Under the pieces are notes generated by a model. That model searched no databases and was not told where the DNA came from. It saw only the letters and a program-made list of their open reading frames with translations. 64,000 nt of DNA from Ignavibacteriae bacterium HGW-Ignavibacteriae-2 (GTDB lineage Bacteria; Bacteroidota; Ignavibacteria; Ignavibacteriales; Melioribacteraceae), in contig PGYT01000003.1 in assembly GCA_002839805.1 (NCBI GenBank), forward strand, positions 84,139-148,138, read 5' to 3'. Position 1 is the first letter of the stretch. The number at the start of each line of letters is the position of its first letter. This document shows, piece by piece, positions 1 to 64,000 of the stretch. The translations under genes were made by a program, and so were the position numbers.

Positions 1-606
1 AATCTCATCACATATCGCAAGGTCAGCGTCTTCATTGGATGCTATAAGAATCAGTTTATTCTGTTTTTCCCTGCCGATTATTTCGTAAACGGCATCTTTG
101 CCTTGATTATCGAGTGTGGAGGTAGGTTCGTCAAAAATATATAGTTCCGGATTGTGCTGCATAGCAAAAATAAATTTCATTCTTTGTTTCATTCCGGAGG
201 AATAACCCTTCAATATATCATTACGTCTGTCGTAAAGATTAAAATTATCAAACAACCTTTTGATCTTATCTTCTTCATAATTTAATCCGCGTATCTTAGC
301 AAAATGAATCAGGTTTTCTTCTGCTGTAAATTCGTCGTATAAAATTAGATAGGGCGATACAAACCCTACGTGATTGTAAAGATCGTCTACGGTAATTGTT
401 TTATTGTTGAAAGTATGTGTCGCGTTACCAGAAGTTGGTGAAGCGAGTCCGATTATAATCTTTGAAAGTGTGGATTTCCCCGAGCCGTTTGAACCTGCAA
501 TTCCATAAACTCGTCCAGTTTTGAAATTATAATCGATATCTTTAAAAACTAATCGTCTGCCGAAAATTTTTGTAAGCTTACTCAGCCGCAGAGAATAATC
601 ATTCAT
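1..606 (-). CDS. ABC transporter ATP-binding protein, truncated by window edge (CcmA-like?)
   Basis: The minus-strand reading frame opens with ATG at 606 (an in-frame stop lies just upstream at 616-618) and runs off the left edge, so about 202 N-terminal residues are visible. It is a soluble ATPase subunit that would power a membrane transporter. Visible motifs are Walker A GSNGSGKST near residue 38, the signature YSSGM near residue 137, and Walker B LYIFDEP followed by a D-loop. The short spacing and the text around the motifs resemble heme-exporter (CcmA-type) ATPases. The permease is not in view, so the substrate is inferred only weakly. It lies downstream of the metalloprotease gene on the same strand, and its start overlaps a 36-codon ORF by 8 bases, suggesting translational coupling. 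The C-terminus is outside the window. Confidence 0.85.
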   Translation of the reverse strand, partial: MNDYSLRLSKLTKIFGRRLVFKDIDYNFKTGRVYGIAGSNGSGKSTLSKIIIGLASPTSGNATHTFNNKTITVDDLYNHVGFVSPYLILYDEFTAEENLIHFAKIRGLNYEEDKIKRLFDNFNLYDRRNDILKGYSSGMKQRMKFIFAMQHNPELYIFDEPTSTLDNQGKDAVYEIIGREKQNKLILIASNEDADLAICDEI

Positions 607-709
607 TCGTAAACTCTATAACTGATTCGGGGAATGGGAAGTTAAAATTATTCTCGACATCAAAACGAAATTTTACAGCATTTATTATATTTTTAGACTT
701 TTTACTCAT
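599..709 (-). CDS. possible 36-residue small protein linking two genes
   Basis: A short frame begins with ATG at 709, overlapping the last codons of the metalloprotease gene, and ends with TGA at 599-601, overlapping the ABC ATPase start by 8 bases. The product would be Lys-rich at its N-terminus and Asn/Phe/Pro-rich in the middle (ending EFTNE), with no signal peptide or membrane segment. A GAAGGGA-like sequence lies about 20 bases upstream, which is too far for a strong ribosome site. It fills the gap between two co-directional genes exactly, so it may be a real small gene or only a coupling ORF that carries ribosomes to the ATPase start. No family was recognised. Confidence 0.3.
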   Translation of the reverse strand: MSKKSKNIINAVKFRFDVENNFNFPFPESVIEFTNE

Positions 710-2405
710 TATATATTACAATTTTTCCCTTCTTAATTTTATCGCCCGATTTAGTAACATAGATATAAATGCCTGTTGGTAGTCTATGTCCGCTGTCGTC
801 CATTCCATTCCATCGAACAACAATTTTTTCACCCGCTATAATATCTTTTGAGGATGAATAAACTAAATTCATACCTGTAGTATAAATATTTAAGTCGGCA
901 ATTTCCAAAATGTTTGGTTCAGCGGGAATAAATATTGATGAATTATTCGAATAAACGAAAGGTTGTGGAAAAGCGAAATCGAGTACTTCGCGGTTAATCT
1001 CTGATCCGCGTACTTCTTCATTATTAAAGATATTACTTTCAACAAATAAATCTGGGAAAGTAGTTTCGAGTTTGGAGTAATATTGATTTACAATTTTTTT
1101 TGTGCCTGTTTCATTTGAGGTGGCCAATGTATATATAATTTCACTTTTGGAAAAAGGGGAAGATTTCCCATTTTCTATGTCGGCATTGGTAATCAAAGAA
1201 ACTAAAGTATCTCTAAAGTTAGAAGTTGTTATTTCGAAAAAAAGAAAATTGTTTGATATAGGGCTCGTGGATAAAGTATACTCTTTATGAGGTGGAACAT
1301 ATTGAAAAGGGGGAGAAGATTGTCTTATGAGAGGATAGTTTTTCGCTTCTTCGAAATATTCGCCAGGTTTTGTTCTGCTGCTTGTAAAGTAACACCATAT
1401 ACCGAATTCGTTCCAGGCATTTTTTAAAGACATTCCATTTTCGAATAAAGCTAATGAAAGAGCTTCAACAGCGTTGCCCTTTATTTTCAGTATTTCCCAG
1501 GCGCGTTTAATTATTTTATGACCTTTCATAGGATCCCCTGTCCTGGCAAATTTCTGCTGAAGATAAAAATAAAATACGGGCAACTGGTAACCGCTGAATT
1601 GTTTTAATGAATTGAATGTTTTATTGAAATAATCCGGAATAAAAGAATAATAATCGTTTATTTCATCGTAAACAAATTCTTCCATCGCGCTTGAAGTTAA
1701 CTCGTGTAAAACTCTCTCCGTATCAAAAAAACCGTAAGCGCCCAATTGCAAAGCGTGATGAAATTCATGAGCAGCCGTTACTTTTGCTGCATCAATTCCA
1801 TGTGTATAGAAACTACCAATAAAATCATTTTCAATAATTATAAAGCTTGAGTTTGAACCGTTGTCCAAAGTTGTTGCGCCGTAGTCTCCCAGGTTAAGCA
1901 GATAAATATCATATTTATCATCGCCTCCTTTAATTCCGTCTTTGGGAGGAGGGGCGTACCCAAGATAGTTTACTTCGTAATCGTAAGATTTATCCAACGC
2001 CGCTGCTAAAGAATCCACGGACATTTTTACAATCTCAGCGTCGCTCATTCCAAAAACGGTAAAATATTTCGGTGCATTAATTCCGGTAGTGTCGTAATGG
2101 ATTCTGAATATTTTTGAGGGACTAACTGAGCTTTTATGCAAATCATCGCGTCTTTCCATTAGTGTACTTAAAATAATCTGTTGATCGGGAGTGAATAAGT
2201 TAAAATTTGTTCTTATATCTGCTGAGATTCCAAATCCGCATTTTACGTCGCGTTGAGTGGTTTGTACTTCATTCTGAGTTTTAGTTTTGCCTCCAATTCC
2301 GCGGGATTCAAGAAACGTATTATATAACGAATCCAAATTATTTTGCGCGTATGTTGTTAAACTGAGTGTTAATAATAGAAACCCGGTTATGCAATTTTTT
2401 TTCAT
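702..2405 (-). CDS. MXAN_6640-type secreted metalloprotease with FlgD-like C-terminal domain
   Basis: A 567-residue protein with a signal peptide (residues 1-20, ending TYA before Q). It carries a zinc-protease motif HEFHH at residues 213-217, preceded by AA and followed about 20 residues later by a Glu-rich stretch (SAMEEFVYDE) that may supply the third ligand. This arrangement matches the putative metalloproteases named MXAN_6640 family. The last 80 residues form an Ig-like FlgD/T9SS-type tail with WNGMDDSGHRLPTGIYIY, seen on many exported proteins of this phylum, and the residues preceding it are probably beta-rich. It should act outside the cytoplasm, but its substrate is unknown. It sits at the head of a minus-strand run leading into the 36-codon ORF and the ABC ATPase. 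Confidence 0.75.
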   Translation of the reverse strand: MKKNCITGFLLLTLSLTTYAQNNLDSLYNTFLESRGIGGKTKTQNEVQTTQRDVKCGFGISADIRTNFNLFTPDQQIILSTLMERRDDLHKSSVSPSKIFRIHYDTTGINAPKYFTVFGMSDAEIVKMSVDSLAAALDKSYDYEVNYLGYAPPPKDGIKGGDDKYDIYLLNLGDYGATTLDNGSNSSFIIIENDFIGSFYTHGIDAAKVTAAHEFHHALQLGAYGFFDTERVLHELTSSAMEEFVYDEINDYYSFIPDYFNKTFNSLKQFSGYQLPVFYFYLQQKFARTGDPMKGHKIIKRAWEILKIKGNAVEALSLALFENGMSLKNAWNEFGIWCYFTSSRTKPGEYFEEAKNYPLIRQSSPPFQYVPPHKEYTLSTSPISNNFLFFEITTSNFRDTLVSLITNADIENGKSSPFSKSEIIYTLATSNETGTKKIVNQYYSKLETTFPDLFVESNIFNNEEVRGSEINREVLDFAFPQPFVYSNNSSIFIPAEPNILEIADLNIYTTGMNLVYSSSKDIIAGEKIVVRWNGMDDSGHRLPTGIYIYVTKSGDKIKKGKIVIYNE

Positions 2406-2548
2406 ATTTCATCAATAATATTTTTAAAGTGTTATAAGATAGTTATAGTAGAATCGTCTTTCAATGTCTTGGCTTTCTGTTCTGTTTTTTTGAACTACAG
2501 ATGCCTATTAGTTAGATTAAAAAATTAGAGGCGGGATTCAGGCTATTT

Positions 2549-3013
2549 CTATTTTTGTTTAAGTCTTATTTCTCTTCTTATTAACGCCTGTTCGAATCGT
2601 CGTTTTTCTTCATCAGTCTCAGGTATAATTCCAGGAGTTTTAACAGGTTTGCCGTTTTCGTCGAGACCAACAAAAGTTAGATATGCGGAGTTTGTGTGAC
2701 CTGAAATTCCTTTAATATAATTGGCAGAATTTACTTTAACTCCCACTTCCAGAGACGTATTAAACGTTCTGTTTACCGAAGCGCAAAGCGTTACAACTTC
2801 GCCGAGTTTTATAGGATGATGAAAATCAATTCTATCTACGGAGGCTGTAACGCACACTCGGTTAGAGTGTTTGGAAGCAGCGAGAGCGGCGCATATATCT
2901 ATCCAATGCATCAACTGCCCGCCCAATAAATTGCCCAATTGATTTGTATGGTTGGGAAGTACAAGTTCAGTCATAGTAACAACAGAATCTTTAACAGTTT
3001 TAGTTGTCGTCAC
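2549..3013 (-). CDS. acyl-CoA thioesterase, HotDog fold (YciA/BACH type)
   Basis: A 154-residue single HotDog domain that hydrolyses acyl-CoA to free acid and CoA in the cytoplasm. The N-terminal TNQLGNLLGGQLMHWID segment is the typical start of the YciA/BACH-type fold with its conserved Gly-Gly, followed by the DRIDFHHPI strand. The reading frame starts with GTG at 3013, which has a good ribosome site (AAGGGG, 4-5 bases upstream). An internal Met at residue 14 is the alternative start. It follows bamD by 8 bases and is probably co-transcribed with it. Chain-length preference cannot be told from sequence. Confidence 0.85.
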   Translation of the reverse strand: MTTTKTVKDSVVTMTELVLPNHTNQLGNLLGGQLMHWIDICAALAASKHSNRVCVTASVDRIDFHHPIKLGEVVTLCASVNRTFNTSLEVGVKVNSANYIKGISGHTNSAYLTFVGLDENGKPVKTPGIIPETDEEKRRFEQALIRREIRLKQK

Positions 3014-3021
3014 ATTTCCCC

Positions 3022-3774
3022 TTAATTATTATTTTTAGCTAATAATGTTTCCTGTAATTTCGTGAGTTCTTCCGCTTTTGTGTCATCAGGGTATCTGGTC
3101 AAAAAATCAGCTATGTCATTTAGAGCGCTGCCCTTCATCTCTTTCATCATTTCTAATTGAATTTTATTGTATAAAGACATTGGGGCATATTTTGTGTCAT
3201 GGTATGTTTCAGCTACAATTCCGTAATAATCTATAGCGGCATTATAATAAGACATCCTTTCGTAAATAAGCGCGCTTTTATATTCTTTTTCTGCAATTTT
3301 ACCGTTGAGCTCTTTTATTTTCGTAGAAGCCTCTTCAACTTTTGCGTCAACGGGAAAATAATCAATAAACGCTTGATACTCATCTATAGCTTTTTTGGTG
3401 TAGGCCTGATCAAGTTGGTATGGCGGAGATAGCTGATAATATGATTCGGCAAGCATATATTGAGCTTCAGGAATAAAAGGGCTTGCCGGAATATCGCGGA
3501 TAAGTTTGCTGAACTCGTAAGCGGCGAGTAAATACTGATCTTTCTTATAATATGTGAATCCGAGGTAATACTGAGCGTCATCATTTACTGTGCTGGCAGG
3601 GTATTGCAATAATATTGCTTGAAATTCATTCGAAGCTTCCTGATAATCCTCATTGTTAAAAAGCCCCATGGCGTAATCAAAATGCTCTTGAGGTGTATAC
3701 TCGGATGTATTTTTTATGCTTGAGCAACCGATTATAGAAGCTAATATAAATGTTACAAATAGTAATTTTCTCAT
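3022..3774 (-). CDS. bamD: outer membrane assembly lipoprotein BamD
   Basis: A 250-residue lipoprotein with a lipobox ending in Cys17 (SIIGC). The mature part is made of TPR-like helices: the opening YTPQEHFDYAMGLFNNEDYQEASNEF is the typical BamD/YfiO start, followed by repeats with YYLGFTYYKK, AQYMLAESYY and a final repeat near residue 220. BamD is a periplasm-facing component of the BAM complex, which inserts beta-barrel proteins into the outer membrane. That suits a genome encoding barrels such as those at 13694 and 46695. It is the first gene of a two-gene unit with the thioesterase. A divergent intergenic region of about 217 bases separates it from the dipeptidase gene. Confidence 0.88.
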   Translation of the reverse strand: MRKLLFVTFILASIIGCSSIKNTSEYTPQEHFDYAMGLFNNEDYQEASNEFQAILLQYPASTVNDDAQYYLGFTYYKKDQYLLAAYEFSKLIRDIPASPFIPEAQYMLAESYYQLSPPYQLDQAYTKKAIDEYQAFIDYFPVDAKVEEASTKIKELNGKIAEKEYKSALIYERMSYYNAAIDYYGIVAETYHDTKYAPMSLYNKIQLEMMKEMKGSALNDIADFLTRYPDDTKAEELTKLQETLLAKNNN

Positions 3775-3991
3775 TTTAACCCAGATTAATTCTAGAATTT
3801 TAAGACATCAAAGTTACTTAAAAAAGGTGACGCGTCAAAAAGTTCCTGCATTGATAAAATTATTTGACTTATTGTTAGATTTCATCTTTAATCTTTCCAA
3901 ATATTCTAATTTCTACGAAAATATTTGATGCTAATATTTAACCACTTTTATTATATTCATAACCGAATCTGAGAATAGCCGGGAAAACAGC

Positions 3992-5182
3992 ATGAAAAAA
4001 GTACTTTTGGGTTTTATTACGCTAATTATGAGTATCAACTTAACAGCGGGTGATAAATTGTACGAAAAAGCGAAAGAACTTGCCCAGAAATATATTATCG
4101 TCGATACACATATTGATCTTCCACTCCGCTTGAATAATGGATGGGAAGATATTTCAAAAAAAACTGCTTCGGGCGAATATGATTATATTCGGGTATTAGA
4201 GGGCGGATTAAATGTTTCATTTATGTCTATTTATGTACCGCCACGATTGCAAGGCACACCTGAGGCAAAACAATATGCCGATAATCTTATTTCTCTAGTC
4301 GAAAAAATTGCTATAAGCTATCCCGATAAATTTGCTCTGGCAAATTCAGTAAAGGATATTGTCGGAAATTTTGAAAAAGGACTCATTTCATTACCAATGG
4401 GAATGGAAAATGGAGCTCCGATAGAAAATATTGATTTATTAAAATTCTATTACGATAAAGGCATTCGATATGTTACTCTTACACATGCAAAATGGAATAA
4501 CATTTGTGATTCTTCTTATGATGAAGAAAGAAAATGGCACGGTCTTAGTCCGTTTGGAAAAGAAATTATTAAAGAAATGAATAGAATTGGGATGATTATT
4601 GACATATCGCACGTAACCGACGAAACCTTCTATCAGGTTATTGAACTTTCAAAGACTCCCGTTATCGCATCACATTCTTCCTGCCGGTTTTATACTCCCG
4701 GATTCGAAAGGAATATGGACGACGATATGATTAAAACTCTTGCAAAAACCGGAGGAGTAATTCAGATAAATTTCGGGTCCGATTTTATCGATGAAGACTA
4801 CATTACAAGAAAAAAGGAATACAGGGCAGAGGTTGAAAACTATATTGAAGAACATCATCTCGATAAAGACAATCCACAGGTAGAAGAATTTAAAAAAAAT
4901 TATTCTGAACAACATCCTTTAGGTTATTCCACCGTTAAAAAAGTCGCTGATCATATAGATCATGTTATTAAACTCGTTGGTGTTGATTACGTAGGACTTG
5001 GATCCGACTTTGAGGGTGTTGGAGATACTTTACCTGATGGATTAAAAGATGTTTCGATGTACCCGAATTTAATTTATGAATTATTAAAACTCGGTTATAC
5101 TGAAAATGACATTCAAAAAATATGTTCTGGAAATTTATTGAGAGTATGGCAACAAATTGAAGATTATGCGGCTGCCAATTAA
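3992..5182 (+). CDS. membrane dipeptidase, peptidase family M19
   Basis: A 396-residue zinc dipeptidase with a signal peptide (residues 1-20, ending TAG). The first metal pair is visible in VDTHIDLP (His40 and Asp42). The bridging Glu is in MGMENG, with later His ligands in DISHVTDE and SHSSCR and a conserved Asp in GLGSDFEGV. Family M19 enzymes cleave dipeptides at the cell surface or in the periplasm, so this protein probably recycles dipeptides released by other exported peptidases such as the S46 enzyme at 53601. Length is normal for the family. The gene stands alone, reading away from bamD. Confidence 0.88.
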   Translation: MKKVLLGFITLIMSINLTAGDKLYEKAKELAQKYIIVDTHIDLPLRLNNGWEDISKKTASGEYDYIRVLEGGLNVSFMSIYVPPRLQGTPEAKQYADNLISLVEKIAISYPDKFALANSVKDIVGNFEKGLISLPMGMENGAPIENIDLLKFYYDKGIRYVTLTHAKWNNICDSSYDEERKWHGLSPFGKEIIKEMNRIGMIIDISHVTDETFYQVIELSKTPVIASHSSCRFYTPGFERNMDDDMIKTLAKTGGVIQINFGSDFIDEDYITRKKEYRAEVENYIEEHHLDKDNPQVEEFKKNYSEQHPLGYSTVKKVADHIDHVIKLVGVDYVGLGSDFEGVGDTLPDGLKDVSMYPNLIYELLKLGYTENDIQKICSGNLLRVWQQIEDYAAAN

Positions 5183-5488
5183 TGGGTAATTCTTCGGTTT
5201 ATTAAATTCTCAGTTTAAAGGAGCAAAAAGAAATAAATTTTTTTTAGGGCATTAAACTAACTACTGGTTAAATGCGGTTTTAACATTTGGATGCATGGTT
5301 ATTCGTCTATCATTCGAATGAATATATCCTGAAAATTTAATAATTGTCCGTTTTTAAATGAAATAAATTTCTATGGTATAAATAAATCCGTATTAATTCC
5401 TTTTGCCATTTTCGAATCCCCAAATTTTGTTACATAATTTCGCTATAACGCGTACAACCTTTTTTACTTTATCTGGTCTAATAATACG
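5183..5488. other. 306-base gene-free stretch upstream of the sigma operon
   Basis: No credible reading frame, tRNA or structured RNA was seen. The stretch is AT-rich and must hold the promoter of the ECF sigma operon, but no confident -35/-10 pair could be picked. The one notable element is a perfect 12-base palindrome, TCATTCGAATGA, at 5310-5321, about 170 bases before the sigma factor start. No sequence copy linking it to another promoter was noticed. Confidence 0.5.
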
Positions 5489-6073
5489 ATGACGGAAACA
5501 ATCAAAGATTTCGAACTGATAAAAAAAGCTCAAAAGGGAGATATGCAGGCTTTCGAGGAATTACTATATAAGTACGACCGCGCCGTTATGAATATTGCCG
5601 CTTCCTATAGAAATGATGAAGAAGACGCAAAAGATATTTATCAGGAAGTATTTATGAGAGTGTTTAAAGGAATAAAAACATTTCGGTTTAACAGTGAGTT
5701 TTCAACTTGGTTGTTTCGAATTACCGCGAATGTTTGTGTATCCTTTCATCACAGTAAAAAAAGACATCATTTTGAATCAATTGACAAAACAATCGGTTAC
5801 GAAAATGACTTTTCTACTCCGGTATCCGAAACAATTGATAGCGGTTTACAAACTGATTCATTGGCAATAGATGAAGAAATGTCAAGACATATAGATGCTG
5901 CATTAAAGGAATTACCCCCTCAGCAAAAACTTGTATTTACTTTGAAATTTTATGAGGGATATAAAATTCGCGAGATAGCCGAAATGATGAATTGTAACGA
6001 TGGAACCATTAAACGGTATCTTTTTACCGCTACAAATAGAATGCGTGATAAACTTAAAACACTGGCTGAATAA
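5489..6073 (+). CDS. ECF-type RNA polymerase sigma factor
   Basis: A 194-residue sigma-70 family factor of the extracytoplasmic-function group. Region 2 is at residues 25-90, including DAKDIYQEVFMRVFKGI and STWLFRITANVC. Region 4 is at residues 135-190, with LPPQQKLVFTLKFYEG and a helix-turn-helix REIAEMMNCNDGTIKRYL. It would direct RNA polymerase to a small regulon in response to an envelope signal. The next gene, 14 bases downstream, encodes a membrane anti-sigma factor, and two GGD-repeat proteins follow, so all four genes are probably one autoregulated operon. The target promoter motif is not evident. Confidence 0.92.
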   Translation: MTETIKDFELIKKAQKGDMQAFEELLYKYDRAVMNIAASYRNDEEDAKDIYQEVFMRVFKGIKTFRFNSEFSTWLFRITANVCVSFHHSKKRHHFESIDKTIGYENDFSTPVSETIDSGLQTDSLAIDEEMSRHIDAALKELPPQQKLVFTLKFYEGYKIREIAEMMNCNDGTIKRYLFTATNRMRDKLKTLAE

Positions 6074-6087
6074 GGGTAAGGGAAGAA

Positions 6088-7056
6088 ATGAGTAAAGAAA
6101 AACTTAATGAATTAATGCAATTGTATCTGTTCGGTGAACTTGAAGAGGCGGAACAAAAAAAAATAGAAGAAATTCTCAAAAATTCGCCTGAAGCCGCAGA
6201 AGAATTCGAGTCAACAAAATCTCTTTTTAAGACTTTCTCTTCAAATAAGCCCGGAAAAATTAAAGAGGAAGTTTTGCTTGAGGCACGCCGTGAACTAATT
6301 AGAAACATAAACAACGCAAAAAATAAACCCGCTTTTTTTGAAAACCTGTTTGCCATAATTCAATCTGCCCAGCTTACCGGGTATAAATTGGCGGCCGGTG
6401 GAGTATTCTTTTTGGCAATAGGAATTTTATCAGGATATTTATTGTTCAGCGTTAGTATTTCAGAAATTGCAGATAAAAAAAATAAAGTAGTAAATATTGA
6501 TGAAGTGCTTTCATCAGGTGCGAATTTAGCTAATTTCAGATTGTCCGATACATATGCCCCCGATGGAAAAATTACTATAACTTTTGAAGCGGCACAGCCT
6601 TATAAATATACCGGAGAAATTGAGGATTTAACCGTTCAAAAACTTATGGCTAATCTTATTACAAACAGTGAAAATCCGGGATTTAAAATTAAAACAGTTA
6701 ATACAATAGCTGAAAGAGTAAATAAAAATTTTATTCCGGATAAAGATGTTAAAAACGCATTAATAATTTCTCTTAAAAGCGATGATAATGTTGGTGTAAG
6801 AAGAGCGGCTATGGATGTACTTATTAAATACCCATTCGATACAGAAATTAGAGATGCGTTATTGTTTGTGCTTGCGCACGATACCAATCCCGGGCAACGT
6901 ATATCTGCTGTTAATCTTCTTGCCGGGGTTATATCGGATGGCGCGAAAATGGATTCATCAGTAAAAAAAGTATTAGATAAAAAAGTTAAGACCGAGCCGA
7001 ATCTGTTTGTAAAAAAAATGGCGGAGTCTTTATTGGAAGGAGAAGAATTAAGATGA
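6088..7056 (+). CDS. membrane anti-sigma factor with HEAT-like repeats
   Basis: A 322-residue protein. Residues 1-70 form a helical anti-sigma domain (LYLFGELEEAEQKKIEE) in which the zinc-binding His/Cys residues of the classic ZAS motif are absent (NSPEAAEEF in that position). One membrane segment spans residues 101-123. The periplasmic part ends in two or three HEAT-like helical repeats (VGVRRAAMDVLIKYP and PGQRISAVNLLAGV, residues 245-300). The inferred role is to hold the upstream ECF factor at the membrane and release it on a signal read by the HEAT domain. Its ribosome site AAGGGAAGAA is good, and the stop overlaps the next start by 4 bases (ATGA), so translation is coupled. A protein with only the HEAT role cannot be excluded. 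Confidence 0.8.
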   Translation: MSKEKLNELMQLYLFGELEEAEQKKIEEILKNSPEAAEEFESTKSLFKTFSSNKPGKIKEEVLLEARRELIRNINNAKNKPAFFENLFAIIQSAQLTGYKLAAGGVFFLAIGILSGYLLFSVSISEIADKKNKVVNIDEVLSSGANLANFRLSDTYAPDGKITITFEAAQPYKYTGEIEDLTVQKLMANLITNSENPGFKIKTVNTIAERVNKNFIPDKDVKNALIISLKSDDNVGVRRAAMDVLIKYPFDTEIRDALLFVLAHDTNPGQRISAVNLLAGVISDGAKMDSSVKKVLDKKVKTEPNLFVKKMAESLLEGEELR

Positions 7057-8168
7057 AAAATAGCCCATATAATTTAATATTTGCAGTTTTGCTGGTAGGC
7101 GCAACATTTGTTTTTGCTGAACAGCAGGGAATTACAAAATCGTATAAGGTCTCAAAAGGTGTAACGCTTGATGTATCAGTTAATCCTGGAGATATAATAA
7201 TTAAAAGCTGGGATAAAAATGAAATTAGTTTTAATTCCAAAGACATGGATGCAAACGACTGGAGAAATGTGGAATTTAAGGAAATCGACAATACTCTGTA
7301 TTTTAACTTTCGGCCTAAAAAAGGGTGGGGCAACTTTACTTTTTTTGTCCCATCGGTTACTCATTTACGATTAAGAACAACCAATGGAGATATAGAATTA
7401 AAGAATAAAATTACTGGAGACGTTGATTTGAGAACTTCAGGAGGGGATTTAATTACAAACGAAATTCAGGGGAGATTGACGGCATCAACATCCGGTGGAG
7501 ATATTCACCTTGGTGATATATCCGGGCCCATTAATGTGAACACCTCAGGTGGAGATATTATAATAGGATCTGTCTCCGGCAATAATGCCGAAGTAAATAC
7601 GATGGGGGGCGATATCCAAATTATTGGTACGGAAGGGAATCTAAACGCAAAAACATACGGTGGAGATATTACAATTGGGGATATAGGCGGAAATGCATTT
7701 GTTACTACTTTCGGTGGAGATGTGGAATTAAAGAATGTTTCAGGAAAAGCAATAATGGAAACGTATGGGGGGGACATTTCTTTGTTAAGCGCCAATGGTC
7801 ATGTTAGTGCGGAAACAAAAGGCGGAGACATTTCCCTAAAAAATGTTAAAGGCAGCCTGGATGCAAAAACATCGGGGGGTAGTATTTATGCGGAGCTCGA
7901 TCCAGCACACTCTGGACAGAGCAATTTGAAATCGGCCAATGGTCAAATTGAGTTGAGATTATCCCCCTCATCAAAAGTTGACATAGACGCTCTCATAAAA
8001 ATGCGAGGCTCGCATGAACAAGGCAGCAGAATATATACGGACTTTGGAGGAAAAACGAATTTAGAAAAAAATAAAAATACAATTAGTTATAAAACAGCCA
8101 TAAACGGCGGGGGTCAGCAAATCAATATTTCTACGACAAACTCTGATATAATAATTAAAAAAAAATAA
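7053..8168 (+). CDS. DUF4097 beta-helix protein with GGD repeats, first of pair
   Basis: A 371-residue exported protein with a signal peptide (residues 1-23, ending FAE). After a first beta domain (residues 25-105) come about nine repeats of 18 residues, each opening with T-x-GGD-I/V (residues 108-275), then a closing domain. The regular GGD spacing and alternating hydrophobic residues predict a right-handed beta-helix of the DUF4097 (putative adhesin) type, with the Gly-Gly-Asp turn stacked along one face. The function of the family is unknown; its link to ECF/anti-sigma pairs suggests an envelope-stress or surface role. It is translationally coupled to the anti-sigma gene. Confidence 0.8.
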   Translation: MKNSPYNLIFAVLLVGATFVFAEQQGITKSYKVSKGVTLDVSVNPGDIIIKSWDKNEISFNSKDMDANDWRNVEFKEIDNTLYFNFRPKKGWGNFTFFVPSVTHLRLRTTNGDIELKNKITGDVDLRTSGGDLITNEIQGRLTASTSGGDIHLGDISGPINVNTSGGDIIIGSVSGNNAEVNTMGGDIQIIGTEGNLNAKTYGGDITIGDIGGNAFVTTFGGDVELKNVSGKAIMETYGGDISLLSANGHVSAETKGGDISLKNVKGSLDAKTSGGSIYAELDPAHSGQSNLKSANGQIELRLSPSSKVDIDALIKMRGSHEQGSRIYTDFGGKTNLEKNKNTISYKTAINGGGQQINISTTNSDIIIKKK

Positions 8169-8189
8169 ATTACCGAGGGGGAAATTTTT

Positions 8190-9380
8190 ATGAAAGCAGC
8201 AAAGTTTATTCTCACTTTAACAACCAGTCTGTTTGTTATAATGGGCGCGGCTTATACACCATCCTACATATTGGAATCGCAAAATAAAGTTCTTGTCGCT
8301 ACTAGAAATATTAACGATAAAACCTATAACAAAGAATTCAAAGTTAAAAGCGGACTAACTCTAAAATTGAATTTAAAGATAGGAAGCGATATTCAAGTTG
8401 AATCATGGAACAAAGAAATTGTGAGCATCAATGCCCGCATAGGAGGAAGAAGTGCAAAGGATATAAAAGTTGAATTCAATGAAACGTCTGATGGCATTGA
8501 GGTGGAAGCGAGCTATGAAGGAAATAATAATAGGAATTCGGATGGGATGTTCACTATAAAAGTGCCTTCAAAATTTAATGTAAACTTTTCTACCATGGGC
8601 GGTGATGTTTCTTTAACTGGAATAGATGGTTTGTTAAGTGGTAAAACGATGGGAGGAGAATTAATTCTCAGAAATCTTAAAGGGGAGTTGGAGTTGACTA
8701 CTATGGGAGGTGATATAGAGCTGAGTGAGAGCGATGTAGATGGATTTGTAAAAACAATGGGCGGCGATATAGCATTTGAAAATGTTACCGGTAATATAGA
8801 CGCCAAATCGATGGGTGGCGACATAAAACAGAAAAATGTTAAAAGAAGAAACGGTGAGACAATTGGGAATGAAACTAATGTTGAAACGATGGGCGGTGAA
8901 ATAATTGTAGATGAGGCGGCTTATGGAGCAAAAGTAAAAACAATGGGGGGCAATATTACTATCAACAAGGCTTCTTTGTTTGTTGATGCAACCACAATGG
9001 GTGGTGATATACTAATTAAATCTGCGGATGGCTGGATAAAAGCAACTACAATGGGTGGTGACGTGGAAGTAAATGTGAAAAAGAGCTCAACCACCGGAAA
9101 TGGAGATATCGATATTTCATCTATGGGAGGTGATGTTACTTTGTATCTACCCGCCGATTTTTCCATGAAACTAGATCTGGAAATAAAATACGATCAAAAA
9201 CACGAAAATGAAGTGAATATTAATAGTGATTTTAAGTTTAATGAGGAAAGAAAGGGTGAATGGCAGAATAAAAACGGAAACGATATAAAGTATATTTACG
9301 GAACCGGTTCATTAAATGGTGGAAAACATCTTGTGAAAATTAAAACTAATAACGGAAATATATATTTAAAGAAAAATTGA
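8190..9380 (+). CDS. DUF4097 beta-helix protein with TMGGD repeats, second of pair
   Basis: A 396-residue exported protein with an N-terminal hydrophobic signal and a strong ribosome site (GAGGGGG, about 9 bases before the ATG). The middle holds ten copies of T/S-MGG-D/E/N at mostly 18-residue spacing (residues 132-325), with two looser steps of 26 and 24 residues. Unlike its neighbour at 7053, whose second repeat position varies, here the Met is kept in every copy, which would form a continuous Met stack beside the GG turn in a beta-helix. It is probably a paralogue of the preceding gene that diverged after duplication. It is the last gene of the sigma operon, followed by an intrinsic terminator at 9405-9431. 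Confidence 0.8.
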   Translation: MKAAKFILTLTTSLFVIMGAAYTPSYILESQNKVLVATRNINDKTYNKEFKVKSGLTLKLNLKIGSDIQVESWNKEIVSINARIGGRSAKDIKVEFNETSDGIEVEASYEGNNNRNSDGMFTIKVPSKFNVNFSTMGGDVSLTGIDGLLSGKTMGGELILRNLKGELELTTMGGDIELSESDVDGFVKTMGGDIAFENVTGNIDAKSMGGDIKQKNVKRRNGETIGNETNVETMGGEIIVDEAAYGAKVKTMGGNITINKASLFVDATTMGGDILIKSADGWIKATTMGGDVEVNVKKSSTTGNGDIDISSMGGDVTLYLPADFSMKLDLEIKYDQKHENEVNINSDFKFNEERKGEWQNKNGNDIKYIYGTGSLNGGKHLVKIKTNNGNIYLKKN

Positions 9381-9404
9381 GATCGGATAAAAAACTTACA
9401 AATT

Positions 9405-9431
9405 AACCCAACTTATTCAGTTGGGTTTTTT
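9405..9431 (+). terminator. intrinsic terminator of the ECF/DUF4097 operon
   Basis: A perfect 9-base-pair stem (AACCCAACT with AGTTGGGTT), a 5-base loop TATTC and a following T-run lie 24 bases after the stop codon of the second DUF4097 gene. Confidence 0.9.
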
Positions 9432-9493
9432 ATTTTAAAATTAGAGAACTTAAAAGATATAATAATTGTATACGATTGAAATTTAGGAAAAAC

Positions 9494-10741
9494 ATGAAAC
9501 GCAAAAAATTGGTTATTATCGGCGGTGGCTTTGGAGGTTTAAATGCTTGCAAAGCACTCAAAAATTCGGAATTGGAAATAACTTTATTAGATAGATCAAA
9601 CTATCATCTATTTCAGCCTTTGTTGTATCAAGTGGCAACTGCTGTTCTTTCACCTGGAGATATAGCTGCCCCAATAAGAGGAATTTTAAGCAAACAAAAA
9701 AATGTGCGAGTTCTGATGAGTCCGGCGACTTCTGTAGATCAGAAGAATAGAAAAGTTTTAACCGCAGACGGTGATTTTGAATATGACTATCTAATAATAG
9801 CCGTCGGGTCAAGACATTCATATTTTGGTAATGATGGATGGGAACAGTACGCGCCCGGATTAAAAACCATATCAGATGCTTTGTCAATTCGCGAAAGAAT
9901 TCTTTCCTCGTTTGAAAAGGCCGAAAAATTAAATGACCCGAAGGAAATAGAAAAATTTATGACTTTTGTTATTGTTGGAGGTGGACCTACTGGTGTGGAA
10001 ATGGCTGGAGCGATAGCCGAAATATCTAAAAAAACTTTGCTGAAAGATTTCAGAAACATCAATCCGGCATTAACAAAAATAATTCTTGTTGAAGGCAGTC
10101 CTAAACTACTAAATATGTATGACGAACCTCTGAATAAAAAAGCAAAAGAATCGTTAGAGTCGTTGGGAGTTACAGTTCGTTTGGGTGAAAGCGTTACTAA
10201 AATAAACTCTCTTGGACTTCAGATAGGAGGTGAATTTATTGAAACTCCAAATTTGATATGGGCTGCGGGAAATAAAGCCTCAACTCTTATCGAAAGTCTT
10301 GATGTCCAAAAAGACAGAATAGGAAGAGCCATTGTTGAGCGTGATTGTAGTATTAAAAGCGACTCCAATGTTTTTGTAATTGGCGATTCAGCCATGTTTT
10401 CTGAAAACGGTAAACCCCTTGCCGGCATTGCCCCTGTTGCTGTTCAACAGGGCAAATATGTTGCCGGAATAATTGAAAATGACACACCTAAAGATAAACG
10501 TAAATCCTTTGTCTATTTTGATAAGGGGAGCATGGCAACTATTGGCCGTGCCCGCGCAGTAATGCAAATGCGAAACATAAAACTCTCAGGGAGCTTAGCC
10601 TGGTTTTTGTGGGGTATTGTCCATATAATGTTTCTTATAAGTTTTAGGAATAAGTACAAAGTTATGTCGGAGTGGATTTGGTATTACCTTACTCAGCGGC
10701 AGGGTATAAGACTTATAACACATAAAACAGATTGGTCTTAA
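9494..10741 (+). CDS. type II NADH dehydrogenase (NDH-2), FAD-dependent
   Basis: A 415-residue flavoprotein that passes electrons from NADH to quinone without pumping protons, peripheral on the inner face of the membrane. The FAD motif is VIIGGGFGGLNACKAL at the N-terminus, the NADH motif is VIVGGGPTGVEMAGAIAEI near residue 162, and a second FAD motif containing VFVIGDSA is near residue 295. Two hydrophobic or amphipathic stretches near the C-terminus (WFLWGIVHIMFLISF, then YYLTQRQGIRLI) fit membrane attachment. The frame is open from a TTG at 9476, but the ATG at 9494 has AGGAAA just upstream and begins the Rossmann fold at the usual distance, so it is preferred. It is a single-gene unit. 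Confidence 0.88.
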   Translation: MKRKKLVIIGGGFGGLNACKALKNSELEITLLDRSNYHLFQPLLYQVATAVLSPGDIAAPIRGILSKQKNVRVLMSPATSVDQKNRKVLTADGDFEYDYLIIAVGSRHSYFGNDGWEQYAPGLKTISDALSIRERILSSFEKAEKLNDPKEIEKFMTFVIVGGGPTGVEMAGAIAEISKKTLLKDFRNINPALTKIILVEGSPKLLNMYDEPLNKKAKESLESLGVTVRLGESVTKINSLGLQIGGEFIETPNLIWAAGNKASTLIESLDVQKDRIGRAIVERDCSIKSDSNVFVIGDSAMFSENGKPLAGIAPVAVQQGKYVAGIIENDTPKDKRKSFVYFDKGSMATIGRARAVMQMRNIKLSGSLAWFLWGIVHIMFLISFRNKYKVMSEWIWYYLTQRQGIRLITHKTDWS

Positions 10742-10822
10742 ATCTAGAATATTTATGATTGGGTTTTTATTTAATTTTGCAGAGCATATAGAGTGTAAAT
10801 AATTATTAACACCGGAGTTGTA

Positions 10823-11455
10823 ATGGTTAAACTGGATCCTATTCCACAATGGCTCGACTGGGCGCGTCAAATTCAATCTCTTTCTCAAACCGGACTAGCG
10901 TTTGCGTCAAATAACTATGAAGTGGAAAGGAATAAAAAGCTTCTTGATTTATCAACTGAAATAGTAGCAGCTTATACAAATTTACAACAAGAAGATATAA
11001 ATGTGGTAATGATGGAGCAGCCCGGTTATGCGACACCAAAAATTGACGTAAGAAGCGCCGTATTTAAAAACGGAGAGATTTTACTCGTTCAGGAAAGTAC
11101 TGACGAATGTTGGGCAATGCCGGGTGGCTGGGCTGATGTTGGAGATTATCCCTCAGATGTTGCCGTTCGGGAAACAAAGGAAGAAAGTGGATATGATGTG
11201 GTCGCTAAAAAAGTTGTCGGTGTTTTTGATGCCAATAGAAGCGGAAGACCGCTTGAGTTTTTTCATGCGTTTAAAATTATTTTCCTATGTGAACTTATAG
11301 GAGGAAAGGCAACGTCCAGCAGTGAAACGCTCGATGTAAAGTTTTTTCCAATTAATAGTCTGCCTGAATTATCACAGAACAGAACTAATTTAAAACATAT
11401 CAATGAGGTATTGGAGCATTTAAAGAATCCGGATAGACCTGCCTATTTTGATTAA
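10823..11455 (+). CDS. Nudix hydrolase with Nudix_N domain
   Basis: A 210-residue protein. Residues 1-65 are a helical N-terminal domain starting with PIPQWLDWARQIQSLSQTGL, as in the Nudix_N family. Residues 70-200 are the Nudix fold, with the catalytic box GGWADVGDYPSDVAVRETKE followed by ESGYDV. The first Glu of the classic box is Asp here, as expected for this subfamily, while the REx(2)EE metal-binding core is kept. Relatives cleave ADP-ribose or related nucleoside diphosphates; the substrate here is not fixed by sequence. The ribosome site GGAG lies 7 bases before the ATG. It stands alone between NDH-2 and the convergent ypdA gene. Confidence 0.88.
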   Translation: MVKLDPIPQWLDWARQIQSLSQTGLAFASNNYEVERNKKLLDLSTEIVAAYTNLQQEDINVVMMEQPGYATPKIDVRSAVFKNGEILLVQESTDECWAMPGGWADVGDYPSDVAVRETKEESGYDVVAKKVVGVFDANRSGRPLEFFHAFKIIFLCELIGGKATSSSETLDVKFFPINSLPELSQNRTNLKHINEVLEHLKNPDRPAYFD

Positions 11456-11522
11456 ATCCGCAGTACGAGGTTTTTTAATTAAATTCTAATCGGTATTAAA
11501 ATTAAAAAAAATTATGAAACAA

Positions 11523-12497
11523 TCATTCCTTTTTTAAAGAAATATGCTCAAAAATATTTTCGGCGTGATATATTGAATTTTCTATAAACCATTTTCCGGT
11601 ATCCATACCACCGCAGACAACGCCCGCCAGATAAATCCCTTTGATGTTTGTTTCAAATGTTGTTTCATCATATAAAGGAATTTTACTGTTATCATCTCTA
11701 AAATTAATTCCACAAGATTCAAGAAAAGCAAAGTCGGGATGATAACCTGTCATTGCTAAGACAAAATCATTTTCTATTACAATTAAACGTTCGGGAGTTT
11801 GAACTATAACTTCGTTTTCTCGAATCTCTTTCAAGTAAGAGTTAAAATAAGCTTTTATTGCGCCCTCGTTAATTCTGTTTTCTATATCCGGTCGGACCCA
11901 ATATTTAACACCATCGTCCAAATTGTTCTTTTTTAATATCATAGTAACTTGTGAACCGCGTCTATATGTTTCTAATGCAACATCAACCGCTGAGTTTCCA
12001 CCACCAACAACAATAATTTTTTCAGCAGCATAAGGATGCGGCTCATCGTAATAATGCTTTACTTTAGGCAAATCCTCACCGGGAATATTCATAAGGTTAG
12101 CGTAATCAAAAAAACCTGTAGAAATAATTACTTTGTATGTTTTATAAAGGGCTTTATTGCTCGATATGAAAAAAAACTCATCATTTTTATTAATTGAAAG
12201 AACTAATTCGTATGTATTAACATTTAATCCTCTGCTCTCCTTAACCCTCCTATAATACTCAAGTGCTTCTGCTCTAGTAGGTTTAACGCCATGCGAAATA
12301 AATGGAACACCGCCAATTTCTAATCGATCGGAAGTTGAAAAAAAAGTCATATTGGTTGGGTAGTGGAAAAGAGAATTTACTAGACAACCTTTTTCAATCA
12401 CTAAATATTTTAAATTCCTTTCTTGGGCTTGTATTGAACAAGCAAGCCCAATAGGTCCAGCTCCGATAATAATTACATCATAAATATGATCTTTCAT
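11523..12497 (-). CDS. ypdA: YpdA-family NADPH-dependent bacillithiol disulfide reductase
   Basis: A 324-residue thioredoxin-reductase-like flavoprotein. The FAD-binding motif VIIIGAGPIGLACSI is at residue 8, the NADPH motif VVGGGNSAVDVALE is near residue 161, and LAMTGYHPD and a C-terminal GIYLAGVVCGG close the fold. The stretch SLFHYPTNMTFFSTSDRLEI near residue 43 is typical of YpdA (Bdr), which reduces oxidised bacillithiol. It lacks the CxxC pair of thioredoxin reductase. Green sulfur bacteria and relatives use bacillithiol or its N-methyl form, which fits the suggested taxon, but no bshA/B/C gene is in the window. Confidence 0.8.
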   Translation of the reverse strand: MKDHIYDVIIIGAGPIGLACSIQAQERNLKYLVIEKGCLVNSLFHYPTNMTFFSTSDRLEIGGVPFISHGVKPTRAEALEYYRRVKESRGLNVNTYELVLSINKNDEFFFISSNKALYKTYKVIISTGFFDYANLMNIPGEDLPKVKHYYDEPHPYAAEKIIVVGGGNSAVDVALETYRRGSQVTMILKKNNLDDGVKYWVRPDIENRINEGAIKAYFNSYLKEIRENEVIVQTPERLIVIENDFVLAMTGYHPDFAFLESCGINFRDDNSKIPLYDETTFETNIKGIYLAGVVCGGMDTGKWFIENSIYHAENIFEHISLKKE

Positions 12498-12644
12498 TCA
12501 TTTATCCTTTACCGCTATTGCCTACGTTTAATTAAGTTATATATGTATTTATAAAATATATGTTAATGAATAAATTTGTTCCATCAATTATAAAAAGATT
12601 ATTTTCTATATCTTTAATCAACAAATTAATAAAAATTGAAGTCT

Positions 12645-13178
12645 ATGATTACATTTAAGTATTCTATATTTGCAAAAATGATTTACCGATACGCGAATAT
12701 TCCCGCAACAATTATTCTAGTAATTCATTTGATCTCATCTTTATTTATGATGAGTGAAAGCATTTATTTTATTTTCCCTCTGGTTATAAATTTAATTGTC
12801 CTTATCCTACTAAATAAGTTTTATTTGAAATCATACTCGAGGTTTCCATTTAAAATTGAAGTCGACAACGAAAAGATGATTTGCTCAGATTATTTCATGA
12901 GTAAAAAAGAAGTGATCGTTTCTCATTCGGACATTCATAAAATATATGGAGGTATGTTCAGCGGTAATTCTGCAAGACCTTTATATATAGTAGACGGAAA
13001 AAATAATGAAATTGTTGGGATTCATACGCACATCAAAAATTTCAACAAACTACTTACGATAACATTAAGCAATATTGATCAACAACTGTATCAGGGATTG
13101 CTGAAAAAAATGACAGATATGGGAGCGGAATACAAGCAGAAAAGGAAAAGAAAAAAAGATAAAAAAAAGTCCGGCTAA
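12645..13178 (+). CDS. small membrane protein of unknown function
   Basis: A 177-residue protein with two predicted membrane helices (residues 16-35 and 42-58), then a soluble beta-rich domain (FKIEVDNEKMICSDYFMSKKEVIVSHSDI) resembling a PH-like domain of small membrane proteins, and a strongly basic tail of Lys/Arg (residues 160-177). The frame is open from a TTG at 12636, but the ATG at 12645 is preferred. No family was firmly recognised. It converges on the HU gene and shares a hairpin terminator with it; its stop codon lies in the hairpin loop. Confidence 0.65.
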   Translation: MITFKYSIFAKMIYRYANIPATIILVIHLISSLFMMSESIYFIFPLVINLIVLILLNKFYLKSYSRFPFKIEVDNEKMICSDYFMSKKEVIVSHSDIHKIYGGMFSGNSARPLYIVDGKNNEIVGIHTHIKNFNKLLTITLSNIDQQLYQGLLKKMTDMGAEYKQKRKRKKDKKKSG

Positions 13179-13188
13179 ACCGGACTTT
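13159..13188 (-). terminator. intrinsic terminator of the HU gene
   Basis: A perfect 9-base-pair stem, AAAGTCCGG (13166-13174) with CCGGACTTT (13180-13188), and the loop CTAAA. Read on the minus strand it is followed by a run of T, 12 bases after the HU stop codon. The same hairpin may also halt transcripts from the plus-strand gene, whose stop codon lies in the loop. Confidence 0.88.
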
Positions 13189-13199
13189 ATAAAAACTTA

Positions 13200-13496
13200 T
13201 TATTTTTTCGGTGGCACTACAGCATCTGTAGCAGCTTTAGCCACTCTGAATTTAAGAACTTTTTTTGCCGGAATAATTATTTCTTGTCCGGTTGAGGGAT
13301 TGCGACCTTTTCTTTTCTTTCTGCTAGCAACTGATAATTTGCCTAGACCAGGAATTGTGAAATCTTTTTTAGCTTCTTTATAAGCTAACTGAACGAACTC
13401 TTCCAGAAATTGAGTTGATAATTTTTTCGTTGTCCCCAATTTTTTTGACAAGTGGTCAACTATTTGGGATTTAGTCATAGATTTTGCTACTGCCAT
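13200..13496 (-). CDS. HU/IHF-family DNA-binding protein
   Basis: A 98-residue histone-like protein that bends and compacts DNA as a dimer. Visible are the helical base (KSQIVDHLSKKLGTTKKLSTQFLEEF), the turn FTIPGLGKLSVASRKKRKGRNP that leads into the DNA-binding arm, and the family signature GRNPSTGQEI. The C-terminus FRVAKAATDAVVPPKK is slightly longer and more basic than in E. coli HU. The ribosome site AGGATG lies before the ATG. It is a single-gene unit with its own terminator. HU and IHF subunits cannot be told apart here. Confidence 0.93.
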   Translation of the reverse strand: MAVAKSMTKSQIVDHLSKKLGTTKKLSTQFLEEFVQLAYKEAKKDFTIPGLGKLSVASRKKRKGRNPSTGQEIIIPAKKVLKFRVAKAATDAVVPPKK

Positions 13497-13535
13497 AATA
13501 CATCCTATTTATTAATTGTGAATGAATGGTCGTTA

Positions 13536-13568
13536 CAAATTAAATATTTTTTTTATATAAAACAAAAA
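13536..13568 (-). promoter_or_regulatory. candidate Bacteroidota-type promoter of the HU gene
   Basis: On the minus strand, TTTTTG is followed after 19 bases by TTAATTTG, close to the Bacteroidota -33 (TTTG) and -7 (TAnnTTTG) elements. It lies about 40 bases before the HU start codon. The -7 element has one mismatch, and AT-rich DNA gives such matches by chance. Confidence 0.3.
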
Positions 13569-13693
13569 TAAATCCGTTGGGGATTTGCTATTAAACCAAT
13601 GTTATTAGGGGTTCCGGGTAAGTCAGTTAGAGTAGCTTTTTTAGTGAATATTATTTCTGTATTTTTATTATAATCATTATACAAGTTCTGAAA

Positions 13694-15760
13694 ATGAAAA
13701 AAATTATTCCGTTATTACTAATTATTATAAACTTTCATACCTCGGCACAAGAAGTGGAACAGCCATTTCCAAAAATGCTCAGGGACTCTATATCTGTTGA
13801 TACTTCGGTTGCCGTTATACAGAACGATTCACTGAATGTTTTGCCAGCAAAAAACGTTCCTTTAAGAGACAGCTTAAAAAGTAAATTTAAGCCTGTTGTA
13901 TTTATACCCTACAGCCACAGCGGATTATCAAGTTATTATATTACTGAAAAACAAAAAGCCAGCAGCGATTACAGATATACGGGAAATATATTATCGTTAT
14001 TGCCTTTCTCATTTTTGCAGGATCTTGGATCTATAGGTCAGCCGAATGAATTAACAGTTTATGGGTTGGGTAATGGGAATATGGCTTTCACTAATAATGG
14101 AGTTAATCTGAACAACCGTTGGCAAAATTCTTCGGACGCATTTTTCGTGCAGTCCGAATTCCTAGACTCAATAGAACAAATCCCTCTTACTTCAGGATTT
14201 TTATATAATACATTGAACAACCCAGTTCATGTAAATTATATTTCGAAAAGTGGAATATCGAAACAAGCATATTCAAAAATGAGATTCTATCAGGCGCCAA
14301 GCGACGAAGGTTATTTGAATGTTATTTTTAACGCGCCAATTTTAAGGAGCACCTATTTTTATTTTGAGCTATCGAATATAGCGGGTGACCCCAGGGGAGG
14401 TAAACAAACAGGCACAACCGCAACCGACTTTAATACCGACTTTAGTTTGTGGAATCTTAACACCGGATTAAGATATTTTCTCAATTCTTCCTGGAATATA
14501 TTCGCTACTTATAGAAATGCAAATAAGAACACGGAACTTAATGGCGGTGCTATTAATAATTCAGAGATGTACGATCCTATCAACGCAGATGTGGTTTATC
14601 CTTATCGATTTGAACGAACTACTAAACATGAATTTTCTCTCAGTATCAATGCCGATTTATTCGAAGGTTTTATTACAAACTTTACGGGATATTATAATTA
14701 TAACAGGCAGGATTTTAAGCAAAACAAGGACTCAATATCGTCGGACATCCCAAGTATAATCCACAATAATAACTATAAAACTTATGGGTTTAGTGGCAGG
14801 CAGTTTTTTCAACACGGTATTTTTGATTTTGATCTTTTGGTAAATTATGAGCATTCAGATTATACCACAGAATTATTCGGAAATGATGCTGAAGATATTT
14901 TGTCAGTTGCTTCCAAAGTTAAGCTAAATTTATTTGATAGCTTCTTCCCATCTTTATTCGCAAAAACATTTAACTACAGAAAAGTGCAGTATAACGGATT
15001 CGGAGCGGAAGGAATTATTCGTTTATCAAATAATTTTAGATTATTCGGAGGTGTGTCGTTTATTGAAAAACCATTCAGCATATTAGAAAATATTTATCTT
15101 TCACCATCGGTAAATGTTAATAAACAGAAGTTAAATGCAATTGAATTAAGATCCGAGTATGTTTCCAGATTAATTAAAGGGTCTCTTGGTTATTTCTATA
15201 TTACTAATGACAATGCCGCCGTTGGAATAATTGAAAAAGCAAATGACTCAATTGTTGTGAATGAAATTAGTTCTTTTGAAACTAAATCACTTCAAAGAAG
15301 CGGAGTGAACCTGAGTTTTGATCTAAAAATATGGAAATTAGAGTTCATAAATAACTTGTCTTATTATTTGGATCATGCTTCCAATAAATATAATTCTATT
15401 CCGCAGTACAGTTTACAGGGTGGAGTTTATTACATAGATACTTTGTTTAATCAGAACTTATATTTGAAAGCGGGTGTTAATTATAAACTAACAGGCGAAA
15501 AATCTTTTGTGACATATGACTTTGAGAAAGCATTGCCCGCTTTTTATTTTAGCGGAAATAACGTCTCCGATATTTCCCAGTATGGGAATGTCGCTCCGAC
15601 ACAACAATTGGATGTTTTTATCTCGGGAACTATTCAGAAAAAAGCGATTGTTTATATTGTTTTTGAAAATGTGCTTGACACAAATTATTATTTAGTTCCT
15701 TATTATCCAATGTATCCTCAGGGACTTCGCCTTGGTGTTGCTTGGGAGTTCTTGGATTGA
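13694..15760 (+). CDS. TonB-receptor-like outer membrane beta-barrel protein
   Basis: A 688-residue protein with a signal peptide (residues 1-18, ending TSA). Residues 95-195 resemble a plug domain (NELTVYGLGNGNMAFTNNGV, then a segment with IEQIPLTSGF), and the remainder is an antiparallel barrel rich in aromatic strands, ending WEFLD. Compared with full SusC/TonB receptors it is short, lacks the N-terminal carboxypeptidase-like repeat and shows no clear TonB box. It could be a small TonB-dependent receptor or a plug-bearing porin. It lies 65 bases upstream of a secreted amylase gene, so a role in sugar binding or uptake is possible but not shown. Confidence 0.65.
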   Translation: MKKIIPLLLIIINFHTSAQEVEQPFPKMLRDSISVDTSVAVIQNDSLNVLPAKNVPLRDSLKSKFKPVVFIPYSHSGLSSYYITEKQKASSDYRYTGNILSLLPFSFLQDLGSIGQPNELTVYGLGNGNMAFTNNGVNLNNRWQNSSDAFFVQSEFLDSIEQIPLTSGFLYNTLNNPVHVNYISKSGISKQAYSKMRFYQAPSDEGYLNVIFNAPILRSTYFYFELSNIAGDPRGGKQTGTTATDFNTDFSLWNLNTGLRYFLNSSWNIFATYRNANKNTELNGGAINNSEMYDPINADVVYPYRFERTTKHEFSLSINADLFEGFITNFTGYYNYNRQDFKQNKDSISSDIPSIIHNNNYKTYGFSGRQFFQHGIFDFDLLVNYEHSDYTTELFGNDAEDILSVASKVKLNLFDSFFPSLFAKTFNYRKVQYNGFGAEGIIRLSNNFRLFGGVSFIEKPFSILENIYLSPSVNVNKQKLNAIELRSEYVSRLIKGSLGYFYITNDNAAVGIIEKANDSIVVNEISSFETKSLQRSGVNLSFDLKIWKLEFINNLSYYLDHASNKYNSIPQYSLQGGVYYIDTLFNQNLYLKAGVNYKLTGEKSFVTYDFEKALPAFYFSGNNVSDISQYGNVAPTQQLDVFISGTIQKKAIVYIVFENVLDTNYYLVPYYPMYPQGLRLGVAWEFLD

Positions 15761-15825
15761 TTGTACATCTGGTTGTTGTTTGAGAGCAAATATTTATATC
15801 GTAAAAATTAGAGAGTGAGTTCTAA

Positions 15826-18624
15826 ATGCAAATAAAAATATTATTAACCGCATTAATTTTATCCATTTGGTTAAATTTATCGGCGCAAGTTGTTACTACA
15901 ATGCCTTCCTTCGCCACAGAAAAAGATTCAATTACAATTATATTCGACGCTACAAAAGGTGATCAGGGACTAAAAGGTTATACCGGAAATGTATACGCTC
16001 ATACCGGTGTAACCATTAATGGAAAAAGATGGCAAAACGTAATAGGAAATTGGGGGGATGATTATGCTCAACCCAAATTAATAAAAGTAGCTACGGATTT
16101 ATATCATCTTGTAATTGGCAAACCACACGATTTTTATAATGTAAATCAATCTACCAAAATTACCGAGTTAAGTTTCGTGTTTAGAGGTTCCGGATCTTCA
16201 GCGCCAACAGGAAGGGATTTTGGGGGAGCTGATATATTTGTACCACTTTATGAACAGTCTCTTAGCGTAGCTTTAATTGAACCTTCTGAAGATTTTAGTT
16301 TTGTAAAATTGAATCAAAGTATAAATATAACAGCCATTAGTAAATTATCAACGCAGTTGAGTCTTTACGCAAATAACCAATTAATTAGTTCAACAGAAAA
16401 AGATTCAATTACATATTCATTTTTAGCGGCAGAGGCCGGTAAAAGTATCATAAAGGCGGTTGCGAAAAACTCCGCAGGACAAAGCGTTTCGGATTCATTG
16501 GTTATTATAGTAAGAAAAGAAACCGCCATTGCCGAATTGCCTGATGGTATAAAATACGGAATAAACTATATTGATAATTCAACCGTCACACTTGCACTAA
16601 ATGCTCCATATAAAGAGTTTGTTTATGTTGGTGGTGATTTTAATGATTGGGAAATTGATCCGAATTATGAATTAAAACTAACACCAGACAAATCCGTTTA
16701 CTGGATCACACTTACTGGTTTAACCCCGAATAAAGAATATGGTTTTCAATATTTAGTTGACGGAAATATAGTAATTCAGGATCCTTATGCGGATAAAATA
16801 CTTGACCCATGGAATGATTCTAATATACCAGCGAGCGTTTACCCAAATCGTATGCCATATCCTTTTGGGAAAACCGACGGCATTGTATCTGTATTTCAAA
16901 CAAATCAAAAAGAGTATGCGTGGAAGGTAAATAATTTTAAGAGACCCCCAAAAGATAATCTGGTTATTTATGAACTATTAGTTAGAGATTTTGTGAGTAC
17001 TCACAGTTACAAAACCCTTACGGACACGCTCGACTATTTCGTTAAACTTGGTATAAATGCCATTGAACTGATGCCTGTAAACGAATTTGAAGGAAATGAA
17101 AGTTGGGGGTATAATCCAATGATGTATTTTGCCCCAGATAAATATTACGGAACAAAAGATGATTTGAAGGCTTTTATTGACGCGGCTCACGAAAAAGGAA
17201 TAGCAGTAATTTTAGACATGGTCTTAAATCATGCGTACGGACTTAACCCCATGGTTCGTTTGTATTTTGATAACGCCAATAATCGTCCTTCTCCAGCAAA
17301 CCCCTGGTTTAATATAACATCACCTAATCCGGTTTTTTCCTGGGGATACGATTTTAATCATGAAAGACAGGCTACAAAAGATTTTATTGACAGAGTTAAC
17401 AAATATTGGTTGGAAGAATATAAAGTGGACGGATTTCGATTCGATTTTACAAAAGGATTTACAAATACCTCAGGCGACGGCAGCGCATATGATAATGATC
17501 GTATTGCTATTTTGAAAAGAATGTCAGAAAAAATTTGGGAATATGATTCCACAGCCTATGTAATACTTGAACATTTTGCTCAAAATACTGAAGAAAAAGT
17601 ACTTTCTGACTATGGAATGATGCTATGGGGGAATATAAACGGGAATTACAATGAGGCCACAATGGGTTATAACGAAAGCGGTAAGTCCAATTTCTCGGGA
17701 GTTTCTTATCAGACAAGGGGATGGACAAAACCTAATCTTGTGGGTTATATGGAAAGCCACGATGAAGAGCGGCTGATGTACAAGAACCTTCAATATGGAA
17801 ATTTTTCAGGTGATTATATAATTAAAAATCTTCATACCGCATTGGACAGAATAAAATTAGCAGCGGCCTTTTTTATTACTGTTCCCGGTCCAAAAATGTT
17901 ATGGCAGTTTCAAGAATTGGGATATGATTATTCTATAGATTTTAATGGTCGCGTCGGCAATAAACCAATACGTTGGGATTATTATGAGGACGTTTACAGA
18001 CGAAATCTTAATAAAACGATAGCGGCTCTTATAAATCTCAAAACCAAATATCCTGTGTTCGGAACACGTGATTTTACTTTAAATGTTTCAGGATCTGTAA
18101 AAAAAATTAGTCTTAACCACGAAACAATGAGCGTACTAATAGTGGGTAATTTTGATGTTGTTGAAAAAAGTATTTCATACGGGTTTAAACATACAGGCAA
18201 ATGGTATAATTATTTTGAAGACGATTCTATTGATGTTACAGATACAGAAATTTTAGTTTCCTTAAAACCTGGTGAATTTAAATTGTTAACCGATGTTAAA
18301 TTGCCCGCGCCCGAAGCTAACATTTTAACAGGCATTAAAAAAATTAATTCCGAAATACCCTCATCTTATAGTTTGTCGCAAAACTACCCCAATCCGTTTA
18401 ATCCGAGTACTAAAATTAAATATAGTATTTCGGCAGGCGGAAATGTTTCATTAAAAATATATGATATGCTTGGGCAGGAAATTAAAACACTTGTTGAAAA
18501 ATATCAAAATGAAGGAGTCTACGAAGTATCATTTGCATCAGAAAATTTTACTAGCGGCGTATATTTTTATCGTTTAGAAATAAACGGCTTTAAGGACTCC
18601 AAAAAATTTATATTACTCAAATAA
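15826..18624 (+). CDS. secreted GH13 alpha-amylase-family enzyme with T9SS sorting domain
   Basis: A 932-residue exported glycoside hydrolase acting on alpha-glucans. After the signal peptide (residues 1-20) come a beta-sandwich domain (25-140, with TGNVYAHTGVTINGKRW), an Ig-like domain and an E-set/CBM48-like domain near 265-350 (VYVGGDFNDWEI). The GH13 barrel runs from about 380 to 760: VLNHAYG, the nucleophile region DGFRFDFTKGF near residue 537, the acid/base region VILEHF near 578, and ESHDEER near 643. The last 85 residues are a type A sorting domain with QNYPNPFNPSTKIKY, directing export through the type IX system. It follows the outer-membrane barrel gene and may share its transcript. 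Confidence 0.88.
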   Translation: MQIKILLTALILSIWLNLSAQVVTTMPSFATEKDSITIIFDATKGDQGLKGYTGNVYAHTGVTINGKRWQNVIGNWGDDYAQPKLIKVATDLYHLVIGKPHDFYNVNQSTKITELSFVFRGSGSSAPTGRDFGGADIFVPLYEQSLSVALIEPSEDFSFVKLNQSINITAISKLSTQLSLYANNQLISSTEKDSITYSFLAAEAGKSIIKAVAKNSAGQSVSDSLVIIVRKETAIAELPDGIKYGINYIDNSTVTLALNAPYKEFVYVGGDFNDWEIDPNYELKLTPDKSVYWITLTGLTPNKEYGFQYLVDGNIVIQDPYADKILDPWNDSNIPASVYPNRMPYPFGKTDGIVSVFQTNQKEYAWKVNNFKRPPKDNLVIYELLVRDFVSTHSYKTLTDTLDYFVKLGINAIELMPVNEFEGNESWGYNPMMYFAPDKYYGTKDDLKAFIDAAHEKGIAVILDMVLNHAYGLNPMVRLYFDNANNRPSPANPWFNITSPNPVFSWGYDFNHERQATKDFIDRVNKYWLEEYKVDGFRFDFTKGFTNTSGDGSAYDNDRIAILKRMSEKIWEYDSTAYVILEHFAQNTEEKVLSDYGMMLWGNINGNYNEATMGYNESGKSNFSGVSYQTRGWTKPNLVGYMESHDEERLMYKNLQYGNFSGDYIIKNLHTALDRIKLAAAFFITVPGPKMLWQFQELGYDYSIDFNGRVGNKPIRWDYYEDVYRRNLNKTIAALINLKTKYPVFGTRDFTLNVSGSVKKISLNHETMSVLIVGNFDVVEKSISYGFKHTGKWYNYFEDDSIDVTDTEILVSLKPGEFKLLTDVKLPAPEANILTGIKKINSEIPSSYSLSQNYPNPFNPSTKIKYSISAGGNVSLKIYDMLGQEIKTLVEKYQNEGVYEVSFASENFTSGVYFYRLEINGFKDSKKFILLK

Positions 18625-18649
18625 TGTGATTCAGATTAACTAGTTGATA

Positions 18650-19105
18650 ATGAAAACTTATTTTATAGAGTTGTTCCAATATAATGATTGGGCTAACGAA
18701 CAACTGATAGAGCATATCAGATTTTTAGAACAGCCTCCCGAACGCTGCCTGCGTTTGATTAGTCATATTTTATCGGCGCAGGATATGTGGATGGAAAGAA
18801 TTGCTGGAACACACGATTGGAATATTCAAATTTGGGATTTGTATACTATACAAGAATGTAGTTTGCTTTCGGTACAAAGCAGTCAGCAGTGGTTTAAGTT
18901 AATTAGAAAACTAAAGGATAAGGACTACGATAAATTAATTGTCTATAAAAATCTTAATGGTAACGCTTGTGAAACACCCATCAGGCAAATTATTACTCAT
19001 GTCGCACAACATTCTACTTATCACCGTGGGCAAATAAACTTGTTGTTAAAACAAAATAATATTCCGCCCGTAGAATTGGATTATATTTATTACTCACGAT
19101 TATAA
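18650..19105 (+). CDS. DinB-family protein
   Basis: A 151-residue four-helix-bundle protein of the DinB/YfiT superfamily. It shows the usual metal-binding histidines: one in RLISHILSAQDMW and two in THVAQHSTYHRGQ near the C-terminus. Members include thiol-dependent S-transferases (bacillithiol or mycothiol) and hydrolases, and the presence of a ypdA gene in the window makes a bacillithiol link attractive but unproven. The frame is open from a TTG at 18644; the ATG at 18650 is preferred. It follows the amylase gene by 25 bases and abuts the convergent methyltransferase gene with no gap between the stop codons. Confidence 0.8.
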   Translation: MKTYFIELFQYNDWANEQLIEHIRFLEQPPERCLRLISHILSAQDMWMERIAGTHDWNIQIWDLYTIQECSLLSVQSSQQWFKLIRKLKDKDYDKLIVYKNLNGNACETPIRQIITHVAQHSTYHRGQINLLLKQNNIPPVELDYIYYSRL

Positions 19106-19864
19106 TTATCTGGTCAAATGAGCGAGTATAATAGCCGCGGCACTCGCTACATTTAAAGATTCGGCTGTGCCAATTTTAGGAATTGTTACACTTGAGTCTG
19201 TTATATCCAGTATCTCTTTGGATGGACCGTGAGCTTCGTTAGAAAAAATGATTACCTTTTTCCCTGATTCGTTGTAATGAAAAATATCATTCCCCTTTAA
19301 ATCGGCGATAATCAATTTATAACCTGCCGACTTGTACTCAGCCAATTTCTCTTGCAGTTGTCCTTCAAAAAGAGCCGGTATATGAAATATGGATCCCATA
19401 GTTGATCGTATCACTTTTGGACTAAATAAATCCGCACAGGAGCTGCTAAAAAGAAGCTCTCTTATTCCAAACCAATCGCAAGTGCGAATAATAGTTCCAA
19501 CATTTCCTGGATCGCTGATATCATCTAAAGCCACAACTAAATTCTCATTATACATGCTTGCTTGTGTGAGCGAGGGTATGTTAAATACCGCGCAAATTCC
19601 CTGCGGGGATTTTGTATCGCTAAGTCTAACAAACTCACTATTTTTTATAATCTCATATCTTATGTTTTTTGAGCGGATTTGTTTAACCTGAGGGGCATTA
19701 GCTTTCTGGAATTGTTCGGTTGCACATATAACTTCACAAACTAATTTACTGCTTAATCCTTCGTCGACAAGTTTTTTGCCTTCAACTAAAAATTTATTTT
19801 CTTTAGTACGGTATTTGTTTTTTAACAAGCCGCTGTAATATTTTAATTCGTTTTTTGTTAGCAT
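19106..19864 (-). CDS. TrmH/SpoU-family RNA 2'-O-ribose methyltransferase
   Basis: A 252-residue SPOUT methyltransferase that uses SAM to methylate ribose in rRNA or tRNA. Residues 1-90 are the RNA-binding domain (KNKYRTKENKFLVEGKKLVDE). Residues 105-252 form the knotted catalytic domain with motif 1 (ALDDISDPGNVGTIIRTCDW), motif 2 (IIFSNEAHGPSKEI) and motif 3 (TVTIPKIGTAESLNVASAAA-like, with SLNVASAAAIIL). Arg, Glu and Ser/Asn residues typical of the active site are present. The target nucleotide cannot be read from sequence. The coiled-coil gene lies 20 bases upstream on the same strand, so the two are probably co-transcribed. Confidence 0.88.
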   Translation of the reverse strand: MLTKNELKYYSGLLKNKYRTKENKFLVEGKKLVDEGLSSKLVCEVICATEQFQKANAPQVKQIRSKNIRYEIIKNSEFVRLSDTKSPQGICAVFNIPSLTQASMYNENLVVALDDISDPGNVGTIIRTCDWFGIRELLFSSSCADLFSPKVIRSTMGSIFHIPALFEGQLQEKLAEYKSAGYKLIIADLKGNDIFHYNESGKKVIIFSNEAHGPSKEILDITDSSVTIPKIGTAESLNVASAAAIILAHLTR

Positions 19865-19884
19865 CTAATTGGCTTGCTGGAATG

Positions 19885-21729
19885 TTATTTGTTGCTTGTG
19901 CTAGAAGAATTATTTAACTCTTCTTCAGTTTCGATTCCTGGTTCAGCGTCTATTTTTTTTATTTCTTTTTTATAATTATCTATCTTGAATTGAAACGTTT
20001 TTTCAAGCGCTATAAGTTGAGAGATTTTTGACAAAAATTCTTCTCTATCAATTTCCGATTTTGAAATATCCTCTCCAAGCTTAATCAAAGATTCATTTTT
20101 TAACTCAATTTCTTTAGATATTTCATCAAGCAGGGTTTCATTATTAACTAAAGATTCGGTTAATAATTTATTTTTATCATGCAACGCTTTATAATTTTCG
20201 CTGGAAAAATTTAATAACTCCAATAAATCTTTTTCGATCTGCATCTTTTTATTCAATAAGGTATCGTTTTCAGTTAACATTTCTTTAATGTTAAGTCTGA
20301 ATTTATTATGTTCATCCTTAATTTCAATTATTTTGTTCTGCAATCCTTCTTTTCGAGAGTTATATTTTTCTATTGTTTCTTCAAGATTTTCCTTTTCCTT
20401 TTTTAAAACTTGTACCATGCCAGTATATTCTGAAATTAGTGTGGATTTTTCCAGAAGTGCGGTTTCTACTTCTTTATACTCTTTATTTTTCAATAGAAGC
20501 AGATGTTTGTAACTGTTTAACTCCAGTTTTGCTTCTTTCAATTCGCCAGAAAATTTGTCGATAGCTTCGGTAAATTTACTTTCTAAACGAAGGTTCGTTT
20601 CCTCTATTTCAAATTTTTTACTTTCAAGCGCATTTATTCTGTTTTTCAGTAAACCCAGTTGAGCTTTAAGTGCTTCTTCTTCTTCTCTCATTCGGAAAAT
20701 TGCATCCTCAAATTGTCTCTTTGCAGCTTCAAGTTTATGCACCTCAGAAGTAGTTTTAGTCCTTTTCCTCTCAAGTTGAAGCATATCCTCGTTATAGTCA
20801 TCAATTACAATTTTTATAGCTTGGATATCGTGGCGTAAATTTTCGAGTTCGGTTTTAGAAGTTATTATTATTTCTGTGATATTATCCTTCTTAATTGAGT
20901 ATTCGTTGTAGAGCTTATCTTTCTCTGAAAGCTGTTTTGTAAGGGACGTTAAACTTAAATCGAGATTGTTTTTTACTTCTTCGTTCGAGGATATTATTTG
21001 ATCTAATTTATAGATAGAATTTCTTTTATCGCTTTCCTCCTTTTGAAGAAGTTCTATGCTTTGTTGAATATCAAACTTCTCTTTTTCTAAAATGGAGATC
21101 TCTTTCTTTATATAGTCAACGTTTTTAAAACTCTTTTCATTATCATCTTTAATAGATTCTGATTTTTTTTCAAGATCTTTAATCTCAGCTTTTTGTCTAT
21201 TTAGCTTTTCTCCAATAGCTTCATTTAAAGTATGCAATTCTTCAAAATTTAATTTTAGTTCAGCTATCTTATTATCCAACTCCTCAACTGCAATATTTCT
21301 TGCCTCAATATCAGAATCAAGTTTTCGTGTTTTCTGTTCCTTCTCGAAAACGGCTTCCATTAAATTTTCAACATTTTCCCTTCTTTGTACCTTTAATTCA
21401 TCCAGTTCCAACAATTCTTTATTATAACGTTCAATGGTATTTAACAAACTTATTCTTTCGTTTTCCAAAGAATTTATTCTAGTGTCGAGATCGGCAATAG
21501 ATTTCGACTTAATTACTTTCTCTTCATTTGACTTTTGAATAGAGTCAAGGATTTGTTTTTCTTCCTTGGACAATTCGGAAATGACAGTTCTTTTCTCCGC
21601 TAATTTGTTTTCTAAATCCTCAATGCTGTCAAAATTCTGCAGTGCTTTATTAAGAGAATTTCTTAATGATTCGTTTTCAACAATAAGTCTGTCGACCTCG
21701 GCTCTGGAACTTGTGTTGAATAAACCCAT
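19885..21729 (-). CDS. long coiled-coil protein of unknown function
   Basis: A 614-residue protein that is almost entirely heptad-patterned helix (residues 10-590), rich in Glu, Lys, Leu, Ile, Asn and Ser. It has a short N-terminal cap (MGLFNTSSRAEVDRLI) and a disordered acidic/Ser tail (ETEEELNNSSSTSNK). There is no signal peptide, membrane segment or ATPase motif, so it is not SMC or RecN. In form it resembles bacterial intermediate-filament-like scaffolds (crescentin, FilP), but shape alone cannot prove this. It is upstream of the SpoU-type methyltransferase gene, with a 20-base gap. Confidence 0.75.
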   Translation of the reverse strand: MGLFNTSSRAEVDRLIVENESLRNSLNKALQNFDSIEDLENKLAEKRTVISELSKEEKQILDSIQKSNEEKVIKSKSIADLDTRINSLENERISLLNTIERYNKELLELDELKVQRRENVENLMEAVFEKEQKTRKLDSDIEARNIAVEELDNKIAELKLNFEELHTLNEAIGEKLNRQKAEIKDLEKKSESIKDDNEKSFKNVDYIKKEISILEKEKFDIQQSIELLQKEESDKRNSIYKLDQIISSNEEVKNNLDLSLTSLTKQLSEKDKLYNEYSIKKDNITEIIITSKTELENLRHDIQAIKIVIDDYNEDMLQLERKRTKTTSEVHKLEAAKRQFEDAIFRMREEEEALKAQLGLLKNRINALESKKFEIEETNLRLESKFTEAIDKFSGELKEAKLELNSYKHLLLLKNKEYKEVETALLEKSTLISEYTGMVQVLKKEKENLEETIEKYNSRKEGLQNKIIEIKDEHNKFRLNIKEMLTENDTLLNKKMQIEKDLLELLNFSSENYKALHDKNKLLTESLVNNETLLDEISKEIELKNESLIKLGEDISKSEIDREEFLSKISQLIALEKTFQFKIDNYKKEIKKIDAEPGIETEEELNNSSSTSNK

Positions 21730-21831
21730 AAAAGTGTTCTCCTAAATCCGGTTTAAAGAAAAATATTATAAATTGTTTATATCGGAAATTCCGGAATATT
21801 TACGGTTTTAATATAAATATTATATATAAAC

Positions 21832-22263
21832 TTAGTTAACTGTTTTTAAGGAAACAATATAGGTAGAAATACCAACTGCCATTGTTGCAAGCAATATTTT
21901 TAACCAGATAGCTTCGGCAACAAATAATGTAGAATAACTGAATGCAGCAACCAGCATAGAAACAGCAATAATTTTTGACTTGAGAGTCATACCCCTTTTT
22001 TGGTAATAATCGACAATGAACTTACCCAGATATTTGTTAGTAAGCAGCCAAATGTAGAATTTTTCGGAACTACGTGCAAAACAAGCCGCAGCGATTAACA
22101 AAAACACAGTTGTGGGCATTAGAGGTAAAAAAGCGCCAATAATGCCCAATGCAACATTTATCCAACCGATTATTATTAAAGCTACTTTTAATGTTTTGCT
22201 AGTTGTTATATTTAAATGCGATCTGTTTATTTTATCCATTGAGCTAATCAATATCCTTTCCAT
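21832..22263 (-). CDS. YbaN-family (DUF454) inner membrane protein
   Basis: A 143-residue membrane protein with about three helices. It carries the family hallmark ALGIIGAFLPLMPTTVFLLIAA followed by ACFARSSEKFYIWLLTN and a basic cytoplasmic turn YYQKRGMTLKSKI. Its biological role is not established; relatives lie near diverse genes. The first ATG (22263) is kept as the start, although a downstream TTG or ATG (22239) could be used, because no ribosome site is decisive. A single gene between the coiled-coil protein and rfbA. Confidence 0.8.
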   Translation of the reverse strand: MERILISSMDKINRSHLNITTSKTLKVALIIIGWINVALGIIGAFLPLMPTTVFLLIAAACFARSSEKFYIWLLTNKYLGKFIVDYYQKRGMTLKSKIIAVSMLVAAFSYSTLFVAEAIWLKILLATMAVGISTYIVSLKTVN

Positions 22264-22371
22264 CTAAAAACGAATAATCGATCCCAATCAACTTTATATA
22301 AGATTAAGAACATACAATAATTATAGACTTATCCTAAAAAAATGTATTTAAACTTAGTTTCCACCTACCAA

Positions 22372-23235
22372 TTAATCTTCAAGAACTTTAACAAGGTAGT
22401 CTTTATAAAAGGATTTTGGAATACTATCAATTAAATTTTTAAATTGTTCCCGAGATATAAATCCCTTCTTATAAGCTATTTCTTCAAGACAAGCCACCTT
22501 TAACCCTTGTCTTTCTTCAATAACACCGAAGAAATTTGAAGCCTGCAGTAGTGCTTCGGGTGTTCCGGTATCCAACCATGCCACTCCGCGGCCGATCATT
22601 TGAACGTTCAACTGATTTTTCTCAAGGTAAACTCGATTTACGTCGGTAATTTCAAGTTCTCCTCTTGGGGAGGGTTTCAATTTTTTTGATATATTAACTA
22701 CTTCATTATCATATACATATAAACCGGGCACCGCATATCGCGATTTTGGGTTCTGTGGCTTTTCTTCAATTGATATCGCTTTACCGTCGCTGTCGAATTC
22801 CACTATTCCATATCTCTGCGGATCGTTTACTCTGTAGGCGAAAATTGTTCCGCCTGTAGCGTGTTTATTTATTGCGTCGTACAAAAAATCGAACTTGCCG
22901 TAAAAAATATTATCTCCCAAAACAAGAGATACTGAATCATTACCAATAAATTCTTCACCAAGTATAAATGCTTCCGCGATTCCATTAGGAGCATCTTGCA
23001 CTTTATATTCGAATCTCAAACCAAGTTGAGATCCATCACCGAACAATTGACGGTATAGTGGAATAGTTTCTTCATTAGAAATTATTAGTATTTCTTTTAT
23101 ACCGCCTAAAAGCAATAGTGAAATCGGATAATAGATAAGCGGTTTATCATAAATAAGAGCCAGTTGTTTGCTGTATACTTTTGTAATCGGGTATAGACGT
23201 GTGCCTGAACCACCTGCTAAAACAATACCTTTCAT
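22372..23235 (-). CDS. rfbA: glucose-1-phosphate thymidylyltransferase
   Basis: A 287-residue cytoplasmic nucleotidyltransferase that joins dTTP and glucose-1-phosphate to give dTDP-glucose, the first step to dTDP-rhamnose. The N-terminal GIVLAGGSGTRLYPIT signature, SKQLALIYDKPLIYYP, the LVLGDNIFYG motif and SRYAVPGLYVYDNEV are all present, and the length is normal (about 290). The other dTDP-rhamnose genes (rfbB, C, D) are not nearby, which is unusual. It is 10 bases downstream of a secreted protein gene on the same strand, so the two are probably co-transcribed. Confidence 0.93.
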   Translation of the reverse strand: MKGIVLAGGSGTRLYPITKVYSKQLALIYDKPLIYYPISLLLLGGIKEILIISNEETIPLYRQLFGDGSQLGLRFEYKVQDAPNGIAEAFILGEEFIGNDSVSLVLGDNIFYGKFDFLYDAINKHATGGTIFAYRVNDPQRYGIVEFDSDGKAISIEEKPQNPKSRYAVPGLYVYDNEVVNISKKLKPSPRGELEITDVNRVYLEKNQLNVQMIGRGVAWLDTGTPEALLQASNFFGVIEERQGLKVACLEEIAYKKGFISREQFKNLIDSIPKSFYKDYLVKVLED

Positions 23236-23245
23236 ATATTGCCCT

Positions 23246-24022
23246 CTATTTAGTTACAGAAAAATATCCGGTTACTATCATTACTTCATTTTCACCATAA
23301 ATTGAAAATTTATATTCACCGGGTTGCTTGAATAAATATTTGAAATAAGTATCCATCCATTTTGGATTGACTGCAAATTTTTTTGATTCAATAAATTCAT
23401 CGTACTCGAAGGATCTGTTCTTTTTTCGCCAAATATCCAACAGTAATTTACTAGTATTCAAAGGTTTTTGGTTATTAATTTTTATAAAAATTGTCCCTGC
23501 ATTTTCACTAATCGAAATGGATTTAGTTTCTCCAAGTGTTTTACCGCCAAAAAGAATTTGTTTTGAAAACAAAATTTTACAATCTTCGTAGTAAACTCTA
23601 TTTTGATTTGCTTTTTGTTTGGAGATGCTGTCGTTTAATTTGATTTTAATATTCTCACCTGCAAATCTGCGTTGGTCCGATGTTATAAAATAAACGTCGT
23701 ATAAGCCCTCTTCTGTAAATTTGTAATTATATACAGCCCATTTCTGATTTGTTTCAAGACCTATCGATTTACTGTCGAATGGTTGAAATGAGTCCTTTTC
23801 CTTTTTATCTATGTAAAGATAAATTGTTTTGCCCGGAATTGGTTGGTTTTCCGATTCTAACATTATAAAAATATAACTTCCCCATGGGTTTATGTCCCAA
23901 TCGTTTTTTGCACCTATCGGCTCTCCTCTTTCGGTGTAACTTTCAGTAAAATAAACCCGCTGTCCAAAATTTATAGTTGCACATAAAACACATAATAAAA
24001 ATATTTGTTGTATTTGCCTCAT
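23246..24022 (-). CDS. secreted protein with two related beta-sandwich domains
   Basis: A 258-residue protein with a signal peptide (residues 1-20, ending NFGQ). Two halves look like copies of one domain: residues 25-125 (GSYIFIMLESENQPIPGKTI, ending EEGLYDVYFIT) and residues 155-258 (GTIFIKINNQKPLNTSKLLL, ending QPGEYKFSIYG). Both share the pattern G-x-I-F-I, a Lys-rich strand, and a final EGLY/GEYKF strand pair. No family name is recognised. It probably acts in the periplasm or on the surface. It precedes rfbA by 10 bases, hinting at a link with envelope polysaccharide. Confidence 0.6.
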   Translation of the reverse strand: MRQIQQIFLLCVLCATINFGQRVYFTESYTERGEPIGAKNDWDINPWGSYIFIMLESENQPIPGKTIYLYIDKKEKDSFQPFDSKSIGLETNQKWAVYNYKFTEEGLYDVYFITSDQRRFAGENIKIKLNDSISKQKANQNRVYYEDCKILFSKQILFGGKTLGETKSISISENAGTIFIKINNQKPLNTSKLLLDIWRKKNRSFEYDEFIESKKFAVNPKWMDTYFKYLFKQPGEYKFSIYGENEVMIVTGYFSVTK

Positions 24023-24179
24023 TGGCCCAAGAATAAATACTTTTTCAAAAATATAAAATATCCATGTTAATTGCGGGTTGAATAGCGAGTGAAAGATACA
24101 TTTAAATTACAGCCGGATAATTGTTTTGTAATATAATTCTCAAAAACCCATTTGCGTTTTTTGAATTCAAGCATTAAGA

Positions 24180-24208
24180 TTGACTTATAATTTACACAGG
24201 AATGTAAA
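24180..24208 (+). promoter_or_regulatory. candidate sigma-70-like promoter of the DUF72 gene
   Basis: TTGACT (24180-24185), a 17-base spacer and TGTAAA (24203-24208) lie about 42 bases before the preferred ATG at 24251. The -35 box is a 5/6 match and the -10 box about 4/6. It is a pattern match only. Confidence 0.35.
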
Positions 24209-24250
24209 TATTCCAGATTAACCGTGTTAATTTTATATAAGGTAAAGTTT

Positions 24251-25114
24251 ATGGCTGAATTTCGTATAGGAACTTGCAGCTGGAAATATGAATCGTGGAG
24301 AGGTTTAATATACCCCCAATCATCAAAGATTAATTTTCTTGAAGAATACTCGGGGCATTATTCAACTGTTGAAATTGATCAATGGTTTTGGTCACTTTTT
24401 GGGGAGAATAAAGTCAATCTTCCAAATCCTAAAATCATAGAAGAATATATTAATTCTGTTCCAGAGGATTTTAAATTTTCAATTAAACTGCCAAACAGCC
24501 TTACTTTAACCCACTTTTATAAAAGTAATAAAGCCGAACCGCTTAAAAGCAACCCCTATTTTTTATCTAAAGAATTGTATAAACAAATTAAACACATATT
24601 TAAACCATTCGGAGAAAAGCTTGGTCCTTTAATGATGCAGTTCGAATATCTTAATAAACAGAAAATGAATTCCCAATTAGATTTCCAGATAAGATTTAAA
24701 GGTTTTCTTGATTCAATTGATACAAATAAAAACATTGGGGTAGAAATTCGTAATCCAAATTATCTGAATAATTTATTTTTTGAGTTCCTTCAAAAAAATA
24801 ACATAATTCCTGTTTTGCTGCAGGGTTATTATATGCCTCCAGTTTACGAAACATATAATAAATTTCGAAATCTATTTACTGAAAAAGTTATAATTCGTTT
24901 ACACGGACCTGACAGAAAAGGAATTGAAGAAACAACAGGGGGGGACTGGAGTAAAATTGTCGAACCAAAAGATGACGAACTGAATAAAATAATAGATATG
25001 GTTATTGATCTGTTGAGCAGAGATGTTGACGTTTATATGAATGTTAACAACCATTACGAAGGTTCAGCGCCGCTTACAATCCGAAAAATTCAAGATAAAA
25101 TAAAACATAAATAA
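24251..25114 (+). CDS. DUF72 domain protein (YecE family)
   Basis: A 287-residue TIM-barrel-like protein starting FRIGTCSWKYESWRGLIYP, the usual DUF72/YecE opening. The family motifs YSTVEIDQWFW, FKFSIKLPNSLT, IGVEIRNPNYL and VYMNVNNHYEG follow in the expected order, and the length is typical. The family has no settled biochemical function. The frame is open from a GTG at 24224, but the ATG at 24251, with AAGGTAA upstream, begins at the family start. It stands alone and converges on the small gene at 25174, with a GC-rich hairpin between them. Confidence 0.85.
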   Translation: MAEFRIGTCSWKYESWRGLIYPQSSKINFLEEYSGHYSTVEIDQWFWSLFGENKVNLPNPKIIEEYINSVPEDFKFSIKLPNSLTLTHFYKSNKAEPLKSNPYFLSKELYKQIKHIFKPFGEKLGPLMMQFEYLNKQKMNSQLDFQIRFKGFLDSIDTNKNIGVEIRNPNYLNNLFFEFLQKNNIIPVLLQGYYMPPVYETYNKFRNLFTEKVIIRLHGPDRKGIEETTGGDWSKIVEPKDDELNKIIDMVIDLLSRDVDVYMNVNNHYEGSAPLTIRKIQDKIKHK

Positions 25115-25127
25115 TCAATTATAACTC

Positions 25128-25150
25128 GGGGCAGAAAATCAAACTGCCCC
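25128..25150. terminator. hairpin between convergent genes, probable terminator
   Basis: A 7-base-pair GC-rich stem, GGGGCAG with CTGCCCC, and a 9-base loop lie 13 bases after the DUF72 stop codon and 23 bases beyond the end of the converging small gene. No strong T-run follows on either strand, so its strength is uncertain. Confidence 0.5.
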
Positions 25151-25173
25151 TGTTAAATTGAACAAGCAAATAA

Positions 25174-25404
25174 CTATGCGGGACGGTTGTCAGCGCTCAA
25201 ATCACCCAGCGGTTGGCGTTTTTCCAATTCATATTTTACTTCTTTAACGACTGCCACCCAATTATTAAGTCTGGCAGCAACGTTTTCAAAATAAATTCTC
25301 GAAATCTCGTAATCCTGTGATTCGGGTTTATTCATAATTGCTTCAACCATTTCCGAATAGACTTCGTCTAATTTTTCTATTTCTTTCTCAAATTCTTTTG
25401 GCAT
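25174..25404 (-). CDS. small acidic helical protein of unknown function
   Basis: A 76-residue soluble protein, predicted helical and Glu/Lys-rich, with VAARLNNWVAVVKEVKYELE in the middle and a polar tail. The frame is open to 25473, but the ATG at 25404 has GAGG 8 bases upstream and begins the charged helix, so it is chosen. No family was recognised. It lies downstream of the giant lamin-tail-domain gene on the same strand (82 bases) and may have its own promoter. Confidence 0.6.
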   Translation of the reverse strand: MPKEFEKEIEKLDEVYSEMVEAIMNKPESQDYEISRIYFENVAARLNNWVAVVKEVKYELEKRQPLGDLSADNRPA

Positions 25405-25486
25405 ATCATACCTCGCGCATTGTTGGGAAAATTTTAATATTAGTACTTGAAAAATATTCCCGATTATACCCAATTACAAATACATA

Positions 25487-28400
25487 TTATAACTTACGCG
25501 CAACAACTAAAACTTTTTTAATTGTTTCAATCAGTCCCGAATTATTTCCGAAGACTTCTAGGAGTATAATATACATTCCAATGCCAAGCGGACGTCCTTT
25601 ATCATCCAACCCATCAAATATAACATTCCCATGTGACCCACTGGGCGTATTATTTGTTAAAGTTCTTACTTTACGTCCTAAATCATCAAATATACGAATT
25701 CTTATCTGTGCAGTTTCGGAATTTAATTTATAACTGATTATTGTGAAGTCCTGAAAACCATCATTATCAGGTGAAAACGGATTCGGCTCTATATTAAATT
25801 TAGATTCAAATTCGGTTTGTTCGGTATATATTGAATTAATTTCTGCCGGAGTAGCTCCTTTAGAGTCCACTGATGAACTCCAATTCATCGGATTATTCGA
25901 ATTCAATGCGGGATTGATTCTTTCGATCGAGATATCTTTTTTGTTTATAATGTTTCGATTATGCCAATTCGGGTTATAATTTAAGGAATCAATTATGTTT
26001 CCTTTAATATCCTTTAGAAGAAGCATTTCCCCGCTGTTTGAAAAGCCAAGATCGGGTTTATTGATTATTTTTATATTTTCAAATTCGGTTAAATGGGAGT
26101 AATAGTTGAGAATGGAACTGTCCGCTGAAAGAAGAAAAAAATTACCTGAATGTAAAATGTAGTTGGAGTTTGATAAACGTAACTGATTATTTGTTTCGTC
26201 CACGATAGTCCAGCCGCCCAAATCCAGATCGTAATCGCTGTTATTAAATAATTCGATAAACTCACAATTCCCTTCTGAGGGCTCGTACATAATTTCATTA
26301 ATTACTGCTGCGTGTTTTTCATAACCATTAGTTAAGCTGATAGAATTAATAAAGCCCGGTGTTCCCCTGGAAATATTTAATGACGGCGACCAATTTATAG
26401 GATCGCTGGATGTATTCTCTGTATTAAACCTTTCCATCGAATGACCGTAAATAAAATTCCAGGTTCTATTATAAAATAAACTGTCAATAATGGCCTCGTT
26501 AAAGTCATAAATTATAATTCCATCCTCCGTGTTGCCAAGCGTCCCAAAATTAGTCTCGAAAATTTTTATTTCTTTTGAATTTACAAATAATGCTGAGTCT
26601 CGGCACACAATAAAAAATTCTCCCGGCATAATAAACGTATCATCTTTACTTATAATATTTTTTGTTGGACTTGTGAGAACATCGCTGACCGCCCAGTTGA
26701 TTAAATTTATAGTATCGTTTGTAGTATTTAAAAATTCAATCCATTCACTTTCTCCTGTAAATGGTTGATGATTAAATTCATTAATTACAATCGATTTTCT
26801 ATCAAATCCCGGTGATAGTTCTATTTGGTCCGCGTTATTTGCGTTCATCTCGTCAAACTGATAAAGTATTTCAACAGATAAACCCATTGTTTTAGTAAGC
26901 AGAAATGAAGAAGAAGACGTAACAATAAGAGAATCATTTGGCAGCAATGTTAAACCAGTTATTTCACTTAAATAAGTGGTGGTTTGTCCATCAGTAAGAC
27001 TGAAAGAAACCGAAAAATTTTCGGCAATTTCTTTTCCTTCATTTTTAATTAATACCGAAGGGATTACAGTTTCGTTCAGAATAGGAAATGGCGGGTCAAT
27101 TATTATGCGGGAAAGTTTTAAGTCATATTTTTTTTTGACAATACTATTAATTCTACCGGGTGTGCTTTTTTCTAAATCCGTTGATGACGCCCAGTTCAAT
27201 ATATTATCGCTGCTGACGGATACATCCAATCTTTCCAGCGATTGCCCGTTTGATCCGCTAATAGAAGAATTGTACATCACTGAGTCCATTGTTCTGCCAA
27301 CAAAGTCTTTTATTACAATTCCGTCAATATCATTATTCAGATTTGAGAAATTAACTATTAATAATTGCGATGGAATATCAGTGTGAAAATTATAAATCGA
27401 AGTGTCTTTGGAAACCACCGTAAATGATTTAGGAAGAGCATATAATCTGCTCGAGGAAAGTTGTGTGGATTTTGGCGTGGTTAATAGATCAGTTACACTC
27501 CAGTTTTGCAGATTGATTTTGTGATCAGAATTATTAAATAATTCAAACCATTCGGGCTCATTATTCCATGGATTGTAATGAATTTCATTAATTACAATTG
27601 ATCCGACTGGAAATATCGGCGCCACGGAATTATAAAATTTATTATTCCCTGGATGCTCGTCAGAATTTAATTCGGCGATAGCAAGATATCCTTTTTCCTG
27701 GGTTATGTTGGTAAGTGTATATCCAAAATCAATTATCGTGGAATCGCCAGAATTAAGATTTATGTTTTCAATTTTATCAACAAGGGAATTAGAAATACTA
27801 TCAAGATCTGTGTCTTCAAAGAGTGAGAGTGAAAAAATAATTGAATTTTTACCTGAGTTTTTAACTGCTGCGGAAATATTCACATCTTGTCCCAGCTTTG
27901 GATTAGTTGGCGAAAAAAATAATTCAATAATTGCGGCATCTATATTTTTAAGACTGATAGAATTTAACTTCCCCGGTGAGCCACCTTGTTTTAGAGCGCA
28001 TATTCCCCAGTTTGTGGAATCGTTTGAGGATTTTTCAGTGTCAATTCTTTCTAAAGAATTTCCAACTTTATATCCCCAGGTGCTTTTATAATTTACTGAA
28101 TCTATTGCCTGATCTATATAATTTAGTAGTTTCACTTGATCGTTTGTATTGCTGAGCGAGGGAAGATCAGTTGTTATAATATTAGTTAAATCTTCATAAG
28201 TTTGATAAAAACCAGAATCACTCGCGAATATAAAAAATTCATTCGGACCAATGCTCAGTGGATAATCAATTATTAACATTGTATCCGCATTATCGGCCAA
28301 TTTATAATTTTGAATATTTATATTTTTTAGGCTCCTGTTATATATCTCAATCCATTCGGGTTCTGGCGAAATTGGTGCGTACATAATCTCATTTATTACA

Positions 28401-30958
28401 ACATCTCCGGGCAATTCATTTATGGCAACGGCGGTTAAATTAAGGTTTCTAATATTATTTGTATGATCTTTATCCAAGTCGGAATAAATTTCAGCTATAA
28501 GAAAGTTTTGCCCTAAACTGTAAGTATCAAATACAAAATCTATATTCACCGAATCGTTCGGTGATATTATTTTTATTTGAGTATCATAGATCAGTTCTCT
28601 GGTGTTTCCATTTACTAATACAAAAATACTAAGCACGGACGTTGGTATAACATTAAGTCCAATATTTTTTATTGTTACAATCCCCGTAATACTTTCTCCT
28701 AGTATAGCCAAGGTGTCCGATAGAACAAAACGAACCAAAGCCAGATCAAACTCTTCAGGAACAATTGAATTGATTCTGCCGGGTGTTGCTTTTAAATCAT
28801 CTAATGAGGCGCCCCAATTTGTTGAATCATTTGTTGGGGAAGTAATAGATTTCCTCTCTAATGAAATTCCCGATTTGCCACCGCTCCAACTTTTTTTATA
28901 ATTTAGACTATCAATAACATTTCCAAGGTTATCGATAAGTTTTAAATCATCATCCGTATTATTAAGTGAAGGTAGATTAAATAAAACCAAATTGGAAGGA
29001 ATGTCATAAAAGTTTATTATCGATGTATCGTCACTGAAAACTATAAATTCGGATGGTTCTAAAATAAGTTCTTTATTAGTTATCGTTGATTTTGATGTTC
29101 TGTCTGACACAGACCAGTTTTTGAGATTTCTCTTTTTATCGCCTTTGTTGTAAACTTCAATCCATTCCGGTTCATCACCGTCGGGATCAAACATAATTTC
29201 ATTTATTACAACATCGTTAAATTCCGCAGGTTTTTCGGTAACTTCAAAAACTATAATTGATGAATTGTTTTCTGTAAATTCGTCTAAAACAAAGTTTATA
29301 ATAATTATTACGTTATACATTCCTATCGGAGGATCTGCAAATAAAAAGTTCGCTGTTGTTGAGTCGCCGGTTTGGACGCTTGCAAAATTCTCGGAATAAA
29401 TCAATTCGTCGTGACTTGTTAAAGAGTCCATATTAAAATCTATATAATATTCGGCAACAACATTTTGAGCCATTTGGCGTCCAATGTTTTTTATTACAGC
29501 TCTTATCAAAACATTCTCTCCTTCAAAAGGAGTAAGCGGATTTATAATTATACTGCTTAACATTACATCGAATTCTTTTTTAGTAACCGAGTTTATGTAA
29601 CCAGGTGTGCCCCTCATAATTGTTTTAGCAGAGGCCCAATTTGTAGAGTCGTTGCTTGTGTTGTCCGAGGAAATACGTTCGAGCGATAAACCGTTATTTG
29701 ATACGGCCCAGCTGTTTTTGTAATATAGGCTGTCTATTACTCTGTCTGAATTATCAAACAGAACAAGCTCGTCACCTGAGTTGTTGAGTGAAGGAATGTT
29801 TAAAGCACGAAAAAAAAATGGTTTCGAATAATAGTCAGTTACTGACGAGTCATCAGAGAAAACTAAGTATGAATAGGGCTCTATTATTAAATCAGTACTA
29901 CTCAATTTAGTTTTTGTTGATTTATCTTTTATGGACCAATCTTTTATATTTATTTGTTTCGAAGTACGGTTGTAAAATTCAATCCATTCGGGTTCGTCAT
30001 TCAACGGTCTATACATTAATTCGTTAATAACGATGTCGTTAAATTCAGCCGGTTCTGGCTCTACATTAATTACTAAATACTCTAAATTGTTTGTCATATC
30101 CAAATCGGAATTAAAATCGATATAGATTATAAGATTGTAGGTTTTATTTACGAGATCACTAATTTTAAACTCAGTTTTTAATGAATCGCCACTTAAAAGA
30201 GTGTAGTAAAACTGTGAATTTATTAATTCTTCGGGCTGTACAGTAGAATCCGAATTTACATCCTCAAATAAAGTCAAAGCGAATTCATTAGCCGTATACA
30301 ATCCAATATTTTTTACAAGCACATGAATATACATATCTGTTCCGGCGACCGGTTCCTCGGGATTTAAATATATACTCGAAATTGAGAGATCGAAAGGTCT
30401 GGGCGAAATAGAATTCAGCGCGCCAGGCGTTCCATTGATATGTTTAGAATTACCCCAATTTGTAAGCTCATTGTTCTTATTCATTAGTATTTTTTCGTCT
30501 GAAACACCGCTGGAATTATTCGCCGTATAGGTTAGTATATCCAGTGTGTCATTATCGGCATTAACAAGCACTAACTGCCTGTTAGAAGTATTTGCCATAC
30601 CCGAACTACCGAAAGCCCCATTGTTTATCTTAAGTATCAAAGCTTGGAGTGGTAGCAGTGGATTATATACTCCGGAATCAAAATCGTAATCCCCTTCAAA
30701 AATAACAGCATAACTTAGCGGAGGTAAAAGGGTCCCGCTGTTTTGAGAGGTTATTATATCTGCTGAGGATGTATGGTAATATATTTTAAAATTGGACAAA
30801 TCGATCGAATACAACTCAGAAGTATTATATAATTCTATAAACTCCATATTCGAGCCATTGGGGTAGAACATAATTTCTGAAAAGGTTATTGAAGAGTCGG
30901 ATTGCGCGTTTGATGTTCCCCACCAAAGAAGCAGTATTGAAAAAATTAAAATTTTCAT
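25487..30958 (-). CDS. giant secreted protein with seven lamin-tail domains
   Basis: A 1823-residue exported protein with a signal peptide (residues 1-18, ending NAQ). It contains seven lamin-tail (LTD) beta-sandwich domains, each opening with a variant of VINEIMY-P-x(4)-EPEWIE-x-YN. The first five intervals between them hold CARDB-like Ig domains (FDLSISSIYLNP, FDVMLSSIIINP, FDLALVRFVLSD, IDAAIIELFFSP, YDLKLSRIIIDP); the last interval, before LTD7, lacks one. The C-terminus is a FlgD/CHU_C-like Ig domain (FNIEPNPFSPDNDGFQDFTI). LTDs in bacteria are found in surface proteins, sometimes beside nucleases, but no catalytic domain is present here, so a structural or adhesive surface role is inferred. 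Confidence 0.82.
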   Translation of the reverse strand: MKILIFSILLLWWGTSNAQSDSSITFSEIMFYPNGSNMEFIELYNTSELYSIDLSNFKIYYHTSSADIITSQNSGTLLPPLSYAVIFEGDYDFDSGVYNPLLPLQALILKINNGAFGSSGMANTSNRQLVLVNADNDTLDILTYTANNSSGVSDEKILMNKNNELTNWGNSKHINGTPGALNSISPRPFDLSISSIYLNPEEPVAGTDMYIHVLVKNIGLYTANEFALTLFEDVNSDSTVQPEELINSQFYYTLLSGDSLKTEFKISDLVNKTYNLIIYIDFNSDLDMTNNLEYLVINVEPEPAEFNDIVINELMYRPLNDEPEWIEFYNRTSKQINIKDWSIKDKSTKTKLSSTDLIIEPYSYLVFSDDSSVTDYYSKPFFFRALNIPSLNNSGDELVLFDNSDRVIDSLYYKNSWAVSNNGLSLERISSDNTSNDSTNWASAKTIMRGTPGYINSVTKKEFDVMLSSIIINPLTPFEGENVLIRAVIKNIGRQMAQNVVAEYYIDFNMDSLTSHDELIYSENFASVQTGDSTTANFLFADPPIGMYNVIIIINFVLDEFTENNSSIIVFEVTEKPAEFNDVVINEIMFDPDGDEPEWIEVYNKGDKKRNLKNWSVSDRTSKSTITNKELILEPSEFIVFSDDTSIINFYDIPSNLVLFNLPSLNNTDDDLKLIDNLGNVIDSLNYKKSWSGGKSGISLERKSITSPTNDSTNWGASLDDLKATPGRINSIVPEEFDLALVRFVLSDTLAILGESITGIVTIKNIGLNVIPTSVLSIFVLVNGNTRELIYDTQIKIISPNDSVNIDFVFDTYSLGQNFLIAEIYSDLDKDHTNNIRNLNLTAVAINELPGDVVINEIMYAPISPEPEWIEIYNRSLKNINIQNYKLADNADTMLIIDYPLSIGPNEFFIFASDSGFYQTYEDLTNIITTDLPSLSNTNDQVKLLNYIDQAIDSVNYKSTWGYKVGNSLERIDTEKSSNDSTNWGICALKQGGSPGKLNSISLKNIDAAIIELFFSPTNPKLGQDVNISAAVKNSGKNSIIFSLSLFEDTDLDSISNSLVDKIENINLNSGDSTIIDFGYTLTNITQEKGYLAIAELNSDEHPGNNKFYNSVAPIFPVGSIVINEIHYNPWNNEPEWFELFNNSDHKINLQNWSVTDLLTTPKSTQLSSSRLYALPKSFTVVSKDTSIYNFHTDIPSQLLIVNFSNLNNDIDGIVIKDFVGRTMDSVMYNSSISGSNGQSLERLDVSVSSDNILNWASSTDLEKSTPGRINSIVKKKYDLKLSRIIIDPPFPILNETVIPSVLIKNEGKEIAENFSVSFSLTDGQTTTYLSEITGLTLLPNDSLIVTSSSSFLLTKTMGLSVEILYQFDEMNANNADQIELSPGFDRKSIVINEFNHQPFTGESEWIEFLNTTNDTINLINWAVSDVLTSPTKNIISKDDTFIMPGEFFIVCRDSALFVNSKEIKIFETNFGTLGNTEDGIIIYDFNEAIIDSLFYNRTWNFIYGHSMERFNTENTSSDPINWSPSLNISRGTPGFINSISLTNGYEKHAAVINEIMYEPSEGNCEFIELFNNSDYDLDLGGWTIVDETNNQLRLSNSNYILHSGNFFLLSADSSILNYYSHLTEFENIKIINKPDLGFSNSGEMLLLKDIKGNIIDSLNYNPNWHNRNIINKKDISIERINPALNSNNPMNWSSSVDSKGATPAEINSIYTEQTEFESKFNIEPNPFSPDNDGFQDFTIISYKLNSETAQIRIRIFDDLGRKVRTLTNNTPSGSHGNVIFDGLDDKGRPLGIGMYIILLEVFGNNSGLIETIKKVLVVARKL

Positions 30959-31089
30959 ACCGACTTACTTGTTTATATTGATGGATTCATTTTGAATATA
31001 ACAAATCAAAAGGAGTGAAACAGGAAATAGTTGTTAAACCGTAAATTTAATTATCGGAGTTTATTGAGTCACTTATACCCAATCGTTAC

Positions 31090-31974
31090 TTATCCATGAT
31101 AGCGACTCCTTTTATTGTCACTTGAGCGGCATTCATCGGAACAGCAATAATCATTTTCTTCTTTGCACTTGTGACATGTTACTAATAATTTGTCGCAATT
31201 CTGGTTATGGCAGTTAATATACCATGAAGTTTTAGTGCCGCAATAATAGCATTGACCTATATGTTTAAGCTCCTCTTTTTTATTCGGTTCAACAATCCTT
31301 CTTTCGTCAAAAACAAATACGCTGCCTTCCCAAAAAGTATCTGGAAATTGTTTCGTATATGTTACTATTCCGCCATCAAGCTGATAAACATTTTTAAATC
31401 CGTTCTCAATTAAATACGCCGAAGCTTTTTCACAGCGGATGCCTCCAGTGCAGTATGTCACTACTTTTTTATCCTTAAATTCTTTGTACTCTTCGGCCAC
31501 TTTTGTCCAATCCCTGAATGTATCAAGCCTTGGTGTTATTGCATTCTTAAATTTGCCGATTACACTTTCGTAAGTATTGCGAGCATCAATTATTACAAAA
31601 TCTTCATTGTCTTCGTAAAATTTTTTTAATTCACCGGGATTTAATCTTTTCCCGCCATTAGCCAAACTAACATCCTGCAGACCGGAATGAACAATCTCCT
31701 TTTTAACACGCACGTGGGTTTTATTGAAAGCGTGTTCCAAGGATTCGTCTTCTTTGAACCAAATATCCTCAAATTCCGGATAGCGCCGTAATTCATTTTT
31801 ATACTTTTCGATGTTTTCCTTAGTGCCCGATACCGTCGCATTAATTCCTTCTTCAGAAACAAAGACACGTCCCCTTATATTATTCTCCAAACAAAAGTTT
31901 AAATGCTCCTGCTGAAATTTATGGGGATCGTCAATTTTTATATATTTATAAAACAATAATATCGTGTAATTCAT
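31090..31974 (-). CDS. trhO: tRNA uridine(34) hydroxylase, rhodanese-type
   Basis: A 294-residue protein of the TrhO (formerly YceA) family, which hydroxylates U34 of tRNAs on the way to 5-carboxymethoxy/methoxyuridine. Residues 1-95 are the acylphosphatase-like UPF0176 N-domain (EEGINATVSGT). Residues 115-210 form the rhodanese domain with the active Cys175 in VVTYCTGGIRCEKAS. The tail holds eight or more Cys (GQCYYCGTKTSWYINCHNQN and following), probably a zinc site. It is the last gene before a divergent promoter region shared with the YciI gene. Confidence 0.88.
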   Translation of the reverse strand: MNYTILLFYKYIKIDDPHKFQQEHLNFCLENNIRGRVFVSEEGINATVSGTKENIEKYKNELRRYPEFEDIWFKEDESLEHAFNKTHVRVKKEIVHSGLQDVSLANGGKRLNPGELKKFYEDNEDFVIIDARNTYESVIGKFKNAITPRLDTFRDWTKVAEEYKEFKDKKVVTYCTGGIRCEKASAYLIENGFKNVYQLDGGIVTYTKQFPDTFWEGSVFVFDERRIVEPNKKEELKHIGQCYYCGTKTSWYINCHNQNCDKLLVTCHKCKEENDYCCSDECRSSDNKRSRYHG

Positions 31975-32072
31975 TTTAATTACTCATTCTCGTTATAAAA
32001 TCCATAAATTTAGGAAACAAAGATATTAAATCTTATTTAAGAATAAAACAAAGCCGGGAGTAGGAAAGTGTT

Positions 32073-32366
32073 ATGAAGCATTTTGTTGTTGAAATTACTT
32101 ATAAGGTCTCTTTGGAGAAAATAGAAGATAAACTAAAAGAGCATAGAATCTTTTTGCAGACTGGTTACGAAAATGGACTCCTGTTAATGTCGGGACCGCA
32201 AATACCAAGATTAGGTGGAATAATAATTGCCCGAGCGGTTTCGATGGAAGATATTGCCGCTTATTTTGAATCCGACCCATTTTCTAAATTAGAATATGCT
32301 ACCTATCAATACATCGAATTTAATCCGGTTAATCATCAAAATTTTATGAAAAATTGGGTGGAATAG
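32073..32366 (+). CDS. YciI-family protein
   Basis: A 97-residue ferredoxin-like-fold protein of the YCII family, with the pattern H-x-x-F-L-x-T-G-Y-x-x-G-L-L-L-M-S-G-P and a following ISMEDI-like strand (VSMEDIAAYFESDPF). The conserved His45 and Asp pair usual for this dimeric family are suggested by EHRIFLQTGY and the SDPF motif. Its catalytic role is unknown; some relatives are enzymes of aromatic degradation. The ribosome site AGGAAAG lies upstream of the ATG. It reads away from trhO. Confidence 0.85.
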   Translation: MKHFVVEITYKVSLEKIEDKLKEHRIFLQTGYENGLLLMSGPQIPRLGGIIIARAVSMEDIAAYFESDPFSKLEYATYQYIEFNPVNHQNFMKNWVE

Positions 32367-32458
32367 TAATTATTTACCATTCCTTTTATTATTGCATCCC
32401 TTATATTTTCTCTAATTACTATATTTGTGGAAATTAAAATTCTATTTGGAGTAAACTA

Positions 32459-33802
32459 ATGTCTCAACCTAATATCAGCGTTTGCATAATGCACTCGGAT
32501 AAAATTAATTTTGATCTTTTCGGGGATTATACACTTAATGATCAGAAAGTAAAATTTAAAGGCCGATATTCAGCAACGCTTGAAAACGGAAGAATATTTA
32601 TAAGCGACGCCAAACTAAAATTCGAAATCAAAAACGGTTCCACTTTTAATAGCGATGAGGTTGAAACAAATATGTTCCTTTTACGTGATGTACTAATTGG
32701 AATTGATTTCCATTGGCAGAAAAAGGAGAACCAAAGATTTATGGGATCTCTTCAATTTGTTATAGAAAATGACTTGCTTGCCGCTGTAAATATAATACCA
32801 GTAGAACATTATTTAACTAGTGTGATTTCTTCGGAAATGTCTGCTACAAGTTCTCCTGAACTTCTTAAGGCTCATGCTATAATTTCACGCAGCTGGGTAC
32901 TTGCCCAAATAAAAAAGGGTCAGCAAATAAAAAAATCCGATTCGCTTTACCTCTCCAAAGCTGAAAATGAAGAAGAAATGATCCGCTGGTACGACCGAGA
33001 GGATCATACATTGTATGATGTTTGCGCAGATGATCATTGCCAGCGTTATCAGGGTATTACAAGATTATACGCACACAACGCCCAAAGCGCTGTTGAAAAC
33101 ACAAAAGGGTTAGTTCTCATGTATAATGATAAAATATGTGATGCACGTTTTTCAAAATCCTGCGGAGGAGTGTCGGAAGCTTTTGAAAATGTATGGGAAC
33201 CAGTTAAACATCCATACCTTCAGAGCGTAATAGATTACAAATTTGAACCAGAAGGTTATGAACTGGATCTTAAAGATAACAGAACCGCGGCCAAATGGAT
33301 TAAAAACAGTCCTCATGCATTTTGTAATACAAATGATCAGAAAATTCTGAAGCAAGTACTTGTTGAGTATGATCAAAAAACGAAAGACTTTTACAGATGG
33401 AAAGTTGAATATACACAGGAAGAAATCAGCGCATTGATTAATACTAAATCGGGATATGATTTTGGAAACATAATTGACCTGATTCCTGTTGAAAGAGGCG
33501 AGTCGGGAAGATTAATAAAATTAAAAATTGTAGGTTCAAAAAAAACATTTATAATTGGCAAAGAACTAGAAATAAGAAGAATACTGTCAAAAACCCATCT
33601 TTATAGCTCTGCCTTTATAGTAGAAAAAAAGGATATAAAAGACGGCATTCCAGAGAAATTTATTATTAATGGTGCTGGTTGGGGACACGGAGTTGGATTA
33701 TGCCAAATAGGCGCAGCGGTTATGGGAGAACTGGGTTATTCCTTCGATGCGATTCTGCTGCATTATTTTAAAGGCGCAGTTATTAAAAAATATTATAATT
33801 GA
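32459..33802 (+). CDS. SpoIID/LytB-domain protein
   Basis: A 447-residue protein with a SpoIID/LytB domain, related to amidase enhancers and glycan-strand lytic factors of the cell wall. Visible motifs are VEHYLTSVISSEMSATSSPE, LKAHAIISRSWVLAQIKKG, RFSKSCGGVSEAFENVW, and the C-terminal GAGWGHGVGLCQIGAAVMGE with its conserved HGVG core. The first 100 residues are a separate beta-rich domain. No signal peptide is clear, which is notable for a wall-acting protein. It leads a plus-strand run with the BatA-like, HflX and MOSC genes (gaps of 37 and 18 bases and a 4-base overlap). Confidence 0.82.
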   Translation: MSQPNISVCIMHSDKINFDLFGDYTLNDQKVKFKGRYSATLENGRIFISDAKLKFEIKNGSTFNSDEVETNMFLLRDVLIGIDFHWQKKENQRFMGSLQFVIENDLLAAVNIIPVEHYLTSVISSEMSATSSPELLKAHAIISRSWVLAQIKKGQQIKKSDSLYLSKAENEEEMIRWYDREDHTLYDVCADDHCQRYQGITRLYAHNAQSAVENTKGLVLMYNDKICDARFSKSCGGVSEAFENVWEPVKHPYLQSVIDYKFEPEGYELDLKDNRTAAKWIKNSPHAFCNTNDQKILKQVLVEYDQKTKDFYRWKVEYTQEEISALINTKSGYDFGNIIDLIPVERGESGRLIKLKIVGSKKTFIIGKELEIRRILSKTHLYSSAFIVEKKDIKDGIPEKFIINGAGWGHGVGLCQIGAAVMGELGYSFDAILLHYFKGAVIKKYYN

Positions 33803-33839
33803 TTTTTGTTTTGTAATGATTGATACGAAAGAATAAATA

Positions 33840-35921
33840 ATGGTATTTCTAAATCCCGCTGTTTTATTGGGTTTAATTGCTTCCTCAATTCCAATATTAA
33901 TTCATTTGCTGAATTTAAGGAAACTTAAAAAAGTTGAATTCAGTACATTGTCTTTTTTAAAGGAATTGCAGAAATCAAAAATCCGAAGAGTAAAATTAAA
34001 GCAATGGATATTACTTGTAATCCGAGTGCTTATAATACTGACGCTGGTTGCGGCTTTTGCACGTCCTGCGTTTGAATCGTTATCCTTTGGAGTTGCTTCC
34101 TCAGCTAAAACTTCCGCTGTAATAATTATTGATAATACTTTCAGTATGTCTGTAATCGGGGATAATGGCACGTATCTTAATGAGGCAAAATATAAGGCAG
34201 TGAAATTGCTTAACGAATTTCAACAGGGTGACGAAGTAACGGTATTGCCGGTATCTTGCCTGGAACAGCCGGTAAGTACTACAACCAACATGTCACTGGC
34301 GAAAAAATGGTTAAACAGTCTTGAAATCAATTATTGCAGTAAAGACTTAGAAGAGCAGATCAGTAAAGCGTTTTCTATTTTAAGCCGTTCTAATAATTTC
34401 AACAAAGAAATTTATGTGTTTTCCGATTTTCAAAAAGATAGAACATTTACCGAAAAACACACAGGAGCCAAGCGTGAAACGGAAAATATCAAATTGTATT
34501 ATATTCCCATGCACGGAAAAGAGATTCAAAATTCAGCAATCACTTCACTGGAAGTGAAAAATCAAATATTTCAGGTAAATAAAAATATTTCATTTACAGC
34601 AACCATTACAAATTATTCATCAAACTCTGCCCAAGATAATGTAATATCTTTATTTATTAATGGTAAAAGATCCGCTCAAAGAAGTTTTGATATCGACGCC
34701 AACCAAACAACTCAAGTAGAATTTGAAGCCACTATACCTGAAAGTGGTCTGCTTGAAATTTTTGCTGAACTTGAAGATGATGATATATTAAGTGATAATA
34801 AACGATTTATTGGAATATTTGTTCCTGAAAAAATATCAATTCTGGCTCTGGCCGGTCAACCGAATGATTTAATGTTTATTAAAGCCGCGTTCACCAGTGG
34901 GGATTCGGGCAGTTTTATATTTACTGAAGATAAAGATACAAGAGTTAACGCTTATAATTTAGCGGATTACAATACGATTATTTTATCCGGGGGTGATTAT
35001 TCAAGGAATCTTGAAAAAATAACGCAGTATGTTGAAAACGGTGGATCCCTTATTGTTATGCCCGGTTCAGCAGATAGAATTTCTGTTTTATCCGATTTGT
35101 GCAGATCGTTAAAATTGCCGGTTCCGCAATCGTTAATAAAAAATGATAACAGTAATTCTTATGTGGAATTTGAAAAAACCGATTTGACTCACCCAGTCTT
35201 TACGGATTTATTTGAAAAAGAAAACAAACAAATATCTTCTCCACGTATATACAATTATATAAAGGTATTTAACAACGGGAATGGCAGAAATATAATTGGT
35301 CTAACCGACGGTACAACGTTTTTAAGTGAATATGCCTTTGGGGACGGGAAGGTGATGATGTTTAATGTTGCGCCCGATTTAAGATGGAGCGATTTTCCAG
35401 TTAAAGGGATTTTTGCTCCACTGTTGAATAAATCAATTTATTATTTGTCTTCATCAAATAAAATTAACAAGAATTATATAGTTGGCGACATACTTTTAGT
35501 TGAAGCCACAAAAATCGGATCTTCACAGATTAAGGTTGTTAAAACTGATAACAACGAAGAGTTCATTCAGCCACAGGTCAAAAAAACTAACAACACATTT
35601 GAATACACAAATTCTGATGTTCTGGCAGTTTATAAATTCTTTTCAGGTGACAAACTTTTTGATAATATTTCAGTTAATTTCGACTCTAGAGAATCGAATA
35701 CAAAGTATTTTGATTCGATTCAAATTGAGGAAAGAATTAATTCATATTATAACGGGGTGGATGTAATCCGCATCAGTGAAAACGAAAATATTTCGGACAA
35801 AATAAAACAGGCCCGGTTTGGTACGGAATTATGGAAAACATTGGTTATAATAGTACTGTTGCTGGCAATATTGGAGATGTGGATTTCAAGGAGTTCAAAA
35901 AAAGATTTAGCGAAAATTTAA
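33840..35921 (+). CDS. BatA-like membrane protein with VWA-like domain
   Basis: A 693-residue protein whose N-terminus is a BatA domain: FLNPAVLLGLIASSIPILIH (first membrane helix) and a basic loop leading to a second helix near residues 55-75 (WILLVIRVLIILTLVAAFA). Residues 85-230 resemble a von Willebrand A fold (IIIDNTFSMSV, with a DxSxS-like site reading D-N-T-F-S). Beta-rich and glutamine-amidotransferase-like stretches follow (NTIILSGGDYSRNLEKITQY), and a final membrane helix lies near 670-690. The family is common in this phylum beside aerotolerance-type (Bat) operons; none of the other bat genes is here. The function is unknown. Confidence 0.75.
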   Translation: MVFLNPAVLLGLIASSIPILIHLLNLRKLKKVEFSTLSFLKELQKSKIRRVKLKQWILLVIRVLIILTLVAAFARPAFESLSFGVASSAKTSAVIIIDNTFSMSVIGDNGTYLNEAKYKAVKLLNEFQQGDEVTVLPVSCLEQPVSTTTNMSLAKKWLNSLEINYCSKDLEEQISKAFSILSRSNNFNKEIYVFSDFQKDRTFTEKHTGAKRETENIKLYYIPMHGKEIQNSAITSLEVKNQIFQVNKNISFTATITNYSSNSAQDNVISLFINGKRSAQRSFDIDANQTTQVEFEATIPESGLLEIFAELEDDDILSDNKRFIGIFVPEKISILALAGQPNDLMFIKAAFTSGDSGSFIFTEDKDTRVNAYNLADYNTIILSGGDYSRNLEKITQYVENGGSLIVMPGSADRISVLSDLCRSLKLPVPQSLIKNDNSNSYVEFEKTDLTHPVFTDLFEKENKQISSPRIYNYIKVFNNGNGRNIIGLTDGTTFLSEYAFGDGKVMMFNVAPDLRWSDFPVKGIFAPLLNKSIYYLSSSNKINKNYIVGDILLVEATKIGSSQIKVVKTDNNEEFIQPQVKKTNNTFEYTNSDVLAVYKFFSGDKLFDNISVNFDSRESNTKYFDSIQIEERINSYYNGVDVIRISENENISDKIKQARFGTELWKTLVIIVLLLAILEMWISRSSKKDLAKI

Positions 35922-35939
35922 AAGAAAGAGTAAAGTAAT

Positions 35940-37211
35940 ATGATTGAAATTGTAAATGATGTAGTTGAAAAAGCAATTCTTGTTGCAGTAAGGCTGGGAA
36001 GGGAAAATAAATTTGTTGTGGAGGAACACCTCGAAGAACTGCAGATGTTAGCCGAAACCGCCGGAGCCGAAACTATAATTAAAATGATTCAGGACAGAGC
36101 TAGGCTGGACTCGGCTTTTTTTATTGGGAAAGGGAAAGCGGAAGAGTTAAAGGAACTGGTAGATCTTAATGATGTTACACTTGTTATTTTTGACGAGGAT
36201 CTTACGCCTACTCAGGTTAGAAATCTTGAAAAACTTATTGAGAAAAAAATTCTTGATCGTAGTGGTCTTATACTTGATATTTTTGCGTCTCATGCAAAAA
36301 CAAAACAAGCGAAAACACAAGTGGAGCTTGCTCAGCTGCAGTATATGCTGCCCCGCTTAACACGTGCCTGGACGCACCTTTCAAAGCAGTTTGGCGGTAT
36401 TGGAACTAAAGGCCCGGGTGAAACACAAATTGAAACCGATAGAAGAATTATAAGAACACGTATAAGCAAGCTTAAAGATAATCTTTCTAAAATGGAAGCT
36501 CAGAATATTACTAAAAGCGTAAAACGCAAAGAATATCTGAACGCTACATTAGTTGGTTATACAAACGCGGGTAAATCAACACTTATTAATTTACTTACTG
36601 ACTCAGATTTGCTTGCGGAAAATAAATTATTTGCTACGCTGGACAGCACAACACGATCGTTAGAATTAGAGAAGAATAAAAAAATAATGATCAGCGATAC
36701 GGTAGGTTTTATCCGTAAGCTGCCGCATAATTTAATTGAGTCTTTCAAAAGTACATTACATGTTGTAGCGGACGCCGACTTAATTTTACATGTTATTGAT
36801 ATATCACATCCGTTTTTTGAAGATCATATAAAAGTTGTGCTTGAAACATTAAAAGAACTTAAGTGTGATCAGAAAACACAATTGATGATATTTAATAAAG
36901 TTGACGCGCTTGATGATAAATCACGCATTGATTATGTCCTTAATAAATATGATAACGGCATTGTTATATCCGCCCAAAGAGGAATTAATATTACCGCTCT
37001 AAATGAAAAACTAATTGATGTATTTGAAAAGAATTTCGGCGAAAGAATATTGGAGCTTGATATAAACGAATCAAAACTTGTCGCTCAAATACATTCATTG
37101 GCCGATGTACTCAGCACAGTGTATGATGAGGATAAAATAATTATAAAATTCCGCTCCGATAAAATCGCTGAAAATAAAATTAATCAGCTGTTAATGAACA
37201 GAAAAAAATGA
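35940..37211 (+). CDS. hflX: ribosome-associated GTPase HflX
   Basis: A 423-residue GTPase that splits or rescues stalled 70S ribosomes. The N-terminal domain carries FFIGKGKAEELKELV and GLILDIFASHAKTKQAKTQV, with GTKGPGETQIETDRRIIRTR before the G domain. In the G domain, G1 is GYTNAGKST, G3 is DTVGFI, and G4 is NKVD with SAQ at G5. All core motifs are intact and the length is normal. The stop overlaps the MOSC start by 4 bases (ATGA), so the two genes are translationally coupled; a functional link is not known. Confidence 0.93.
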   Translation: MIEIVNDVVEKAILVAVRLGRENKFVVEEHLEELQMLAETAGAETIIKMIQDRARLDSAFFIGKGKAEELKELVDLNDVTLVIFDEDLTPTQVRNLEKLIEKKILDRSGLILDIFASHAKTKQAKTQVELAQLQYMLPRLTRAWTHLSKQFGGIGTKGPGETQIETDRRIIRTRISKLKDNLSKMEAQNITKSVKRKEYLNATLVGYTNAGKSTLINLLTDSDLLAENKLFATLDSTTRSLELEKNKKIMISDTVGFIRKLPHNLIESFKSTLHVVADADLILHVIDISHPFFEDHIKVVLETLKELKCDQKTQLMIFNKVDALDDKSRIDYVLNKYDNGIVISAQRGINITALNEKLIDVFEKNFGERILELDINESKLVAQIHSLADVLSTVYDEDKIIIKFRSDKIAENKINQLLMNRKK

Positions 37212-38023
37212 TAACGGATTATACCCTTAGTGAAATATATATTTATCCTGTTAAATCCTTGGGTGGAATTAAAGTATTGGAATCAGAAGTAACTGACAGA
37301 GGATTAAAACACGACCGTATGCGAATGCTGATTGATGCTGACAATAATTTTCTCAGTCAAAGAAACACTCCTGAAATGGCGCTGCTGCAAACGGAATTAA
37401 ATGACGAGTATATCCGTGTTTTTCATAAACATAATTTAAAATTAGAAATAAAAATTCCTCTTGATTTAAACCCCAAAACGGATGCCCCGTATAAAGAAGT
37501 TTTGCTTTGGGACGAATCTGTGAATGTAAAAGTTTATGAACAAAATATAAATGAGTGGTTCAGAGATATACTAAAAATAGAATGCCGACTTGTTTATATG
37601 CCTTTTGAATCCAAAAGGCTTGTTGACACAAGATATGCTTTTAACGGAGAGATAGCCAGTCTTTCCGATGGATATCCTTTCCTTATCCTTGGACAGGAAT
37701 CCTTAAATCTTTTGAATTCCAAATTACAAATTAAACTTCCTATCGATCGCTTCCGCCCGAATTTTGTATTTACTGGCGGAGAACCACATGATGAAGATAC
37801 CTGGCAAAATTTTACAATCGGTCCAATTAATTTTAAAGCCGTAAAGCCATGTTCACGTTGTGTAATTACAACAACTAATCAGGATTCTGGAAAAAGAGGA
37901 AAGGAGCCGCTCAAAACTCTCGCTGCTTACCGCACTCAGAATAATAAAGTTATGTTCGGGCAAAACCTTCTGCATTCAGGAACAGGATATGTTAAAGTGG
38001 GCGATAAAATTCGCTTAAAGTAA
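37208..38023 (+). CDS. MOSC-domain protein (YcbX/mARC-like)
   Basis: A 271-residue protein with the MOSC N-terminal beta-barrel (LSEIYIYPVKSLGGIKVLES, residues 5-95) and a MOSC domain (120-265). It contains DRFRPNFVF and the conserved Cys in KPCSRCVITTTNQDSG, the expected molybdenum-cofactor ligand in YcbX and mARC. Relatives reduce N-hydroxylated bases or other N-oxides using a separate reductase. No ferredoxin domain is fused here, which YcbX has, so a partner would be needed. It is translationally coupled to hflX. Confidence 0.85.
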   Translation: MITDYTLSEIYIYPVKSLGGIKVLESEVTDRGLKHDRMRMLIDADNNFLSQRNTPEMALLQTELNDEYIRVFHKHNLKLEIKIPLDLNPKTDAPYKEVLLWDESVNVKVYEQNINEWFRDILKIECRLVYMPFESKRLVDTRYAFNGEIASLSDGYPFLILGQESLNLLNSKLQIKLPIDRFRPNFVFTGGEPHDEDTWQNFTIGPINFKAVKPCSRCVITTTNQDSGKRGKEPLKTLAAYRTQNNKVMFGQNLLHSGTGYVKVGDKIRLK

Positions 38024-38192
38024 GATCAATATAAAACTGTTTAAGCGTGATATATATTAAAAATATTTCGTGTTCCGTAAAAACAAGACTAAGATTGTAT
38101 TTCTGATATATTGCAGGCTGAGGGTGTGATGTCACATCTTAAAGAAAAATCTATATTTTAATATTACTAAAAAAACCGATGGTGGAATAAGA

Positions 38193-39071
38193 ATGAAAAA
38201 ATTATTAGTGCTATTACTCATTTGGAATAGTCTATTTCTTGCTCAAATTAAGCCGTCTGAAAAATATATTATAATAAGATGCGATGATTTTGGGATGTGT
38301 CATTCAGTTAATATGGCAATTAAAAAAGTTATTGAATCAGGAATACCCATTTCCACTTCGGTAATGTTCTCGTGCGCTTGGTATCAGGAGGCAGTTGCTA
38401 TTTTAAAAGAGCACCCTGAAGTTGGTGTTGGTGTGCATCTTACACTTAATGCCGAGTGGAAAAACTATCGCTGGGGACCTGTTACGGGAAAAAACACGGT
38501 TCCAAGTCTTGTAGATGAATCAGGTTACTTTTTTCCTTCGCGCACTAAGTTGTTTGATAATAATCCTTCAATTGAAGAAATAGAAAAAGAACTTCGAGCG
38601 CAGATTGACAGAGCAATGAAATCAGGGATAAGAATTGATTATCTCGATTATCATATGGGTGCGGCTGTTCAAACTACCGAGTTAAGACGATTGGTGGAAA
38701 ACTTAGCTAAAGAATATGGGCTGGGGATGTCGGGTTACTTTGGCGAAATTTATTCAAGTATTACCTATGGCGCGCCTTTAGGTACTAAAAGCGATAGTCT
38801 TATGACTCACATTCGAAAGCTTGAACCAGGAGTGAATTTACAGGTATGTCATTTAGGACTGGACAGTTCTGAGATGCAAGCGCTTAAAGACATGAACGAA
38901 TTTGGACTGGCCGAGATGAGCAAACATAGGGAAGAAGAATTAATGTGTTTGTTAAATCCGGAACTTCCTGATTTATTCGCGGAAAAAAATATTATTCCGA
39001 TAACTTATAAACAATTAATAGAAAAAATGGGACTCGAGAAAATGTATAGGTCCGAAGATTCTGACTATTAA
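38193..39071 (+). CDS. secreted YdjC/ChbG-family carbohydrate deacetylase
   Basis: A 292-residue protein with a signal peptide (residues 1-18, ending LAQ) and a ChbG/HpnK-type deacetylase domain. The metal Asp pair is in IIIRCDDFGMCHSVNMAI, and VGVGVHLTLNAEWKNYRWGP supplies the active-site His. DYLDYHMG near residue 155 carries the second His. Relatives remove acetyl groups from chito-oligosaccharides or similar sugars. Export suggests action on outside or wall sugars. The ribosome site GGTGGA is clear. It stands alone, with a 169-base upstream gap that holds an imperfect TGTGA-TG-TCACA inverted repeat at 38125-38136. Confidence 0.85.
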   Translation: MKKLLVLLLIWNSLFLAQIKPSEKYIIIRCDDFGMCHSVNMAIKKVIESGIPISTSVMFSCAWYQEAVAILKEHPEVGVGVHLTLNAEWKNYRWGPVTGKNTVPSLVDESGYFFPSRTKLFDNNPSIEEIEKELRAQIDRAMKSGIRIDYLDYHMGAAVQTTELRRLVENLAKEYGLGMSGYFGEIYSSITYGAPLGTKSDSLMTHIRKLEPGVNLQVCHLGLDSSEMQALKDMNEFGLAEMSKHREEELMCLLNPELPDLFAEKNIIPITYKQLIEKMGLEKMYRSEDSDY

Positions 39072-39105
39072 TTATCCGTCTGAACATAGATGTGAGAAAC
39101 ATTTT

Positions 39106-39292
39106 ATGAGTAAAGTTTATCTGTTTATTATTATGTGTTCTGATTGCAATTACTATTCTGGAGTTATAAAAATTGGAGTGATACAAAAAGCAAATAAAGG
39201 TTTTTAAATTGCGCGAACGCTCCATGGAAACGAGAACCAGTAATATGGATTTGGCGATTATTATAAGTGTAACAGACAACAAAATATATTAA
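39106..39292 (+). pseudogene. possible remnant of a GIY-YIG nuclease gene
   Basis: In a 322-base gap without an intact gene, the frame starting at ATG 39106 reads like the beginning of a GIY-YIG endonuclease (VYLFIIMCSDCNYYSGV, compare the usual VYILxCSDGSYYTGV) but stops at 39207 after 33 codons. A second frame just downstream continues with KKQIKVFKLRERS, weakly like the family's EKQIKGW end, up to a stop at 39290-39292. The catalytic Arg and Glu segment in between is missing. This fits a gene broken by internal deletion and frameshift. The match is short, so chance similarity is possible. Confidence 0.35.
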
Positions 39293-39393
39293 GAAGAATA
39301 TCGTGTTATTGTTAACTCCTCTCGTATTTACTCCAAAAATTTAATAAGTTTTCATAACAATGAATAAAAATTACTTCACAAAAGAGGTTAATT

Positions 39394-40950
39394 ATGGTTC
39401 TTCAAATCGACGGCAGATCATTAACAATACGAAATGTTGAAGAGTTTATTTATAATAATATAAAAGTAAGACTAACAAAAGATTCCAGGGCAAGGATAAA
39501 GAAAGCCAGGCAGTTAATTGACGATTGGGTTAAGAAGGACGAAGTTATATACGGAGTAACTACAGGATTTGGCGAATTTTCTAACGTAAAAATATCTAAA
39601 TCTGATTTGGAGAAACTGCAGGAAAATTTGATCGTGAGTCACTCTACCGGAGTTGGTGATCCGCTTCCGCCATTTATAGTTAAAATAATGATGCTGCTTC
39701 GAGTAAATGCTCTGGCCGCAGGGCATTCGGGCATTCGGGTGGAAACAATTCAATTATTGATCGATATGATTAACAACAATATTATTCCAGTCATTCCATC
39801 GCAGGGATCTGTTGGATCAAGCGGTGATTTGGCCCCACTTTCTCATTTGGTTCTTGCTATGATCGGGAAGGGGAAAGTCCAAATTATAAAAGACATTAAC
39901 AATCCCGTTGAGTTTAACAATAAACATATAAACGCGAAAACAGCTTTAAAAAAATACGGACTGTTGCCAGTAAAACTAAAAGCAAAGGAAGGCCTTGCCT
40001 TAATTAATGGCACACAAATGATGACAGCTTTTGCCGCTTATATTTGCATACACGCGAAAAGACTTGTAAAATATACAGACATATCTGCATCATTAACTCA
40101 TGAAGCCTTACGCGCAACTGATAAAGCTTACGACTCTCGTTTACACAAACTTCGTCCGTATAAAGGACAAATGGATTCTGCCGAGAATATGTTGAATATG
40201 ATTGCAAACAGCGAAATAAGAGTTTCTCATATTAAAGGGGATACACGGGTTCAGGATTCATATTCTATGCGATGCATTCCGCAGGTACACGGAGCTTCAC
40301 GTGATGCAGTTGATTATGTTTGTTCGCGTGTTGAGATAGAATTAAATTCGGTTAATGATAATCCTCTGATTTTTCCTGAAGATGGTGATCATTTGGAAGG
40401 TGGTAACTTCCATGGTCAGCCAATGGCTTTAGCAATGGATTTCATGGGAATTGCTTTGTCTGAGCTGGCAAATATTTCAGAAAGAAGAATTGAAAGATTA
40501 ACCAACGGCTCGCTTAGCCAACTGCCCAGATTTCTTACAAAACATGGCGGATTAAATTCGGGATTGATGATAGCACAATATACCGCCGCCAGTTTAGTCT
40601 CAGAAAACAAAGTTCTTGCTCATCCAGCGTCCGTGGACTCGATACCTACTTCGGCAAATCAGGAAGATCACAACTCCATGGGATCAATTGCGGCAAGAAA
40701 ATGTTTTCAAATTTTGAAGAATGTTCAAAAAGTAATTGCTATAGAAATGTTAACGGCGGCCCAGGGTATCGAATTCCTGAAACCATTAAAATGCGGAGCG
40801 GGAACAACTGTAGCATATAAAATGATAAGGGAAGTTGTACCTCCTCTGGATAAAGACAGAATCCTTTATTTGGATATTGAAAAAATTATTAAACTGGTTG
40901 AAAACAAAAAATTATTATTAGAACTTGAAAAATATGTTGAGCTTAACTAA
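39394..40950 (+). CDS. hutH: histidine ammonia-lyase-type MIO enzyme (triad SSG)
   Basis: A 518-residue aromatic amino acid ammonia-lyase. It should convert histidine to urocanate and ammonia with a self-made MIO prosthetic group. Residues align with P. putida HAL numbering: Tyr53, His83 (SH), the MIO Ser143, and the later YSMRCIPQVHGA and QEDHNSMGSIAARK blocks. EGLALINGTQ is typical for HAL. The MIO triad, normally Ala-Ser-Gly, is Ser142-Ser143-Gly144 here (VGSSGDLAPL), which is unusual. Retained His83 argues for HAL over a tyrosine lyase. No hutU, hutI or hutG is nearby. The ribosome site GAGGT lies 7 bases before the ATG. Confidence 0.85.
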   Translation: MVLQIDGRSLTIRNVEEFIYNNIKVRLTKDSRARIKKARQLIDDWVKKDEVIYGVTTGFGEFSNVKISKSDLEKLQENLIVSHSTGVGDPLPPFIVKIMMLLRVNALAAGHSGIRVETIQLLIDMINNNIIPVIPSQGSVGSSGDLAPLSHLVLAMIGKGKVQIIKDINNPVEFNNKHINAKTALKKYGLLPVKLKAKEGLALINGTQMMTAFAAYICIHAKRLVKYTDISASLTHEALRATDKAYDSRLHKLRPYKGQMDSAENMLNMIANSEIRVSHIKGDTRVQDSYSMRCIPQVHGASRDAVDYVCSRVEIELNSVNDNPLIFPEDGDHLEGGNFHGQPMALAMDFMGIALSELANISERRIERLTNGSLSQLPRFLTKHGGLNSGLMIAQYTAASLVSENKVLAHPASVDSIPTSANQEDHNSMGSIAARKCFQILKNVQKVIAIEMLTAAQGIEFLKPLKCGAGTTVAYKMIREVVPPLDKDRILYLDIEKIIKLVENKKLLLELEKYVELN

Positions 40951-41015
40951 AAAATAATTTTACATACTGAATTGGTCTGATTATATTCGCCGGACAATTA
41001 AATTAAAAAGTTATT

Positions 41016-41507
41016 ATGGAAACACAATTAATTCTCTCTTTTTCACCCGAACGTATTATACAACTTATGCTTGCTCCGGCTATTATGATAAGCGCATGCG
41101 GACTTTTGTTGCTTGGAATTAATAATAAATATTCAATAGTAGTAAACAGAATACGATTGTTGAACCAGGAAAGCCGATTAATTCGCAAAAATATTGGCAC
41201 TGAAGAATATACTTCTGATGATAATGTTCGCCTTGAAGTAATAATACAGCAGATTCAAAAACTTATGTACCGGTTGAAACTTGTAAGAAATGCAGTATTG
41301 TCATATAGCTCTGCCGTCGCGTTATTCGTATTGACATCTCTTTTATTAGGGATTTCTTTCATAGCAGCCTTCGAAAAGTTAAATGTTTTAATAATGGGCG
41401 CCTTTTTATTTGGAATGATTATGGTTTTTGGCGGCATTGTATTCGCCGGTAGAGAAACAATTAAAGGTTACGAAATAGTCTCATTCGAGGTGGAAGCCGA
41501 ACAATAG
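41016..41507 (+). CDS. DUF2721 membrane protein
   Basis: A 163-residue membrane protein with three helices, near residues 17-38, 89-110 and 113-135. It matches the DUF2721 pattern SFSPERIIQLMLAPAIMISACGLLLLG at the start, a charged middle (VNRIRLLNQESRLIRKN), and a late pair of helices (YSSAVALFVLTSLLLGISFI). The function of the family is unknown. It converges on a 59-residue membrane protein gene with only a 2-base gap. Confidence 0.8.
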   Translation: METQLILSFSPERIIQLMLAPAIMISACGLLLLGINNKYSIVVNRIRLLNQESRLIRKNIGTEEYTSDDNVRLEVIIQQIQKLMYRLKLVRNAVLSYSSAVALFVLTSLLLGISFIAAFEKLNVLIMGAFLFGMIMVFGGIVFAGRETIKGYEIVSFEVEAEQ

Positions 41508-41509
41508 AC

Positions 41510-41689
41510 TTAATCTATTTCGGTTTCTTTTTCGGGCTTTGGTTTGTTTTTCTTGAGGTATGCAGAATATCCCATTCTATTTTTCATATCTATTTTTTTG
41601 TCTATCCACATGATAAAATATAACACGCCACCCAGAATGCCCAGCATGAGTATTATAAAAAGAATTAGAATTACAGCACTTGTTTGCAT
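41510..41689 (-). CDS. 59-residue single-pass membrane protein
   Basis: A complete short gene, ATG at 41687-41689 to TAA at 41510-41512. The N-terminus holds one membrane helix, about residues 5-28 (AVILILFIILMLGILGGVLY), followed by a basic segment DKKIDMKNRMGYSAYLKKNK and an acidic tail. A GAGAAA ribosome site lies about 10 bases upstream. Clean coding composition, a topology obeying the positive-inside rule and exact packing against the DUF2721 gene support it as real. It could be a small subunit or regulator; no family was recognised. It is 41 bases from the ClC gene stop on the same strand. Confidence 0.65.
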   Translation of the reverse strand: MQTSAVILILFIILMLGILGGVLYFIMWIDKKIDMKNRMGYSAYLKKNKPKPEKETEID

Positions 41690-41730
41690 TTAATATTTTC
41701 TCGGTGGAATTTATTCTGAATATACATTTA

Positions 41731-43815
41731 TTAGTTCCAATTATCTATGAGAATAATTTTTTCATCGGCACCAAATAGAATTAGTGTATCGTCAGGTTTA
41801 ATTTTATAATGAGCATCCGGAATTATAATTTCTTCTTCAACTTCGTTAAGGAAAGTGTTTTTATTCTTTATCATTAATACTTCCAATCCATATGTGTTTC
41901 TTAATTTAAGTTCCACAAGAGTCTTCCCGACAAAACTTTGGGGGGCTTTCTTTTCAATAATTGAATAACCTTCGGCAACTTTAGATAAAGATGTTTTTTC
42001 AATTGAACGTAATTCGCTCGCCAAACCGTCTGTGATATTATATTTAAGGCTGGCTCTATTATAGGCGGTTATGGCATTCTGTCTTCGTATAGTCCCTAAA
42101 ATTTTATTGGAATCAGAAACCGAGACTACAGGAAATTGATCTAACTGACTATTGCCGAATAATTTAAACACATGATCCAATGTGTCTTCATCTGTAACTT
42201 TAATTACTTCAGAACGGGCTATATCACTTGCTACTACCATCTCTCGCAGCGAGTCGTATTCTGTTATTATTGGGCGAAGCTCATTTTCTGTAATGGTTCC
42301 TGCTAATTTGTTTTCCGAATTAATTGTATAAAACACACTATGAGGGCTATCTAGTAGTTGAGCTATCAATTTAGGAAGCGGTGTTTGGGCAGGTATCAAA
42401 GTTACATCGGGAGTCATAACATCGCTTACCAAAATAGAATTTAGAATATTAACTTCACGTCCACTTGAAATGCGATAGCCTTCCTGTTCCAAATGTTTTA
42501 TATGTATTGAGCCTTTTATAACAAGCTGCACTACTGTTGTGCTTATTACTACCGCGAGCATAAGAGGTAATATAAAGCTATAATCCTTTGTCATTTCAAA
42601 TATTATTAGTATTGCGGAAATAGGAATCGAGTTAATACCACCAAGAACAGCTCCCATGGAAACAAGAACAAATGTGGTTGGGTCAATGTTTAATCCCCAA
42701 AACGTATTAACAACAATTGAAAATAAATATCCAAATGCGGCGCCAATAAAAAGCGATGGGGCGAATACACCTCCAAAACCACCGGAGTGCAGAATAAGAG
42801 GAACAAGAATAAATTTCATAACAAGAAGTACGGCGGCAACCTGCCATGTTATATTAGAAGCTAATATTTTGTTAATTGCTGGATAACCTATTCCGAATAT
42901 ATCGCTGTAAAAATATCCACAAATACCAACAATAATACCTATTAAGGACATCAGTGCCCAGCGGGGCATTATTTTAAGAAGCTTTTTATTAAATAATTGG
43001 GACACAGATTCCGAATAATTGATGTACATAATGGAAACGATTCCGGCAAGAAGACCCATAATTGCGAATAAATAGTAATGTTCGTAATGTCCAACTTCAG
43101 GAATATCAAACTGAAACGCTGGTTGATTTCCTAAAAATATACGTGATATTGCGCTAGCGGTTACAGAAGCAAGTATTAGTGCAGAAAAAGTTGCTGATTG
43201 AAAATCGTTGAGTAAAATAATTTCGAGAGCAAAAAAAACACCTCCCAAAGGTGTGTTAAAGACAGCGGATATAGCGGCGCCAGCCCCAGCAGCGGTAAAC
43301 ATACGTCTACGTGAATCCGATAAGCCAATCATCTGCCCCAATTTACTTGCAACCCCTCCGCCTAACTGAGCGGCCGGACCCTCTGGACCAACTGTTCCTC
43401 CGGAACCCATAGAGATAACAGGCGCAAAAAAGTGAAAAACAGTCGTGCTGAAAGGAATATAACCGCCACGTGTTGCCACCGCTTTAATAACTTCTCCAAC
43501 ACTCCGCTTTTTAGCTGTTTTAGGGGCAAAATATATCATAATGCTTTGTATGATCATACCGATGGCAGGAATAAGAATAACCGCAGCTCCACCAAGAAAG
43601 AAAAAAACCTTTTTGCCATAATTGAAAAATATATATTCAAATAAATTTATACTTTCATGAAACAATACTGCAGCAAGTCCGACCAAAGCCCCTGTTATTA
43701 CAGCCAGAACACTAAACATAGTGTACTCAGGCATCGAAAATTCGTTTAGCTTGCTTTGCAATCTTGAAAAAAAGGCTCTAAACTTTGCTCGCTGTTTTTT
43801 TGGGGGGCTATACAT
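41731..43815 (-). CDS. ClC-type chloride channel/transporter with CBS and RCK_C domains
   Basis: A 694-residue membrane protein with a ClC core (residues 30-445). The selectivity-filter stretch MGSGGTVGPEGPAAQLGGGV and GGVFAPSLFIGAAFGYLF are recognisable, as is GAGAAISAVFNTPLGGVFFALE. The Glu in GPEGP corresponds to the gating glutamate. Two CBS motifs follow (VSDVMTPDVTLIPAQTPLPK, residues 465-580), then a TrkA-C-like domain (FVGKTLVELKLRNTYGLEVL, 625-690), suggesting ligand control of chloride or proton-coupled exchange. Whether it is a channel or an exchanger is not settled. The signal-peptidase homologue gene lies 36 bases upstream on the same strand. Confidence 0.9.
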   Translation of the reverse strand: MYSPPKKQRAKFRAFFSRLQSKLNEFSMPEYTMFSVLAVITGALVGLAAVLFHESINLFEYIFFNYGKKVFFFLGGAAVILIPAIGMIIQSIMIYFAPKTAKKRSVGEVIKAVATRGGYIPFSTTVFHFFAPVISMGSGGTVGPEGPAAQLGGGVASKLGQMIGLSDSRRRMFTAAGAGAAISAVFNTPLGGVFFALEIILLNDFQSATFSALILASVTASAISRIFLGNQPAFQFDIPEVGHYEHYYLFAIMGLLAGIVSIMYINYSESVSQLFNKKLLKIMPRWALMSLIGIIVGICGYFYSDIFGIGYPAINKILASNITWQVAAVLLVMKFILVPLILHSGGFGGVFAPSLFIGAAFGYLFSIVVNTFWGLNIDPTTFVLVSMGAVLGGINSIPISAILIIFEMTKDYSFILPLMLAVVISTTVVQLVIKGSIHIKHLEQEGYRISSGREVNILNSILVSDVMTPDVTLIPAQTPLPKLIAQLLDSPHSVFYTINSENKLAGTITENELRPIITEYDSLREMVVASDIARSEVIKVTDEDTLDHVFKLFGNSQLDQFPVVSVSDSNKILGTIRRQNAITAYNRASLKYNITDGLASELRSIEKTSLSKVAEGYSIIEKKAPQSFVGKTLVELKLRNTYGLEVLMIKNKNTFLNEVEEEIIIPDAHYKIKPDDTLILFGADEKIILIDNWN

Positions 43816-43851
43816 TATAAAATTCTTGAGTTTTTTATTAAATCTAATTAA

Positions 43852-44649
43852 TTATTTTAAAAGATTTCCTACACGATTCAAATTATTAGACCAGTATATG
43901 TAGAGAGGTTTTCCAAAAATATTACTCCGGACTACTACGCCAAAATACCTGCTATCTCTACTGTCGCCTCTGTTATCTCCCATAAGAAAATAATTGTTCC
44001 GCGGTACTACTAATGAATCAAGCTCATCTGTGTTATTTATTCCAGAATTATAATAAACGTAATTTTCGATAAGCCTATTGCCGTTTATGTAGACGATATT
44101 ATTCATAAAGTATAAAGTATCGCCTGGTAATCCAATTATTCTACCAATATAACGTGCTGATGGATCATCGGGAGGATTATAAATTACTAAGTCAAGTCTT
44201 TCAATTGGTTCTTGACGCCGATCAATTTTAATTATTAAATAATCACCCGTTTGTATTGTTGGCAACATATTAGCCGTTGGTACGTAGGCAGTTTGAAATG
44301 CGACAACAGGTTCAAGAAAAATAAATACACTTGTTGTAAAAATAAGAGAAACAACAATAAAACCTATATATATGTACCACCTACCTAAAAGTTTAGGCTT
44401 ATTTATATTCGGTTCTCTAGCTTGGGAGGCAGCATGAAATACAACAGATATCCTTAATAAAATGAGGAACAGCAGCCCTAATGCAAAAGAAAAAAACTGA
44501 GATAATATTCCACTTAAATAAAATAGAATTATAAGTGTCTGAAAAACAAAATAAATTAACAAACCCTGTATTACTTTACCGTTATAAATTTGTCCAAGTC
44601 CAGCGTCAATTGTTGATAATAATCCAGCCCAAAGTTGATTTTTTTTCAT
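43852..44649 (-). CDS. signal peptidase I (S26) homologue lacking both catalytic residues
   Basis: A 265-residue membrane protein. Residues 1-75 form a TM2-like helical pair (GLGQIYNGKVIQGLLIYFVF); one more helix lies near 92-115 (WYIYIGFIVVSLIFTTSVFIF). The S26 fold follows in order, ending in box E MGDNRGDSRDSRYFG. In box B the active Ser (SMxPT) is Asn127 in NMLPT, and the general-base Lys (KR before GLPGD) is Gly169 in YIGRIIGLPGD. It should therefore not cleave signal peptides, like SpsA of Staphylococcus aureus. The start at 44649 (GAGAAC upstream) is preferred over 44661. Confidence 0.85.
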   Translation of the reverse strand: MKKNQLWAGLLSTIDAGLGQIYNGKVIQGLLIYFVFQTLIILFYLSGILSQFFSFALGLLFLILLRISVVFHAASQAREPNINKPKLLGRWYIYIGFIVVSLIFTTSVFIFLEPVVAFQTAYVPTANMLPTIQTGDYLIIKIDRRQEPIERLDLVIYNPPDDPSARYIGRIIGLPGDTLYFMNNIVYINGNRLIENYVYYNSGINNTDELDSLVVPRNNYFLMGDNRGDSRDSRYFGVVVRSNIFGKPLYIYWSNNLNRVGNLLK

Positions 44650-44713
44650 ATTTGTTCTCATAAATTATTGACGGGCTAAATTTAATTTGTGCTGGTTATA
44701 AACATCCGTAAAA

Positions 44714-46420
44714 TTACTTCGCAAATAAAATTTTCCCGCCCACAATAGTCATTAATACCTCGGTGGAAAGAATTTCTTTATCGGGGATGGTTAGTATATC
44801 TTTAGACAAAACAGTAAAATCCGCGAGTTTCCCTTTTTCTATTGAACCTTTTATATTTTCTTCAAAAGCGGCGTACGCTCCATTGATGGTATAAGATTTT
44901 AATGCTTCAAGTCTAGTCATTTTTTGATCTTTAAAAAATATTTCACCCGATTTGAGCTGTCGAGTAACTGTTGAATAAAATGATTGAAGCGGACTTACAT
45001 TTTCAACCGGGGCGTCTGTACCATTGCAAATAATCGCACCGTTATCAATAAGTTTACGCCACACATAAGCTCCTTCTTCCGCTCTTTTATAACCCAGTCG
45101 TTTAATTACAAAAGGCGCGTCAGATGTGCAATGAACCCCCTGCATGGCAGGAATAACCCCAAGTTTAGAGAATCGTAAAATATCCTTAGTGGATAAATGT
45201 TGCGCGTGTTCAACGCGCCATCGAAAATTATTGATGCTGGTGTTTTGTGAAAATATATCTTCATAAATATCTAATATTTCGCGATTACCTCTATCTCCAA
45301 TTGCATGGGTGCAAAGCTGGTACCCGTTAGTTAACGCGAGTTCCGCAACTTCGCGAATTTCAGAGAGAGGAGTTACAGTTAAACCTCTATGATCTTGTAA
45401 ATCTTCATAAGGTTCAAGGAGCCAAGCACCTCTGGAGCCAAGCGCGCCATCAATGTATATTTTAATCGACCGTATTGTTAAAAAATTGTTGCCATAACCT
45501 ATGGTTTTATAATTAACCAGGTTTTTACGCAAATTTTTTAACGTATCCCCGACCATAACGTACAATCTAATTTTAATTTTATTTTCATCGACAAGCTTTT
45601 TAAGTATATCGATTTTAGCGAAAGTCTCCCCGGCATCATGGAAACTTGTAATACCATTTTTCAAACTTTCATCAACACCCGAAATTATTTCACGCTCAGT
45701 TTGTCTGTTTAATTGCTCACTATTCTGTAGGGACAAATATTGGAGATATTTGTTATTAATTAAATCTTCGGCGGTTTCTTCGAAAACTCCAATAATCTGT
45801 CCGTTCTCATCTTTAACAATATTTCCCCCCTCAGGACTTTTTGTTGAGTCTGTAACTTCTGCCAAATCAATAGCTTTTTGATTAACCAATATCGCGTGAC
45901 CACTCGCATGAGATAATATTACGGGGTTATATGGAACGGCTTTATTAAGCATAGTATTATAAGGATAACCATTAACAGTTTTATGCGGAACTGTATTCCA
46001 TTTTTCCTGATGCCAGCCGCGTCCAATTATCCAATCACCCGGTTTTGTATTTTCGGATGCAGCGACAACTTTCGCGATAACTTCATCCCAATTTTGCGTG
46101 TCAGTTAAATCAAGATTAATTTTTGATTTGCCTAATCCTATTAGATGCGCGTGACTTTCAATGAATCCAGGAATTACAGTTTTCCCTTTAAGATCAATTA
46201 TTTCTGTAGATTCACCGATAAATTCCTTTATTTGATAATCCGTACCCACCGCAATAATTGTATCGGATTTAACAGCTACGGCCGTTGCCTTAGAATCGGC
46301 GTTGTTAAGCGTAATAATATTTCCGTTTAACAAAACTAGGTCAGCAGATTCTTTTGGGGAATTGCATGCATTAAAACCAATCATAAGTAAAGTAATTAAA
46401 ATCTTATTTAAGCTTTTCAT
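44714..46420 (-). CDS. amidohydrolase family lipoprotein (YtcJ-like)
   Basis: A 568-residue metal-dependent hydrolase with a lipoprotein signal ending at Cys19 (GFNAC). After the N-terminal beta domain (VLLNGNIITLNNADSKATAV) come the HxH metal pair in ESHAHLIGLGKSKINLD, later His residues in HAIGDRGNREILDIY and VEHAQHLS, and the Asp in NGTDAPVENVSP. The overall pattern matches the YtcJ/exoenzyme-regulator (amidohydrolase 3) group. Its substrate is unknown. It should be anchored in the outer or inner membrane facing the periplasm. It stands alone between the signal-peptidase homologue and the OMP gene. Confidence 0.82.
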   Translation of the reverse strand: MKSLNKILITLLMIGFNACNSPKESADLVLLNGNIITLNNADSKATAVAVKSDTIIAVGTDYQIKEFIGESTEIIDLKGKTVIPGFIESHAHLIGLGKSKINLDLTDTQNWDEVIAKVVAASENTKPGDWIIGRGWHQEKWNTVPHKTVNGYPYNTMLNKAVPYNPVILSHASGHAILVNQKAIDLAEVTDSTKSPEGGNIVKDENGQIIGVFEETAEDLINNKYLQYLSLQNSEQLNRQTEREIISGVDESLKNGITSFHDAGETFAKIDILKKLVDENKIKIRLYVMVGDTLKNLRKNLVNYKTIGYGNNFLTIRSIKIYIDGALGSRGAWLLEPYEDLQDHRGLTVTPLSEIREVAELALTNGYQLCTHAIGDRGNREILDIYEDIFSQNTSINNFRWRVEHAQHLSTKDILRFSKLGVIPAMQGVHCTSDAPFVIKRLGYKRAEEGAYVWRKLIDNGAIICNGTDAPVENVSPLQSFYSTVTRQLKSGEIFFKDQKMTRLEALKSYTINGAYAAFEENIKGSIEKGKLADFTVLSKDILTIPDKEILSTEVLMTIVGGKILFAK

Positions 46421-46649
46421 GGTGTTCCATGTGTAAGATTCAAAAAAATATTAAGACCTGTAAAGATAACATATTTAGCATGGTTGGAAAATATTTAACT
46501 GATTATTTAGAACAAATATCAAATTGAATGACTTTGATAAAAATTAATCTTTAGTTTCAATTGAAGTTATATTTTAATTACAAAACTAATTTAACTTGAC
46601 CGGTGGAATGGAGGAATAAAAAACTATTGAGGTGCCTGAAGATACAAGC

Positions 46650-46683
46650 AAAAAATTAGAGGATTGGAATTATTCCAACCCTC
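46650..46683 (-). terminator. intrinsic terminator after the OMP gene
   Basis: The minus strand reads a stem of GAGG plus TTGGAA with TTCCAA plus CCTC (one mismatch between them), a short loop and then a T-run (plus-strand A-run at 46651-46655). It starts 12 bases after the stop codon of the outer membrane protein gene at 46695. Confidence 0.75.
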
Positions 46684-46694
46684 ATTAAAATTTG

Positions 46695-47600
46695 TTAAAA
46701 TGTAAGTGTAACACCAAACTTAAATTGTTCGTAAGTTAATGGTTCCGCAGTAGAGAATGGCCAATTCATTTTATCTTTTCGCAATTGGAATATTGCATAC
46801 TGATATCCACCACGTAATAACACATTCATTAGAGGGCCTGCTGCGGGAACACGATCCATTATTTTTTCTACAAATTCCCCCAATGCTGCGTAACCTGCCT
46901 CTTCAATTACAAAACTACCGGCCATTTTCCAAAATTTTACTCTTGGATATAATACGGTGCCTTCGTAAGAAGCGTTAACCGCAAGCATACTCGCTAATTC
47001 CAATTTCACCCCGACTTCGCCTAAAGAACCAAAACGGAATGAATCGCCATAGTAATCAATTATTTCCTGCGGTGAACTTAACTCCATGTAACCAACAGGA
47101 ATCGGTTCGTTCCTTTCCAACTTATTAAACTTTGAGAGCATATAGGCATTCTGTGTGTAAGGTATTAGCGCAACAGGTCCAATACGATATCCATAACCTT
47201 CAGTGTAACCGAAACCTAGCCTGTATGATTCGCTTTTGTATTGAAAGCTCTCAACTTTGTTATCCGCAATAAGAGTATTGCTTAATTTCGATCCGAAAAT
47301 ATATCGACTGTCAAGTTCCAGAATATAATCATCAGAATAAAAATCGAGATCACTGTAACCTAATTTTAATTCAATTGAACCGATATCGGCAAAACGGTTT
47401 TGATCGAAACTTTTGTGCTCAAGGTTTCCAGTTCCATAGTTTAACTCAATCATAGGTCGTGATTCACCATACCATTCAATCAAATCAACGTTCCATTTAT
47501 CCCAACTTCTTTTGTGTTTTTCGCGTTTTGATTGAGCCTGAATTAGAATTCCTGACAGCAACAAGGTAATAATAATAAGTTTAAAGACTCTGACTGACAT
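46695..47600 (-). CDS. outer membrane beta-barrel protein, unknown
   Basis: A 301-residue exported protein with a signal peptide (residues 1-22, ending IQAQ). The mature part has repeated amphipathic strands with aromatic ends (YRLGFGYTEGYGYRIGPVAL, VKLELASMLAVNASYEGTVLY) and a final strand EQFKFGVTLTF ending in Phe, the usual signal for BAM insertion. The family is not recognised. It follows the response regulator gene on the same strand after 98 bases, but a regulatory link is not shown. Confidence 0.65.
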   Translation of the reverse strand: MSVRVFKLIIITLLLSGILIQAQSKREKHKRSWDKWNVDLIEWYGESRPMIELNYGTGNLEHKSFDQNRFADIGSIELKLGYSDLDFYSDDYILELDSRYIFGSKLSNTLIADNKVESFQYKSESYRLGFGYTEGYGYRIGPVALIPYTQNAYMLSKFNKLERNEPIPVGYMELSSPQEIIDYYGDSFRFGSLGEVGVKLELASMLAVNASYEGTVLYPRVKFWKMAGSFVIEEAGYAALGEFVEKIMDRVPAAGPLMNVLLRGGYQYAIFQLRKDKMNWPFSTAEPLTYEQFKFGVTLTF

Positions 47601-47698
47601 GCAGTTCCCCCAAATTTAATTTTAAGCTACGAATTAGACGGAGAAAACCCCTTGGATGTTACAAAAAAAATATTTTTTGGAGCACCGGAAAGTATATA

Positions 47699-48088
47699 TC
47701 AGATTTTCTTTTGGTCCAGAGCTTTCAGTAAGGTGTCCATCAGAACATCGTTTTGAACTGGTTTCGTAAGAAATATATCTATGCCCGCATTGTAGGCATT
47801 GTCTTTATCCCTCTGAAAAGCATGGGCAGAAAGCCCAACAATGGGTATGTTTTTATATTTGTCTTTTGCTCTTAATTCACGGGTTAATTGTAAACCGTCT
47901 TTTTTGCCTTTTAACGAAATATCCATCAAAATAATGTTAAAATTATCGTTGTCAATTTTTTCATAAAACGATTCAGAGTTATCACATATTTCAAGATCAA
48001 ATTTTCTTTTTAAAAATATTTGTAAAAATTTTTGATTTTCATAATCATCTTCTACAACTAGAAGCCTGGGTTTTTTTTCTGGGGACAT
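47699..48088 (-). CDS. single-domain response regulator (REC only)
   Basis: A 129-residue receiver domain without an output domain. The acidic pair is in LLVVEDDYENQKF, the phosphorylated Asp in NIILMDISLKGKKDG, the Thr/Ser switch in PIVGLSAHAF and the conserved Lys in FLTKPVQND. The frame is open from 48157, but the ATG at 48088, with GAGGT about 9 bases upstream, starts at the normal REC boundary. No histidine kinase gene is nearby; orphan receivers often take phosphate from hybrid kinases elsewhere. Confidence 0.88.
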   Translation of the reverse strand: MSPEKKPRLLVVEDDYENQKFLQIFLKRKFDLEICDNSESFYEKIDNDNFNIILMDISLKGKKDGLQLTRELRAKDKYKNIPIVGLSAHAFQRDKDNAYNAGIDIFLTKPVQNDVLMDTLLKALDQKKI

Positions 48089-48237
48089 TCTAATAACCTC
48101 TAAAATGAAAAATAGCTTGATAAAAATAGTTAAAAGACAACTTAAACAAAATAACAATTTTTACTAGTTGTCCAATCAACAATTTGTGAAATGTTTCAGG
48201 ATTAAAATTTAATTAATGGACTATCATCAAAAAAATT

Positions 48238-49920
48238 TCAGGAAAGATTTTGTATTCGTTCAATTAATTTATCGCGGTCAGTTTCAATTAAAAGTTTTTC
48301 GATTTCCGCTTTATTCCGAAATTTAGAGGCCACTTCGGCAAGCAGTTTAAGCTGAAGTTCATGCTCACTTTGTGGCGTAACAATCATAACAAAAATCTTT
48401 GACCCGATGTCATCCGAAGCGCCAAAGTCAAGTTCGAATTCGTTTATAGCTATAGCGATAACCGGGCGTTTTATCTGAAATTTTGCGTGTGGAATAGCCA
48501 AAAAATTTTGTATTCCAGTTGGAAAAAGCTCTTCTCTTTGTATTATAGATTTAAGCAAATCGGATTTACTGATTAAACTAACCTCTGAAATTTTTTCTAC
48601 CATTTGAGATAAAAGTATATCTTTTGATTTGGCACTTGTAAAGAGCACAAGTTTTTTATTTATTAATGTATTCAGAGAAACAAATTTTACACTTCTTCTT
48701 ATAAAAATATTCATAAAAGGGGCGCTGGAGATTGAAGTCACTAATGCCATAATTACAAGAGCTACAAAAACTTTCTCCTGTATCAGTCCAAATTGAAGAG
48801 CAAGGATTCCGAGCACGATTTCCATAGCCCCTCGTGAATTCATTCCGAAACCGACAGCAAGCGAATCCACTTTGCTTAATCCACCCCACCGGGCTCCCAA
48901 ACCACAACCTACTACTTTACCTATAAATGCCAAAACAATAAAAATAGTTACAAGCATAAAATCAAAGTTGTCTATAAAATTAACCCTCAAACCTATTGAA
49001 ACAAAAAATATAGGGGCAAATATGTTTGTAACAAACTGATGAATAATTTCTTTTGTGTTCTCTTTCAACTGTGCTGAATCACCGATACTAATGCCAATAA
49101 TAAATGCGCCGAAAATCGCGTGAATCCCTATATATTCAGTGAAAGCCGCTCCTAAAAATCCTGAGATCAAAACAAAATTTAATACCCCGCCCGGGAAAGT
49201 CATGTTTTTATGAATAATGCTAATGGCTTTATCGAATAATTTTCTGCCAAAGACTAGAAAAAATATTATAAAAGAAAACGTTATTATTACAACCTGCAGA
49301 AATGGAAGATTGTCTGTTCCCGCACTAATGTTGCTTAGAATCAGGGAAAAAATTATCCAACCAATCAAATCATTCATCATTGCCGAAGCAATAATTAAAA
49401 AGCCAATCTCTGATTTAAGAATGTTCAAATCCATCAGAGTTTTGGCTACCACTGGCAGAGCAGTAATAGACAGAGCTGTTCCGATAAACAGTGCGAAAAC
49501 AAGCCGCATCTCTTCGTTGTTAATTCCCAGGGTATGCGGAAATAAATATGCTATTGAGAAACCAATTGTAAAGGGGAAAATAACACCCATTAAGCTTGTG
49601 GTTACAGCTGCCTTACCCTGCTTGAGCAATGTGCCCAAATCTATTTCTAATCCCGAAACCAGCATAAGCATTACCACAGCAATTGTTGTTATGCCCTCGT
49701 GAGCAACAATAATATTCTCTGATTTAACGAACAGATTATGGAATATGTCGGGAAATATATATCCAAATATTGTGGGACCTAAAATAATACCGGCTATTAT
49801 TTCGCCAATTACTATCGGTTGTCTAAATTTTTTCAACAATTCGCCAAAAGAACGCGCAAAAAGCAGCATTACTGCTAATCCTATTAAAAATAGTGTAACT
49901 TCATTGGCGTTTAGCTTCAT
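48238..49920 (-). CDS. cation:proton antiporter fused to a PTS EIIA domain
   Basis: A 560-residue protein. Residues 5-400 are a CPA2-type Na+(K+)/H+ antiporter with about 12 helices (QPIVIGEIIAGIILGPTIFG, ALSITALPVVAKTLMDL, MMNDLIGWIIFSLIL, GMNSRGAMEIVLGILAL). Residues 420-560 form an EIIA(Ntr)-like phosphocarrier domain with the phospho-site His kept in FLAIPHAKFQIKRP, which probably gates transport by phosphorylation. It is the last gene of a five-gene minus-strand run with USP, nitroreductase, permease-EIIA and S46 peptidase. PTS EI or HPr genes are not in view. Confidence 0.88.
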   Translation of the reverse strand: MKLNANEVTLFLIGLAVMLLFARSFGELLKKFRQPIVIGEIIAGIILGPTIFGYIFPDIFHNLFVKSENIIVAHEGITTIAVVMLMLVSGLEIDLGTLLKQGKAAVTTSLMGVIFPFTIGFSIAYLFPHTLGINNEEMRLVFALFIGTALSITALPVVAKTLMDLNILKSEIGFLIIASAMMNDLIGWIIFSLILSNISAGTDNLPFLQVVIITFSFIIFFLVFGRKLFDKAISIIHKNMTFPGGVLNFVLISGFLGAAFTEYIGIHAIFGAFIIGISIGDSAQLKENTKEIIHQFVTNIFAPIFFVSIGLRVNFIDNFDFMLVTIFIVLAFIGKVVGCGLGARWGGLSKVDSLAVGFGMNSRGAMEIVLGILALQFGLIQEKVFVALVIMALVTSISSAPFMNIFIRRSVKFVSLNTLINKKLVLFTSAKSKDILLSQMVEKISEVSLISKSDLLKSIIQREELFPTGIQNFLAIPHAKFQIKRPVIAIAINEFELDFGASDDIGSKIFVMIVTPQSEHELQLKLLAEVASKFRNKAEIEKLLIETDRDKLIERIQNLS

Positions 49921-49940
49921 GCAATAACTTTGTAGTTAAT

Positions 49941-50774
49941 TCAGTTTTTGATAATTAATAAATCGCAGGGTAAGTCTTCAATTACATACTCCAGATCGTG
50001 TTGAAAAATACGATCAAACATTTCAAGTTTACGTTTGGGGGCCGGCAAAACAAAAAGATCCGCTTCAATAGACTTTAAATAGGCTGTTGATTCCCAACCA
50101 GCTTTGCCGTAAAGACATATTTTTTCTATTGGAATTCCAGTCAGATTCAATTCGTTAACGAACATTTCCATTTTTAATGATTCTTCATCAATCCATTTAT
50201 TGCGTGTTTCTTGTGTCTCTTTTATAGAACCGGAATCATATACTGTTATAGTTAGACCCGGTACTTTAAATTCTCTTATCAGAATCAACTTTTCGGTATT
50301 TTCTTTAACGGCTAATTCGTATGAGTATCTGACGGATTTTTCCGATAGTGAGGAATAGTCAATCTGCACACCTATAATTTTATAAGTTTTAACGTCTTTA
50401 ACTGGAGCCTTTAAAATTAGCAAAGAGCAGGGAACCTGGCGCATTATTTTGCGGGCAACAGAACCAATATAATATTTTAGAGCGGGTTCCTTTTCAAGCG
50501 CACCCATAATTAATAAATTTAAATCTAACTCCTGGCAGGTTTTAATGATGGATTTTGCGGGATCCCCTTTTTTCCAAATCACAGAGCAGTTGTTTCTGTC
50601 TACTTTTGCTTCGATAAGCATATTTTCGATTGCTTCTTCATCTGATGATTCTTTTTTGCCAACGTGAATCAAATATAATTCTGCGTTAAACATTAGCTGC
50701 ATTTTTGCAGCCTGTTTAAGCAAATTAATGCCCGATGGAGAGAAAGCAATAGCTAAACCAATTTTTTTGAACAT
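49941..50774 (-). CDS. tandem universal stress protein
   Basis: A 277-residue protein with two USP domains. The first (residues 1-130) starts KKIGLAIAFSPSGINLLKQA and carries LLIMGALEKEPALKYYIGSV, a weakened nucleotide-binding motif, and CSLLILKAP. The second (132-277) ends CDLLIIKN and has the segment LFVLPAPKRK in place of the usual G-2x-G-9x-G site. USPs bind ATP or other ligands and act in stress control; here the neighbouring transporters make an adapter role likely. The antiporter-EIIA gene begins 20 bases downstream. Confidence 0.85.
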   Translation of the reverse strand: MFKKIGLAIAFSPSGINLLKQAAKMQLMFNAELYLIHVGKKESSDEEAIENMLIEAKVDRNNCSVIWKKGDPAKSIIKTCQELDLNLLIMGALEKEPALKYYIGSVARKIMRQVPCSLLILKAPVKDVKTYKIIGVQIDYSSLSEKSVRYSYELAVKENTEKLILIREFKVPGLTITVYDSGSIKETQETRNKWIDEESLKMEMFVNELNLTGIPIEKICLYGKAGWESTAYLKSIEADLFVLPAPKRKLEMFDRIFQHDLEYVIEDLPCDLLIIKN

Positions 50775-50812
50775 GGTTAAAGCCAGATTTAATTAGATGG
50801 TAAAGATTGTAT

Positions 50813-51484
50813 TTACTTTACAATTGTGCAAATGGAATCGAAAGATTTTTTTGTGATTAGTGGAACCTTTGTGTGTTTTTTGGGAAGCCCAGTAACTATA
50901 ATTAAATACGGTTTTTCGTTGGCGGGTCGATTTAAAATAGAATTTAAAAAATTCATTGGACTTGGTGTATGTGTTAGAGTCGCTAATCCCGAAAAATGAA
51001 GAGCGGTTATTAAGATGCCACAGGCAATCCCAACTGATTCTTTTGTGTAGTAATATTTTACTTTGTTGTTATTATCGTCAAGTCCGTATTTTTTTTCAAA
51101 TATCACTATAAGGTAGGGTGCAATTTCAAGGAAAGATTTAAATTGATCTGTTCCTAAATCTGACAGAGCATTTAACCATTCTGCGGGAGCCCGGTTTTCA
51201 TAAAACTCTTTTTCTTCTTTTTCGGCTGCTATACGAATTTCATTTTTGGTTTTAAGGTCACGTACAACCACAAAATGCCATGGTTGCTGATTAGCACCAC
51301 TGGGCGCACTCCCGGCGGATTTAACCGCATTTTCAATTATTTGATAATGAACCGGTTTGTCTGAAAATTCTCTTATTGTGCGCCGCTTCCTAATAAAATC
51401 CAGAAAATCTGACGATCGTTCGTTCATTTCGTTTTCGTCAAAATTTACCTGAGGGATATATTTTATAAATTTAGCTTCATTCAT
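50813..51484 (-). CDS. nitroreductase-family flavoprotein
   Basis: A 223-residue FMN-dependent NAD(P)H oxidoreductase. The family start FIRKRRTIREFSDKPV, the FMN-contact stretch SAPSGANQQPWHFVVVRD and the C-terminal GLATLTHTPSPMNFLNSIL resemble nitroreductase/dehalogenase-like members (IYD-like group). Its substrate is unknown. The frame is open to 51517, which would overlap the permease gene, but the ATG at 51484, just one base past the permease stop codon, leaves the usual N-terminus and is preferred. This close spacing makes co-translation likely. Confidence 0.85.
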   Translation of the reverse strand: MNEAKFIKYIPQVNFDENEMNERSSDFLDFIRKRRTIREFSDKPVHYQIIENAVKSAGSAPSGANQQPWHFVVVRDLKTKNEIRIAAEKEEKEFYENRAPAEWLNALSDLGTDQFKSFLEIAPYLIVIFEKKYGLDDNNNKVKYYYTKESVGIACGILITALHFSGLATLTHTPSPMNFLNSILNRPANEKPYLIIVTGLPKKHTKVPLITKKSFDSICTIVK

Positions 51485-51485
51485 T

Positions 51486-53588
51486 TTACTTACTCTCATT
51501 CTTATCAGAAAATTCATTACGGATTACTGTAATACTTGATTGACTCCCTATAATTGTGAGACGGTCGAAGTTTTGAAGAATTGTTTTGCCGGTTGGAACT
51601 ATAATATTGTCCGCCCGCCTCAATAAAGCAACTAAACTATTTTCGGGCAATTCGATTTCACGTAATGATTTTCCTATTAAAACCTCAGAAGGCGAGTTGT
51701 CTCGAATAACAAAAGAATAAAAACCTTCGTCGTGTAAAAGAGCTTCTTTTAATTCTTGCTCATCCTTAGCGGAATTCCAATCGTCTTGAAATGTTTTATC
51801 GTCAACACGACCAGCAATTTGTGCTAATATTCGTAAATGTTGGGTGGGATTATTTTCCGGACTAATTAAAAAGAAAATAGCATGTACAGTTTCTTCTCCT
51901 TCCTGCTCGTGTGTTAACGGATTATAAATACATACTTTAACGCCAGGCGCTGAGCGCACAAGCACCATTTCAGGATGATCAATGTTTTCTACACGGAAAT
52001 GAGGCAGTGCAACTCCATGAGTAACCGGTGTAGCACCCATACGAGTGCCTTCCATAATTTGTTGTATAATTTGTTCGGCATTAATTGGTAATATTGTGTT
52101 GAGCCACACAGCTGCTTTTTCAACAACTGTTTCAAAGTGCATTTCTTGGTTTAGTTCGAAAACTTTGCTTCTAAGCACAATATCGTCAAAAGGATCTCCT
52201 TTTCGCAATCCCTTTTCTTTCAGAATACCTCTTAGTTCGCTATCTAATTCATCATATCTTAGTCTTCCTAATCTCTCAAAAATATGATAAATTGCGCCGT
52301 TTCTTGTAACTCTGTTTTTTGCATAGTAGAAATACCAGATAACTCCAATAATTATTAGACCAATCGCAAATAAGGATGCCAGGAGTCCGATTTCATAAAT
52401 TAGCCAAAGTGATGTTAAAGTGCCTATGATTTGCATCCACGGATAAAACGGAGATTTAAAACCGGGATCGTAAGAATTTATTTTGCTTTCCCTCATTACC
52501 ATTACAGCGATACTTAAAAGGGCAAAAATAAGCAACTGAAAAGCGCTCGCAAGTTTGGCTATTTTCATGGCATCGAAGGTAACTATAGTTGCCATTATTA
52601 TAACTGTTGTAGTAATTATAGAGGTAGTAGGTGTCCCGGAGGTGTTTAATTTCCCAAAATAATTGGGGAAAATATGATCCCGACTCATTGCCCAAGGATA
52701 ACGTGAAGCGCTTAAAATGCCCGCGTTAGCCACAGATGTAAAAGCAAAAAACGCAGCCAAAGAAATAACTACAACTCCCACCTCACCGAAAATAAGTTCT
52801 ACCGTAATTGCAGCGGGAGTTAAATTTCCTGCTAATTGTTCGATTGGAACTAATCCAATCATTATAATAGTACCTAAAAGATAAATTACAAATGCTGTTC
52901 CGATTGCCAAAAAAATTGATAGTGGAATATTCCGTTCCGGATTTTTGATCTCTTCTGATAAACTCGCGACTTTTGTAACTCCAATGTAACTTACGAATAC
53001 GAGCCCTGCTGTAGCAAAAATTGATGAAGTATCGAAATCCAGAATTCCGGAAAACCTATCAAAAGATATTTTTGGAATACCGCCGGCAATAAAGAAAAAA
53101 AGTATGAACAATGTAATTGTAACTATTACATCCTGTAACATTCCGCTTTTTTTTGCTCCGAATAAATTTATTATTCCAAGTATAACGGCAATTACAAGTG
53201 CTAAGGTTGTTATTTCGAGCTGTGGAAAAAACAGAGATACGTATGCACTAATACCAATAAGGGCAAAGCAGACTTTCAAAATCAAAATCAACCAAACACC
53301 CAAACCTCCTATAGTCCCCATAAGCGGGCCCATAGATCGATCAAGGAAATAATATACTCCACCGGCACGCGGCATTGCGGTAGATAACTCAATGTTGCTC
53401 ATAACAGAAGGAATAAGAAGAATAGCCGCGAGAACATAAGCCAATATAAATGAAGTTCCGGCGGATTCGGCTGCCAAACCCGGCAGTAGAAAAAAGCCAC
53501 CAGCCACAGTTGACCCTGTAGCAATAGCAAAGACGTTAAATAAACCTAATTCCTTTTTTAATCGTTTGCCTGATCTTAATTTCGCCAT
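51486..53588 (-). CDS. amino acid permease fused to EIIA and TrkA-C domains
   Basis: A 700-residue protein. Residues 10-430 are an APC-superfamily permease with about 12 helices, starting LGLFNVFAIATGSTVAGGFF. It has EEIKNPERNIPLSIFLAIGT and ASRYPWAMSRDHIFPNYFGK, typical of the family. Residues 470-620 are an EIIA(Ntr)-like domain with the phospho-site His in HGVALPHFRVEN; residues 625-690 are a TrkA-C-like (RCK_C) domain (GKSLREIELPENSLVALLRR). It likely imports amino acids under control by phosphate and ligand binding. It lies 12 bases downstream of the S46 peptidase gene. Confidence 0.85.
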   Translation of the reverse strand: MAKLRSGKRLKKELGLFNVFAIATGSTVAGGFFLLPGLAAESAGTSFILAYVLAAILLIPSVMSNIELSTAMPRAGGVYYFLDRSMGPLMGTIGGLGVWLILILKVCFALIGISAYVSLFFPQLEITTLALVIAVILGIINLFGAKKSGMLQDVIVTITLFILFFFIAGGIPKISFDRFSGILDFDTSSIFATAGLVFVSYIGVTKVASLSEEIKNPERNIPLSIFLAIGTAFVIYLLGTIIMIGLVPIEQLAGNLTPAAITVELIFGEVGVVVISLAAFFAFTSVANAGILSASRYPWAMSRDHIFPNYFGKLNTSGTPTTSIITTTVIIMATIVTFDAMKIAKLASAFQLLIFALLSIAVMVMRESKINSYDPGFKSPFYPWMQIIGTLTSLWLIYEIGLLASLFAIGLIIIGVIWYFYYAKNRVTRNGAIYHIFERLGRLRYDELDSELRGILKEKGLRKGDPFDDIVLRSKVFELNQEMHFETVVEKAAVWLNTILPINAEQIIQQIMEGTRMGATPVTHGVALPHFRVENIDHPEMVLVRSAPGVKVCIYNPLTHEQEGEETVHAIFFLISPENNPTQHLRILAQIAGRVDDKTFQDDWNSAKDEQELKEALLHDEGFYSFVIRDNSPSEVLIGKSLREIELPENSLVALLRRADNIIVPTGKTILQNFDRLTIIGSQSSITVIRNEFSDKNESK

Positions 53589-53600
53589 ATTTCCCTTTTT

Positions 53601-55769
53601 CTATAAATTAACGCCCATCTCCGATAGAAGATAATCCGCACCGCCATACTTTTGGGTGATCCATAATATATAACGTATATCAACACCAATGGAACGGCTG
53701 TATGATTCGTTCCATGCAAAATCATTTATGGTGGCTTCGTAAGCTCTGTCGAAATTCACTCCTACTATTTCGCCGTAAGCATTTAAAATAGGACTGCCGG
53801 AATTACCGCCTGTTGTATCCATATTGTAAAGCAATGCAACAGGGACACCGCCAATTTTTTTATTGTAAAATTTCCCAAAGTCTTTTGCTTCGTACAAGTC
53901 ATACATTTTGTCGGGTAAAGAATAATCGCCTCCCATATAACTTTTTTCTATAACTCCATCCAAAGTTGTTATAGGTGTGTAATAAACAGCGTCTGCGGGC
54001 GCATACCCTTTAACATAACCGTAAGTTAAACGTAACGTACCGTTAGCGTCGGGAATAAAAGATTTTTGGTTCCACATACGTTTTACTTCCGCCAATTGAG
54101 GTAAAAGTTTTCCAAGCGCCCCTTCAATTGCATCGCGCTTTTTATTTATAGTTAACTCCTCCTCATATAAAGAAATTATTAATTGAAAAAGATCATCGTC
54201 AACTTTTTTTAATTCTTTGTACGGTTTTGCTGTGAGCTCGTTAAAAAAAGATTTATCGTAAAGGTTGGTGGAATTTAACATTGCCTCGACATCTACATAC
54301 GGATCATCGTCCTCGTTTTTAATAAGACTGTCTATTGTTCTTATTCGGCTTGTATTTTCAAATCCGTAAGCGTCATCAAACATTTTTGCCCAAACATTCA
54401 ACTCAATTTCCGAGTTTAGAAAATCAAACGTTCTTTCAATTCTTTGTTTTGTAGCATCTAAATTACTTTCCATATACATCGATTTTCTTTCGAGATTTGG
54501 TTTCTCTTTTTCTTTAGCGTTTTCAATTATAAAACTGCTAATATTCATCAAATTTGAAACTCTTGGGAAACGTTGAAACCATAAGTCGGCTTCAGCAATA
54601 TCAAATAATTCGCTGTATACATTATCAATATCTACAAATAATTTTCCGTATTTATTCTTCAACTCCGGTTTCGCTTTTATAAAATCTTTAAGGAGTTGTT
54701 CCTCGTCTCTCTTTTTCTGGATAAGTTGAATTTTTCGTAACCCTTTCAATTTACCCTGATAGTTTTTCATGGTGTTTGCGTAACCTTTAATTGTTGATGC
54801 ATATTTTAACTGCATCGCCTCATCTACGGAGGAAATATCTTCAATTAGTTTTATAGTCCATTCGTAAAGTTCGGATACGTAAGGAAGCAAATACTCCTGC
54901 TGATATTCAAGATACTGAGATGGCTGGTGTCTGAAGGTTCTTCCGGGATAACCGAGAACAAAAACAAAATCGTTTTCTTCAACACCATTAGGATTTACTT
55001 TAAGGAATTTTTTCGGTTTAAATGGAACGTTTTCTTTTGAATATTTTGCAGAACTTCCGTCAGGAGCAACATAAGCGCGCATAAATGTAAAATCGCCTGT
55101 ATGTCTCGGCCAAACCCAATTATCCGATTCGCCGCCGAATTCGCCTATTGCACGAGGAGGAGCATAAACCAAACGGACATCTTCAATTATTCTGTATTTG
55201 AACAACACATAAGTTTGTCCGGCAAACATCTCTGAAACGCGCGCTTCAATACTATTATCCGAATCTGTGTATTTATCATTCAATTCGTTTATTTTTTTTG
55301 ATATCGCCTTTGTTCGTTCGGCAAGGTCATCAATACCTTTTACTGCGTCCAAAATTATTTTTGATACGTCTTCGTAAGATTCCGTAATTTTACATTTATA
55401 CCCAGTCGCAGAAATTTCCTGAGATCTTGTTTCAGCTAAAAATCCGTCTTCCAGATAATTATTATCGGTAGAACTTGCACGGTTAATTGCTCCGAAAGCA
55501 CAATGATGATTGGTAATAATTAAACCATCAGGAGAAACGAATGAACCAGTGCAGCCGCCGACATTCACAAGAGCGTCTACAAGGCTTATTCCATTGGGAT
55601 CGTAAATATCTTTCGGACTGATTTTAAGCCCGGCTCTAACCAAATCCACATTATGAATTTCACTTAAAGGGTACATCCCCTCTTCGGTCTCAGGAGCCAA
55701 AAGACCTAAGGAAAAAAACATTGATATTGTAATTATTGAAATGAACGAAAATTTTCTAAATGTTTTCAT
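53601..55769 (-). CDS. S46-family dipeptidyl-peptidase, DPP11-like
   Basis: A 722-residue exported serine peptidase with a signal peptide (residues 1-24). The family opening NVGGCTGSFVSPDGLIITNH holds the catalytic His89. Asp lies in GGESDNWVWPRHTGDF, and catalytic Ser657 in GGNSGSPIL. DPP7 and DPP11 differ at one position 18 residues after Ser (Gly673 or Arg673 in the Porphyromonas enzymes); here that position is Arg675 in NFDRAYE, suggesting preference for acidic residues at P1 as in DPP11. It should cut dipeptides from peptides in the periplasm or at the surface. The first gene of a five-gene run with an amino acid permease. Confidence 0.9.
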   Translation of the reverse strand: MKTFRKFSFISIITISMFFSLGLLAPETEEGMYPLSEIHNVDLVRAGLKISPKDIYDPNGISLVDALVNVGGCTGSFVSPDGLIITNHHCAFGAINRASSTDNNYLEDGFLAETRSQEISATGYKCKITESYEDVSKIILDAVKGIDDLAERTKAISKKINELNDKYTDSDNSIEARVSEMFAGQTYVLFKYRIIEDVRLVYAPPRAIGEFGGESDNWVWPRHTGDFTFMRAYVAPDGSSAKYSKENVPFKPKKFLKVNPNGVEENDFVFVLGYPGRTFRHQPSQYLEYQQEYLLPYVSELYEWTIKLIEDISSVDEAMQLKYASTIKGYANTMKNYQGKLKGLRKIQLIQKKRDEEQLLKDFIKAKPELKNKYGKLFVDIDNVYSELFDIAEADLWFQRFPRVSNLMNISSFIIENAKEKEKPNLERKSMYMESNLDATKQRIERTFDFLNSEIELNVWAKMFDDAYGFENTSRIRTIDSLIKNEDDDPYVDVEAMLNSTNLYDKSFFNELTAKPYKELKKVDDDLFQLIISLYEEELTINKKRDAIEGALGKLLPQLAEVKRMWNQKSFIPDANGTLRLTYGYVKGYAPADAVYYTPITTLDGVIEKSYMGGDYSLPDKMYDLYEAKDFGKFYNKKIGGVPVALLYNMDTTGGNSGSPILNAYGEIVGVNFDRAYEATINDFAWNESYSRSIGVDIRYILWITQKYGGADYLLSEMGVNL

Positions 55770-55999
55770 AAATCCCGGATTTTTAGTTGTCTATTATTTA
55801 AGGATAAAGCTAAGAAAAAGAGCGCTAATTCGAAAGAGCATAGTTACTGATCAATTAAAGCTGAATTTTTTTAAAATTTTATTGGAAAATAATTATCAAT
55901 AATGAAATAAGATTAAATATCGTTATATTTCTATTAAATCTTATGAAACTACAGACCAGTATAAATATTTAAACAAATTACTCTTTCGGGAAATTTACT

Positions 56000-58900
56000 A
56001 TGAATAACTTTTTCAAATATCTGTCATATTTAATAACATCTTCTTTGATATTTTTAGGCACTACTATAGGGTCAAATAAATCCTCCAATTCACCCGAGGG
56101 ATATTTAATAAATCCCATTGTTACGCCATACGGAATAGTTGTTTCCAACGAATTCGAAAACGTTTTGTATTTAATTACAGAAGAAAGCATTAAACCGCTG
56201 GTTGAAGCCCCCGGCTGTGGAAGATATATAAAATTTTCAAAAGATTATTCCAGTATCGGATTAAAAATTATAAATCCTGAGAACGGTATGCAGAGGCCGG
56301 CTGTTTTCGATTTAAAGGAAATGCGGCTGAATTTTCTTTCCGATTGGGTGAAAAAAAGCGGACAGGTTTCTTTTACCCAAAATGGCAAAACCGCTTTTAT
56401 GTTAGATGAATGGCTGTATGTGAAGGATGATGTTTCAGCTGACAAATATGATTTAAAAGTTTTTTCGAACAATACTGCTATTTCTCCAGATGGATTTAAT
56501 GTAGTTTATAAAGACGATGCTGATCAGCTTTGGATTTATAACCTTCCTACTGCATCTCGCCAAAAAATAACCGATTCGGAAAATGGGTATTACAACGCGC
56601 AATGGTCACCGAAAGGAAATGATATTCTTTTCGAATCAGTTAATGCTAAAATTTATTTTTTCAATTATGAAACAGGAATAAAATTTATAGCTGAAGGAGA
56701 AAATCCTAAGTGGTCGCCTGACTCAAAAAGTATTTTATATAATCGAAAAGAAATTGACTTTGCGAATGTAAGATTAATAAATTCTGATCTTTACATTTAT
56801 AATTTATCTGCGAATGAAGAAAATAGAATAACTAATTCAGCCGATCAATTTGAAATGAACGCTTCTTTTAATTCAGATGGAAACGAAATTGTATTTGATA
56901 CTTATAGCGGACGTGAAATAAAAAAAATCTATTTAACGAAACATAATGATGAATCGGCTGAATTAATTTTCAAATTGAAAGAGCGGTTACAAATCAATTC
57001 AAATAAAACATTCAATAAAGCCGCAGAAAATATAAATATTCCAGCTGATTTGGATGAGTGGGTTCATATTCACCAGGTACTGGATACACGCGACAGCGGC
57101 AGTTGGACTTCGGACCCCAAAAACGGCAGGCATCAGGGATACCTTTGTTGCGGAGCAGCCAGCGCAATGGAAGTTATAGCCTCTTATGGAATTTTACCTC
57201 CTTCACCAATAACAACACGCGGTCATATTAGCAATTACGGCAAATATATCTCAGACGCTTATACTTACAATGGATTTACATATTCCGGATTTACAACAAC
57301 TTCTACTAATCCGGGTTTTCCTACCGGGGCACATGGATTTATGTGGAATTACGGCAGTCCGCACAGCAACGCGGTGTCGTTTTTAACCAACCATGGAATA
57401 GAAGCGGTACTTTCAGATGATATGAATTGGTCTAAAGTAAAGGCTGAACTTGATACGGGGTTTCCTTATATACTTTGCAGCACGGGTTTAACTGACGGAC
57501 ACATAGTTGTTGCAATTGGGCAGAACCAGAATTATCATTCTTTGTATTGTAATGATCCGTATGGAGATAAAAACGCCGGAAGTTATGGCTCAATTCTAAA
57601 CGGAAAAAACGCAATTTACGATTGGGCGGACGAAAATACAGGACACGTAAAAATTACTCCAGTAGTTTGGGGAATTACAGCTCGGTACAGCAAAACTTTA
57701 CAATTATTATCCTCTTATCCCGCAAATAGTCAAACCGGCATCAGCCCATCGTCTCATGTTTTTGTAAATTTTTACGGGCAGGTTAATCCCGAAACCGTTA
57801 AAAATAATATTCATTTGATGAGCGAAAATGGAAATATTTTAGATTATTCTTTCGATTCCGATAAATGTTCAGAAGGAGTAGTAGAACTAATTCCATTTAA
57901 TGAATTAGATGAGAATTCTAATTATACCGTGTATATAAACAATAAAATTGAAAACAGTAAGGGACAACAATTTAAAAGAAACGAACAAATACAATTCAGA
58001 ACCGGATCAGAAAGAAAATATATTGGGGATTTATTGGACGGATTCGAATCTAAGCAAAACTGGTCTCTGAATACTAGCGGTATAAGCGGTGACGAAACTA
58101 ACACGACAATTACGAGTGATCAAATAAAAGATGAACAATTTTCGTTACGTCTAAATTATAAATTTTCAGGTACAAGCAATGGTTTTGTAAGATTCCTATA
58201 TTCCCCGGAGTTAAAAGTTGATCCCGCAAAAACTTTAGGTATCTGGTTGTTTGGTGATTGCAGTAATAATTCAATTGAATTATGGTTTACAAGCGCAGGC
58301 TCTTTGGTAAGAGGATTATCAAAAGTTGTGGATTGGTCGGGCTGGAAGTTTATTGAACTACCCCTCAATCAGCTTAATCTTGCGAGTGGAGCTACCTTCA
58401 ATTGTTTTGCGTTACGGCAATCTAGCAACGCACAAAAAAGCGGAACTATATATTTCGACGGATTAATGCTCACTGAAGCATATGCTCAAATAGTTACTTG
58501 TTTCCCTTCGATAGATGAAAAAAACGTAAGCTTAAATTCTGATATTGTTATTGGTTTTAGTTGCCCCATGGACAGCATATCTTTAAAAAACGCTTTTAAA
58601 ATTTCGCCTGAGGTTTCAGGAATATTAAAATGGATAAATGGGGATAATAAATTGCTATTTACTCCTACTGAATTATATGAAGGCAATACTATATATTCAG
58701 TATATATAGATAGCAGCGCTAAAGCTCTTGATGGTCCCGATTTAAGTTACACGCATTTCTATAGTTTTACAACCAAAAGGAATAAGTTATCTCTTGTAGC
58801 AAATTATCCCTATATGAACGAAAATAATGTTAGCACCATTTTTGATGTTATACTTCAATTTGATAATCCAATTAACCCGTTATCATTATCGGGGAATATA

Positions 58901-59896
58901 ATGTTCGTTGATTCGTATAATAATAACATTTCAATAGCCGTTGAATCTGCGTTGTATTCAAAGGGAATTGTTAAATTCAAAGCGCGAACCGAATTACTGC
59001 CCGAGGCAAATTATAAAATTATACTTAAACCCGAGATTAAGGATACCGAAGGATTGTTATTCAGCGATAATATGGAGATAAATTTTAGAACCGCCGCTGC
59101 AGCCGATTTCAACGGCACTGTTTTTTATGATTTTGAAAATGATACCGATTGGATCAATCCTAAGGAGAACGGCAAATCCATTGGAGTGGACTATATTAAC
59201 ACCAATTATTACAGGGATAATAAATATTCTAAAAACGGTTTAAATTCAGGCGCGCTTCGTTATAAATTTAAAGGGGTAAATGGTGTTTGTGTTCTGGAAC
59301 CCAATTACGATATGATTATTGAGAATAAAAACAATTTTGCCATTTGGGTTTATGGGGATTTTAGTAACAATGTTCTTGAGTATACTTTTTCCGATGTAAA
59401 TAATAACTTTTATCAAATTTTGGCAGACACTATTAAATGGACAGGCTGGCAACTGGTTAGTGTTACTCTGGATTCTTTACGAAATGTTGCCGGTTTAAAA
59501 TTTAATTCTCTCTCTGTCGTACAGTCCAATACCGGTGCATACGAAGGTCTAATATATCTTGATGATATTCAAACTGATATTATTTTATCCTCGGAGGAAG
59601 CAAATACATTGCCTCTCGAATTTGCACTTAAACAAAACTATCCTAATCCTTTTAATCCCGTTACAACTATTCAATACAGTTTTCCTGCCAATGTTGGAAC
59701 TCTTAGTGGTGCTTCGGTTCGGTTAGCGGTGTATGATGTGCTTGGGAGAGAAGTTACTGTCTTAGTTAATGAATTTCAGAAACCGGGATCATATAAAATT
59801 GACTTTGATGCCTCTGGAATTTCGAGCGGTGTATATATTTACCGTTTAAAAATAAACTCATTTGTGAGCGCGAAAAAATTAGTACTTTTAAAATAA
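56000..59896 (+). CDS. giant secreted protein: PD40 propeller, C39-like peptidase, Big_5, T9SS domain
   Basis: A 1298-residue exported protein. The signal peptide is residues 1-24. Residues 30-340 look like a TolB/PD40 propeller (WSPKGNDILFESVNAKIYFF, NPKWSPDSKSILYN). A C39-like papain-fold domain spans 350-550, with Cys in YLCCGAASAMEVIASYG (about residue 382), His in DGHIVVAIG (about 500) and Asp/Asn in CNDPYG. Big_5-like Ig domains (PANSQTGISPSSHVFVNFYG) alternate with two carbohydrate-binding-like beta-sandwiches (GIWLFGDCSNNSIELWF, FAIWVYGDFSNNVLEYTF). The end is a type A sorting domain with QNYPNPFNPVTTIQY. It may cleave peptides or cell-wall cross-links; the substrate is unknown. Confidence 0.85.
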   Translation: MNNFFKYLSYLITSSLIFLGTTIGSNKSSNSPEGYLINPIVTPYGIVVSNEFENVLYLITEESIKPLVEAPGCGRYIKFSKDYSSIGLKIINPENGMQRPAVFDLKEMRLNFLSDWVKKSGQVSFTQNGKTAFMLDEWLYVKDDVSADKYDLKVFSNNTAISPDGFNVVYKDDADQLWIYNLPTASRQKITDSENGYYNAQWSPKGNDILFESVNAKIYFFNYETGIKFIAEGENPKWSPDSKSILYNRKEIDFANVRLINSDLYIYNLSANEENRITNSADQFEMNASFNSDGNEIVFDTYSGREIKKIYLTKHNDESAELIFKLKERLQINSNKTFNKAAENINIPADLDEWVHIHQVLDTRDSGSWTSDPKNGRHQGYLCCGAASAMEVIASYGILPPSPITTRGHISNYGKYISDAYTYNGFTYSGFTTTSTNPGFPTGAHGFMWNYGSPHSNAVSFLTNHGIEAVLSDDMNWSKVKAELDTGFPYILCSTGLTDGHIVVAIGQNQNYHSLYCNDPYGDKNAGSYGSILNGKNAIYDWADENTGHVKITPVVWGITARYSKTLQLLSSYPANSQTGISPSSHVFVNFYGQVNPETVKNNIHLMSENGNILDYSFDSDKCSEGVVELIPFNELDENSNYTVYINNKIENSKGQQFKRNEQIQFRTGSERKYIGDLLDGFESKQNWSLNTSGISGDETNTTITSDQIKDEQFSLRLNYKFSGTSNGFVRFLYSPELKVDPAKTLGIWLFGDCSNNSIELWFTSAGSLVRGLSKVVDWSGWKFIELPLNQLNLASGATFNCFALRQSSNAQKSGTIYFDGLMLTEAYAQIVTCFPSIDEKNVSLNSDIVIGFSCPMDSISLKNAFKISPEVSGILKWINGDNKLLFTPTELYEGNTIYSVYIDSSAKALDGPDLSYTHFYSFTTKRNKLSLVANYPYMNENNVSTIFDVILQFDNPINPLSLSGNIMFVDSYNNNISIAVESALYSKGIVKFKARTELLPEANYKIILKPEIKDTEGLLFSDNMEINFRTAAAADFNGTVFYDFENDTDWINPKENGKSIGVDYINTNYYRDNKYSKNGLNSGALRYKFKGVNGVCVLEPNYDMIIENKNNFAIWVYGDFSNNVLEYTFSDVNNNFYQILADTIKWTGWQLVSVTLDSLRNVAGLKFNSLSVVQSNTGAYEGLIYLDDIQTDIILSSEEANTLPLEFALKQNYPNPFNPVTTIQYSFPANVGTLSGASVRLAVYDVLGREVTVLVNEFQKPGSYKIDFDASGISSGVYIYRLKINSFVSAKKLVLLK

Positions 59897-59926
59897 AATC
59901 TCAAATTCGTTGCAGCGGAACCCTAG

Positions 59927-59971
59927 TATGAGCGGACGGCCGGGCCGGGTATTCAGAGGCTCATAATTTTT
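59927..59971 (+). terminator. intrinsic terminator of the C39 protein gene
   Basis: TATGAGC (59927-59933) pairs with GCTCATA (59959-59965) around a very GC-rich 25-base interior (GGACGGCCGGGCCGGG), and a T-run follows at 59967-59971. It begins 31 bases after the stop codon. Confidence 0.7.
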
Positions 59972-59988
59972 CAGTTTATTTCAATTGT

Positions 59989-60012
59989 GTCCGGAGCAAA
60001 ACAACTCCGGAC
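59989..60012. terminator. hairpin at the 3' end of the PepSY gene
   Basis: A perfect 8-base-pair stem, GTCCGGAG with CTCCGGAC, and an 8-base loop lie about 21 bases beyond the stop of the minus-strand PepSY gene. There is no T-run after it on the minus strand, so it is a likely transcript end structure rather than a textbook terminator. Confidence 0.45.
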
Positions 60013-60032
60013 TCTAAAAAACGTAAAGTATA

Positions 60033-60587
60033 TCAGTAATACATAAATAAAAATATTATTGGAATTATTATTCCTAATGCGGTTAACCACTTTCCTCTTC
60101 CTGTTATACCGTTTTTACCTTTAATCATAAATAATCCAGTTAAAGCCAGCAGTATTAAAGATACGGCAAATAAGTCGGCTACATAAGTCCATAACTTTTT
60201 AGGATTGTTGAGATGAAGAAAGTTTGATTCACGAAATACCCTACGGCTATTAACTTGTTCGTAAATCACAACTCCGGAAGTAAGTTTTGCTTTAATAGTT
60301 TTGTTTTTGAAGAACAATTCTATCTCATTTTCATTCGGTCTGAAACTGCTTCGCAGAGAGTCTGTTAATGCGAGTTTTTCGATTAATAAGGAAGAGACTT
60401 GCTGCTGGGATAAAACCCTGTCGGTTATTTCGGAAACTATCAGTGTATCTTTTGTAATTATATAATTGGGATTCCAATCGTTAACATGATTAACTGCTAC
60501 TCCGGATACGGCATAAATAATTGTTAAACCCGCGCAAATGTAACCTAAGTCTCTGTGAATAATTTTTACCCATTTTCTCCAGTTCAT
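60033..60587 (-). CDS. PepSY-associated transmembrane protein
   Basis: A 184-residue membrane protein with helices near residues 14-32 and, later, 133-155 and 162-182. It starts KWVKIIHRDLGYICAGLTII and SGVAVNHVNDWNPNYI, the usual start of PepSY_TM proteins; the middle carries a periplasmic beta domain. Such proteins are linked to iron or copper reduction and uptake. The frame is open to 60620, but the ATG at 60587 has GAGGAG 6 bases upstream and is preferred. It is separated from the upstream DUF4920 gene by a terminator. Confidence 0.8.
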   Translation of the reverse strand: MNWRKWVKIIHRDLGYICAGLTIIYAVSGVAVNHVNDWNPNYIITKDTLIVSEITDRVLSQQQVSSLLIEKLALTDSLRSSFRPNENEIELFFKNKTIKAKLTSGVVIYEQVNSRRVFRESNFLHLNNPKKLWTYVADLFAVSLILLALTGLFMIKGKNGITGRGKWLTALGIIIPIIFLFMYY

Positions 60588-60620
60588 GAAACTCCTCGAT
60601 ACAATTGAAAATTTAAACAA

Positions 60621-60654
60621 TAAAAAAGCCTTCGCTAAAAAGATAACGAAGGCT
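60621..60654 (-). terminator. intrinsic terminator of the DUF4920 gene
   Basis: AGCCTTCG (60627-60634) pairs with CGAAGGCT (60647-60654) around a 12-base loop. On the minus strand it is followed by a run of T (60622-60627 in plus coordinates), 23 bases after the DUF4920 stop codon and before the PepSY gene start. Confidence 0.85.
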
Positions 60655-60677
60655 GTGTGTTACTGTATAAAAACCAT

Positions 60678-61166
60678 TTATATTACGGCACCACTACCTT
60701 TTATTTGATATACTTTTTTTACTGTTTCTTCTTTTGAACAGCAAGCGCCGTCTTCTTTATTCTCTTTTTCTGATTTTTCTTTGTCACTGCATGCGGTTTT
60801 TTCGTCGCCCGAACAATTAGCTTCGTTTTCAACTGTAAAAGAGTAAATTTGTCCCTCAACTAAAGCTTTTTTCCCTTTAGCTTCCATCGGAAAAACAATT
60901 TCGCCGTCTTCCACTTTTACGCGTATTGTCTCAAACTCTTTATCACTGGAAAGTTCAATCCAGCATCCTCTTTTTTCGCAAACATTTACAACAGTTCCTT
61001 CTACGAGTACAGTTTTGCCCTCATATTTTTCAGGGGCAGTTAAAATTTCCGAAATTTTAGTTTTTTCTTTTGTTTGAATGTTTTTCCCATATTTTGTTCC
61101 ATCAGCAGCAAATAACATTATGGTTGAGATAAGTATTACGGAAAATGTTAAAATATATTTACTCAT
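60678..61166 (-). CDS. DUF4920 domain protein with Cys-rich insertion
   Basis: A 162-residue exported protein with a signal peptide (residues 1-20, ending LFAA). The DUF4920 OB-like core spans 30-115, with YEGKTVLVEGTVVNVCEKRG followed by CWIEL (Cys pair C-x4-C) and IVFPMEAKGKKALVEGQIY. Where relatives have an ordinary linker before the last strand, this protein has about 35 residues of Cys, Glu and Lys (NCSGDEKTACSDKEKSEK and GACCSKEE; four further Cys), then the final strand VYQIKGSGAVI. A periplasmic metal-binding role is inferred. It ends in its own terminator. Confidence 0.75.
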   Translation of the reverse strand: MSKYILTFSVILISTIMLFAADGTKYGKNIQTKEKTKISEILTAPEKYEGKTVLVEGTVVNVCEKRGCWIELSSDKEFETIRVKVEDGEIVFPMEAKGKKALVEGQIYSFTVENEANCSGDEKTACSDKEKSEKENKEDGACCSKEETVKKVYQIKGSGAVI

Positions 61167-61280
61167 TGTTTGGTTCCTTTATTATCTTACAGAATTAAAA
61201 ATATTAACAAATTTATAAAAGAAGTTTATCAAAAAAAACATGAATCCTAAAATCCAATTATAAAACATCAAAATTCCGAC

Positions 61281-62339
61281 ATGAACCGAAGAAAATTTAT
61301 TACAAGTTCTGCTATAACGGTTTCCGCTTTTTCAGTTCCAATAAAAGTGAATGCCAATAATCTTTTTTTTAATCAGCCAAAACCCAGAATTAAACCAAAT
61401 ATGTTAAAAGAAGGTGATACTGTTGGGCTTATTGTTCCCGGTAGTTTTATTACAGAAGAGGAGCTTTTTGAGTCTGTAGCCAATCTGGAAAAACTCGGTT
61501 TGAAAAGTTATTACACAGAAAACATACTGGCTAAAAAAGGATATTTGGGGGGAACTGACGAACAAAGAGTTTCCGATTTGCATCATATGTTTGAAAATAA
61601 AGAAGTGAAAGGAATTGTTTGTGCTAGAGGCGGCTATGGATGTAATAGAATACTACCAATGATAAATTATGATTTGATAAAAAATAATCCGAAGATACTT
61701 ATTGGGTATAGTGATATTACAGCCTTACTTTACGCTATTTATGCGAAAACAGGTTTGATCTCCTTTCACGGACCTGTTGGTATCTCCACATTTAACGATT
61801 TCTCGTTAGGATATATGAAACAAACTCTAATGGAACGTTTGGATAGGCAATTTCTGATTTCGTCGGAAGAAGACAAAACAAAAGAAGATCCAGCGTACAA
61901 AATTTATACAATAGCTCCCGGGGTTGCCGCGGGTGAACTTGTTGGCGGAAATCTCTCAATAGCGGTCTCATTGTTGGGCACTCCTTACGATGTTGATTAT
62001 TCCGGTAAAATCGTTTTTCTTGAGGATATCGGAGAAAAACCTTACAAAATTGACAGAATGTTAACCGAACTTTTGCTAGCCGGTAAACTACAAAAAGCAA
62101 GCGGTATTGTTCTTGGTGTTTTTGTGGATTGCGAAATAGGTAATGACGATCGATCTATTCAGGATTCTTTAAATTTACGTCAAGTATTAGAAGACAGATT
62201 AGCGACGCTGGGTATTCCCGTTATTTATGGACTTTCCTTTGGACATATTGCCAATAAATTTACACTGCCATTTGGAATTAACGCTAAACTAAATACTTTA
62301 GATGAATCAATTGCTCTGCAGGAACCATCTGTTATTTGA
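61281..62339 (+). CDS. LD-carboxypeptidase, family S66, with Tat-like signal
   Basis: A 352-residue serine peptidase that trims the terminal D-Ala from murein tetrapeptides (L,D-bond) during wall recycling. The nucleophile Ser144 is in IGYSDITALLYAIY. The Glu is in VFLEDIGEKPYKIDRMLTEL, and the His in GLSFGHIANKFTLPFG near residue 317. The N-terminus MNRRKFITSSAITVSAFSVP looks like a twin-arginine signal, which is unusual because the E. coli LdcA is cytoplasmic. No clear ribosome site precedes the ATG. It reads away from DUF4920 and towards priA. Confidence 0.88.
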   Translation: MNRRKFITSSAITVSAFSVPIKVNANNLFFNQPKPRIKPNMLKEGDTVGLIVPGSFITEEELFESVANLEKLGLKSYYTENILAKKGYLGGTDEQRVSDLHHMFENKEVKGIVCARGGYGCNRILPMINYDLIKNNPKILIGYSDITALLYAIYAKTGLISFHGPVGISTFNDFSLGYMKQTLMERLDRQFLISSEEDKTKEDPAYKIYTIAPGVAAGELVGGNLSIAVSLLGTPYDVDYSGKIVFLEDIGEKPYKIDRMLTELLLAGKLQKASGIVLGVFVDCEIGNDDRSIQDSLNLRQVLEDRLATLGIPVIYGLSFGHIANKFTLPFGINAKLNTLDESIALQEPSVI

Positions 62340-62427
62340 AAAAAAAATACAATGCTGCACCCGATAATGCCGGGGAACTGGCATAAAACAATAATTTACC
62401 TTTGCTAAATTCAAAATTAGATAGAGC

Positions 62428-64000
62428 ATGTTTGCACAAGTAGTTTTCCCTTTACCGTTCAGAAATTCTTTCACATATAAAATACCGGCCGAAATTGAAG
62501 ACTTGGTTAGTGTTGGTGTACGTGTTGTTGTTCCATTCGGGAAAAGGGTATTAACGGGCTTTGTAATTGATGTATGCGAAACTACTGAGGTAACCGAAAC
62601 AATTAAACCGATACGAGATGTTCTGGATGAAATGCCAATTTTCGGAGAAGAGTCAATCAAATTTTACGAATGGATTTCGGAATACTATTTATGTTCCTTG
62701 GGCGAGGCACTACGAAATTCAGTCCCTTACGGCTCAGATGTTGAATCGAAAAGAAAAGTTGTCGCGGATATGGAATACTGTTCACAATTATTTGAACAGG
62801 AAAAGAAAAAAACAACAGTAAAAGCAAAACTGCTCGATGAACTTTCTAAAAAAGAAACTTATAGTATTGCTCAGCTTCAGAAAACTGTCAATAAAAAGAA
62901 TATTTATTCAACATTAAAATTGTTGGAAAAACAGGGGGCTATAACCGTACTAGATTTGATAGAAGACGCCAAGGTTAAAATTAAAAAAGTTAAATTTGTT
63001 AAACTTGCCAAATCGGTAGATGAGATTTATGAACTTATTCCCGAAATAGAATCACGATCGCCCAAACAAGTTGTGATTATTCTTGAATTACTGGCAAGCA
63101 AAGAAAAAACGATTCAGCAGAGCGACCTTCTTTCAAAAACCAAAACACACCAATCTTCAATAAATTCTTTGGTAGCAAAAGGTCTGCTTGAAGTTTACGA
63201 TAAAGAAATAGAAAGAATTTACGAAGAGGCATATTCGGAAGAAAAAAAGAAAATTAAACTAACTCCGGACCAAAATAAAATTGTTCAGGAAGTAGGTGAA
63301 GATGTTTCGAATAAAAAATTTTCGCCGTATTTACTTCATGGTGTTACGGGAAGCGGAAAAACACAGGTTTATATAGAACTTGTAAAAGGGGCTTTGGCAA
63401 TAAATAGGAATGCGCTTATTTTAGTTCCTGAAATATCTTTAACGCCTCAAATTACGTCCCGCTTCTTTAATACATTTGGGAATGTTGTTTCAGTTATGCA
63501 CAGCCGAATGTCTCTCGGAGAAAGATACGATACATGGCGCGGTATAATTAACGGAAAATATAAAGTGGTTATAGGTCCGCGTTCCGCGTTATTTGTACCA
63601 TTAAACAATTTGGGCGTAATAATAATTGATGAAGAGCATGATTCCAGTTATAAACAATATGATTTAATTCCAAGATACAACGCCCGCGATGCTGGAATAA
63701 TAAAAGCCAGCCTCAATAATTGCCCTGTGATACTTGGCTCCGCCACTCCATCAATTGAGAGTATGTACAACGCTTTAAACGGTAAATATAAACTGGTAGA
63801 ATTAAAGGAAAGGGTGGATAATGCTTCACTTCCGTTGATTAAACTTGTGGATATGACTGTTGAAAAAAAGAAAGGACGCGTAGAAAGCATATTTTCAAAA
63901 AAACTTATTGAGGACATTAATCTTAGATTGAGCAATAAAGAAAATGTGATAATTCTTCAAAATAGGCGTGGCTTTTCTACACAGGTATATTGCGAAGACT
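62428..64000 (+). CDS. priA: primosomal protein N' (PriA helicase), truncated by window edge
   Basis: About 524 N-terminal residues of PriA, which restarts stalled replication forks. The start FAQVVFPLPFRNSFTYKIPA and VGVRVVVPFGKRVLTGFVID form the 3'-DNA-binding domain (1-100); a winged-helix region follows. The helicase core shows Walker A in LLHGVTGSGKTQVY (near 308), the Walker B-like IIIDEEHDSSYKQYD, and LGSATPSIES. The frame is still open at base 64000 (NRRGFSTQVYCED). The zinc-binding segment and C-terminal domain lie outside the window. ATG at 62428-62430 is the start. Confidence 0.92.
   Translation, partial: MFAQVVFPLPFRNSFTYKIPAEIEDLVSVGVRVVVPFGKRVLTGFVIDVCETTEVTETIKPIRDVLDEMPIFGEESIKFYEWISEYYLCSLGEALRNSVPYGSDVESKRKVVADMEYCSQLFEQEKKKTTVKAKLLDELSKKETYSIAQLQKTVNKKNIYSTLKLLEKQGAITVLDLIEDAKVKIKKVKFVKLAKSVDEIYELIPEIESRSPKQVVIILELLASKEKTIQQSDLLSKTKTHQSSINSLVAKGLLEVYDKEIERIYEEAYSEEKKKIKLTPDQNKIVQEVGEDVSNKKFSPYLLHGVTGSGKTQVYIELVKGALAINRNALILVPEISLTPQITSRFFNTFGNVVSVMHSRMSLGERYDTWRGIINGKYKVVIGPRSALFVPLNNLGVIIIDEEHDSSYKQYDLIPRYNARDAGIIKASLNNCPVILGSATPSIESMYNALNGKYKLVELKERVDNASLPLIKLVDMTVEKKKGRVESIFSKKLIEDINLRLSNKENVIILQNRRGFSTQVYCED

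What the first reader, a model, noticed from the sequence alone, without database searches (positions are those of the whole stretch)
43852..44649. Signal peptidase I homologue with both catalytic residues replaced (Ser to Asn, Lys to Gly)
The S26 fold is clear (conserved PTxNMxPT, GLPGD and MGDNRGDSRDSR blocks), but the box B serine of SMxPT is Asn127 and the general-base lysine before the GLPGD motif is Gly169. Reading the codons directly on the minus strand (AAT for Asn, GGT for Gly) makes a miscall unlikely. The N-terminus carries an added TM2-like helical pair. SpsA of S. aureus is a known inactive homologue. This one could be a substrate-binding, scaffolding or regulatory pseudo-peptidase.
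Basis: partly seen in the sequence, partly recalled or inferred. Interest (0 to 1): 0.75.

Follow-up and report, generated by a model that had tools for sequence, protein, structure and literature searches.

The report
Dead signal peptidase kept by selection
This gene encodes a membrane protein built like signal peptidase I, the enzyme that trims exported proteins, but it has lost both residues that do the cutting while keeping the residues that shape its peptide groove, so it probably binds or escorts an exported protein instead of cutting it.

Summary
ORF 43852-44649(-) is an S26/type I signal peptidase homologue with Asn127 (AAT) at the nucleophile and Gly169 (GGT) at the general base; boxes B-E are otherwise intact. 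It is the middle gene of an amidohydrolase / S26 / ClC-channel unit. A second genus (G017) has the same three-gene order; its orthologue also has Gly at the Lys site but keeps Ser. So the Lys loss is shared and older; Ser-to-Asn is known only here. The congener G001 and three g19 genomes have amidohydrolase and ClC adjacent without the S26 gene. Both orthologues stayed open, so the gene is probably selected, though fast-evolving and dispensable. Of 158 distinct S26 ORFs examined, 149 have Ser/Lys. Genus g34 carries an independently dead tandem SPase (Asn/Leu) under purifying selection (dN/dS 0.16). No canonical lepB was found in this assembly, but neither were lepA and the block around it, so an assembly gap is likelier. 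Closest known analogues: S. pyogenes SipA (Ser to Asp, Lys to Gly; no peptidase activity, needed for pilus polymerisation) and S. aureus SpsA. Most likely a non-catalytic peptide-binding pseudo-SPase with an extra N-terminal helical pair; client unknown.

The parts
43852..44649 (-). pseudo-signal peptidase I (S26 homologue), 265 aa; alternative in-frame ATG at 44661
44419..44595 (-). extra N-terminal helical pair (residues 19-77), TM2/DUF5683-like GLGQIYNGK motif
   Evidence: helices H19-47 and H52-77 in a low-confidence model; DUF5683 only 13.9 bits, below the cut-off; shared with relatives
44302..44394 (-). third helix (residues 86-116), corresponding to the membrane anchor before the S26 domain
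   Evidence: placement as membrane anchor is inferred
44257..44283 (-). box B, VPTANMLPT (canonical PSGSM/PTGSM)
44269..44271 (-). codon AAT, Asn127, in place of the nucleophilic Ser (E. coli Ser90)
44119..44157 (-). box D, ARYIGRIIGLPGD (canonical xxYVKRxxGLPGD)
44143..44145 (-). codon GGT, Gly169, in place of the general-base Lys (E. coli Lys145)
43939..43983 (-). box E, MGDNRGDSRDSRYFG (Gly, Asp, Asn, Ser, Asp, Arg of the canonical box kept)
44714..46420 (-). upstream co-directional amidohydrolase (Amidohydro_3); lipoprotein-like start FNACNS
   Evidence: Pfam 3e-95; same neighbour in G017
41731..43815 (-). downstream co-directional ClC channel/transporter with CBS and TrkA_C
   Evidence: Pfam 2e-86; same neighbour in G017
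46659..46683 (-). terminator-like hairpin upstream of the amidohydrolase; the only one found in 43500-46900
   Evidence: 1 found against 2.2 expected in shuffles: weak

Best explanation
A catalytically dead type I signal peptidase (pseudo-SPase I). Three N-terminal helices anchor it in the inner membrane with the S26 domain on the outer (periplasmic) face. It keeps the substrate-groove frame (V123, M128, I132, Y167, I168; box E intact) but has no Ser/Lys dyad, so it should bind signal-peptide-like or extended segments of one or a few exported clients without cutting them, acting as a docking, chaperone or assembly factor as SipA does for streptococcal pilins. Shown: sequence, fold family, loss of both residues, shared synteny and shared Lys loss with G017, both ORFs kept open, absence in a congener. 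Inferred: membrane topology, inability to cleave, peptide binding, chaperone role. Client unknown; the amidohydrolase and ClC protein of the same transcription unit are the first candidates.
For: S26 domain far above cut-offs. Foldseek best PDB matches are SPase I structures, with SipA 4n31 at rank 5 (E=6.5e-8, TM 0.68 normalised by target). Asn/Gly at the dyad with flanking groove residues kept. G017 orthologue: same gene order, Lys site Gly, intact 293-codon gene. Under no selection fewer than 0.1% of such frames stay open after 0.2 substitutions per site, whereas S26 amino-acid-changing divergence G000-G017 is dN 0.66; differences by codon position 0.53/0.35/0.70 are those of a constrained protein. 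An independent dead SPase in genus g34 is under purifying selection, dN/dS 0.157, separate in the tree. Precedent: SipA has Asp48/Gly85, no peptidase activity, a kept peptide groove, and is essential for pilus polymerisation (PMC4049620).
Against: No assay. Substrate binding is by analogy only. The gene is absent from G001 and evolves about twice as fast as its neighbours in amino-acid changes (pN 0.44 against 0.21 and 0.29), so its role is dispensable and loosely constrained. Box B and box E of the G017 orthologue are more degraded (IAASSM, SDNR), so the groove is not uniformly kept. The structure model is weak (mean pLDDT 59.6). The codon-position test rests on a protein-guided alignment at 34% identity, and dS is saturated.
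Confidence: 0.6

Rival explanations
1. Regulatory pseudo-SPase: it occupies signal peptides or pairs with the active LepB and tunes its activity or specificity, instead of assisting one client.
For: Groove frame kept; in genus g34 a dead SPase sits beside active ones in one lepA-linked cluster, which fits co-assembly with active enzyme.
Against: P0001's gene is not linked to lepB in G000 or G017; absent from G001, with no room for a remnant.
Confidence: 0.2
2. A relic: a horizontally acquired or duplicated SPase inserted between amidohydrolase and ClC, now decaying without a function.
For: Patchy: 3 of 79 family genomes have a full-length relative; fast evolution; absent from G001.
Against: Intact frames in two genera long after the shared Lys loss; codon-position pattern; shared motifs GKPLYIYWS/SKPLYIYWS and LNRVG/FNRIG.
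Confidence: 0.12
3. A still active peptidase with an unusual mechanism, for example Asn as nucleophile or a dyad formed by other residues.
For: The fold and box E are intact; an Asn also sits at the nucleophile site in the independently altered g34 copies, although Ser AGY to Asn AAY is one base change.
Against: No Lys or His at the general-base site in G000, G017 or g34. G017 has Ser where G000 has Asn, so an Asn mechanism is not conserved. I know of no S26 enzyme with an Asn nucleophile. In SipA, mutating the residue at the Ser site had no effect on function (PMC4049620).
Confidence: 0.04
4. This protein is the only SPase I of the organism and has replaced LepB.
For: No other SPase I hit in a genome rated 99.92% complete, by PF10502 (its second, weak hit is a LexA/S24-like repressor), TIGR02227 or LepB of G001 up to E=10.
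Against: lepA, the S8 peptidase, the methyltransferase and two upstream genes of the conserved block were also not found; in relatives lepA lies beside lepB. Three other draft genomes of the family also show no S26 hit at the threshold used.
Confidence: 0.03

Closest known systems
Streptococcus pyogenes SipA (PDB 4n31, 4k8w; PMC4049620)
   Same: S26 fold, both dyad residues lost, the Lys site is also Gly, peptide groove kept; no peptidase activity reported there
   Different: Ser site is Asp48, not Asn; encoded in a pilus locus; no extra N-terminal helical pair is described in the passages read; a Gram-positive protein. P0001 has no pilus or sortase gene beside it
Staphylococcus aureus SpsA (described as inactive and dispensable in PMC12445088)
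   Same: SPase I homologue lacking the conserved catalytic residues
   Different: Adjacent to spsB (own knowledge); P0001 is in an amidohydrolase-ClC unit. Not compared by sequence here
Canonical SPase I / LepB (TIGR02227, PF10502; E. coli 1b12, B. anthracis 4nv4)
   Same: Boxes B-E order, groove residues, membrane-anchored domain
   Different: No Ser nucleophile and no Lys general base
N-terminally extended S26 proteins with intact Ser/Lys (G016, G250, G233, a gammaproteobacterial MAG)
   Same: Same domain layout over the full length, 28% (G016) and 36% (MAG) identity
   Different: They keep the dyad, so the architecture predates the loss of catalysis
Dead tandem SPase of genus g34 (G035, G048)
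   Same: Asn at the Ser site, Lys lost, frame kept under purifying selection
   Different: Lys to Leu, no extra N-terminal helices, next to active lepB copies; separate origin in the tree

Membership tests
Type I signal peptidase, catalytic (MEROPS S26A; TIGR02227) | S26 domain over the curated cut-off | tested here: met
Type I signal peptidase, catalytic (MEROPS S26A; TIGR02227) | Ser nucleophile in box B | tested here: not met
   Asn127, AAT
Type I signal peptidase, catalytic (MEROPS S26A; TIGR02227) | Lys general base in box D | tested here: not met
   Gly169, GGT
Type I signal peptidase, catalytic (MEROPS S26A; TIGR02227) | cleaves signal peptides | not testable with these tools
   needs an enzyme assay
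Inactive SPase-I-like proteins (SipA/SpsA kind) | SPase-I fold without Ser-Lys dyad | tested here: met
Inactive SPase-I-like proteins (SipA/SpsA kind) | maintained frame in more than one lineage | tested here: met
   G000 and G017
Inactive SPase-I-like proteins (SipA/SpsA kind) | kept peptide-binding groove | tested here: inconclusive
   groove residues kept in P0001, less so in G017; model of low confidence
SipA proper (pilus assembly) | encoded in a pilin/sortase locus | tested here: not met
   neighbours are an amidohydrolase and a ClC protein
TM2 / DUF5683 domain | profile match over the curated cut-off | tested here: not met
   DUF5683 13.9 bits against 26.7; resemblance only

The most novel reading that the evidence does not exclude
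In this bacterial family, dead SPase I paralogues have arisen at least twice and have been kept as dedicated, non-cutting signal-peptide receptors that escort specific exported proteins in a Gram-negative envelope, a role for which the nearest precedent I know is SipA in Gram-positive pilus assembly.
Probability: 0.25. Interest if true: 0.65.

Novelty: new variant of a known kind. Interest (0 to 1): 0.42.

Why it matters
Automatic annotation would call this an active signal peptidase I (132.8 bits against a cut-off of 47), and in this assembly it is the only such hit, so a reader would wrongly take it for the essential enzyme. If it is a selected pseudo-SPase, it extends the SipA/SpsA kind to an envelope with very different export traffic, with an added membrane domain and a different gene neighbourhood, and the g34 clusters offer a natural comparison of active and dead copies side by side.

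Tried and rejected
Sequencing error: rejected for Lys to Gly (three bases from any Lys codon; G017 also Gly); unlikely but not excluded for Ser to Asn (one base). Archaeal/ER-type (TIGR02228) or S24/LexA proteins as a replacement SPase in G000: only S24/LexA-like repressors and hits below the cut-off. Sole-SPase hypothesis: weakened by the equally missing lepA block. Flank search for the edges of the supposed gap: a CheB-like gene was found inside a contig without the block, so the gap itself was not located. G001 gap between amidohydrolase and ClC: about 48 nt, no room for an S26 remnant. The genome-contig scan gave one relative; the viral-contig scan gave ten relatives, of which two were read in detail and are canonical. 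Literature searches for dead SPases in Bacteroidetes or Ignavibacteria found none on the point. The lineage was not identified by name; abundant sorting-domain hits suggest the Bacteroidota/Ignavibacteria area (inference).

Full report
OBSERVATION. Window 43852-44649(-) translates to 265 aa, with an alternative in-frame ATG at 44661. It is an S26 protein: Pfam Peptidase_S26 128.7 bits against 22.9, TIGR02227 132.8 against 47. Against solved SPase I structures the catalytic Ser aligns with Asn127 and the catalytic Lys with Gly169 (codons AAT and GGT). The surrounding box residues are conserved: VPTANMLPT, YIGRIIGLPGD, MGDNRGDSRDSRYFG.

FOLD AND ARCHITECTURE. An AlphaFold2 model from four sequences has low confidence (mean pLDDT 59.6, pTM 0.46): helices 19-47, 52-77 and 86-116, then a beta-rich domain. 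Foldseek still places SPase I structures on top, including SipA 4n31 at rank 5. The extra N-terminal helical pair has a GLGxxYxGK motif resembling TM2/DUF5683, but the DUF5683 match is below its cut-off. The same full-length layout with an intact Ser/Lys dyad occurs in G016 and a gammaproteobacterial MAG, and in more distant class members, so the architecture came first and the loss of catalysis later.

RELATIVES AND SYNTENY. A search of all 79 held family genomes finds full-length relatives only in G000, G017 and G016. G017 has amidohydrolase - S26 - ClC in the same order; identities to G000 are 58%, 34% and 69%. Its S26 has Ser kept and Lys replaced by Gly (GGA). In G001, of the same genus, amidohydrolase and ClC are adjacent with about 48 nt between them and no S26 gene; three g19 genomes show the same adjacency. 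The LepB tree places G001 and G017 as neighbours, so the simplest history is one insertion before g1 and g16 split, loss of Lys, later Ser to Asn in G000, and loss of the gene in G001; two separate insertions cannot be excluded. P0001 and the G017 protein group together (95/81), although both have long branches.

SELECTION. Under no selection, open frames of this length are nearly all lost by 0.2 substitutions per site, while the two S26 proteins differ at dN 0.66. Codon-position differences of 0.53/0.35/0.70 are those of a protein under constraint. Synonymous sites are saturated, so no dN/dS could be given for this pair. The gene evolves faster than its neighbours (pN 0.44 against 0.29 and 0.21).

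HOW RARE. Of 158 distinct S26 ORFs from the loci held, 149 have Ser/Lys and 4 are truncated before box B. Five lack one or both: G000 (Asn/Gly), G017 (Ser/Gly), G035 and G048 (Asn/Leu), G224 (Ser/Ser). The sample is made of best hits and paralogues, not a random draw. In G048 the dead copy lies between two active SPases directly after lepA; in G035 the dead copy and one active copy are seen on a short contig. The g34 dead copies are sisters of an active g34 copy (98/97), hence an independent loss, with dN/dS 0.157 against 0.074 for the active copy.

IS THERE A CANONICAL LEPB IN THIS GENOME? None was found by PF10502, TIGR02227 or the G001 LepB. But lepA (only a 35% match to another GTPase), the body of the S8 peptidase and the methyltransferase, and the upstream HAD and metallophosphatase genes at E<=1e-20 were not found either. 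In relatives these genes form one block with lepB and lepA lies beside lepB in most loci. A stretch missing from the assembly is therefore the likelier reason. The gap was not located.

MECHANISM. The pattern 'groove kept, dyad lost' is that of SipA, where the Ser site is Asp48, the Lys site is Gly85, no peptidase activity is detected, and the protein is essential for pilus polymerisation (PMC4049620). S. aureus SpsA is another inactive, dispensable homologue (PMC12445088). By analogy P0001 most likely binds an exported client without cutting it. This step is inferred. The transcription unit (no terminator-like site inside it) makes the amidohydrolase and the ClC protein the first candidates.

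VERDICT. A real, correctly described pseudo-SPase I, probably under selection, of a known kind (inactive SPase I homologues) but with a new residue pair, an added membrane domain, a new gene neighbourhood and a new lineage. The client and function remain to be shown.

Noticed in passing
L181 4776-5651 (-) and L182 80-967 (+): Genus g34 carries an independently dead SPase (Ser to Asn, Lys to Leu, box E Ser to Cys) in tandem with active SPases near lepA; dN/dS 0.157.
   Followed up: yes
L183 3778-4917 (-): G224 has an N-terminally extended S26 protein with Lys replaced by Ser and SDNR in box E: a possible third case.
   Followed up: partly
window 18352-18624 (+), 25463-25786 (-), 59594-59899 (+): Matches to a C-terminal sorting-type domain; the whole genome shows over 100 such matches, which suggests heavy use of a type IX-like secretion route.
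   Followed up: no
genome G000, contig C45:25112-27124 (outside the window): A second ClC paralogue, 33% identical to the one in the window.
   Followed up: no
genome G000: lepA and its neighbours were not found in an assembly rated 99.92% complete: completeness scores do not rule out missing essential genes.
   Followed up: partly
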